Positions 1 to 42,536 of a stretch of DNA of 42,536 nt are shown piece by piece. The position numbers were made by a program, and so were the translations under genes. A model generated the notes under the pieces. That model saw only the letters and a list, made by a program, of their open reading frames with translations, did not search any database and had not been told where the DNA came from. Origin of the DNA: Alphaproteobacteria bacterium (GTDB lineage: Bacteria > Pseudomonadota > Alphaproteobacteria > Micropepsales > Micropepsaceae); contig CANFDA010000004.1 of the NCBI GenBank assembly GCA_947445215.1, positions 1 through 42,536 on the forward strand. The letters run 5' to 3'. Numbering within the stretch: the stretch's first letter is position 1; every line of letters starts with the position of its first letter.

Positions 1-2
1 CG

Positions 3-125
3 GAAGCCGGTGCGCCCCCGCCGCCCACCCGCCGCTCCCGCGGACTGTTCGGCTGGCTGTTTGGGGGCGGCGAAGACGACGAGCAGCCAGCACCACCGTC
101 GCGCGAAGAAGCCCAACCCCGGTAA
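3..125 (+). CDS. C-terminal end of an unidentified protein (partial at window edge)
   Basis: Frame open from the window edge to TAA at 123-125: EAGAPPPPTRRSRGLFGWLFGGGEDDEQPAPPSREEAQPR*. Pro/charged tail, family not recognised. Confidence 0.4.
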   Translation, partial: EAGAPPPPTRRSRGLFGWLFGGGEDDEQPAPPSREEAQPR

Positions 126-199
126 TTTGTTGAACCCTCCGGCGCAGTTTGCGCATAAGGGGGGAGGCGGGCCTGTGCCGAATTTGCTATAAGCATTCC

Positions 200-1183
200 A
201 TGAAATGCGCCCTTCTCGCCCTAGCCCTCGTTGCCGGTCTCGCCGCCCCCGCTGCGGCCGCCACCAAGATCACCTTCGTCACCGACTGGAAGGCGCAGGC
301 CGAACATGGCGGCTTCTATCAGGCCGTGGCCGCGGGCCTCTATGCCAAGCGCGGGCTGGACGTCACCATCATCCAGGGCGGCCCGGAAGTGAACGTGCCG
401 CAATTGCTGCTGTCGGGCGCCGCCGATTTCGGCATCGGCTCCAACAGCTTCATCTCGCTGAACATGGCGCGGCAGAATTTGCCGCTGAAGGCGGTGATGG
501 CGGTGTTCCAGAAGGACCCGCAGGTGCTGATGAGCCATCCGCGCCGCGACATCAATTCGCTGGCCGACATGAAGGGCAAGCCGATCCTGATCTCGACGGC
601 GGCCACCACCAGCTTCTGGCCCTGGCTGAAGTCGAAGTTCGGTTTCTCCGACCGCCAGATCCGCAAATACACCCATAATCTTGCGCCGTTCATCGTCGAT
701 CCCAACGCCATACAGGAAGGCTACCTCACCTCCGAGCCCTTCACGGTGGAGAGCCAGGCCAAGTTCAAGCCGAAGATCTTCCTGCTGGCCGATTACGCTT
801 ATCCCGGCTACGCCAACATGGTGCTGGTGAGCCAGGCGCGCATCGACAAGGACCGCGCCACGGTGCAGGCCTTCGTCAACGCCACCCGCGATGGCTGGCT
901 GCAATATCTGAACGGCAATCCGGCACGCGCGAATGCGCTGATCAAGCAGCACAATCCGGACATGACCGATGCGATCATCGCCCAGGCCGTCGCCAAGATG
1001 AAACAGTTCAACCTGGTGCTGACCCGGGATGGCGCGACCTATGGCCTGGGCAGCATGACCGATGCGCGCTGGCAAACCTTTCACCAGACGATGGCGGCGC
1101 TGGGGCTTTATCCCAAGACGATGGATTACAAAAAAGCCTACGACCTTCGCTTCATCCGCCGCGCCGTGCAGAATTTCGAATAG
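200..1183 (+). CDS. ABC transporter substrate-binding protein, NMT1/THI5-like (SsuA/ThiY superfamily)
   Basis: Signal peptide MKCALLALALVAGLAAPAAA then KITFVTDWKAQAEHGGFYQAVAAGLYAKRGLDVTI; followed by ATPase and permease genes. Start moved to the internal Met at 200. Confidence 0.85.
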   Translation: MKCALLALALVAGLAAPAAAATKITFVTDWKAQAEHGGFYQAVAAGLYAKRGLDVTIIQGGPEVNVPQLLLSGAADFGIGSNSFISLNMARQNLPLKAVMAVFQKDPQVLMSHPRRDINSLADMKGKPILISTAATTSFWPWLKSKFGFSDRQIRKYTHNLAPFIVDPNAIQEGYLTSEPFTVESQAKFKPKIFLLADYAYPGYANMVLVSQARIDKDRATVQAFVNATRDGWLQYLNGNPARANALIKQHNPDMTDAIIAQAVAKMKQFNLVLTRDGATYGLGSMTDARWQTFHQTMAALGLYPKTMDYKKAYDLRFIRRAVQNFE

Positions 1184-1264
1184 TGAGGGGCGACCGGCAA
1201 GCCAGGCAAATCGGTCCAGTAGACCGATTTGAGCCACGAACGCCGCGAGTTTGAGCGAACGGCA
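1183..1264. repeat. Intergenic palindrome-containing repeat, copy A
   Basis: Perfect inverted repeat AAATCGGTC-CAGTA-GACCGATTT at 1208-1230; its reverse complement aligns over ~75 nt with 15016-15093. Confidence 0.7.
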
Positions 1265-1279
1265 AAGGACTAGAAGACA

Positions 1280-2038
1280 GTGCTACTTTCTGCAACTCAT
1301 CTCGCCAAACGCTTCCCCAACGGCGTCGCGGCGCTGGATGATCTTTCCTTTTCGCTGACGACAGGCGATTTCGTTTCGCTGCTGGGCCCATCGGGCTGCG
1401 GCAAGTCCACCGCCCTGCGCCTTATCGCCGGATTGCTGGCGCCCGACCGCGGCAACGTCACCTATGAGAACGGCAAGCCCGATATCGGCTTCGTCTTTCA
1501 GGAACCGACGCTGATGCCCTGGGGCGATGCCCTGGCCAATGCGCGGCTGCCGCTCGATCTCAAGAAAATGCCGCGCGCCGAGGCCGATGTGGCGGCACGC
1601 GCCGCGCTGGCGCGGGTGGGCCTGGCCGGGTTCGAGACAGCGATGCCGCGAGAACTCTCCGGCGGGATGAAAATGCGCGTCTCCATTGCGCGTGCACTCG
1701 CCGCAAAACCAAAAATATTATTGCTGGACGAACCCTTCGCCGCCCTGGACGAAATCACCCGCGCCTCGCTGAACGAGGATCTGCTTCGGCTGTGGCGCGA
1801 GCACCGCGAGCGTAGCAAGCAAAAAAACGAATCCCTGACCATTCTCTTCGTCACCCACAGCGTGGCGGAGAGCTGCTATCTCTCCGAACGAGTACTGGTG
1901 CTCAGCCCACGCCCCGGCCGCCTCACCGCCGACATCGCGCTGCCGAAACAGGCGGAGCGCGCGCCGGGCTTCCGTCTGTCGCCGCAATTTCTCGACTGCC
2001 AGCGCGCCGTGTCACAGGCGTTGGAGCGCGCGGCATGA
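1280..2038 (+). CDS. ABC transporter ATP-binding protein (nitrate/sulfonate/taurine type)
   Basis: Walker [10 protein letters not shown], signature LSGGMKMR, Walker [10 protein letters not shown]-loop VTHS. Confidence 0.92.
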
Positions 2039-2820
2039 AGAAGATTGCCGAATACGCCTTGCCGTTTCTGCTAGCGCTTTTGCTGCTGGCCCTGTGGGAA
2101 GCCATCGTGCACATCCGCCAGATTCGGCCCTACATCCTGCCTGCGCCCAGTGCCATCGCCTGGGCGCTCTACGCCAACTGGGGCAGCCTGTCGGCCGCGA
2201 TGGCTTCCACCCTGCTTATCACCCTGAAAGGCTTTCTCGGCGCGCTGCTCACCGCCATATTGCTGGCGATCCTGTTCAGCCAAAGTCGCCTAGCGGAAAA
2301 GGCGCTCTATCCCTATGCGGTGGTGCTGCAGGTGACGCCCGTGGTCGCCATCGCGCCGCTGATCCTGATCTGGGTCGGCTTCGAGCGCATCGACATGGCG
2401 CTGGCGCTGATTGCTGGTATCATCGCCTTCTTTCCCATTCTCGCCAGCGCGGTGCAGGGCCTGAAATCGGCCGACTTCAATCTGCTCGATCTGGCCCGGC
2501 TCTATGGCGCGACGCGCTGGCAGACCTTGCGGCGCATCCAGCTTCCGGCCGCGCTGCCCGGCCTGCTCACCGGTATGAAGACGGGCGCGGTGATTGCTCT
2601 GATCGGCGAAGTGACGGCGGAATTTGCCGCCGGCTCCGGCACCGCCACCGGGCTGGCCTGGCGCATCGCCGAGGCCGGCAACCGGCTGGAGATCGCCACG
2701 CTCTTTGCCGCCGTTGCTCTATTGGCGCTGACCGGCGTGCTACTGTTCGTATTGTTGTCGCTGCTGGAATGGGCGCTCCTGCGCCGCTGGCATGAAAGCG
2801 CTATTTCGCGTGAGTTTTAA
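2035..2820 (+). CDS. ABC transporter permease (SsuC/ThiX-like)
   Basis: Multiple TM helices, BPD_transp_1-like EAA region ([31 protein letters not shown]); overlaps upstream ATPase by ATGA. Confidence 0.9.
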
Positions 2821-4045
2821 CCGGGGCTGTCTCGCGCATCGCCGCCATGCCGATCAGCCCCAGCGCCATCGCGCCGGTCATGTACCAGGCGGGCGCCAGC
2901 GGCGAGCCTGTCACGTCGATCAGCCAGGTGACGACATACTGGGCCGAACCGCCGAACACCGCCACCGCCAGCGCATAGAGAAAGCCCAGCGAACGGGCCC
3001 GCAGCATGGCGGGATAGCTTTCGGCGATGCTGGTGAGCACGGCGGGCGGAAACAGCCCGACAAAGAAGGCCATGACGCCCGCCGCCAGCGCCACCACCGG
3101 GACTGTGGGCGACAGCAGCATGATGAAGAAGCACGGCACGCCCAGCAGCATCAGAGCGATGCCGCCCATCAGCAGCACCGGCTTGCGGCCGATGCGGTCG
3201 CTCAGGCGGCCGCCCACCAGCGCGCCCGTCATGGCGGCCAGGCCGTAAACAACCGTGCAAAGCGACGCCGATAGCGGCGTCAGGCCCAGCGTGTGCTGCG
3301 CATAGGTGGCGACATAGTTCATTGTGTAGGTGGAGATGGTGGTGGCCGCAATCATCAGCAGCGCCAGCCCCGCCACGGCGCGCGATGGGACGGCGATGCG
3401 CTCCTCGGCCTGGGTAGCGTGCAGCGTCTCGGGCAGGCGGCGTCGCAAAATATACGCGAACGGGATCACTACCGCGCCCAACAGCATGGCGACGCGCCAG
3501 CCCCATTCGCCGAACGCTTCCTGCGGCAGCAGACTTCCGAGCACCGTGCCGACAATGCCGACACAGAGCACGGCGAAATACTGGGTGGCGTTCTGCAATG
3601 ACACATAGCGGCCGCGTTGGCGCAGGGGCGCGGCTTCCATCAGATAAGCGGTGGTGGGGCCGACTTCGCCGCCCAGCGCGAAGCCTTGGCAAAGCCGGAA
3701 GACCAGCGCCAGCGCGGGCGCGGCGATGCCAATCTGGGCATGCGACGGTGTCAGCGCCAGCCCAGCGATGGCGAAGCCCATCAGGCCGAAGGTGAAGAGC
3801 ATAACCGGCTTGCGCCCGATTCGGTCGCCCAGCCGCCCCAGCACCAGCCCGCCCAGGGGGCGTGTCAGGAACCCGGCCCCGAACACGGCCAAGGTCTTCA
3901 GCAGGCTGGCGGTGGCGGAATCCTCGGGAAAGAAGACCTGCCCGATCTGGATGGCGAAAAAGCCGAAGATCAGGAAGTCATAGAATTCCAGTGCATTGCC
4001 GGCCACCACGGCCGCCAGCTGGCCCTTTGTCAGTTGCACTTTCAC
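2801..4045 (-). CDS. MFS transporter, metabolite:H+ symporter-like
   Basis: 12-TM pattern, GRLGDRIGRKP and GGRLSDRIGRKP motifs; 20-bp convergent overlap with the ABC permease. Confidence 0.88.
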   Translation of the reverse strand: MKVQLTKGQLAAVVAGNALEFYDFLIFGFFAIQIGQVFFPEDSATASLLKTLAVFGAGFLTRPLGGLVLGRLGDRIGRKPVMLFTFGLMGFAIAGLALTPSHAQIGIAAPALALVFRLCQGFALGGEVGPTTAYLMEAAPLRQRGRYVSLQNATQYFAVLCVGIVGTVLGSLLPQEAFGEWGWRVAMLLGAVVIPFAYILRRRLPETLHATQAEERIAVPSRAVAGLALLMIAATTISTYTMNYVATYAQHTLGLTPLSASLCTVVYGLAAMTGALVGGRLSDRIGRKPVLLMGGIALMLLGVPCFFIMLLSPTVPVVALAAGVMAFFVGLFPPAVLTSIAESYPAMLRARSLGFLYALAVAVFGGSAQYVVTWLIDVTGSPLAPAWYMTGAMALGLIGMAAMRETAPVKTHAK

Positions 4046-4082
4046 ACGACCTAGCCCTTTCGCAGATTAGCATGACCTAAGG

Positions 4083-4112
4083 TTGGACAAAATTTATTAC
4101 TTCATGTATTGT
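4083..4112 (+). promoter_or_regulatory. Candidate sigma70-type promoter upstream of the sulfite reductase operon
   Basis: TTGGAC (4083-4088), 18-nt spacer, TATTGT (4107-4112) in a conspicuously AT-rich intergenic patch. Confidence 0.35.
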
Positions 4113-4187
4113 GTTGTTCTAAAAAAACTACACCTATGAAATGTTCAAGTCTTGATTCCCAGCCCCGTTCATGGGACATGCCCCGCC

Positions 4188-4496
4188 ATGGCCCAGACGA
4201 TCCAGATGCTCACCGCCAACCGCCTGAAAACCGGCGATGTCCTGTATCGCCATGTCTCCGGCTGGGTGCTGATGCTTGCCGATGGCGAGGTTTATCTCGA
4301 CGCCGCTGCCGCCGACGCCGCCCTGGCCGCGGCGCAGGCCGAGACGGTGCAGAATGATTTCGTCGCGCCCTATCTCTTTGAAGTGCGCGAAAGCGCGGGC
4401 CGCATCGTGCCGGTGAAGGAGCGCGAGATCATCCGCGCCGCCGGTCCCACAGTGCATCCCCATACCGGCAAGCAGGCGGGCCAATACAATGCTTAA
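4188..4496 (+). CDS. DUF2849 domain-containing protein
   Basis: MAQTIQMLTANRLKTGDVLYRHVSGWVLMLADGEVYLDAAAADAALAAAQ; placed directly upstream of cysI, the known context of this family; overlaps cysI start. Confidence 0.75.
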   Translation: MAQTIQMLTANRLKTGDVLYRHVSGWVLMLADGEVYLDAAAADAALAAAQAETVQNDFVAPYLFEVRESAGRIVPVKEREIIRAAGPTVHPHTGKQAGQYNA

Positions 4497-6168
4497 TCCC
4501 CGTCAGGTCGAACCCAACATGTACCGCTATGACGAGTTCGACTCGAAATTCGTGCATGAGCGCGTCACCCAGTTCGCAGGCCAGGTGGAACGCCGCCTGA
4601 CGGGCGAACTGACCGAAGACCAGTTCAAGCCGCTGCGGCTGATGAACGGGCTGTATCTGCAACTGCACGCCTACATGCTGCGGGTGGCGGTGCCCTATGG
4701 CACGCTGTCATCGAAGCAGTTGCGCCGCCTGGCCCACATTGCCCGCACTTACGACAAGAATTTCGGCCATTTCACCACGCGACAGAACATCCAGTACAAC
4801 TGGATCAAGCTGGTCGATGTGCCCGCCATCCTGCGCGAGCTGGCCGAAGTCGAGATGCACGCCATCCAGACCAGCGGCAACTGCATCCGCAATGTCACCG
4901 CCGATCAATTTGCGGGCGCCGCCGCCGACGAAATCGAAGACCCGCGTCCGCTAGCCGAGATCATCCGGCAATGGTCGTCTCTGCACCCGGAATTCCTCTT
5001 CCTGCCGCGCAAGTTCAAGATCGCAGTGGGCGGCAGCCCTAACGACCGCGCCGCGCTACTCTATCACGACATGGCGGTGGAGATCGTCCGCAACAAGGAA
5101 GGCCGTACCGGCTACAAGGTGCTGGTCGGCGGCGGCATGGGCCGCACGCCTTATATCGCGCAGGTGATCGGCGAATTCGTCGAGAAGGACGACATCCTGG
5201 CGTTCATGGAAGCGGTGATGCGCGTCTATAACGAGCAGGGCCGCCGCGACAACATCTACAAGGCCCGCATCAAGATCCTCACCAATGCGCTGGGCATCGA
5301 AGAAATGCGCCGCCAGGTGAACATCGAATTCGCGGAGATCAAAAAAGTCGGCACCCTGCAATTGCCCCAGGCCGAGCTGGATCGCATCACCGCCTATTTC
5401 GCAGTCCCAGCTTTTGAAACTGGCCTGTCCGACGCCATGCCGGATGCGGGCCCCGACTTTGCCAACTGGGTACGCACCAACATAACAGCTCACAAGGCGC
5501 CGGGCTATGCCATCGCCACCATCACGCTGAAGACTCCTGGTCAAGTTCCGGGTGATGCCACGTCGGAGCAGATGGACATCATCGCCGACCTGATGGACGA
5601 ATTTAGCGTCGGCGAAGTGCGCGTGACGCATGAGCAGAATCTGGTGCTGCCGCATGTCCGCAATAAAGACCTGCCCGCGATTTTCGCCAAGCTGAAGGAA
5701 CTGGATTTCGCCTCGCCCAATGCCGGGCTGATCACCGACATCATCGCCTGCCCTGGACTGGATTATTGCGACCTGGCTAATGCCCGCTCGATCCCCATCG
5801 CGCAGAAGATCGCGCTGAAGTTCGAAGACCTGGATCGCCAGCACAAGATCGGCGAACTGAAGATCAAGATTTCGGGCTGCATCAATGCCTGCGGCCACCA
5901 CCATGCCGGTCATATCGGCATCCTGGGCGTCGATAAGAAGGGCGTCGAATTCTACCAGCTTCTGCTGGGCGGCTCGGGCGCGGAAGACGCCAGCATCGGC
6001 GACATTATGGGCCCCGGCTTCACCGAGCATGAGATCGCGGGCGCGGTCGAACGCGTCGTCGAGGTCTATCTCGCCCAGCGCAACGACGGCGAACGCTTCC
6101 TCGACACCTATCGCCGCATCGGCATGGAAAAGTTCAAGGCGGCTGCTTACGAGACGGTGGCGGCGTGA
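4489..6168 (+). CDS. cysI: Nitrite/sulfite reductase hemoprotein (assimilatory, CysI-like)
   Basis: NIR_SIR motifs: HFTTRQNIQYNWI, QTSGNCIRNVTADQFAG, TDIIACPGLDYCDLANA, KIKISGCINACGHHHAGHIGILG (siroheme/4Fe-4S cysteines). Confidence 0.92.
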   Translation: MLNPRQVEPNMYRYDEFDSKFVHERVTQFAGQVERRLTGELTEDQFKPLRLMNGLYLQLHAYMLRVAVPYGTLSSKQLRRLAHIARTYDKNFGHFTTRQNIQYNWIKLVDVPAILRELAEVEMHAIQTSGNCIRNVTADQFAGAAADEIEDPRPLAEIIRQWSSLHPEFLFLPRKFKIAVGGSPNDRAALLYHDMAVEIVRNKEGRTGYKVLVGGGMGRTPYIAQVIGEFVEKDDILAFMEAVMRVYNEQGRRDNIYKARIKILTNALGIEEMRRQVNIEFAEIKKVGTLQLPQAELDRITAYFAVPAFETGLSDAMPDAGPDFANWVRTNITAHKAPGYAIATITLKTPGQVPGDATSEQMDIIADLMDEFSVGEVRVTHEQNLVLPHVRNKDLPAIFAKLKELDFASPNAGLITDIIACPGLDYCDLANARSIPIAQKIALKFEDLDRQHKIGELKIKISGCINACGHHHAGHIGILGVDKKGVEFYQLLLGGSGAEDASIGDIMGPGFTEHEIAGAVERVVEVYLAQRNDGERFLDTYRRIGMEKFKAAAYETVAA

Positions 6169-6653
6169 CCAAGTTGCTCAAGAGCGGTGCTTTCGCCGCC
6201 GATGCTTTCCAGGCCACCGCCGATGATGCCGCCCTGCCCGACGGCCCGGTGATCGTGTCGCTGGCGCGCTTCGAGAAGGAGCGCGAGACGCTCTTGGCTC
6301 GCAACACGCCCATCGGCGTGCGGCTGAAGTCGGACGAAAATCCCACCCGGCTGGGCGATGATGTGAATCGTCTGTCGCTGGTGGCGCTGGAATTCCCCAA
6401 ATTCCGCGATGGCCGCGCCTTTTCCTGGGCCCGGCTGGTACGCACGCGCCTGGGCTTCAAGGGCGAGATCCGCGCTGTGGGCGATTTCCTGTTCGACCAG
6501 TTGAGCTACCAGCACCGAGTCGGCTTCGACGCCTGGGAAGTGCCGGACCATTTCACCATCGAGATGTTCAATGCTGCCCTGGCCGAGATGACCAACGTCT
6601 ATCAGCCTGCCGCCGATGGCAAGAAGACCATCCGGGAATTGCGGGCGCACTAG
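6165..6653 (+). CDS. DUF934 domain-containing protein (sulfite reductase-associated)
   Basis: Overlaps the cysI stop; LEFPKFRDGRAFSWARLVRTRLGFKGEIRAVGDFLFDQLSYQHRVGFDAWEV is DUF934-like. Confidence 0.88.
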   Translation: MTKLLKSGAFAADAFQATADDAALPDGPVIVSLARFEKERETLLARNTPIGVRLKSDENPTRLGDDVNRLSLVALEFPKFRDGRAFSWARLVRTRLGFKGEIRAVGDFLFDQLSYQHRVGFDAWEVPDHFTIEMFNAALAEMTNVYQPAADGKKTIRELRAH

Positions 6654-6757
6654 CTCACGCCTTTGTATTCTCCCCCGCCGCCTGTAATTTTCGGTTCAGA
6701 CTCGTATAGTCATGGTACCCATCATTGGGCTGTTTCACCCACCGACAAGGAGATTTC

Positions 6758-7420
6758 ATGCGCAAAACGCTTTTCATTCTTCTCCTCGCCCTGATGCTGG
6801 GCGTGGCGGGCGCCAGCCTGGTCAGCGCGCAACCGCAGCGCCTAGGTACGGCCCAGGCCGGCGAACAGCCGCGCCTTCAGCGCCCCGCGTTTACGCCGGA
6901 ACAGAGGGACGAGCGCCGCGCCACCATGTGCCAGAACATGAACGCCCGTTCCGCCGGCCGACTCGCCTATCTCGAGACACGGATGGAACTGACCGCCGGT
7001 CAGCGGGCCGCTTTCAACCGCTGGCGCGATGTCCGTCTTGCCGCTGCCAAGCGCCGCGCCGAGACTTGCGCCACCACACCGATGGGCCATGGTGGGCGTG
7101 GACTTGGCGCGCAGACGGCGCAGGTGAACCCAACCGAACGCATGGCGCGGCAAGAGCAGATGCTGCGCCAGCGGCTGGCCGACATCACCGCCGAACGCCC
7201 GGCGCTGGACGCGCTCTATGCCAGCCTCACCCCGGAACAGCGGCAGAAATTCACGCCTTCGAACGGCCCCCGCAACGGCATGGGCCGTGCGAACCAGCGC
7301 GCCCGCATCGGCATGATGCGTGACCGCATGGATGGTGGGCCACGTGGACCCATGGGCGGCGGCATGCGCCGTGGTCCCGGTGGCCCGGGCATGGCGCCCC
7401 CGCCGCCACCTCCCCAGTAA
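6758..7420 (+). CDS. Spy/CpxP (LTXXQ)-like periplasmic protein with Gly/Met/Arg/Pro-rich tail
   Basis: AAGGAG before ATG at 6758; signal peptide MRKTLFILLLALMLGVAGASLVSA; helical repeats MELTAGQRAAFNRWRD and ASLTPEQRQKF. Confidence 0.65.
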   Translation: MRKTLFILLLALMLGVAGASLVSAQPQRLGTAQAGEQPRLQRPAFTPEQRDERRATMCQNMNARSAGRLAYLETRMELTAGQRAAFNRWRDVRLAAAKRRAETCATTPMGHGGRGLGAQTAQVNPTERMARQEQMLRQRLADITAERPALDALYASLTPEQRQKFTPSNGPRNGMGRANQRARIGMMRDRMDGGPRGPMGGGMRRGPGGPGMAPPPPPPQ

Positions 7421-7435
7421 CGTCATGAAACTTTG

Positions 7436-7468
7436 AAAAAGGGCGCTGTTTCCGCAGCGCCCTTTTTT
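7436..7468 (+). terminator. Rho-independent terminator
   Basis: AAAAA-GGGCGCTG-TTTCCG-CAGCGCCC-TTTTTT. Confidence 0.9.
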
Positions 7469-7503
7469 CTTGCCCCGCACGCCACATTGCCCCACAAACC
7501 GGC

Positions 7504-8685
7504 ATGACCGTACCAGCCACCGCCATCGCCCCGCTCGACTCGCTACCCTGCTATACCTCCGCCCTGAAGGCGATAGAGGCGTTGAAGCCGACCGAGCCGC
7601 TCTATCTGCTGCATCCGGAAAAGTTCGCCGCCCAGGCAAAGATTTTTCTGGAAGGGTTTCCCGGCGAGATTCTCTATGCCGCGAAATCCAATCCGCATCC
7701 CTACGCGCTGGAACTGTTGTGGAATGCGGGCATCCGCCATTTCGACACCGCCTCGCTGGGCGAGATCGAAGGAGTCAAGACGGCGCTGCCCGATGCGATC
7801 TGCCATTTCATGGCGCCGGTGCGCCTGCCCGGCCAGGCCAAGGCGGCGCTGGAACAGCATGGCGTCAAAGATTTCGTGGTCGATACCGACAGCGAGCTGG
7901 ACAAGCTCTTGGCTGAAGTGGGCGACGCCAAGAAAATCCGCGTCTTTGTCCGCCTGGTCGCATCTCTGGGCGGCGCGCTGCTGGAAATGTCGAGCAAATA
8001 TGGCTGCCGCCCGGAAGAAGCCGCCAAGCTGCTGAAGCGGGTGCAGGCGTCGGGCGCGCAGCCCTGCCTCACCTTCCATGTCGGCAGCCAATGCCTGTCG
8101 CCCTTCTCCTATGCCCAGGCGATAGAGATCGCCAACCGCACCGTGGGTCTCGCGGGCGTGCCGATCCGGGCGCTGGATATCGGCGGCGGTTTCCCCATCG
8201 CCTATTCGGGACAGGAGCCGCCGCCCTATCACTGGTATTTCGACATGATCAAGGAAGCCTTTGCCAACATGGATGCGAAGGATGTGCCGGTGATGTGCGA
8301 GCCGGGCCGCGCCTTGTGCGCGCCGGGCATCTCGCTGGTGACGCAGGTGGTCTTGCGGCGCGGCGACCGGCTTTATCTCAATGATGGCATCTATGGCAGC
8401 TTCGACGAGCAGCGCTTCGCCAGCTTCGACGAGGATTATCCCCCCAGCGCCATCACGCTCGATGCCAAGGGCAAGGCCAAGATTCCGGGCGGCGAACTGC
8501 TCCCGTTCCGCGCCTTCGGCCCGACCTGCGATTCCGCCGACAAGCTGCCGCGCTCGCTGATGCTGCCGGACGGGATCAACACCGGCGACTTCATCCTGTT
8601 CGGCGCCATGGGCGCCTATACCGTGTCGTCGCGTTCGAACTTCAACGGCTATTATCCGGATAATTGGGCCGTCATCGTCGCCTGA
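7504..8685 (+). CDS. Type III PLP-dependent decarboxylase (ornithine/diaminopimelate decarboxylase fold)
   Basis: ILYAAKSNPHP (PLP lysine), LTFHVGSQC, LDIGGGFPIAY, CEPGRALCAP, GPTCDSADKL, FGAMGAYT. Confidence 0.9.
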   Translation: MTVPATAIAPLDSLPCYTSALKAIEALKPTEPLYLLHPEKFAAQAKIFLEGFPGEILYAAKSNPHPYALELLWNAGIRHFDTASLGEIEGVKTALPDAICHFMAPVRLPGQAKAALEQHGVKDFVVDTDSELDKLLAEVGDAKKIRVFVRLVASLGGALLEMSSKYGCRPEEAAKLLKRVQASGAQPCLTFHVGSQCLSPFSYAQAIEIANRTVGLAGVPIRALDIGGGFPIAYSGQEPPPYHWYFDMIKEAFANMDAKDVPVMCEPGRALCAPGISLVTQVVLRRGDRLYLNDGIYGSFDEQRFASFDEDYPPSAITLDAKGKAKIPGGELLPFRAFGPTCDSADKLPRSLMLPDGINTGDFILFGAMGAYTVSSRSNFNGYYPDNWAVIVA

Positions 8686-8688
8686 GCC

Positions 8689-9639
8689 TTAATTACCGCG
8701 CCTGTAATCGGACAAGCGTGCGGCATCGAGGTCGCCGCGCGAGACGGCCGCGCGAACCGCGCAATCCGGCTCGGTGTCGTGCCCGCAATTGCGAAACCGA
8801 CATTGCAACGCCAGGGCTTCGATATCATCGAAGGCACCCTCGGGGGCTTCCGTGGAGTCCAGAGTTTCCAGACCCCTGAGACCAGGCGTGTCGATAATAG
8901 CGCCACCTTGCGGCCGCACGAACAAGTGACGGCTGGTTGTCGTGTGCCGCCCGCGGCCATCATGCTCGCGAATTTCCTGCGTTTCCTGTGCGTCGCGGCC
9001 AAGGAACTGGTTGGTCAAGGTCGATTTGCCGACGCCGGAAGAGCCAATGAGCGCGACGGTGCGATTTCCAGCGAAATACTGTTCTAGAACCTGAACGCTG
9101 TCCCGAACGCGAGCGCTGATCAGATGAACGGGTAAGTCTGGACCAAGCCCTGCGAACTCATCGCCCAATCCGGCAACATCCCCCAGATCCGATTTGTTCA
9201 CCAGCATGACGGGATCGGCGCCGCTCTGTTGCACCAGGGTGCAATAGCGCTTCATGCGCAGCAGATTGAAGTCGCCCCCCAGTGACGTCACGATAAAAAC
9301 GACATCGATATTCGCGGCCAGAAGCTGCGGCTCGGGCTTTCCGGATGCCTTGCGAATCAATGCGCTCGTCCGGGGCAATACCGCTTCAATCGTCGCTAGG
9401 CCATCGCCCTGGGAAAGGGCTGCCGCTACAAAGTCTCCAACGCCCGGCAAGTCCGAGCGCTGCGCTGCCGTGTTGCGCAATCGCCCGGTTGTGCCCGCGG
9501 ACCCTTCCGCGCCTTCCGTCGCGATCCTGTAGTGGCTTCGGTGCTCCGCAACAACGCGTGCGGGCACCAGACCCTCGCCGCCATGGGCTTCAAACTTCTC
9601 TTGCCATCGCGTGTTCCATCCTAAGGATTCGATGGGCAA
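8689..9639 (-). CDS. rsgA: Ribosome small subunit-dependent GTPase A
   Basis: Circularly permuted GTPase: NKSDLGD (G4) before GSSGVGKST (G1) and DTPGLRG (G3); zinc region CRFRNCGHDTEPDCAV. Start uncertain; TTG at 9639 proposed because the longer ORF overlaps the next gene. Confidence 0.88.
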   Translation of the reverse strand: MPIESLGWNTRWQEKFEAHGGEGLVPARVVAEHRSHYRIATEGAEGSAGTTGRLRNTAAQRSDLPGVGDFVAAALSQGDGLATIEAVLPRTSALIRKASGKPEPQLLAANIDVVFIVTSLGGDFNLLRMKRYCTLVQQSGADPVMLVNKSDLGDVAGLGDEFAGLGPDLPVHLISARVRDSVQVLEQYFAGNRTVALIGSSGVGKSTLTNQFLGRDAQETQEIREHDGRGRHTTTSRHLFVRPQGGAIIDTPGLRGLETLDSTEAPEGAFDDIEALALQCRFRNCGHDTEPDCAVRAAVSRGDLDAARLSDYRRGN

Positions 9640-9674
9640 CGATCCGTCTCCAACATCTCGAATGTTATCCGGCG

Positions 9675-9869
9675 CTATTTGCGAGCGCGGGTCGCGGCCT
9701 TTTGGGCAATAACCAGAGCCTTCGCGTGCGCCTCGCTTGCCAGGGTATGCTTGCGCACCGCCGCATCGTGGGAAGCAGTGCCCATGGCGAGCTTCATTTC
9801 CTTGTGGGCTGCTGCGCGCTCTGCTGCGCATTTTTCAACCGCGATGTCTTCAGGACTCTTATCGGACAT
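9675..9869 (-). CDS. Small Ala/Lys-rich hypothetical protein (64 aa)
   Basis: MSDKSPEDIAVEKCAAERAAAHKEMKLAMGTASHDAAVRKHTLASEAHAKALVIAQKAATRARK. Confidence 0.5.
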   Translation of the reverse strand: MSDKSPEDIAVEKCAAERAAAHKEMKLAMGTASHDAAVRKHTLASEAHAKALVIAQKAATRARK

Positions 9870-10088
9870 TTCCATTTCCTTGCCAGTTGGACAGACGCCA
9901 TCGCTTTCACCGCGCGCCATCCTGCTTGTATCCGCTGCCACTGCTTTTGGCGAACCGGGAACAACGGGCGCGAGCGCATGGCCGAACGCCTGAGTGTCTA
10001 AGACAACGTCGCCACGCTGGACGCGGCGCGCACACTGCGCGCCTGGCGCAGCACCAAGCTGCACCAGAGCGCGACGGCGGCGGAGTAG

Positions 10089-11306
10089 CTAACGCGGTTT
10101 GCGCATCACGGTGACTCGGCCCACGCTGGTGTCGCCCGCATACAGATTGCCCTGCTTGTCGAAGACGAAATAGCTGGCCTCGGTGAACTGGCCCGGGCCG
10201 ATGCCCATGCCGTTTCCGATGGCGCCCACCACGTTGCCGGTGGCGCGATCCAGCTTCAGGAACTGGCCATCCTGGCCGCTGCCCATCCAGGGATTGCCTT
10301 CCGGATCGAAGTGAATGGCGCAGACCAGATTTCGGGTCAGGGTGGTGCGAAGGAACTTGCCGTCGCTGCTATAGACCACGATGCGATACTGCTCGCGGTC
10401 GCCGATCCAGACATCGCCGGTGAGCGGATCCACCGCCAAACCATGGGCGTCATTGAACTTGCCCTGCCCGACTTCATTGCCGAACCATTGGCGAACGAAG
10501 CGGCCATCGCTGGTGACCTGCAGGATGCGCGCCGCGCCGATATTGTTTTCGGGATCGCTGCTGCCCGCATCGTTGGGACTCTCATTGGCGTGGCCCATGG
10601 CGATATAGGCGTCGCCATTCTTGCCGAACGCCACCATCACCGGCTGCCACAACAGGCGCTGGTTCTTCGATTCATCCCAGTCGCCGCGCTTGCCGTTAGT
10701 GCCCAGCGTCAACAGCAGCTTGCCGTCGGGCGAAATCTTCTGGACCGTCGACATTCCGGCATCGGTGATCCAGACATTGTCCTGCGCATCCACCGCCAGG
10801 CCATGCGCCTTGGAGCGGTGCGTGATGACGTCATCGCCCGCCGACACAACCAGCTTCTTGTTGGCGTCGAACTTCATCAGTTGGGCTTCACCGGGCGCGC
10901 GGCGCTGGAAGGCCCAGAGATTGCCGCGTGAATCCAGGCCCACCGACGGCAGGCCGCCATAACCGCGCGGCAGATTGTAGGAATAGTCCGGGGTCCAGCC
11001 CGGCATCGGATTCCAGAACACCCGCATCATCTGGTTGCGCGGGAACCCGCCGCGCCGCCCGCACATGATGGAGCCCTGACAGCCCGGCACGGTGTCGGTG
11101 GCGCGGATGGGGCTGGGGCCAGCGGGGCGCGAATCCGTCACGGTGCCGTCGGCCGCCACCAGCGTGTGGCCGGTGGGATCGGGAAAGCTGGGCTTGTAGG
11201 ACCAGGCTGGCGAGCCATTGGCGGCGGGGCCGGACAGCGGCGGCATGGTCTGCGCCAGCACCGGCGTCACAGCCAAGGCCAGGCCCATCAGGATCAGCTT
11301 CTTCAT
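10089..11306 (-). CDS. Secreted NHL-repeat / six-bladed beta-propeller protein
   Basis: Signal peptide MKKLILMGLALAVTPVLAQ; NHL-like repeats (HGLAVDAQDNVWITDAG, HGLAVDPLTGDVWIGDREQYRIVVYSSDGKFL, FVFDKQGNLYAGD). Confidence 0.8.
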   Translation of the reverse strand: MKKLILMGLALAVTPVLAQTMPPLSGPAANGSPAWSYKPSFPDPTGHTLVAADGTVTDSRPAGPSPIRATDTVPGCQGSIMCGRRGGFPRNQMMRVFWNPMPGWTPDYSYNLPRGYGGLPSVGLDSRGNLWAFQRRAPGEAQLMKFDANKKLVVSAGDDVITHRSKAHGLAVDAQDNVWITDAGMSTVQKISPDGKLLLTLGTNGKRGDWDESKNQRLLWQPVMVAFGKNGDAYIAMGHANESPNDAGSSDPENNIGAARILQVTSDGRFVRQWFGNEVGQGKFNDAHGLAVDPLTGDVWIGDREQYRIVVYSSDGKFLRTTLTRNLVCAIHFDPEGNPWMGSGQDGQFLKLDRATGNVVGAIGNGMGIGPGQFTEASYFVFDKQGNLYAGDTSVGRVTVMRKPR

Positions 11307-11391
11307 CGGTTCTCCCTGTTATCGTTGGGGGCAGCCTAGTCGCTTCGGCAAAAGCGCGGAAGATGCGGCAAGCAATACCGCAGTGCGATAT

Positions 11392-12936
<1,545 letters not shown>

Positions 12937-12962
12937 GCGCGGGGGTTAGCAGGGGCAAGCGG

Positions 12963-14111
12963 TCAGTGCAACAAAACAGCGGCCAGATGGGCCGCCAGGG
13001 CACAGAAAGCCACCACCGCCCAGGCGGGGATGCGCAGGAACAGCAGGAACCCGAGGCCCGCCAGCACGATGGCGATGTCGGCGGGCGCGCCGACCGCGCC
13101 GGTGATGACGGGATCGTAAAGCGCCGCCGCCAGCAGCCCGACCACCGCCGCGTTCACCCCCAGCAGTGCAGCCCGCAGGCCGCGCCGGTGCGACACCGCC
13201 TGCCAGAGCGGCCAGCCCCCCGCCACCAGCAGCAGCGACGGCAGATAGATGGCGAAGAGACAGAGCAGCGCGCCCGGCCAGCCCGCGATCTTCATGCCAA
13301 GGAACGCGGCAAAGGAAAAAAGCGGCCCCGGCATCGCCTGCGCCGCGCCATATCCGGCCAGGAAATCGCTTTCGCCGATCCAGCCCGGCGTCACCAGCGC
13401 TTCCTTCAAGAGCGGCAGCACGACATGGCCGCCGCCGAACACCAGCGCCCCGGTGCGATAGAAGATGTCGAACAGTGCCAGGTCGCGATGGACAAAGGCG
13501 AGCAGCGGCAAGAGCAGCAGCAGCGCGAAAAACCCCGCCAGCAGCCACGGTGCGTGACGCGGCGCTCTCGCCGCGCTGGCTGCAACGCCATCGGGCTTCA
13601 GCAACAGCGCACCCGCCACGCCGCCCAGCACGATCACGCCGACCTGGCCCGTCACACCCGGCAGCAGCAATGCCAGCGCGGCGGCGATAACCGCCAGCAC
13701 CCGCCGCGTCCCATCGGGCGTCAGCGATTTCGCCATCAGCCACAGCGCCTGCGCCACGATGGCGGCCGCCGCCAGCTTCAGCCCATGCACCCAGGGTGCG
13801 CTGGCCGCATCGCCGATGCCATCCAGAAACAGTGCGAACAACGCCATCAGCAGCGCCGACGGCAGCGTGAAAGCCATGAAAGCGGCGATCAGACCGCCCG
13901 CGCCCGCGCGCATCCGGCCCAGAGCCATCGCCACCTGGCTGGACGCAGGCCCCGGCAGGAACTGGCAGAAGGCCAGGATGGCGGCATAGGATTGTTCGTC
14001 CAGCCAGCGGCGGCGTTCGACGAATTCGCTGCGGAAGTACGCCAGATGCGCCACCGGCCCGCCGAAACTGGTCAGGCCCAGCCGCAGGAAGATCGCGAAG
14101 ACCTCACGCAT
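12963..14111 (-). CDS. chrA: Chromate transporter, two-domain CHR family
   Basis: FLRLGLTSFGGPVAHLAYFR, AFCQFLPGPASSQVAMALG, and second-half FGGGHVVLPLL / AQAMPGPLFSFAAFLG motifs. Confidence 0.9.
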   Translation of the reverse strand: MREVFAIFLRLGLTSFGGPVAHLAYFRSEFVERRRWLDEQSYAAILAFCQFLPGPASSQVAMALGRMRAGAGGLIAAFMAFTLPSALLMALFALFLDGIGDAASAPWVHGLKLAAAAIVAQALWLMAKSLTPDGTRRVLAVIAAALALLLPGVTGQVGVIVLGGVAGALLLKPDGVAASAARAPRHAPWLLAGFFALLLLLPLLAFVHRDLALFDIFYRTGALVFGGGHVVLPLLKEALVTPGWIGESDFLAGYGAAQAMPGPLFSFAAFLGMKIAGWPGALLCLFAIYLPSLLLVAGGWPLWQAVSHRRGLRAALLGVNAAVVGLLAAALYDPVITGAVGAPADIAIVLAGLGFLLFLRIPAWAVVAFCALAAHLAAVLLH

Positions 14112-14637
14112 TTTTTGCGGCGTCCATGACCCGCCGCGCCCGCAGATACATCTCGGCGCTGCGCAGCGTGAACAGGGCGGCGGTGAAGACAATCAGCGCA
14201 TCGGTGATCAGCAATACGTCCAGATGCCAGGCCTCGCCTTCCAGCCGCACGCCGGTGTTGATGCCGCTGCGCCCCAGGATCAGCGCCAGCATCACCAGCA
14301 CCGCCGCCTGCCCGCCCTGCACCATCAGCGTGCCATCCTCAGGGTGGACTTCGATCTTCATGGTGCGGGCGAAATACCAGCCCGCCACCGCGCCGATGGC
14401 ACCTGCCAAAGGCAGGATCACCCATTCACCCGGCGTGAAATGCCGCGAAACGCCGGGCACCTCCGCCCACAGCACCAGCGTCGCCACCAGCACCAGCACC
14501 ACCGGGCGTATCCACAGCCGCTTCAACTTGAGCGGTTGCGGCCGCGACAGCTTGCGCATGCGAAAATAGAGGATCGGCAGCAGCAGCAGCAGCGGCAGGA
14601 ACGGCAGAAAGGGCGCAAGCGGATGGCCGGGCGGCAT
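14104..14637 (-). CDS. Integral membrane protein, DUF1453/CcdC-like
   Basis: Several TM segments, FRMRKLSRPQPLKLKRLWIRP; overlaps the downstream chrA start and shares an ATG/stop junction with the DUF1491 gene. Confidence 0.6.
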   Translation of the reverse strand: MPPGHPLAPFLPFLPLLLLLPILYFRMRKLSRPQPLKLKRLWIRPVVLVLVATLVLWAEVPGVSRHFTPGEWVILPLAGAIGAVAGWYFARTMKIEVHPEDGTLMVQGGQAAVLVMLALILGRSGINTGVRLEGEAWHLDVLLITDALIVFTAALFTLRSAEMYLRARRVMDAAKNA

Positions 14638-14975
14638 CAGACAATGTCCTCGTCTACAAAAGCGCGGCCCTGGCGGTCTTCGATCTCCACGATCCACAGA
14701 TCGGGATCGAATTTCACCTGTTTGTCACACCAGGCATGCGCTGTATCTTCCGCGCTCCAGTCGCCCAGCGGCCGCGCCCAGGCCAGCTTGCCGTCACCCA
14801 TGCGCACCTGATTGAGCACCAGCGCGGTCTTGTCCAGACGCGACAGACGCAGGATCACAGCGCCCGCATCTTCCGCGCCCTTGCGGACGATGAAGGCCGA
14901 CGCGCCCGCGACTTCGGCGCGGCGGATGAGCGCGCGCACGAAGATCGCGGCCTTGAGACGCGGTGTCGATTCCAT
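14637..14975 (-). CDS. DUF1491 family protein
   Basis: RLKAAIFVRALIRRAEVAGASAFIVRKGAEDAGAVILRLSR...DPDLWIVEIEDRQGRAFVDE. Confidence 0.85.
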   Translation of the reverse strand: MESTPRLKAAIFVRALIRRAEVAGASAFIVRKGAEDAGAVILRLSRLDKTALVLNQVRMGDGKLAWARPLGDWSAEDTAHAWCDKQVKFDPDLWIVEIEDRQGRAFVDEDIV

Positions 14976-15015
14976 AGAAAGCTTTTAGACTAATTATTCT
15001 GTGAATGCTGCCGTG

Positions 15016-15093
15016 GCCGCTCGCTCAAGCTCGCAGCACTCGTCGCTCAAATCGGTCCACTGGACCAATTTGCCCGGCTTAGGCGTGCCTCGT
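15016..15093. repeat. Intergenic palindrome-containing repeat, copy B (inverted relative to copy A)
   Basis: GCCGCTCGCTCAAGCTCGCAGCACTCGTCGCTCAAATCGGTCCACTGGACCAATTTGCCCGGCTTAGG aligns with the reverse complement of 1183-1264; near-palindromic core 15049-15071. Confidence 0.7.
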
Positions 15094-15235
15094 CCGATTA
15101 CCAAGCCTCACTTGAAGACATTAATGGGTATCGAGTTACTGTTAGCGTCCTATCCGAAAAGATGAGAGTATCTGCGAAGATCGTGGAAGCACATCTAGTA
15201 GAGAACTGCGTGATGTCACCACAAGAGCCCGCGGG

Positions 15236-15481
15236 CTAATCCATATCCATTGCTTGTTTATAAATATCAAGCAAAGCTTCCTGCTCCTGATACTCCGCCT
15301 TATCCATCTTTCTGAGCCGAATAATTTGGCGCATGATCTTGGTGTCGAAGCCGGTGCCCTTGGCTTCCGAGAACACCTCGCGGATGTCGGCGCTGAGCGC
15401 GGTGCGCTCCTCCTCCAGCCGCTCGATGCGGTCTATGAAGGATTTCAGCTGTTCCTTGGCGAAAGCAGTCTTGTTGGCCAT
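15236..15481 (-). CDS. gapR: DUF2312 / GapR-like nucleoid-associated protein
   Basis: AFAKEQLKSFIDRIERLEEERTALSADIREVFSEAKGTGFDTKIMRQIIRLRKMDKAEYQEQEALLDIY. Confidence 0.92.
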   Translation of the reverse strand: MANKTAFAKEQLKSFIDRIERLEEERTALSADIREVFSEAKGTGFDTKIMRQIIRLRKMDKAEYQEQEALLDIYKQAMDMD

Positions 15482-15555
15482 GCGGTGCTCGACAGATTTT
15501 GGAAGGGCCGGACCCTACCCCGCCGCCGTCACCGGCGGCAACGCGAAAGATTGGC

Positions 15556-15847
15556 CTAGCTGTGGGCCTTTTTCTGGCTGGCGGCAAAGGCGGCAAGTTG
15601 TTCCGGCGTCCCGTATTTCTGGTGCTGCGCCTTCCATTCGGACTGGGGCATGCCATAGACGCGGGCGCGGCCTTCATCCTTGCTCAGGGCAACACCATGT
15701 TCGGCGGCGGCCTCGGCATACCAGTCGCCCAGGGAGTTGCGGCAGAAACCGCCCGCGATCATCAGGTCGATATTCTGGACGTCCTTGCGCGCGCAGGTGC
15801 GCCACCAAACGCCGGAACGCGACAGCTTCCAACGCTTCGTCGCTCAT
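15556..15847 (-). pseudogene. DUF1244 domain protein gene with apparent frameshift
   Basis: ATG at 15847 (ATGA overlap with upstream gene) gives MSDEALEAVAFRRLVAHLRA, then the family continues in another frame as KDVQNIDLMIAGGFCRNSLGDWYAEAA...YGMPQSEWKAQHQ; break at GC run 15787-15794. Confidence 0.8.
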
Positions 15848-16578
15848 CGTATGCGCTCCATGTCGCCCAGCGCTGCCGCCAGGGTGTGATAAATCCGGCT
15901 GGCGAAATTCGTCGCCATCTCTTCGGTGGCGATCAGGTCTTGACGGATTTCGACCAGCACATGTGGCAGGCTGCGCTTGGTGCCATGGCGGTTGAGGCAG
16001 TCATTCTCCAGCGCGCCCGAATAAGGTTCGTTGTCGCCATAGAGAAAAGCGTGCTGCGACAGCCGCGCCATCAGCGGCTTTGCCAGCCGCTTGTCAGTGT
16101 CCCACAGCACGCCGACTTCCCAGGGACGCGCCTGGCCCTTCCAGCTGGGCGTGAAGCTATGGATGGAGATGAGCACGGCTTTCGGGCTGATGCGGTCCAG
16201 CTCCGCCGTGATCGCGGCATGATAGGGGTCGTAATAGTCGCGGATGCGGCGCGCCACCTCGGCAGCATCGGCGTCGCGGTTGCCGGGGATGATGCTGCCG
16301 TCCGACAGCTTCATCACCAGGGTGGGATCGTCCGGCCCCCGGTTGAGGTCGATCAGCAGGCGCGACCAGCGGCCCAACAGGGCGCTCGCGCCAAAGTGGC
16401 GGCTAAGCGCGCGCGTCACCTGCGCCGCCCCGATGTCATAGGCGATATGGGTCTGGAACAGGGCCGGATCGAGGCCCAAAAGGCCAAAGCTCTCCGGAAG
16501 CGCCGCCGCGGCATGGTCGCAGAGCAGAAGCAGGGTGGATTTGGGGTCGCGGGCTGCGACCTGCTCAAAAGCCGTCAT
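15844..16578 (-). CDS. N-formylglutamate amidohydrolase family protein
   Basis: LLLCDHAAAALPESFGLLGL, AYDIGAAQVTRALSRHFGASALLGRWSRLLIDLNR, LISIHSFTPSWKGQARPWEVGVLWD, ENDCLNRHGTKRSLPHVLVEIRQDLI. Confidence 0.92.
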   Translation of the reverse strand: MTAFEQVAARDPKSTLLLLCDHAAAALPESFGLLGLDPALFQTHIAYDIGAAQVTRALSRHFGASALLGRWSRLLIDLNRGPDDPTLVMKLSDGSIIPGNRDADAAEVARRIRDYYDPYHAAITAELDRISPKAVLISIHSFTPSWKGQARPWEVGVLWDTDKRLAKPLMARLSQHAFLYGDNEPYSGALENDCLNRHGTKRSLPHVLVEIRQDLIATEEMATNFASRIYHTLAAALGDMERIR

Positions 16579-16684
16579 GGGAGAGGGTTATAAGAGCACC
16601 GCCAGGCCATCGAAAGCGGATTTTCGTGTTCTGCAAACCTTTAAATATTGACCTTGGTACCGGTTCGCGTCACACCAAACCGGT

Positions 16685-17086
16685 ATGCGAAATGCCCTGT
16701 TCCTTGCTGCCGCACTGCTGCTGGCGCCCGGCTTCTTCAGCTCCGCCATGGCCGCGTTCAACCTCTGCAACAAGACCAAGGCAGACGTGCGGGTGGCGCT
16801 GGGGCGTTTCGACGGCAAGGCCTGGACGTCGGAGGGCTGGTGGAATGTGCGGCCTGCCCAATGCGCCACACCTCTCAACGGACCGCTGCAGGCGCGGTTC
16901 TATTATTTCTACGCCACTGATGGCGCCGGCACCTGGGAGGGCAAGACCAATTTCTGCGTTGCCCCGGCCAAGCGCTTCAACGCCGAAACCCGCGCCGATT
17001 GCGCCAGGCGCGGTTTCGACCGCCGCGGCTTTCTCGAAGTCGATACCGGCCGCAACGCCGACTGGACGCAAACTCTTTCGAACTGA
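16685..17086 (+). CDS. DUF1036 domain-containing secreted protein
   Basis: Signal peptide then FNLCNKTKADVRVALGRFDGKAWTSEGWWNVRPAQCATPLNGPLQARFYYFYATD. Confidence 0.88.
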   Translation: MRNALFLAAALLLAPGFFSSAMAAFNLCNKTKADVRVALGRFDGKAWTSEGWWNVRPAQCATPLNGPLQARFYYFYATDGAGTWEGKTNFCVAPAKRFNAETRADCARRGFDRRGFLEVDTGRNADWTQTLSN

Positions 17087-17116
17087 TTGACCAACTAGAA
17101 AAATACGGGAACCAAC

Positions 17117-18541
17117 ATGAGACGCCGCCGCAAGACCAAGATCCTCGCCACCCTGGGCCCGGCCTCCAACACGCCGGAGATGATGCGTACCCTGGTCGAT
17201 GCGGGGGTGGACATTTTCCGCATCAATATGAGCCACACCAATCACGACATGCTGAAGCAGATGCATGGCGCGATCCGCAAGCTGTCGGAGGGGATGGGCC
17301 GCCATATCGGCATTCTCTGCGACCTGCAGGGGCCGAAGATCCGGCTGGGCACCATTCCCGGCGGCAAGCGCATGCTAGTGCAGGACGAGAAGGTGCGGCT
17401 GGTGCTGGGCGAGACCGCCAAGAACCCGGACGAAATTCCGATCCCACATCCGGAAATCTTCCAGGCGATTAAACAAAAGCATACGCTTTTGATCGATGAC
17501 GGCAAGGTGCGCCTGCGCCTGCTGCGCCGGGGCGACGACTTCGCCGAGGCCACCGTGGAAGTGCCGGGCGAGATCAAGGACCGCAAGGGCGTCAACATGC
17601 CCGACACGCTGCTGCCCATGTCGGCGATGACGACCAAGGACCGCGCCGATCTCGACGCCGCGCTGGTGCTGGGTGTTGACTGGATCGCGCTGTCCTTCGT
17701 GCAGCGCCCCGAAGACCTGATCGAGCTGAAGGAAATCGTGAAGGGCCGGGCCGGATGCCTGGCCAAGATCGAGAAGCCCAAGGCCATCGAAAGCCTGGAT
17801 GCCATCGTCAAGGAATCCGACGCCCTGATGGTGGCGCGCGGCGATCTGGGCGTGGAAATGCCGCTGGAAGCGGTGCCGGGCCTGCAGAAGCAGATCGTGC
17901 GCGCCGCACGCAAGGCCGGCAAGCCTGTGGTGGTGGCGACCCAGATGCTGGAATCGATGATCAACGCGCCCGTTCCCACCCGCGCCGAAGTTTCGGACGT
18001 GGCGCAAGCCGTGTTCGAAGGCGCCGACGCAGTGATGCTGTCAGCAGAATCGGCCAGCGGCCAGTATCCCGAAGACGCCGTGGCGATGATGGACCGCATC
18101 GCCAGCAACGTGGAATGCGATCCGCTCTATCGCCAGATCATCGAAGCCCAGCGGCACGAAACCGGCAATACGGTGCCCGATTCCATCATGGCGGCGGTGC
18201 ATGTCGTCACCGAAACCATCGAAGCCCGCGCCATCCTGTGCTGGACCTCCACGGGCGTCACCGCCCTGCGCGCCGCGCGCGAGCGGCCGCGCGCGCCGAT
18301 CATCGTCGCCACACCGTCGTTGCAGACCGCGCGCCGCATGGCGCTTGTGTGGGGCGCTCACGCCACCGTGGTGCCGGACATCAACAACGTCGACGAAATG
18401 GTGGACCAGGCCTGCGCTATCGCCATGCAGGAAGGCTTTGCCGATATTGGCGAGCATATCGTCATCACCGCCGGCATTCCGTTCGGCAAGTCGGGCGGCA
18501 CGAATTTGCTGCGTGTGGCGTCGGTCACGGCGAAGAAGTAG
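17117..18541 (+). CDS. pyk: Pyruvate kinase
   Basis: TKILATLGPASNTPEMMRTLVDAGVDIFRINMSH, LCDLQGPKIRLG, AKIEKPKAIESLDAIVKESDALMVARGDLGVEMP, VATQMLESM. Confidence 0.97.
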   Translation: MRRRRKTKILATLGPASNTPEMMRTLVDAGVDIFRINMSHTNHDMLKQMHGAIRKLSEGMGRHIGILCDLQGPKIRLGTIPGGKRMLVQDEKVRLVLGETAKNPDEIPIPHPEIFQAIKQKHTLLIDDGKVRLRLLRRGDDFAEATVEVPGEIKDRKGVNMPDTLLPMSAMTTKDRADLDAALVLGVDWIALSFVQRPEDLIELKEIVKGRAGCLAKIEKPKAIESLDAIVKESDALMVARGDLGVEMPLEAVPGLQKQIVRAARKAGKPVVVATQMLESMINAPVPTRAEVSDVAQAVFEGADAVMLSAESASGQYPEDAVAMMDRIASNVECDPLYRQIIEAQRHETGNTVPDSIMAAVHVVTETIEARAILCWTSTGVTALRAARERPRAPIIVATPSLQTARRMALVWGAHATVVPDINNVDEMVDQACAIAMQEGFADIGEHIVITAGIPFGKSGGTNLLRVASVTAKK

Positions 18542-18548
18542 ATCAGAA

Positions 18549-18609
18549 GAAACCACTCGGACCCGCCCCCCTTTTGTGCGAACCGCATGAAAAAATGGGG
18601 GGTGGTTTC
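18549..18609. terminator. Candidate bidirectional terminator hairpin between pyk and convergent gene
   Basis: Outer arms GAAACCA/TGGTTTC and inner CCCCCCTTTT/AAAAAATGGGGGG; imperfect with an internal bulge. Confidence 0.45.
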
Positions 18610-18662
18610 AGCATGCGATGGTGACCGTCAGGGAGCCGAGCGGAAGCTGAAACCGGAGGGGG

Positions 18663-19067
18663 TCAGCTAGAAAAGTCACAAGGCGGCATGACGAACTTCG
18701 CATCCACCTTGCGCGAATTGTAGACAAAGCCCGTCGCCTCGTAGCGATAGCTTTGCGTGCGCGCCTCATGCTTGAGGATGCGGTAGACGTCCGTGCGCGG
18801 TTCGGGCACGCCATCGACCCGCGCGATGCGCACCGTCAGCATGTCGCCCTTCAGCGACCAGGTGCCGTCCTGGGTGCTGTCAAAGGCCTGGCCCTGGCGG
18901 CAGGCGCGATGCAGGACATGGAATTTTCCGTCCGCCGTGCCGTTCTCCAGCCACATCTGGCTCCTGTCGTCCGGCTGGCCGCTGCCGAACCAGCGCCCCA
19001 CCAGCCAGCTATCCGCGGCTTGCGCGGGCGTGACGGACAGCAGGGCGCAGAGAAAGAATCTCTTCAT
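18663..19067 (-). CDS. Small secreted two-Cys protein, tandem paralog 2
   Basis: MKRFFLCALLSVTPAQA signal; WLVGRWFGSGQPDDRSQM...LHRACRQG...SRKVDAKFVMPPCDFSS; paralogous to the adjacent gene. Confidence 0.75.
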   Translation of the reverse strand: MKRFFLCALLSVTPAQAADSWLVGRWFGSGQPDDRSQMWLENGTADGKFHVLHRACRQGQAFDSTQDGTWSLKGDMLTVRIARVDGVPEPRTDVYRILKHEARTQSYRYEATGFVYNSRKVDAKFVMPPCDFSS

Positions 19068-19068
19068 C

Positions 19069-19491
19069 TCAGCTGACGAGATCGCAGGGCGGCATCTGGA
19101 ATTTGCTGTCCACCTTGCGCGACTTGTAAGGGAAATTGTTCGCGACAAGCGTGTAGTCCTGCGTTTTCCCATCGACGGCATCGATGCGGTAGCGGTCCTC
19201 GTAGGATCGCGGCTCGCCGTTCACCGCCGTCATGTTGATGGTGAGGATGTTGCCGTTGATACGCCAGCGGCCGGTCTGGCTCTGGTCGGTGGCGTTGCCC
19301 TGGACGCAGGCGCGATGCAACGCGCGGAAGGAACCGTCGAGATTGAAGGTGTCGATAAACATCTGGCTGCGATCGCCGGGCTGGCCGCTGCCGAACCAGT
19401 GCCCCAACCACAGCGTGGACAAAGGCGGATTCTGCGCCAGCACGGGCGACGCCATCAGCACCAATGCGGCCGCGATCAGGACACGCTTCAT
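19069..19491 (-). CDS. Small secreted two-Cys protein, tandem paralog 1
   Basis: MKRVLIAAALVLMASPVLA signal; LWLGHWFGSGQPGDRSQM...LHRACVQG...SRKVDSKFQMPPCDLVS. Confidence 0.75.
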   Translation of the reverse strand: MKRVLIAAALVLMASPVLAQNPPLSTLWLGHWFGSGQPGDRSQMFIDTFNLDGSFRALHRACVQGNATDQSQTGRWRINGNILTINMTAVNGEPRSYEDRYRIDAVDGKTQDYTLVANNFPYKSRKVDSKFQMPPCDLVS

Positions 19492-20042
19492 ATGCCCTGG
19501 CCTTCCACTTCGCGCGTCAGCGCCCGCACGCGATCCACCGCGGCTTCATGACGGGGATCGAGCGTCAGCACTTTGCGATACAGAGTCAGCGCCGCTTTCT
19601 TGTCGCCGTAATCCTCCAGCATGCCCGCCAGATCGGCCATGGCGGGGAAATGGCGGGGGTTGAGCGATACCACCTTCTGCAATGCGATCATGGCGGCGCT
19701 GTCATTGCCGGCGGCAGCATCGAGCAGGGCGCGCAGGCGCCAGCCTTCGGCGAAATCGGGCGACAGCTTGTTGACCGTGACCGCGAGCGTGGCGGCGGTC
19801 TTGCTGTCGCCGCCCGCCACCGCTTCCTTGGCGCGGGCCATCAGCAGGTCGAGGCTGGCGCTGCCCGACTGGCGGAAAGCGGCTTCGATCTTGTCTTCGA
19901 TGGGCTTGGCGTCTTCGGCGGATTCTGCCTTGGCGAGGTCGGCAAACCAGCGGTCGAGTTGGGCCCCCAAAACTTTTGAGGGCTGAGCCATAGCGGGCGC
20001 AAGCGTCAGAGCGAAAAAGAGGGCGGTCCAGAGGGGGCGCAT
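19488..20042 (-). CDS. TPR-repeat periplasmic protein
   Basis: Signal peptide; ALQKVVSLNPRHFPAMADLAGMLEDYGDKKAALTLYRKVLTLDPRHEAAVDRVRAL. Confidence 0.75.
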   Translation of the reverse strand: MRPLWTALFFALTLAPAMAQPSKVLGAQLDRWFADLAKAESAEDAKPIEDKIEAAFRQSGSASLDLLMARAKEAVAGGDSKTAATLAVTVNKLSPDFAEGWRLRALLDAAAGNDSAAMIALQKVVSLNPRHFPAMADLAGMLEDYGDKKAALTLYRKVLTLDPRHEAAVDRVRALTREVEGQGI

Positions 20043-20057
20043 GGCCCCATCCTAGAG

Positions 20058-21359
20058 CTAGGAATGTGGCAAAACCAGTACGGTGGGTTGCATCACTTCG
20101 GGAAGTGGGCCGCCTTCGGCCCAGTCCAGCAATTCGGCGATGTGCAGCACCGGCACACCGTCGGTGAGCTGCTGTATGCAGCCGATATTGCCCGAAACGA
20201 TCACATCCGGATTGCCGGCCATGATGTTCCCCAGCTTGCGGTCACGCAGGGTGTTGGACAGTTCCGGCTGCAGGATGGAGTAGCTGCCGGCCGAGCCGCA
20301 GCAGATATGCGATTCCAGGAATGGGGTCAGGGTGAAGCCGGCGGCGGCCAGCAGTTCCTCGCTCTTGCCGTTGAGCTTCAGGCCGTTCTGCAGCGAACAG
20401 GGCGGATGATAGGCGACCTTCAAACGATGTGGCGGCCGCCTGGGCGCTTGCGCCCCGGTTGAATCAATAAAATCCTTGGTGGGCGGCACCAGTTCGACGA
20501 AATCGATGAAGGCGGCGGCAAATTTGGCGGCGCGGGGCTGCCATTCGGCATCGCGCGGGAAGACATGCTGCAATTCCTTCAGATAGCCGCCGCAACCGGT
20601 GGCCGAGATGAAGACGCCGTCATAGCGGCCCGCCTCGTAGGCGATGATGATCTTCTTGGCGAATTCCTGGCTTTCATGTTCACGGCCTAGATGATGCGAA
20701 AGTGCGCCGCAGCAGCCCGCGCCTTCCAGCGGCACCAGCTCGATGCCGCGCCGCGACAGCACGCGCGACGCCGCCGCGTCGATCTGCGGCATCACCGCCT
20801 TCTGGACGCAGCCCGGCAACATGGCGATGCGCTTGACTGCCTTCTCCGGCCTTGTCAGCAGCTCCGGCCCACGCGGGGCCGACGCCTTCTTCATCATCAC
20901 TTCCAGGCGGCCCATCGGGATCACCTTGGCGGCGATCTTGCCGAACGGCACCAGGCCCAGCATCACCTTGGTGAGCGCCGGATAGGGAAACACGTTGGCG
21001 ATCAGCCAGCGGATGAAACGGTCGCCCAGCTTGCGCTTGTAATTCTCTTGGATATAGGCGCGCGACTTGTCAATCAGCCGGGCGTAATCGACGCTGGAAG
21101 GACAGGTGGTACGGCAATTGAGGCACGACAGGCAGCGGTCGATGTGATGCACCGCCTCGTCTGACGGCGTGCCGCCCTGCTCCAGCATCTTCTGCATGAA
21201 CTGGATGCGGCCGCGCGGAGAATCACGCTCGTCGCCCAGCACGACATAGGTCGGGCAGGTGGCGGTGCAGAAGCCGCAATGGACACATTTACGAATCTGG
21301 GTGGCGGCCGGCTTCAGTTCCGGATCGGCCCATTGCTCGGCGGTGAAATTGTTTCTCAT
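20058..21359 (-). CDS. glcF: Glycolate oxidase iron-sulfur subunit
   Basis: Two 4Fe-4S motifs CVHCGFCTATCP and CLSCLNCRTTCP; CCG domains GAGCCGALSHHLG and SHICCGSAGSYSILQP. Confidence 0.93.
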   Translation of the reverse strand: MRNNFTAEQWADPELKPAATQIRKCVHCGFCTATCPTYVVLGDERDSPRGRIQFMQKMLEQGGTPSDEAVHHIDRCLSCLNCRTTCPSSVDYARLIDKSRAYIQENYKRKLGDRFIRWLIANVFPYPALTKVMLGLVPFGKIAAKVIPMGRLEVMMKKASAPRGPELLTRPEKAVKRIAMLPGCVQKAVMPQIDAAASRVLSRRGIELVPLEGAGCCGALSHHLGREHESQEFAKKIIIAYEAGRYDGVFISATGCGGYLKELQHVFPRDAEWQPRAAKFAAAFIDFVELVPPTKDFIDSTGAQAPRRPPHRLKVAYHPPCSLQNGLKLNGKSEELLAAAGFTLTPFLESHICCGSAGSYSILQPELSNTLRDRKLGNIMAGNPDVIVSGNIGCIQQLTDGVPVLHIAELLDWAEGGPLPEVMQPTVLVLPHS

Positions 21360-22507
21360 GTGATGCGGCCCGGATTGAACAGCCCGTCGGGATCGAAGGC
21401 GCTCTTGATGCCACCACGCAGCTTCGCCAGCGCTGGCGGCGGCGGCGCATACAGGCCCAATTCGGCGCGGCGCGCGTCCGATGCCTTCAGCAGCATGGCC
21501 TGGCCGTCATTGGCGGCGGCAATGCTGCGGATCAGGCTCGCGCTTTGCAGCGGGGCGGCAAACCACAACAGGCCACCGGACTGGTCGCCCAGCCACAGCG
21601 GGGCGGCGATTTCGGCGGCGATGCGCGGCGCGTCGGCAGCCGGAATCATCAGGCGCCAGATTTCCAGATTGGAACCGGCGAACATCGCGCCATTCTTGAT
21701 CTTCTCGAACAGGGTGATGCCGTCTGCGATATCTTCCAGCGTCACGCCTAGCAGGGCATTGGCCAGGGCGGTCTTTTCCCGCAACGGCTGGGCTTCGCCT
21801 TCCAGGCGGATGATGGCGGCGCCGCGCCCCACATCGGACAACAACGTGTTCCCGGACGGCAAGTAAGCCAGGCCCGACGGCTCCAGCGCGCTGCGCGCGA
21901 ATTTGCGCAAATGGGCGAAGCCTTCCAGCGGCCCCACATCCATGATCGCCAGCACGGCGGCATGGCTGGGGCGCGGATAGACGCGGAAGGTGAGTTCGGT
22001 GAGCACCGACAGCGTGCCGAAGGCGCCGCACATCAGTTTCGGGATATCGAAGCCGGTGACGTTCTTGACGACTTTCGCGCCGCCGCGAATGGTTTCGCCC
22101 AGGCCGTTGACGCCGCGATAGGCCAGCAACGAGTCGCGCGGGGGGCCGCGCAGCAGGCGGCCAGGACCAAAAGCATCGACGCAGACTGCGCCGCCGATGG
22201 TGGGGGTCCCATTGATGCCATGGACGCCGGACCAGTCAGCCGGATCGAAGCCCAGCCGCTGGCCGCGCTGCGCCAGCACGGCTTCCAGTTCCGGCACCGG
22301 CGTGGCGGGCGCGACGGTGCAGAGCAGTTCTTCCGGCTCGTAATTGACGATGCCCGTCAGCGCCGAGACAGCGAGCTGCGGCAGCGCCCCGGTTGGCGCG
22401 CCGATACCGCGGCGGGTGCCACCGGCGACGATCTCGAACGGCGCTTTTACCGCACGCTGCTGGCGCACGAAATCGACGATCTGCGATTCGGTCTGGGCTT
22501 TAGTCAT
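21356..22507 (-). CDS. glcE: Glycolate oxidase FAD-binding subunit
   Basis: GGTRRGIG, GTPTIGGAVCVDAFGPGRLLRGPPRDSLLAYRGVNGLGETIRGGAKVVKNVTGFDIPKLMCGAFGTLSVLTELTFRVYP; between glcD and glcF. Confidence 0.92.
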   Translation of the reverse strand: MTKAQTESQIVDFVRQQRAVKAPFEIVAGGTRRGIGAPTGALPQLAVSALTGIVNYEPEELLCTVAPATPVPELEAVLAQRGQRLGFDPADWSGVHGINGTPTIGGAVCVDAFGPGRLLRGPPRDSLLAYRGVNGLGETIRGGAKVVKNVTGFDIPKLMCGAFGTLSVLTELTFRVYPRPSHAAVLAIMDVGPLEGFAHLRKFARSALEPSGLAYLPSGNTLLSDVGRGAAIIRLEGEAQPLREKTALANALLGVTLEDIADGITLFEKIKNGAMFAGSNLEIWRLMIPAADAPRIAAEIAAPLWLGDQSGGLLWFAAPLQSASLIRSIAAANDGQAMLLKASDARRAELGLYAPPPPALAKLRGGIKSAFDPDGLFNPGRIT

Positions 22508-23988
22508 CAGTAGCGCGGCAGATGTGGGTGCGGCAGCTGCGCGCCATGGACGTGCAGGTGCCCCTGTTCGATGCAGGGCGAAAGCGTCGGGAAAACCTTG
22601 CCGGGATTGTAGCGGCCGCCCGGATCGAAGGCGCACTTGACCCGGCCCTGCTGCTCCATCTCCTCGACGGTGAACATTTCCGGCATCAGGTCGCGCTTTT
22701 CGATGCCGACGCCATGCTCGCCGGTGAGGACGCCGCCTACCTTGACGCAAAGGCGCAGAATGTCGGCGCCGAAGGCTTCCGCCTTTTCGAACTCACCCGG
22801 CTTGGTCTGATCGAACACGATCAGCGGATGCAGATTGCCGTCGCCGGCATGAAAGACGTTGCAGCAGCCCAAGCCATAATGCTCCGAAAGCCGGGCCATG
22901 CCTTCCAGCACTTCGGGCAGCTTCTTGCGCGGAATGGTGCCGTCCATGCAGATCATGTCGGGCTGGATGCGGCCCATGGCGGCGAAGGCGGCTTTGCGGC
23001 CCGACCACATGCGGGCGCGCTGCGCCTCGTCGGTGGCTTCCAGCGAAGTGCCGCCGGTGCGGGCGATGACGGCGGCCAGCCGCTGCATCGTATCGGTGAC
23101 ATCGGCTTCGACGCCGTCGGCATCGATTATCAGGATGGCGGCGGCGCCCGGCGGATAACCGGGCTGGTTATAGGCTTCCACCGCTTCGGCGCACTGCTTG
23201 TCCATGAACTCCATGGCGGCGGGCAGGATGCCGTCGGCGATGATGGCGGCGACGCATTCGCCCGCCTTGGGCACGGTATCGAACGACGCCAGCAGGGTGC
23301 GCGTCACCGGCGGCTTGCGCAGGATCTTCACGATGACTTCCACCACGGTGCCGAGCAGACCTTCCGAGCCGGTGATGAGACCCAGGATGTCGAGACCACC
23401 CTGCGCGCCGGCCTTGCCGCCCAGCCGCACTTCGTCGCCATTCGGGGTGATAAAGACCACGCCCAGGAGATTGTTGGTGGTGAGGCCATATTTCAGGCAA
23501 TGCAGCCCGCCGGAATTCTCCGCTACATTGCCGCCGATGGAGCAGGCGATCTGGCTGGACGGATCGGGCGCGTAATAGAAGCCGTTGGGGTCCACGGCCT
23601 TGGTGATGTTCAGGTTGGTGACGCCCGGTTCGACCGTGACGCAACCATTCTCATAATCGATCTCGACGATGGATTTCATGCGGCCCATGGCCAGCAGGAT
23701 GCCGTCTTCGCGCGGCAGCGAACCGCCGGACAGCGAGGTGCCAGCGCCACGCGGCACGATCGGAATGCCTTCGACATAGGCGTATTTGACGACGTCGATG
23801 ACCTGCTGGCGGGTCTTGGGCAGCACCACCACCAGCGGCTGCTGGGTGTAGGCGGCGAGCGCATCGCAATCGAAGACCTGGCGGCCGGCGGCGTCTTCCA
23901 CCACGCCGTCCGGCACAATGGCCTTCAGCGCGCTGACAATGGCATCGCGGCGGGCAAGTATGGAAAGGTCAGAAGGAGGCAGTTTCAA
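22507..23988 (-). CDS. glcD: Glycolate oxidase subunit, FAD-linked oxidase
   Basis: VPRGAGTSLSGGSLPREDGILLAMGRMKSI, GGNVAENSGGLHCLKYGLTTNNLLGV, NVFHAGDGNLHPLIVFD, GGVLTGEHGVGIEKRDLM. Confidence 0.95.
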   Translation of the reverse strand: MKLPPSDLSILARRDAIVSALKAIVPDGVVEDAAGRQVFDCDALAAYTQQPLVVVLPKTRQQVIDVVKYAYVEGIPIVPRGAGTSLSGGSLPREDGILLAMGRMKSIVEIDYENGCVTVEPGVTNLNITKAVDPNGFYYAPDPSSQIACSIGGNVAENSGGLHCLKYGLTTNNLLGVVFITPNGDEVRLGGKAGAQGGLDILGLITGSEGLLGTVVEVIVKILRKPPVTRTLLASFDTVPKAGECVAAIIADGILPAAMEFMDKQCAEAVEAYNQPGYPPGAAAILIIDADGVEADVTDTMQRLAAVIARTGGTSLEATDEAQRARMWSGRKAAFAAMGRIQPDMICMDGTIPRKKLPEVLEGMARLSEHYGLGCCNVFHAGDGNLHPLIVFDQTKPGEFEKAEAFGADILRLCVKVGGVLTGEHGVGIEKRDLMPEMFTVEEMEQQGRVKCAFDPGGRYNPGKVFPTLSPCIEQGHLHVHGAQLPHPHLPRY

Positions 23989-24028
23989 AGCGCAAAAACT
24001 CCAAGTGCTGAGGAGTTAGCGCGTCCGG

Positions 24029-24154
24029 TTAGCCCTGGCGAGCCTTGAAGCGCGGATTCTTCTTGTTGATGACGTAAACACGGCCCTTACGGCGGATGAT
24101 GCGGCAATCCTTGTCGCGCTTCTTGAGCGAACGGAGGGAATTACGAACTTTCAT
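24029..24154 (-). CDS. rpmJ: 50S ribosomal protein L36 (41 aa)
   Basis: Translated by eye: [41 protein letters not shown]; absent from the supplied track because it is below 60 aa. Confidence 0.95.
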
Positions 24155-24331
24155 GACACGCCTTTGAAGCCATATTTCCGCCAAAAAGGCGACATGCCTC
24201 CGGCGAAGAGGCGGGGAAACTATGCGGGGGCATGGCCCAAGTCAACAGGAGCCAAAGCGGGTATAAAAGCCCGGAATTCCGCCAAAAATCTGAGGCTGAC
24301 GGGCGGAAAAAATGATGCCAGGGTTAAAGAC

Positions 24332-25616
24332 ATGCTGCATCGCCCCAGTTTCCTGCAGGCCCTGGCCGCCCTAACCGGACTGCTGCTGGTGGTGGCCTGC
24401 GCGGTCGCCCCGCCGCTGGGTGCGTCCGTGCCGCGCCCCGCCGCCCCGCTGCCGCCGCGCGCTGCCGCGATCATCCCCATCAACGCGCCGCCGCCGCTCA
24501 CCCCGTTCGAACACTTCCTCTCTGAGGTGCGGGTGCGGTCGCAGGCCCATGGCATCACGGCGGAAACCTATGCCGCCGCCAAGGCGGGCCTGGCGCCCCT
24601 GCCCGCCATCACCGCCGCCAACGAGAACCAGCCGGAATTTTCCCGTCCGGTCTGGGCCTATCTCGACGGTGCGGTGTCGCCCCGCCGCCTGAAGGACGGG
24701 CAGTACATGCAGACCCCGCGGCACGCTGGACGGCATCGCCGCCAGTTCGGGCGTGCCGCGCGAGACCCTCCTGGCGATCTGGGGCATGGAAACCAACTAT
24801 GGGCGTGGCCAGGGTGGCTACAATCTTTTCGCCGCGCTGGCGACGCTGGGTTACGAAGGCCCACGCCAGGACTTCGGGCGCACCGAGTTTCTCGCCACGC
24901 TGCGCATCCTGCGGGAGCAGAATTACGCAATGAGCGAGATGCGCTCGTCCTGGGCAGGGGCCTTTGGCCAGACCCAGTTCATGCCCAGCAGCTTCCTGAA
25001 ATACGCCACCGATGGCGACCGCGATGGCCGCATCAATCTGTGGAACTCGCAGGCTGACGCCATCGCGTCGTCCGCCAAACTGCTCACGGCCCAAGGCTGG
25101 AAGCGCAACGAAGCCTGGGGCTACGAAGTCACGCTGCCCAAGACTTTCGCTTACGAAGACCCCGATGTGGAAATGCTGAAGCTGGTGACGGAATGGCAGA
25201 AGCGCGGAGTGCGCACGGTGGGCGGCGCGCCGCTGCCGCCTTATGCCGAGATGGCCTCGATCTATCTGCCCGCCGGGGCAAGGGGCCCGGCCTTCCTGCT
25301 GCTGCCCAATTTCAACGTCATCCTGAAATACAACAACGCAGCGTCCTATGCGCTGGCGGTGGCGACGCTGGCCGACCGCATCGCCGGACGCCCCGGCATG
25401 CGGGGCGCCTGGCCGCAAACCGAGCGCCTGAGGTCGCGCGATGAGCGCATGACGTTCCAGCGCGGCCTGGCGGCGGCGGGCTTCGATCCCGGCGAGGCCG
25501 ATGGCGTGCTGGGCCGCCGCACCCGCGCCGCCACCCGCGCCTGGCAGCACAGCCGCGGCCTTACCGCCGACGGCTATCCCAGTGCCGATTTGCTGGCAGC
25601 GATGGGTGCGCGCTGA
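24332..25616 (+). pseudogene. Lytic murein transglycosylase (MltB-like + peptidoglycan-binding domain) with apparent 1-nt frameshift
   Basis: Frame 1: lipoprotein-like N-terminus ...FEHFLSEVRVRSQAHGITAETYAAAKAG...FSRPVWAYLDGAVSPRRL; frame 2: TLDGIAASSGVPRETLLAIWGMETNYGRGQGGYNLFAALATLGYEG...AFGQTQFMPSSFLKYATDGDRDGRINLW and a PG-binding repeat. Break at CCCC 24714-24717. Confidence 0.85.
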
Positions 25617-25812
25617 CCCCCGAGGGCCTTGCTTGTGATATGGCCCATAAAGGCGTAAAGGTAGGTCGCGACGGCGCACCGTCAGGCAAAGCAAACTGCA
25701 CCTCCTGACCCGTTTCTGCGCGTCTGGCCCGGAACAGCCGGCTCTCTTGTCTTTCTCAATCTATCGCCGCCCTGGCATGTGCCCGGGCGTCTCTCTTCGA
25801 AAAGGTTTTTCC

Positions 25813-26016
25813 ATGACCATTGGAACCGTGAAGTTCTTCAATACCGACAAGGGCTTTGGCTTTATTTCCCCGGAAGGTGGCAGCAAGGATGTGTTCGTGC
25901 ACGCCACCGCCGTGGAAGCGGCCGGCATGCGCAGCCTGAACGAAGGCCAGAAGGTCTCGTTCGACGAACAGCCGGATGCCAAGGGCACCAAGGCTGTGAA
26001 TCTCAAGGCCCTTTAA
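25813..26016 (+). CDS. Cold-shock protein, CspA family
   Basis: MTIGTVKFFNTDKGFGFISPEGGSKDVFVHATAVEAAGM...GQKVSFDEQPDAKGTKAVNLKAL (RNP1/RNP2). Confidence 0.95.
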   Translation: MTIGTVKFFNTDKGFGFISPEGGSKDVFVHATAVEAAGMRSLNEGQKVSFDEQPDAKGTKAVNLKAL

Positions 26017-26031
26017 ACGGCACGGATTGAA

Positions 26032-26065
26032 GGGGCGGCGGAGATTGTCTCCGCCGCCCCTTTTT
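26032..26065 (+). terminator. Rho-independent terminator after the cold-shock gene
   Basis: GGGGCGGCGGAGA-TTG-TCTCCGCCGCCCC-TTTTT, 13-bp perfect stem. Confidence 0.92.
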
Positions 26066-26095
26066 CGTTTCGACCCGTTTTCAGGAGAGTGACCG

Positions 26096-26242
26096 ATGCC
26101 CAGGCCCCCGAACTATTCCCAGGACCGCATGAACCGCGAGCGCGCCCAGGCGGCCAAGGCGGCGGAAAAGTCCGAGCGCAAGGCGCAGGAAAAGTTGCTG
26201 CGCAAGGCGGAAAAAGACAAAGAGAATCCGCCGGAAGGCTGA
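26096..26242 (+). CDS. Small highly charged hypothetical protein (48 aa)
   Basis: AGGAGAG upstream of ATG; MPRPPNYSQDRMNRERAQAAKAAEKSERKAQEKLLRKAEKDKENPPEG*. Below the ORF-track cutoff. Confidence 0.55.
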   Translation: MPRPPNYSQDRMNRERAQAAKAAEKSERKAQEKLLRKAEKDKENPPEG

Positions 26243-26353
26243 ACAGCCGAGTGTCACAATTGCCTGGGCGCGCATTGTGACAGATATTCCTGATGACGCT
26301 TGTGTGATGGGATGCTACGGACGCGGCCCTTTGTCTGTCGCACAGACCGTTCG

Positions 26354-26770
26354 ATGAACAGCACGCCCCATTCTCCGCATGCCTTGCGCCCTGGTACGGT
26401 CGTCACCGTGTGCATGAAGGGCCTGTTCAAGCTGGCGCGCCATTTCGCGCTGGTGACGGAGAAAGTGTGCGCCGACGGCCTGTCGGTCGTTATCGCCAAC
26501 GCCATCGAAACCGGCGGCCCGGCGGAAGTAAGCTGGAGCGCTTTCGTGCAGGGCCGCGCGTTTCGGGCCTTTTATCCCAGCGCCTTGCCGCCGGAGACGG
26601 TGCTAGCCAATGCCCATGACCTGTTCGGGGCGCGCTACAGCTTCCTGCACTGGAATTGCGAGCATTTCGCCAATGCCGCCCATGGCCGCTTCGGCAGCAG
26701 CGACCAGATTCGCGGCGGCTTGGCGCTGGCGGCGCTGATGGGCGGCCTGATCTGGGCCGTCGCGCACTAG
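26354..26770 (+). CDS. LRAT-like (lecithin:retinol acyltransferase, NlpC/P60 superfamily) domain protein
   Basis: RPGTVVTVCMKGLFKLARHFALVTE (candidate catalytic His) and FLHWNCEHFANAAHGR (NCEHF Cys motif). Confidence 0.75.
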   Translation: MNSTPHSPHALRPGTVVTVCMKGLFKLARHFALVTEKVCADGLSVVIANAIETGGPAEVSWSAFVQGRAFRAFYPSALPPETVLANAHDLFGARYSFLHWNCEHFANAAHGRFGSSDQIRGGLALAALMGGLIWAVAH

Positions 26771-26850
26771 GAGCGGCGGCCAGGAAAAGTGCGGCGGCTA
26801 GCGACAGCGTAGTTGCAGCTTTTTCCGTCCTGCCGCGCGGCCATAAAAAA

Positions 26851-27172
26851 TCAACGACGCTTTTTAAATCGTATTTCGCTGGTGTCGGAACGCCCGTCCG
26901 CGTCAACCACGGTGACGCGCGCCAAGCCTTCGCCCATGGGCAGATAGGTCGCGGCGTCGAAGCGTTCATAACTGCCGACAATATCGCCATTGACCAGCCA
27001 AGTGAGCGGGCTGCGTCCGCCATCGGCCTTGAGCGTGATGCTGCGATCCTTGGCGCGGGCTTCCGGCAACGGCACCACCGCATCATGTCGGGCGGCAGCA
27101 ACCAGTTGGCGAGAGCAATGCCGCGGCGAAGCCGAGCAGGCCATAACCCGGCAGCTTCAGCCGGGGCATCAT
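26851..27172 (-). pseudogene. Remnant of penicillin-binding protein 1C (BiPBP_C C-terminal domain only)
   Basis: SITLKADGGRSPLTWLVNGDIVGSYERFDAATYLPMGEGLARVTVVDADGRSDTSEIRFKKRR resembles the PbpC C-terminal domain; no transglycosylase or transpeptidase upstream. A coupled start MMPRLKLPGYGLLGFAA at 27172 is out of frame with it. Confidence 0.6.
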
Positions 27173-27354
27173 TTGCCGGCCATGCGCCGCGTCGTCGACA
27201 CCGCCAGCGCGATATAGGCCGCTACCCCCACCAGCGTCAGCGGCGAAGTGCCTGCGGGCGGGTAAAGATTGAACAGCAGCGCGAACAGGATGAACGCGCC
27301 CATGAAGAAGAGAAAGCCGGTGACGACCGCTTTGCCGTTTTTTGGACCGTTCAT
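27169..27354 (-). CDS. Small two-TM protein (61 aa)
   Basis: MNGPKNGKAVVTGFLFFMGAFILFALLFNLYPPAGTSPLTLVGVAAYIALAVSTTRRMAGK; ATGA overlap with the preceding gene. Confidence 0.6.
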   Translation of the reverse strand: MNGPKNGKAVVTGFLFFMGAFILFALLFNLYPPAGTSPLTLVGVAAYIALAVSTTRRMAGK

Positions 27355-27524
27355 TTCCGGACAAACTTTCGCATCAGGCGCGAACAGAGGACCGCCAGCA
27401 GGAACAGGCCCAGCATCGTCCAGTTGGACTCCGTCAGATGCGGCCAACGGCTGAAGACCAGCATCAGGCTGCCGACGATGACGATGCCGATCAGGGCGGC
27501 GATAATAAAGTTACGCCAATTCAT
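27351..27524 (-). CDS. Small two-TM protein (57 aa)
   Basis: Translated by eye: MNWRNFIIAALIGIVIVGSLMLVFSRWPHLTESNWTMLGLFLLAVLCSRLMRKFVRK*; below the ORF-track cutoff. Confidence 0.6.
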   Translation of the reverse strand: MNWRNFIIAALIGIVIVGSLMLVFSRWPHLTESNWTMLGLFLLAVLCSRLMRKFVRK

Positions 27525-27833
27525 TTATTCACCCACATTGACCATACCCACCGATGTCCGCGCGGTGATGACAGGCGCATACATATCCTTGGCATGGGCA
27601 GGCGGCAACGCGAAGCGGCCCACCGTCACGGCACGGGCGATATAGGCGACACGGAACTGGGGCTGCGGCTCCGGCCCGCGGGCATTGCTGGGGCGATACT
27701 GCACGCCAAGATTGAAGGCGGCGATGAAACGGTCGTCGCGCTTGCCGGTGAGGTAAAGCCCGCCCACAGCGGCGAGCGCCAGGGCGCAGAGACCAAGGCC
27801 GCAGATCAGCAAATACTTGATTTTTGGCTTCAT
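27525..27833 (-). CDS. Membrane-anchored hypothetical protein (102 aa)
   Basis: MKPKIKYLLICGLGLCALALAAVGGLYLTGKRDDRFIAAFNLGVQYRPSNARGPEPQPQFRVAYIARAVTVGRFALPPAHAKDMYAPVITARTSVGMVNVGE; abuts the next small gene. Confidence 0.6.
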   Translation of the reverse strand: MKPKIKYLLICGLGLCALALAAVGGLYLTGKRDDRFIAAFNLGVQYRPSNARGPEPQPQFRVAYIARAVTVGRFALPPAHAKDMYAPVITARTSVGMVNVGE

Positions 27834-28000
27834 TTTGGCGCACCCCTCTCATGGTCGCACGGCCGGACGGAAAACCGCTTCACACTTTTCCTGGCCGTGC
27901 TCCGAGCCCGCCAAAATCTAGCGGGCTACTCTTACACGCGCCAGAAAAGCAGACGCTGCAAAGCGGGCATGATGACAAGGTGTGGGTGAATCGAAAATTC

Positions 28001-30304
28001 TTAGAATACGCGCGTCAGCGAGGCGCGCCAGCGCAGCCCCAGTCCCGGCAGGGCGCCAAGATTGGCGTAGATGTCAGCGTCGGGCGTGAAGAAGCGCGCA
28101 TCCGTCAGATTGTCGAGATTGACCGCAGCACGACAATCATCCCAGCGGATAAAGGCCGAGGCGTTCAACGTCACATAAGACGGAAATACCACCGGGTTCG
28201 GCACGGTCTGGCGCGTCGCGCCGACATAGGTCGCCGCCAGCACCGCGCCCCAATTGCCTCCACTATAGGCCAGGGCCGGGCTGACCACCGCCTTGGGCAT
28301 CAAGGAATTGTCGTAATCGCCAGCGCCCTTCAGGCTGGAGAAGTCATAAACGATATAGGAGCCGCCAAAGCCGTCCTGCGGCGTGACGCCCAGATTGCGC
28401 GCCGGGACATAGGCGAAGCTGCGATCCGGCCCCTTGATGACGGTGCGCGCCAGGCTGGCGGCCAGGGTGGCGCTCCAATGCGTGTCCAGCAGCCAGCGCA
28501 GTTCCAGCTCCACGCCTTCAACGCGCGTGCCGGTGACGACAGCGCCGCCCACCGTGCTGAGGCGGGTGCGGCTCTGGCGGTAGACGGACAGGCCCGCTTC
28601 GATGTCAGCGGAGGCGAACTTCACGCCCGCCTCGTCCAGGGTGGAGGCCGAAAGCCAGCCGCCTCTCACCAGCAAGGTGGTGGGCACTTCGCCCGCCTGC
28701 CCGGCTTCCACCGCGTTGGAACGGGCGTGGGTGAGGTAAGGCGTCAGGCCGGTGTCGCTCTGCCAGGACAAACTACCCGACCAGGAGAAGTGCCCGCCAT
28801 CGCCGCGCCCGGATGGCGGCGCATAGGCCAGCACGCCGCTGTCGCGGCTGCGGACATTGAAATGATCGTAGCGCCCGCCCAGCAGCAGGTGCAGCTTGCC
28901 CTGGCTGAGGTCGGAATAGGCGAAGACGCCCGCATTGCCGATGGTGCTGGAGAGATCGCTTTCCCAGTCCAGCCCCACCGCACCGGCGGGGTCAGTGTTG
29001 AACGGCGAGTCGATGATGTCGTTGGCGGTGGCGCCTTGGCTGATGTCGCGGCGGTCTAGCGCGATGACGCCGCTGTTGAAGCTCTGGCGGTCGCGGGCGC
29101 TGGTATAGCGATATGACGCGCCCAGCACGGTGCGGGCGGCGATGCCGCCCCACTGGCGGTCGAAATCATAGCGCAGCCGCGCCTCGCCGATGCGGACGCG
29201 CACCGAGGCGGGATAGCCGTAGGACACGAAACGGTCATTGTCCTGCGCATCGGCGAAAAGCTGGAGCCGGATGCTGTCGTCACCCCCCTCTTCCGATGAG
29301 AAGTCGCGCCGCAGTTCGAGGAAGCCGGTGTGGGTATCGCTACGGGAAAAATCGGCATCAGCGATATGCACGCTGCGGTGGGAAAGCTGTGTGGTGCCGA
29401 CGCCAGCATCCAGTCGATGCGCCGCATCAACGCCGCCCGGGATCGCTAGCGCGCGGAAGGCAGGATCGTAGAAATAGGGATTGCCGCCAAGTTCGTTCAA
29501 CGTCAGGCGGTCATTGCCATCGGCATCGCGCAAGCTGGTGTTGCGGCCTGTGATGAACGTGCCGTTGTTGATCAGCGCCTGGGTCAGCCGGTTCCAGCCC
29601 GGCGTCTGCACTTCGCCGTCGGAATGGAAGAAGAAATAGTCGCCGGAAAAGGCCCAGTCGCCGCCCGCCAGATCGGCGCTAAGCGACAGGCTTTGGCGGC
29701 GTGGATGCAGGCCGCGATAGAAGCTGAAACTGTCTTCGGCTTCGGCGCGGACGCCGATGCGGCCATCCGCGCCGCCCAACGCGATGGCAATGCCGCCCTG
29801 CGCCGCCAGCTTGCGCTGCTCATAGGCGCCATAGGTAAGCGTGACGCTGTTCTCGGTGATGGCGGCGGGGGCGAAATCCACCAGCCCGCCCACCTTGCCG
29901 GCACCCATCACCGGCGTGGGCGGACCGCGCAGGATGGTAATCTGGCCTTGCAGCGGCGTCGCGAAGGTGCCGCGGTTCTCGGCCCGCTTGAAGCCACGGA
30001 AATAATTCTCCGCCAGGGTGCCGCGCAGATTCACAGCCCCGTCCACGCCATAGAAGCTGGCGGTGTAGGCGCCCGGGGTAATGGCGGTGAGATCGTCCAG
30101 CCCGCTCACGCCATAGCGGGCCAGCGTGGTTTCGCTCACTTGGGTGGCGGCGCGGGGCATCCGATTCAGCGGGAGCGACAGGCCGGTGGCGGCTTCGCTG
30201 GGCCCGGCATCGAGCAGGCGCACAGGATCGGCCGTGACCGTAACGGTTTCCTGGCCCAAGGCCGGGACCGTGGTGAGAAGAAGGAGGGAAAGGAGCCACC
30301 GCAT
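28001..30304 (-). CDS. TonB-dependent outer-membrane receptor
   Basis: Signal peptide MRWLLSLLLLTTVPALGQ, TonB-box-like ETVTVTADP, plug (GVDGAVNLRGTLAENYFRGFKRAENRGTFATPLQGQITILRGPPTPVMGAGKVGGLVDFAP), C-terminal strand ending in GLRWRASLTRVF. Confidence 0.9.
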   Translation of the reverse strand: MRWLLSLLLLTTVPALGQETVTVTADPVRLLDAGPSEAATGLSLPLNRMPRAATQVSETTLARYGVSGLDDLTAITPGAYTASFYGVDGAVNLRGTLAENYFRGFKRAENRGTFATPLQGQITILRGPPTPVMGAGKVGGLVDFAPAAITENSVTLTYGAYEQRKLAAQGGIAIALGGADGRIGVRAEAEDSFSFYRGLHPRRQSLSLSADLAGGDWAFSGDYFFFHSDGEVQTPGWNRLTQALINNGTFITGRNTSLRDADGNDRLTLNELGGNPYFYDPAFRALAIPGGVDAAHRLDAGVGTTQLSHRSVHIADADFSRSDTHTGFLELRRDFSSEEGGDDSIRLQLFADAQDNDRFVSYGYPASVRVRIGEARLRYDFDRQWGGIAARTVLGASYRYTSARDRQSFNSGVIALDRRDISQGATANDIIDSPFNTDPAGAVGLDWESDLSSTIGNAGVFAYSDLSQGKLHLLLGGRYDHFNVRSRDSGVLAYAPPSGRGDGGHFSWSGSLSWQSDTGLTPYLTHARSNAVEAGQAGEVPTTLLVRGGWLSASTLDEAGVKFASADIEAGLSVYRQSRTRLSTVGGAVVTGTRVEGVELELRWLLDTHWSATLAASLARTVIKGPDRSFAYVPARNLGVTPQDGFGGSYIVYDFSSLKGAGDYDNSLMPKAVVSPALAYSGGNWGAVLAATYVGATRQTVPNPVVFPSYVTLNASAFIRWDDCRAAVNLDNLTDARFFTPDADIYANLGALPGLGLRWRASLTRVF

Positions 30305-30388
30305 CGTACCCGTGATGTAACATTTCACAGCCGAAAGGCAAGCGCAGTTCCCTGCATACCGCCTATGCCTCTCAAGTAATTTATAAAT

Positions 30389-31018
30389 CTAAACTTTCCA
30401 GGCCGCGCGGATATCGGCGGTAGTGGTCAGGTTGGCCCCGCTCAGCGCCATCGCCTTCAAGGCGACCTGGTGCTGGTCATACTCATAGGCGGCGCAGGCG
30501 TCCGCCGCGATGAAGATGTGGAATTTGCGTTCGAACGCCGCCCAGACCGAGGACTGGACGCAGCACTCTGTCGTCAGGCCCGTGATCACGAGCGTGTCGA
30601 TGTTCTTCGCCTTCAACGCCGCATCCAGTCCGGTGCCATGGAAGATGCTGTAGCGCTGCTTGCTCACCACCAGTTCGCCATGGCGCGGCTGCGGCCCGAC
30701 AAATTCCGCGCCGCGCGTCCCTTCCAGGCAGAGACGCGGCTTGTCCTGCTCGCCTCGCCGCGCCTTGGCCTCTTCCAGCACCGCGCCTTCCTTGCCGGGC
30801 AGCGCGATGGAGCAGGTGAAGACCAGCATCACGCCCGCAACGCGCGCCGCTTCGGCCAGCGTCTCGGCTTGCTTCACAGCGCGAAGGGCAGACGAAATAT
30901 CGGCGCCCTCTTTCGCCATCTGCCCATCCGGCAACGCGAAATCCACCTGGAAGTCGATCAGGACCAGCGCCGTGCGCGAAGGCGCGATCCATTGCGGCTG
31001 AAGCGTGGGGCTTGTCAT
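30389..31018 (-). CDS. Isochorismatase-family cysteine hydrolase (RutB/N-carbamoylsarcosine amidase-like)
   Basis: ALVLIDFQVDFALPDG (Asp), VVSKQRYSIFHGTGLD (Lys), VITGLTTECCVQSSVWAAFERKF (Cys). Confidence 0.88.
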   Translation of the reverse strand: MTSPTLQPQWIAPSRTALVLIDFQVDFALPDGQMAKEGADISSALRAVKQAETLAEAARVAGVMLVFTCSIALPGKEGAVLEEAKARRGEQDKPRLCLEGTRGAEFVGPQPRHGELVVSKQRYSIFHGTGLDAALKAKNIDTLVITGLTTECCVQSSVWAAFERKFHIFIAADACAAYEYDQHQVALKAMALSGANLTTTADIRAAWKV

Positions 31019-32046
31019 GGCCACACCGCGCGCAGGCGCGGCAGGATTTCGCGTCCCGCCATAGCCAGCCCCGAAGGATAATCGTCGAAGACGAACATCA
31101 GGCCGTCCAGTTCGCAGTGGCGCACGAACTGTTCGATCTTTTCCGCCACCGTGGCAGGCGCGCCGATGGCGGCCTGGGTCATGAAGGCGCCCTGCGCCCG
31201 CGCCGTCATGGCGTTTGCTGTTGCGCCATAGCTTTCCAGCATCCCCGCCACAGCGCCTTCATCCAGCCCGTCGCGATAAGACGCAGCTTTGGTCTCGGCA
31301 GCAGCATCGGTGTCGGCCCACACCACCGTCACCATCGCATAGGTGCGGATGATCTTGCCCATCGAGGATGCCAATTCCTTGGCCCGCAGCGAGGCGGCGC
31401 GGGTCTCGTCTTCGGTGTGCCCGCCGATGAAGCAGCCATCGGCCTCGCGCACCGAGAAATCGAAGCCGCGCGGCGACATACCGGCGCAGATCAGGCGCGG
31501 CTGCGACACCGGCTTGGGCTCGCAGACGCAATCTGTGAGATCGAAATGCTTGCCATGGAAATCGACCCGCGGCTCCGACCACAAAAGCTTGATGATTTGT
31601 GTCCATTCCTGCGCCAGGTCGTAGCGCGTGTCATGGGTCAGCGTTTCGTCCCACGCCCCCATCTGGGCGAACTCACCCTGGAAAGCCCCTGCCACGATGT
31701 TGAGCCCGGCGCGGCCGCCGGAAATCTGGTCCAGCGTGGCGATCATCTTCGCCGCCACCACGGGATTGAAGAGAATGGCGTGCATCGTCGCCCACAATTT
31801 GATGCGGCTGGTCAGCGGCGCAATGCCCGCCAGCAGGGTGACGGCTTCCAGGCTGGCGCCCCAATGGTCGGTCTGGCCGCCAAAGCCGCGCCACTTGCCC
31901 ATCGCCATGGCGAAATCGAAGCCTGCCTGTTCGGCGGCGATGGCGGCATCGCGGTTCTGGGCCCAGCCGCCATCCAGCGGCGGCGTCGTGTTGCTCACAA
32001 TCCAACCACCATTGGCGATGGGCAGGAACAAGCCATACTCCTTCAT
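31015..32046 (-). CDS. LLM-class flavin-dependent oxidoreductase, RutA-like
   Basis: MKEYGLFLPIANGGWIVSNTTP...GFDFAMAMGKWRGFGGQTDHWGASLEAVTLLAGIAPLTSRIKLWATMHA..QISGGRAGLNIVAGAFQGEFAQMGAWDE...LICAGMSPRGFDFS. Confidence 0.88.
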   Translation of the reverse strand: MKEYGLFLPIANGGWIVSNTTPPLDGGWAQNRDAAIAAEQAGFDFAMAMGKWRGFGGQTDHWGASLEAVTLLAGIAPLTSRIKLWATMHAILFNPVVAAKMIATLDQISGGRAGLNIVAGAFQGEFAQMGAWDETLTHDTRYDLAQEWTQIIKLLWSEPRVDFHGKHFDLTDCVCEPKPVSQPRLICAGMSPRGFDFSVREADGCFIGGHTEDETRAASLRAKELASSMGKIIRTYAMVTVVWADTDAAAETKAASYRDGLDEGAVAGMLESYGATANAMTARAQGAFMTQAAIGAPATVAEKIEQFVRHCELDGLMFVFDDYPSGLAMAGREILPRLRAVWP

Positions 32047-33227
32047 CGCGCCACCGGTCGCCGCAGGAACACCGCCAGCAGCGTCATCGCCGCCATCAGG
32101 CCCGCCACCAGCAGCAGGAAGGGTGCGAAGCTGCCGGTCTGGTCGCGCGTGACGCCCGCCGCCCACGGAGCCGCCGCGCCCACGGTGGAGATCAGGTTGA
32201 TGAGCGAGAACAGCTCCAGGTTTGGGGCGCGCCCGAAATAATCCAGCAGCAGGATGGTGGAGGCGAAAAACGTCAGGCCCGAACCGATGCCGATGCCGAT
32301 GGCATAGATCGTCAGGAAGGCCGGGCTGGCGCCCAGCGCCAGCGCCGTCATGCCCACCATCAGTAGGCCCAGCGACGCCACTAGCAACAGGCGCGCATCC
32401 AGCACCGCCGTCAGCAAGCCGCCCGCCAGCCGCGACATAGCGTTGAGCAGCGCCCACAGGCTGATCATGCCGCCCGCCACCATCGTGCCGATGCCCGCTT
32501 CCGCCAGATGCGGCACCGACACCGAATTCACGGTGATGTCGCAGATCAGGAAGGCGCTGTAGGCGGCAGCCAGGAAGGCGAATTGCGGTGTGCGCAGCGC
32601 CGCCTTGACGCTCCAGGCGCCGGTGGTGATGGCGGGATCGCTTTCGCCCCTGGCCGAGCCATCGGTGGTGACGTCGCAGAAAAACGCCGCCAGCACGCCC
32701 AGCGCTGCGACGACGAAAGCGCACACCGTCCAGAAGCCACGCCAGTCCTGCGCCGCGCCCGCGACCAGCTCATACAATTGCGGCCCAGCCACGCCGCCCA
32801 AACCGCCCAGGGTGAAATAGAGCCCGAAGGCGAAGGCCGGGCGCGGGAATAGCCGCGTCAACAGATAGGTGCCGGGCACCGTCGCCAGCAAGGTGAAGCC
32901 GAACCCGGCCAGCGATGCGCCGGTGAAATACAGCGCCAGTCCATCGGTGTGCGCCAGCAGCAGAAAGGCCAGCGCCATGATGCCCGCGCCAATCAGAAAG
33001 TTCGCGCGCACGCCCAGGCGGCGGATCATCGTGGCGGGCACGGTGGAGGTGATGCCGCACAACACCGCCAGCAGCGAGAAACCCAGCCCGGCCTCGCCCC
33101 AGCTCCAGCCCATTTCCGCCACCATGGCAGGCAAGGCCAAGCCCAGCGACGAGAAGGTGGCGGCGGTGATGATGAAGAAGAGGGCGCTGACCAGCAGCAG
33201 CGTCACCCAGGCGCGAAGCGGTGCCAT
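32043..33227 (-). CDS. MFS transporter
   Basis: 12-TM pattern; ATGA overlap with the LLM gene; 1-bp gap to the regulator gene. Confidence 0.88.
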   Translation of the reverse strand: MAPLRAWVTLLLVSALFFIITAATFSSLGLALPAMVAEMGWSWGEAGLGFSLLAVLCGITSTVPATMIRRLGVRANFLIGAGIMALAFLLLAHTDGLALYFTGASLAGFGFTLLATVPGTYLLTRLFPRPAFAFGLYFTLGGLGGVAGPQLYELVAGAAQDWRGFWTVCAFVVAALGVLAAFFCDVTTDGSARGESDPAITTGAWSVKAALRTPQFAFLAAAYSAFLICDITVNSVSVPHLAEAGIGTMVAGGMISLWALLNAMSRLAGGLLTAVLDARLLLVASLGLLMVGMTALALGASPAFLTIYAIGIGIGSGLTFFASTILLLDYFGRAPNLELFSLINLISTVGAAAPWAAGVTRDQTGSFAPFLLLVAGLMAAMTLLAVFLRRPVAR

Positions 33228-33228
33228 C

Positions 33229-33918
33229 TCAGGAGCGCTTCACATCGTCGGGTAAATCGCCGAGCGCCTTTTCCATCGCAGCCTGCGCGGCGGTTGCGTC
33301 ACCCGCGGCGATGGCCTTGGCCAGGTCGCGATGCTCCGCCAGCGCCTGCAGGCTTTCGGTGCGCGACGGCACCTGCATGGCGGTGAGCCATTGGCGCGCG
33401 GTCTGGTGATGCAGCGTCACAACCATCTTGGCCAGGGTGCGGTTGCCGCTGGCCGTGGCCACCGCGACATGAAAGGCTTCGTCCATAGCCGCCAGCGCCC
33501 GGGAGTCGTTTGCTTCCACCGCCGCTTCGCCATCCGCCAGTGTGGCGCGGATGGCGGCGAGGTCGGCGTCTGTGGCATGACGGGCGGCCAGCACAGCGCA
33601 TTGAATTTCCACCAGGCGGCGCGCTTCGAAGGCGTCGCGCGCTTCGACCGGATCGAGCAGCGCCACGGTGGTGCCGACGCGGGCCTTGCGCACCACCAGG
33701 CCTTCCAGCGCCAGGCGGGCCAGCGCGTCGCGAACGCCCGCTAGGCCGCCATTATAGCGGCGGGCCAGCACATTCTCGTCCAGATGTTCGCCGGGCCCCA
33801 GCACGCCGATGATGATGTCGACCAAGATGCGGTTATAGAGCTGCGCCTTGAGCAGCGAGGGGGCCCATTCGTCGAGACCTGCGGAGGATTGGGACGGGCT
33901 GGCGCCGAGACGGTTCAT
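33229..33918 (-). CDS. GntR-family transcriptional regulator (FadR/FCD subfamily)
   Basis: IIIGVLGPGEHLDENVLARRYNGGLAGVRDALARLALEGLVVRKARVGTTVALLD then an FCD helical domain. Confidence 0.88.
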   Translation of the reverse strand: MNRLGASPSQSSAGLDEWAPSLLKAQLYNRILVDIIIGVLGPGEHLDENVLARRYNGGLAGVRDALARLALEGLVVRKARVGTTVALLDPVEARDAFEARRLVEIQCAVLAARHATDADLAAIRATLADGEAAVEANDSRALAAMDEAFHVAVATASGNRTLAKMVVTLHHQTARQWLTAMQVPSRTESLQALAEHRDLAKAIAAGDATAAQAAMEKALGDLPDDVKRS

Positions 33919-34025
33919 GCCGCCCAAAATGAGCCTTTGCCCAAAGGATTGGCAAGGGCCCGATCCGGCGATCAGCCAAGCCCTTGCAGATATTGAAATA
34001 GCGACGCGGGCGCGGCAGACCGCGC

Positions 34026-35495
34026 CTAGTCGTGCCAGTCGCCGTTCTGTTCCTTGTCGCCGAAGTTCGTGTCCGGACCCCAGCTGCCTGCATCATAGGG
34101 CTGCGGCGTGATCCCGGCCTTGGCCCAGCCGCCATTGATGCTGTCGATCCAGCCCCACTGCGCCTCGACCTCGTCGCGGCGCACGAACAGGGTTGTGTCG
34201 CCTTCCACAAAATCCAGCAGCAGCCGCTCATAGGCGATGCGGCGGCGATGGGCGCCAAAGGCGTTGGCCAGCGAGAGATCGAGCGCCACTTCCTCCAGCC
34301 GCATGCCTTCGCGGTCCAGACCCGGCACCTTAGCCATCATCGACAGGCGGACATCCTCTTCCGGCTGCAAGCGCAGGCGCAGGCGGTTGGCATGCAGCTT
34401 GCCGCCCCGCACGGCGAACATAGAATGGGGCACTGGCTTGAACTGGATCGCCACCTCGGTCTTGCGTGCGGGCAGCCGCTTGCCGGTGCGCAGGTAAAAC
34501 GGCACGCCCTGCCAGCGCCAATTGTCGATATGCGCCTTGATGGCCACGAAGGTATCGGTGCCCGACGGCTTGCCCAGGTCCTCGGCATAGGCGCAGACAC
34601 GAGCATTGCCGATGGCGCCTGGACCATACTGGCCCACCACAGTGTGGGTCTTCACCGTTTCCGGCGTCAGCTTGCGCAAGGCGCGCAGCACTTTCACCTT
34701 TTCGTCACGCACCGCATTGGAATCGAACTGGCCGGGCGGCTCCATCGCCACCAGCGCCAGCAATTGCAGCATATGGTTCTGCACCATGTCGCGCAGGGTA
34801 CCGGTGCCGTCGAAATAGGCGCTGCGGCCTTCCAGCCCCACCGTCTCGGCCACGGTGATGTCGACATGGTCGATATACTGCGCATTCCACAATTTCTCGA
34901 ACAGGATATTACCGAAGCGCAGCACCAGCAGGTTCTGCACCGTCTCCTTGCCGAGATAATGGTCAATGCGGAAGGTGCGCTCTTCCGGGAAAAGATTGGC
35001 GATGGTGTCGTTGATGACGCGGCTGGAGGCGAGGTCCTCGCCTAGCGGCTTTTCCAGCGCGACGCGGACATTGCCGCCCGCCATGCCCGCATGTTTCAGC
35101 GCCGTGACGGCATTGACGAACAGGCTGGGGGCGATGGAGAGGAACACGCCGATGGGCGCGGCGGCGGCATCGCCAAGCAGAGCGCGCACCGGTTCAAAAC
35201 AGGCCGGATTGTCCAAGTCCATGTTGCGGTAGTGCAGCCGCTCCAGGAACAAGGAGAGCTTGCTCTCGTTCTGGCAGTCACGCGGCAGGTATTTAGTCAC
35301 CGCGGCCTTCGCGAAATCGCGGAATTCCGCATCGCTCATGCTGCGGCGGGCGGCGCCCACCAGGCGGAAATCCGCCGGCAGCAGCCCTTCGGCATGCAGG
35401 CCGTACAGCGAGGGGATCAGCATGCGCTGGGAAAGGTCGCCGGTGGCGCCCAGCAGGATCAGGGTGGAGGCAGGCAGCTTGGTCGAATCCGTCAT
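34026..35495 (-). CDS. zwf: Glucose-6-phosphate 1-dehydrogenase
   Basis: LILLGATGDLSQRMLIPSLYGL, RIDHYLGKETVQNLLVLRFGN, ALEKPLGEDL, MVQNHMLQLLALVAMEPP. Confidence 0.96.
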   Translation of the reverse strand: MTDSTKLPASTLILLGATGDLSQRMLIPSLYGLHAEGLLPADFRLVGAARRSMSDAEFRDFAKAAVTKYLPRDCQNESKLSLFLERLHYRNMDLDNPACFEPVRALLGDAAAAPIGVFLSIAPSLFVNAVTALKHAGMAGGNVRVALEKPLGEDLASSRVINDTIANLFPEERTFRIDHYLGKETVQNLLVLRFGNILFEKLWNAQYIDHVDITVAETVGLEGRSAYFDGTGTLRDMVQNHMLQLLALVAMEPPGQFDSNAVRDEKVKVLRALRKLTPETVKTHTVVGQYGPGAIGNARVCAYAEDLGKPSGTDTFVAIKAHIDNWRWQGVPFYLRTGKRLPARKTEVAIQFKPVPHSMFAVRGGKLHANRLRLRLQPEEDVRLSMMAKVPGLDREGMRLEEVALDLSLANAFGAHRRRIAYERLLLDFVEGDTTLFVRRDEVEAQWGWIDSINGGWAKAGITPQPYDAGSWGPDTNFGDKEQNGDWHD

Positions 35496-35587
35496 GGCCC
35501 CATCCAAGCCGGGAAGAAGGCCAAGGGCAACCGCCCAGCGCCAATTTGCGCAATCCGGTCTAGGATAGGGAAAAGGGGGCTTTCCAT

Positions 35588-36083
35588 GCCGCACCCTCCG
35601 CCGCTTCGGCTTCCGCGACAGCCTGATCGTGGGCAGCTTCATCGCCTGCGGCCTTTACGGCCTTTGCGCCTTCTTCCAGCCCGGCTGGTCGTTCGTGGCC
35701 ATGTTCGCCGTGCTGGTGGCGAGCGGCTTCTTCATGTCGTTCCAGTTCACCGCCTACAACACCATCGCCTATGACCAGATCGCGCCGGAGAAACTGAGTT
35801 CGGCTACAGCCTTCTACACCACCTTCCAGCAGCTGATGCTGTCGGTGGGCATCTGCGTCGCCGCCATGGGTCTGGAAGGGCGATGGTGGCGTGAGGCCGT
35901 GCGACGCCGCGGCTGGAGGATTTCTCCGTCGCCTGGCTGCTGTTCTGCAGTATCTCAGCTCTGGCGGTATTCTGGAATGTCCGCTTCGCGCACGGCGACG
36001 GCGTCGAGTTCAGCGGCCACACGCCGCGCACCTGGTCGTTGCGCCAGGCCTTGCGCGACATGCGCGGCCTGAACAATTCCTAG
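35588..36083 (+). pseudogene. C-terminal remnant of an MFS (DHA2-like) transporter
   Basis: RFGFRDSLIVGSFIACGLYGLCAFFQPGWSFVAMFAVLVASGFFMSFQFTAYNTIAYDQIAPEKLSSATAFYTTFQQLMLSVGICVAAMGLEG, then (another frame) TPRLEDFSVAWLLFCSISALAVFWNVRFAHGDGVEFSGHTPRTWSLRQALRDMRGLNNS*; N-terminal TMs absent. Confidence 0.8.
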
Positions 36084-36889
36084 CGCAGCTTGAAGCCGAC
36101 ACGGGCCAGAAATTCGCGCAGCGTGTGGCGACCGGTGAGCGCCTTCTCGTCGCGCACACGCTTGGTGGCTTGCCCCGTCCAGTCCTGTTCCGTCATCTTC
36201 TGCGCCCGCTGGAAGCTGCGCAGCCGTTCATTGTAGGTGGCGATGGCGGCCTGTTGTTCTTCGCGCCACTGGTACTGCTCGCGGAACAGGATGGCTTGCT
36301 GCGGCAGACGTGGCTTGACCGAAACGGCCCTTGCCGGATCGGGCACGCCCACCGTCATGCCGAACAGGGCGAAAGTCTCAGGCGGCAGAGCCAGTTCGGC
36401 GGAGACCGCCGCCGCGTCATTGCGCAGGCCGCCGATATAGCAGCAGCCTAAACCCAGCGATTCAAGGGCGATAGCCGCATTCTGCGCCGCCAGCGCCACA
36501 TCGACCGAAGCGAGCAGGAAGGCCTCGAAATAATCCAGCCCCGCGCCCGGTTCCTTCTGCTGCGCGCTCAATGCCCGCAGCCGCGCCAGGTCGGCTAGCC
36601 ATACCAGCAGCAGCGGCGCCCGCGTGACATGCGCCTGGCCTCCGGCAAGCGCGGCGAGACGGGCCTTGCGGCCCGTATCTTCCACCGCGATCACGCTCCA
36701 CACTTGCAGGTTTGACGAGGTAGATGCCGACTGCGCCGCCGCGATGGCGGCTTCCAGCGCGCCATCGGGCAGAGCATCGGGCAGGTAATGGCGCACCGAG
36801 CGGTGCGCCAGCAGCAGGTCAAGCGTTTCGTTCCACACGCCGGGCGCTGGCATCGCAGCGCCATAACGGGTGGTGAACGCCTCGCGCAT
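36080..36889 (-). CDS. NADPH-dependent nitroreductase-family oxidoreductase (NfsA/FRP-like)
   Basis: LLLAHRSVRHYLPDALPDGALEAAIAAAQSASTSSNLQVWSVIAVED; ALESLGLGCCYIGGLRND; FALFGMTVGVPD. Confidence 0.88.
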   Translation of the reverse strand: MREAFTTRYGAAMPAPGVWNETLDLLLAHRSVRHYLPDALPDGALEAAIAAAQSASTSSNLQVWSVIAVEDTGRKARLAALAGGQAHVTRAPLLLVWLADLARLRALSAQQKEPGAGLDYFEAFLLASVDVALAAQNAAIALESLGLGCCYIGGLRNDAAAVSAELALPPETFALFGMTVGVPDPARAVSVKPRLPQQAILFREQYQWREEQQAAIATYNERLRSFQRAQKMTEQDWTGQATKRVRDEKALTGRHTLREFLARVGFKLR

Positions 36890-37317
36890 CAGGCGGCGGT
36901 CAGGCCGGCAGCGGCGATGCCCGCCAGGGTGCAGATCTCGTCATTGTCCGAGGTGTCACCGGTGACGCCCACCGCGCCGATGGCGATGCCATCAGCGCCC
37001 TTGACGATATTGCCGCCCGCCGCCGGGATCAGGCCATGGGGCACCAGCCCGGACGCGGCGGCGAAGAAAGGCGGACGTTCCGCCGCCATCTCGCCGATCT
37101 TGCGCGAGGACACGCCCAGCGCCAGCGCACCAGCCGCCTTACCTGTCGCGATGGCGAGGCGCATCGAGGACGCGCCGTCCTGGCGCTGGAAGGCCAGCAC
37201 ATGGCCGCCCGCATCCACCACCACCACGCTGAGCGGCTTGAGATTCAGTTCCTTGCCCTTGGCGAAGGCGGCGGCCATGACCTTGTTGGCCTGGTCGAGG
37301 GTAATGCGGTTGCTCAT
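36889..37317 (-). CDS. GlcG/HbpS (DUF336) family protein
   Basis: ITLDQANKVMAAAFAKGKELNLKPLSVVVVDAGGHVLAFQRQDGASSMRLAIATGKAAGALALG...GIAIGAVGVTGDTSDNDEICTLAGI. Confidence 0.88.
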   Translation of the reverse strand: MSNRITLDQANKVMAAAFAKGKELNLKPLSVVVVDAGGHVLAFQRQDGASSMRLAIATGKAAGALALGVSSRKIGEMAAERPPFFAAASGLVPHGLIPAAGGNIVKGADGIAIGAVGVTGDTSDNDEICTLAGIAAAGLTAA

Positions 37318-37334
37318 CTTCTTCTCCTGTGAAA

Positions 37335-38957
37335 TCAGTTGCGGGAATCTTCCAGCACCATCTGCGCCCCCTTGGCGCCGATCATGATGGTGGGCGTGTT
37401 GGTGTTGCCGGAAACAATGGTGGGCATCACCGAGGCGTCTATCACTCGCAGGCCCGCCACGCCATGCACGCGCAGGCGTTCATCCACCACCGCATTGGCA
37501 TCGCTGGCGAGGCCCATTTTCGCGGTGCCGACGGGGTGGAAAATGGTGGTGCCGATATCGCCCGCCGCATGCGCCAGCGCCGCATTGTCGTCGCCCACTT
37601 CGGGACCGGGGCGGAATTCTTCGGGCCGGTATTTCGCCGGTGCGGGCTGCGCCATCAGATGGCGAGTGATACGCAGCGAGTCGGCGGCGATGCGGCGATC
37701 CTCGTCGGTGGAAAGATAATTGGGCGCGATACTGGGCTTGGCCGACGAATCATTGCTGGTGATCCGCACCGTGCCGCGCGAGGTGGGGCGCAGATTGCAC
37801 GGGCTGACGGTGATGGCGGGAAAGCGGTGCAGCGGCGTCCCAAAGCGGTCCAGCGACAAAGGCTGGACATGAAACTGGATATTTGCGCGCGCCTGTTCGG
37901 GGCCGGAGCGGGTGAAGATGCCCATCTGCGACGCCGCCATGGTCATGGGGCCGCGCCGCAGCAGCGCATACTGCACACCCATCAGCAGCCAGGCCAGCGG
38001 ATTGTAATAGGTCCGGTTCAATGTCCGGGCGCCCTGGACGCGGTACATGGCGCGCAGTTGCAGATGATCCTGCAAATTGCGACCCACGCCTTCCAGCGCA
38101 AGGCGAACCGGGATGCCCAGATCGTGCAGCCAGACGCCCGGGCCGATGCCAGAGCGTTGCAGGATTTCCACCGACCCAATGGCACCTGCCGAGAGCAGCA
38201 CTTCGCCCTTCGCTTGCGCTGTCACGCTCCGGCCATCCTGGCGATAGCGCACGCCGGTGACGCGCCGCCCGTCGAAGGCAAGATTGTCCACCAGCACGCC
38301 GGTCTCAATGCGCAGATTGCGCCGCAGGCGCACCGGATCGAGGAAGGCGCGCGCCGCCGACCAGCGCCGTCCATTCTTCTGGTTCACATGAAAATAGCTG
38401 ACGCCTTCATTGTCGCCGGTGTTGAAGTCGTGCAGCCTGGAAATGCCCATCTGGCCTGCCGCATCGGCCACCGCATCGAGAATCTCCCAGCGCACGCGCG
38501 GACGCGCCACCCGCAATTCGCCCGCAATGCCGTGATGTTCGCTGTCGCCCAGGAAGTGATTCTCCAGGCGGCGGAAGTGCGGCAGCACATCATCCCAAGA
38601 CCAGCCAGCAAGCCCCAGCTGCCGCCATTGATCGTAATCTGCCGCCTGCCCCCGCATGGAAATCATGGCGTTGATCGCTGACGAGCCGCCCAGCGCCTTG
38701 CCACGGGGATAATTCAGCTTGCGGCCATTCAGGCCCGCATCGGCTTGCGTCTCCAGCATCCAGTCGGAACGGGGATTGCCGATCAGGAAAAGATAACCGA
38801 CCGGCACGTGAAACCAGAGCCAGTCGGTCTCGCCGCCCGCCTCCAGCAGCAGCACGCGCGTCTTGGGATCGGCGGACAGGCGGTTGGCCAGGACGCAGCC
38901 TGCCGATCCTGCGCCCACAATGATGTAATCGAAATCCCCGTCCAGGCTGGCGGTCAT
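37335..38957 (-). CDS. GMC-family FAD oxidoreductase (choline dehydrogenase-like)
   Basis: DYIIVGAGSAGCVLANRLSADPKTRVLLLEAGG, NYPRGKALGGSSAINAMISMRG, GAIGSVEILQRSGIGPG, IFHPVGTAKMG...GLRVIDASVMPTIVSGNTNTPTIMIGAKGA. Confidence 0.94.
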   Translation of the reverse strand: MTASLDGDFDYIIVGAGSAGCVLANRLSADPKTRVLLLEAGGETDWLWFHVPVGYLFLIGNPRSDWMLETQADAGLNGRKLNYPRGKALGGSSAINAMISMRGQAADYDQWRQLGLAGWSWDDVLPHFRRLENHFLGDSEHHGIAGELRVARPRVRWEILDAVADAAGQMGISRLHDFNTGDNEGVSYFHVNQKNGRRWSAARAFLDPVRLRRNLRIETGVLVDNLAFDGRRVTGVRYRQDGRSVTAQAKGEVLLSAGAIGSVEILQRSGIGPGVWLHDLGIPVRLALEGVGRNLQDHLQLRAMYRVQGARTLNRTYYNPLAWLLMGVQYALLRRGPMTMAASQMGIFTRSGPEQARANIQFHVQPLSLDRFGTPLHRFPAITVSPCNLRPTSRGTVRITSNDSSAKPSIAPNYLSTDEDRRIAADSLRITRHLMAQPAPAKYRPEEFRPGPEVGDDNAALAHAAGDIGTTIFHPVGTAKMGLASDANAVVDERLRVHGVAGLRVIDASVMPTIVSGNTNTPTIMIGAKGAQMVLEDSRN

Positions 38958-39952
38958 GCGCCGGTCCGTGGCGCCAGCGCGATGGCGGCGTCGATGGCGC
39001 ACAGCAGGCTGCGCTCGTCGGCCTTGCCGGTGCCCGCAATGTCGAAGGCGGTGCCATGATCGACCGAGGTGCGGATCACCGGCAAGCCCACCGTGATGTT
39101 CACGCCCAATTCCAGCCCCAGCACCTTCACGGGCCCCAGGCCCTGGTCGTGATACATCGCCACCACCATGTCGAAATCACCGCGCCGGGCGCGATAGAAC
39201 AGCGTGTCGGCCGGCAGCGGCCCATGCACATCCCAGCCGCGCGCTTGGGTTGCGGCGATGGCGGGTACGATCTTGCTCTCTTCCTCGCCCTCCCCGAACA
39301 TGCCGTTCTCGCCCGCATGCGGATTGATGCCGCACACCGCGATGCGCGCGCGCGTGATGCCCGCCTTCAGCAACACCTCGCGGCCGCGCGCGATGGTGCG
39401 CTCCACCAGGCCCGGCTCGATGGCAGCAACAGCGGCGATCAGGCCCATATGCGAGGTGACCAGGATCACCCGCAGGCCCGGCCCGGTCAGCATCATCGAG
39501 ACTTCCGGCGTATGTGTCAGCGCAGCCAGCAATTCGGTATGGCCGAGAAAGTCATGGCCACCCGCCTGCAGCGCCTCTTTATTCAGAGGCGCGGTGACCA
39601 GTCCTTCGATCTTTCCCGCCAGTGCCAGTTCGGTGGCGACACGCACATATTCATGGGCGGCATGGCCTGCGGCAGCAGAGATCATGCCGAAAGGCAGGCC
39701 CGGCGGCAGCAGCTTGAGGTCGAGGCAATCCACTGTGCCCGGTTCGAAGCGCGCTTCGCCCGCGTCGGCGATGATACGCAGCGCAAGGCCCATGCCCGCG
39801 ATATGCCCCGCCTCGGCCAGACGCACCGCATCGCCCACCACGAAGGGACAGCAATCTTCATAGACCACGCGATGGGCCAGCGCCTTCATCACGATCTCGG
39901 GCCCGACGCCGGCGGCGTCGCCCATGGTGATGGCGATACGGGGTTTGCTCAT
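38954..39952 (-). CDS. PdxA-family 4-hydroxythreonine-4-phosphate dehydrogenase (possibly PdxA2-like)
   Basis: IAITMGDAAGVGPEIVMKAL, VTAPLNKEAL, FLGHTELLA, AVCGINPHAGENGMFGEGEEESKIVPAI, VAMYHDQGLGPVKVL, LPVIRTSVDHGTAFDIAGTGKADE. Confidence 0.92.
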   Translation of the reverse strand: MSKPRIAITMGDAAGVGPEIVMKALAHRVVYEDCCPFVVGDAVRLAEAGHIAGMGLALRIIADAGEARFEPGTVDCLDLKLLPPGLPFGMISAAAGHAAHEYVRVATELALAGKIEGLVTAPLNKEALQAGGHDFLGHTELLAALTHTPEVSMMLTGPGLRVILVTSHMGLIAAVAAIEPGLVERTIARGREVLLKAGITRARIAVCGINPHAGENGMFGEGEEESKIVPAIAATQARGWDVHGPLPADTLFYRARRGDFDMVVAMYHDQGLGPVKVLGLELGVNITVGLPVIRTSVDHGTAFDIAGTGKADERSLLCAIDAAIALAPRTGA

Positions 39953-40005
39953 AGGGCGAGTGTACCCAGCCAGGGCGCGCGCCGCAAAGCGCCAAAGCCT
40001 TTGTT

Positions 40006-40722
40006 TTAATTGGCTTGCCGCAGCAAACGGCGGCGGCGGCGGGCGATCAGGTTTTCCAGAAGGTTGGGCACGGCGCTCTGGGAGATGCTGAGATTTAGCA
40101 CGATGGGATGATGGTCGGAGGCGCCCTTCTCCAAGACCTCGGATGCGTCGCAGGCCAGGCCGCGCGCCATGCAGCGGTCCAGCCGCAGCGCCATGACATT
40201 GCCGGCGCGATGGGTGCGGCGGCGCGGGCCGACATCGCGGAAGCCCGGCAGCGGAATCGCGCCCACCGCGTTGAAGTCGCCGATGATGGCGGCGGGGCCT
40301 TTCAGCACTTCGGCGATATGCAGCAACTGCCAGCGGTTGAGAAATTGGCCGTGCGAAAGATGGACATTGGCGAAATTGATGCCGCGAAACTTGATCAGCT
40401 GCGCCAGCCGCGGCGGCACCCGCCCGAGGATGACCGATTCGGGGAGGCGCAGCGCCAGGGTGGGATCGAAGGGCTCCGGGCTCCAGGCGGCCAGGCCATA
40501 GATGCGCTGGACCATGCAGTGGCGGTGGAAGTGGCCGCCAACCAGGGTCGGCAGGGTTTCAATCTCCTCGGTCGCTTCCTGCAGCAATAGGAGGTCGGGG
40601 CGATAGGTGCGGATCAGGCTCGCCACATCCTGGGGCCCAGCGCCGATGCGGCGCAGCAGATTCCAGCTCATAACGCGCAATTTGGGGGCGGGAATGGGGG
40701 ATTCGGACAAAGGGGCGGGCAA
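40006..40722 (-). CDS. Endonuclease/exonuclease/phosphatase (EEP) family protein
   Basis: LRVMSWNLLRRIG, LLLLQEATEE, FANVHLSHGQ, AIIGDFNAVG, GASDHHPIVLNL. Confidence 0.88.
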   Translation of the reverse strand: MPAPLSESPIPAPKLRVMSWNLLRRIGAGPQDVASLIRTYRPDLLLLQEATEEIETLPTLVGGHFHRHCMVQRIYGLAAWSPEPFDPTLALRLPESVILGRVPPRLAQLIKFRGINFANVHLSHGQFLNRWQLLHIAEVLKGPAAIIGDFNAVGAIPLPGFRDVGPRRRTHRAGNVMALRLDRCMARGLACDASEVLEKGASDHHPIVLNLSISQSAVPNLLENLIARRRRRLLRQAN

Positions 40723-40831
40723 ACAATCACTCTCCGGAACGTTCTATTTAACTAGCCAGCCATCCATGGGTTGCAAGCACCATCATGCCTCATCTCTCGC
40801 CCGGCTTCATTCTGGGCTAGATTAAGGACTT

Positions 40832-42281
40832 ATGCCCCTTTTTATGCAGTCTCTGGCACAGATCCTGCCCATTCCCGCCGTGGAATACGCACTGGCCGCT
40901 GCCTACATCGTCATCGCCGCCAGCGTAACCGCCGATGTGCTGCTGAAAAAGAGCGATGTCCGCGCCGCCATGGGCTGGATCGCCGCCGACTGGCTGTCGC
41001 CCCTGCTGGGGGGACGCGCTCTACTTCCTGTTAGGCATCAACCGGGTGACGCGGCGGGCGCTGAAGCTGGCGCGGCGGCGGGGCCGCGGGGGCAAGCATC
41101 TGGCCCATGAAGGGGTACCGGCGCAAGCCAAAACCACCGCCCTGCTGGCGCAGATCGGCGAACGCGTTACGGGCCGCCCGCTCACCCCCGGCAATAGCCT
41201 GGCCATCTTCACGGACGGCGACGCAACCTATCCCCAGATGCTGGCCGCCATCGGCGCGGCGCAATCCTCCATCGCCATGGCCAGCTACATCTTCCGCAAC
41301 GACGAGGCGGGCAACGCCTTTGTCGACGCCCTGATCGCGGCCAAGGCGCGCGGTGTTGATGTGCGGGTGCTGCTGGACAGTGTCGGCACCGGCTATCTGC
41401 TGGCCCCGATGATAAGCCACCTGCGCAAGGGCGGCGTGCGCGCCGATCGCTTCCTGCACACCTAGATGCCGTGGCGCATGCCCTTCCTCAACATGCGCAA
41501 CCATCGCAAGCTGCTGGTGCTGGACGGACGCATCGCTTTTCTGGGCGGCATGAATATCGGGCGCGAAAACATGCTGCGCCTGAAACCCCGCCCCGCCGTC
41601 ACCGACACGCATTTCCGCCTGCAAGGCCCGGCCGTGCGCGCAGGCATGGAGGCGTTCGCCCGGGACTGGTGCTTCACCACCGGGCACGATCTGCACGAGG
41701 CCCATTGGTGGCCGGACCAGCCACACGATGGCGACATCTTCGCCCGCGGCATCTCATCCGGGCCTGACGACGAGATCTACCGGCTGGAACAGATCCTGGG
41801 CGCGGCGCTGAGCCTGGCGCGGAGCCGAGTGCGCATCGTCACGCCCTATTTCCTGCCGGATGCGCGGCTGCAATTCGCCATCGCCCAGGCCGTGTTGCGC
41901 GGCGTGACGGTAGAGATCGTGCTGCCGGAAATCTCCGACCAGCGGGTGATGGACTGGGCGATGCGGGCGCATGTGCGCTTCTTCCGCCATATCGTAGCAC
42001 GCTTCATCCTGTCGCCGCCGCCCTTCGACTATTCCAAGCTGATGACGGTAGACGGGGAATGGTGCGTGTTCGGCAGCTCCAACTGGGACACCAGAAGCCT
42101 GAGGCTGAATTTCGAGTTCAACCTGGAATGCCACGGTCACGGCTTTACCCGGCGGATCGACGCGCTGATCGACGCCAAGATCGCCCGCGGCCATCTGCTC
42201 AAGCCGGACTCGCTGCTGACGCGGCCGATCTGGCTACGCCTGCGCGACGCCGCCGCGCGGCTTTTAATGCCGTATTTATGA
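40832..42281 (+). pseudogene. cls: Cardiolipin synthase / phospholipase D-family gene with frameshift and in-frame stop
   Basis: N-terminal TMs (ILPIPAVEYALAAAYIVIAASVTADVLLKKSDVRAAMGWIAADWLSPLLG), frameshift at G6 41008-41013, DALYFLLGINRVTRRAL..., TAG at 41463-41465, then PWRMPFLNMRNHRKLLVLDGRIAFLGGMN (HKD1) and FDYSKLMTVDGEWCVFGSSNWDTRSLRLNFEFNLE (HKD2, His replaced by Tyr). Confidence 0.88.
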
Positions 42282-42340
42282 CCCCTCCGGCTTTCGCTGG
42301 CTACGCACGACTTGAGGCGCGCTGCCAGCTACAGCCACCT

Positions 42341-42380
42341 CCCCCTCCTGCGTGCTGACGCACGCGAAGGAGAGGCGGGG
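42341..42380. terminator. Candidate hairpin between convergent genes
   Basis: CCTCCT-GCGTG-CTGACG-CACGC-GA-AGGAGAGG imperfect stem-loop between cls(+) and the DUF1552-like gene(-); no T-tract. Confidence 0.35.
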
Positions 42381-42387
42381 CTATACC

Positions 42388-42536
42388 TCAAACTGTCAGG
42401 TTAGCCAGGCGTCCGGTAGAATCGCCATGGCGCTCCATCTTGGCTTCCATGCGGTCCATCAACGACAGCCACAAGTTGGAGACCGGCGTGCCTTCCGGAT
42501 AGGAAACGTAGCGGCCCGGATTGAGCGTGCCGCCGC
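42388..42536 (-). CDS. C-terminal end of a DUF1552-like protein (partial at window edge)
   Basis: Translated by eye: GGTLNPGRYVSYPEGTPVSNLWLSLMDRMEAKMERHGDSTGRLANLTV*, resembling the GGxLKxGRxLxYPxGTPxxNLxLSLLxxxG...FGDSTGxL end of DUF1552 proteins. Confidence 0.55.
   Translation of the reverse strand, partial: GGTLNPGRYVSYPEGTPVSNLWLSLMDRMEAKMERHGDSTGRLANLTV

Follow-up and report, generated by a model that had tools for sequence, protein, structure and literature searches.

The window analysed here is a 42,536-nucleotide stretch of alphaproteobacterial DNA. Near its left end, a gene for an NMT1/THI5-like ABC substrate-binding protein (200..1183, forward strand; assigned by Pfam and orthologues), which ends ...AVQNFE-TAG, is followed by an ABC transporter ATPase gene (1280..2038, forward strand; Pfam) that in most relatives begins right at the stop of the preceding gene, without an element. 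In the window, a complete copy of a repeat element, copy A (1183..1263, forward strand), lies between the two; it matched an 82-position covariance model, built from copies of the element and used for genome searches, at 79.9 bits. A second copy, copy B (15016..15093, reverse strand; 70.3 bits), is complete but degenerate and carries the tag ACGA, and the start of a DUF1491 gene (14637..14975, reverse strand; Pfam and context mapping) lies 40 nt downstream of it.

The sequence-only reading of this DNA had described A and B as sharing about 75 nt, in opposite orientations and 14 kb apart, around a core inverted repeat that is perfect in A and near-perfect in B. We confirmed this observation: the core, AAATCGGTC-N5-GACCGATTT, occurs at 1208-1230 (0 mismatches) and at 15049-15071 (1 mismatch), with a chance expectation of 0.02 in the window and a count of two never reached by shuffles, and copy A used as a BLAST query retrieved copy B from the opposite strand with 86% identity over 65 nt (E 6e-16). 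However, the unit extends to about 82 nt, with a best extent of 1183-1263 for copy A, and its larger fold and stop-codon docking had escaped the sequence-only reading. A search of the window against Rfam gave no match above the gathering threshold, sub-threshold matches to a strong copy were at chance level, and an exact-sequence search of the open-access literature found no description of the palindrome.

Architecture and covariation of the element

Comparison across copies defined a unit that starts at GTGA and reads GTGA-GGCGC-GACCGGCNNNGCCGGGC-AAATCGGTCCAGTGGACCGATTT-GA-GCGCC-GAAC-GCCGCGAGCTTGGGCGAGCGGC, in which the GTGA tag is followed by an outer helix, P1, enclosing the hairpins P2 and P3, and then by a further hairpin, P4. 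P1 pairs GTGA-N5 with N5'-GAAC through G-C and T-A pairs plus tandem G.A mismatches, and P4 holds another GA/GA step. In copy A, where all parts lie on the forward strand, the tag (1183..1186; placed by sequence, ORF and gene-context mapping) is followed by the left strand of P1 (GGGGC, 1187..1191, pairing with 1233-1237), P2 (1192..1207), P3 (1208..1230), the right strand of P1 (GCCAC plus GAAC, 1233..1241, with GAAC opposite GTGA) and P4 with its internal GA/GA (1242..1263). P3 of copy A, AAATCGGTC-CAGTA-GACCGATTT, is the palindromic core noticed earlier. The tag is GTGA in 111 of 142 tabulated copies, the remainder being scattered variants, and the best-conserved part of the element is the P3 apex, GGTCC-N3-GGACC. 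In some copies (L038, L044, L059, L063, L164), hairpins with the common loop AGCGACAGCGT (e.g. GCGCTTAGCGACAGCGTAGCGGCGC) are nested inside P2 or P4, which gives the impression of another small palindrome family inserting into this one.

Copy A alone is not unusually stable (single-sequence folding energy z of -1.1 as RNA, which is not unusual, and -2.2 as DNA, which is only modest), and the case for the fold therefore rests on covariation. In an alignment of 30 copies made with MAFFT alone, which is free of the bias toward structure inherent in a model-based alignment, 93.5% of cells were paired and 14 pairs showed double changes, amounting to 76 double-change cells compared with a shuffle mean of 19.9 and at most 12 in slid-partner controls. 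The 71 copies in the model-based, and thus structure-biased, alignment gave 27 pairs with double changes and 303 double-change cells, with covariation in all 10 P3 pairs. In these 71 copies, about 21 G-U cells were found against about 2,040 standard pairs. A near-total lack of G-U is uncommon in RNA folds; since compensatory changes hardly ever pass through G-U, we infer that the pairing matters, and the fold is used, in DNA or in both strands.

These patterns bear on the suggestion that the palindrome is a protein-binding element. Strong conservation of the P3 apex would suit an operator, or a nucleoid or partition site, recognised as double-stranded DNA, but every one of the 10 P3 pairs changes provided that both of its sides change, and the whole 82-nt architecture is kept. 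The upstream genes belong to dozens of unrelated families and share no regulon. Because stem bases are free to change with their partners and the neighbours form no regulon, the operator reading is unsupported, and we regard a double-stranded binding site as very improbable.

Docking of the element on stop codons

Copies were mapped against genes predicted with a codon model (n = 151). In 57 of these, the stop codon of the upstream sense gene is the element's own TGA, tag positions 2-4 (d = -4; 55 strictly TGA), and in nine others the element's first base doubles as the final base of a stop (TA|G or TA|A; d = -1). Copy A is of the latter kind: its first G, at 1183, is the last base of the TAG stop at 1181-1183, so that the junction reads TAG-TGAGG. 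Only 20 copies start between 0 and 100 nt past a stop, and single positions past the stop therefore hold about 0.2 copies, compared with 57 at d = -4. Junctions at stops take the form GG|GTGA, GA|GTGA or TA|GTGA. GG or GA occupies positions -2/-1 in 48 of the 57 stop copies (expected fraction 0.21, from the last codons of all genes) and in 54 of 85 other copies (expected 0.15, from all dinucleotides), and the element thus gives the third base of the final codon, for Gly (GG|G) or for Glu (GA|G), plus the TGA stop.

As a gene caller could produce the d = -4 pattern artificially, with open frames simply stopping at the element's TGA, orthologues with and without the element were compared. They end at the same residue in rpoZ, gcrA, guaA, gltB, htpX, an ompA-like gene and ppx, and the artefact was rejected on the element-free orthologues of these seven genes. 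The rpoZ product ends DYEE either way, with GAG-TGA-element at filled sites and mostly GAG-TAG or GAG-TAA at empty ones, and that of gcrA ends GRM(T/V/A)G either way, with GGG-TGA at filled sites and GGC-TGA at most empty ones. Likewise, guaA (IEWE), gltB (AAE), htpX (GPWG) and ppx (ILVG) share their protein ends, and the ompA-like gene has GGG-TGA (one GGG-TAA) when filled and GGC, AGC or TCC followed by TGA, TAA or TAG when empty. Orthologues with and without the element thus end alike, and this comparison shows that the element replaces the last base and the stop and leaves the predicted protein end unaltered to the residue. A GTGA already present in the target was also considered; it is unsupported, as this position lacks GTGA in the ompA and gltB orthologues without the element. 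One convergent gene pair carries the element on the stop of htpX in two genomes (L179, L202), and in two others (L217, L220) it is the opposing SDR gene whose stop is occupied.

Distribution, gain and loss

The 1.92-Mb assembly of the source genome gave about 15 covariance-model matches and 10 BLAST matches, some of the latter being one palindrome counted on both strands. Across 69 genomes of the genus, copy number is bimodal, with 7-66 copies in 29 genomes and 0-2 in the other 40, and the 25 nearest rpoZ orthologues to an element-rich genome, by rpoZ similarity, all come from element-rich genomes. Fewer than 10 of the 151 mapped copies lie within a predicted gene, and 30 have an antisense gene on their left. 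The further copies that the sequence-only reading had proposed to look for therefore exist, and its description of the repeat as dispersed and intergenic agrees with a multicopy element found mostly between genes. Outside the genus, copies are rare: only four sampled genomes have any, with one or two each, and the core also occurs in named records, among them Devosia, Roseivivax, Jannaschia and Stagnihabitans. Several Rhodobacteraceae copies share one conserved site near a tRNA-dihydrouridine synthase-like gene, where a shorter version of the element lies about 500-770 nt from that gene in five genomes (L030, L033, L042, L048, L069); given this conserved site, the element seems to be vertically inherited in Rhodobacteraceae. 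Phage records gave no match to the element, and plasmids gave one, to the 35-nt core only.

To follow presence and absence, we used a tree of 25 genomes built from the rpoZ, gcrA and NMT1 proteins. The minimum number of changes was six for rpoZ, five for gcrA, four for guaA, three each for ompA and htpX, two for gltB and one for the copy A site, so that the patchy presence of the element requires at least 24 changes over seven sites. The copy A site is empty in all relatives inspected, including G006 at 86% identity, which sets it apart from a conserved cis-regulatory region, the alternative that had been held against a mobile repeat. The same stop carries different P2/P3 versions in different species, which points to insertion on more than one occasion, or to conversion. 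In the case of gcrA, the element is missing from G018 and G088, which are near-identical, and present in their near relatives G001, G066, G077 and G090, a pattern more suggestive of loss or replacement than of gain. At most sites the changes may therefore be gains or losses, and mobility is read from sequence comparison.

These observations also weigh on the possibility that the element is a functional 3'-UTR RNA, such as a stabiliser, an attenuator or a translation-termination element, kept by positive selection rather than spreading as a selfish repeat. Its sense orientation, exact overlap with the stop and strong fold conservation would be expected of such an RNA, as would its presence at rpoZ, gcrA and ompA-like genes in several species. 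Against this stand the dozens of unrelated upstream families, the patchiness among close species, the differing P2/P3 versions at one site, the 30 of 151 copies with an antisense left gene and the near absence of G-U pairs. We consider this explanation unlikely, though still worth weighing, and the objections to it leave room for a secondary function of the element.

At nine copies, a direct repeat that stops immediately before the tag reached a score of at least 10, where one such copy was expected. Examples are 21/21 nt within a tRNA-Gly gene, 63 bp where nadE begins (both gene names being readings of the sequence) and 52 bp abutting P4. Such long repeats vary from 21 to about 70 bp. Several of the copies concerned are tandem or diverged, and the stop-codon copies have no direct repeats, which weighs against the mobile-repeat reading. 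The target duplications that had been proposed as a check came down to a few long, variable direct repeats, with none at a fixed offset, and the short duplication of fixed length typical of MITEs was not found among the copies. The GT...AC termini, considered as possible MITE terminal inverted repeats, are the ends of P1 and not of the element.

Known repeat families and the search for a mobilising enzyme

GTAG REPs, a tagged super-family (for RAYT REPs see Nunvar et al., 2010; PMC2817692), are intergenic palindromes with a conserved tetranucleotide at one foot, located at gene 3' ends, and their termini are reported to serve frequently as a TAG stop (Di Nocera et al., 2013; PMC3733652). The present element resembles them in being an intergenic palindrome with a foot tetranucleotide, in lying at gene 3' ends and in supplying a stop from its terminus. 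Movement of a classic GTAG-type REP by a RAYT (TnpA_REP, a Y1 HUH transposase) would account for the 5' tag at the palindrome foot and for the location at gene ends, but the tag is GTGA rather than GTAG or GTGG, the stop is TGA rather than TAG, and a four-helix composite of about 82 nt, which includes tandem G.A mismatches, is much larger than a hairpin of 20-40 nt. Moreover, Y1_Tnp (PF01797; RAYT/IS200) is present in 3 of 29 element-rich compared with 15 of 40 element-poor genomes, and no transposase recurs beside the copies, whose recurring neighbour families are ordinary orthologous loci without a mobile gene. A RAYT-driven GTAG REP is accordingly improbable. Movement through RNA by a reverse transcriptase, which we hold to be more improbable still, would fit the direct repeats of 21 to about 70 bp, the constant orientation of copies with respect to genes and their insertion at stops in the mRNA sense, but not the distribution of RVT_1 (5 of 29 element-rich and 17 of 40 element-poor genomes), the absence of a poly-A-like tail, the stop-codon copies without repeats or the depletion of G-U, which points to DNA. 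Across the 69 genomes, neither of these two enzyme families, the ones searched for, tracks the element, and both are commoner where it is scarce.

CGTC REPs occur mainly in Alphaproteobacteria, near gene ends, with no dedicated transposase known (PMC3733652); compared with that description (CGTC tag, AT at the first stem positions, CCA tail), the tag, stem, loop and tail consensus of the present element all differ. Br-REP1 and Br-REP2 of Bradyrhizobium, also an alphaproteobacterium, are described in PMC5082802 as three-palindrome composites in 3'-UTRs whose flanking palindromes vary between species; their sequence is unrelated (CCGGAATCTCGAGATTCCGG), and the text consulted does not report stop-codon docking for them. 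In E. coli, a REP that lies no more than 15 nt from a stop can make ribosomes stall and reduce expression (Liang, Rudd and Deutscher, 2015, as cited in PMC5082802 and PMC12306157). Whereas those REPs lie near stops, the present element itself is the stop, and ribosome stalling is a possible effect here. In the broad sense of many dispersed palindromes mainly outside genes, the element qualifies as a REP (7-66 copies in 29 genomes), whereas the narrower sense of a short single hairpin excludes it. It is REP-like in behaviour, but departs from the GTAG class or REPtron in its tag, its size and the lack of an associated RAYT, and from the CGTC class in its tag features.

The copies keep a fixed strand and a conserved fold, bear a GTGA tag at the 5' end, are multicopy in one clade and are present or absent at orthologous sites. 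We think it probable that they form a family of REP-like, non-autonomous mobile DNA repeats, four-helix units of about 82 nt with stop codons as docking sites. The label "REP/MITE-like" given by the sequence-only reading was thus largely right, as the element is multicopy, mostly intergenic, patchy and palindromic with compensatory changes; the TnpA_REP partner suggested with it did not bear out. Such a family could spread by transposition of a folded single-stranded form, DNA or RNA, into sites after a GR dinucleotide. The excess at stop codons may reflect true targeting, or usefulness of the folded element there, beyond mere tolerance; possible uses would be protection of the mRNA 3' end or slowed termination. 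The mobilising enzyme may act in trans or have been lost, and to our knowledge no mover is known for alphaproteobacterial REP-like repeats. More tentatively, the repeat could have an insertion machinery that recognises CDS ends, so that it targets stop codons and brings its own stop while the protein stays intact; the enzyme involved would then belong neither to the Y1 HUH transposases nor to the reverse transcriptases.

Bacteria commonly carry REP-like repeats; exact docking on stop codons is what makes this family of real interest. Dozens of sites at which filled and empty orthologues share their last residue constitute a natural experiment, which could show how a selfish repeat inserts harmlessly at essential genes (rpoZ, guaA, gcrA) and permits direct testing of the effect of a folded structure atop the stop codon on termination and mRNA decay.

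Other repeats occur in the same places. At copy A's junction, three relatives (G008, G016 and G031; L264, L267, L269) carry a different insertion, the CGTC-like palindrome TGTCATGGCCCGC...GCGGGCCACCCAGGTGACA, which is a separate neighbour element. The ORF after it reads like a small GIY-YIG nuclease (YYVYILASKRNGTLYIGVTNDLARR) and may encode a partner enzyme for CGTC repeats. Further repeat families, CCTCCCTCGCTTCGCTCGAAGAGGGGCAAG...AAGAAAAGCTAAGCC and TCGCGCGTGCTCACGG...GCTCCGCGCGACG, lie 3' of the same genes that carry the element (rpoZ 3' flanks L233, L241 and L255; also L340 and L360).
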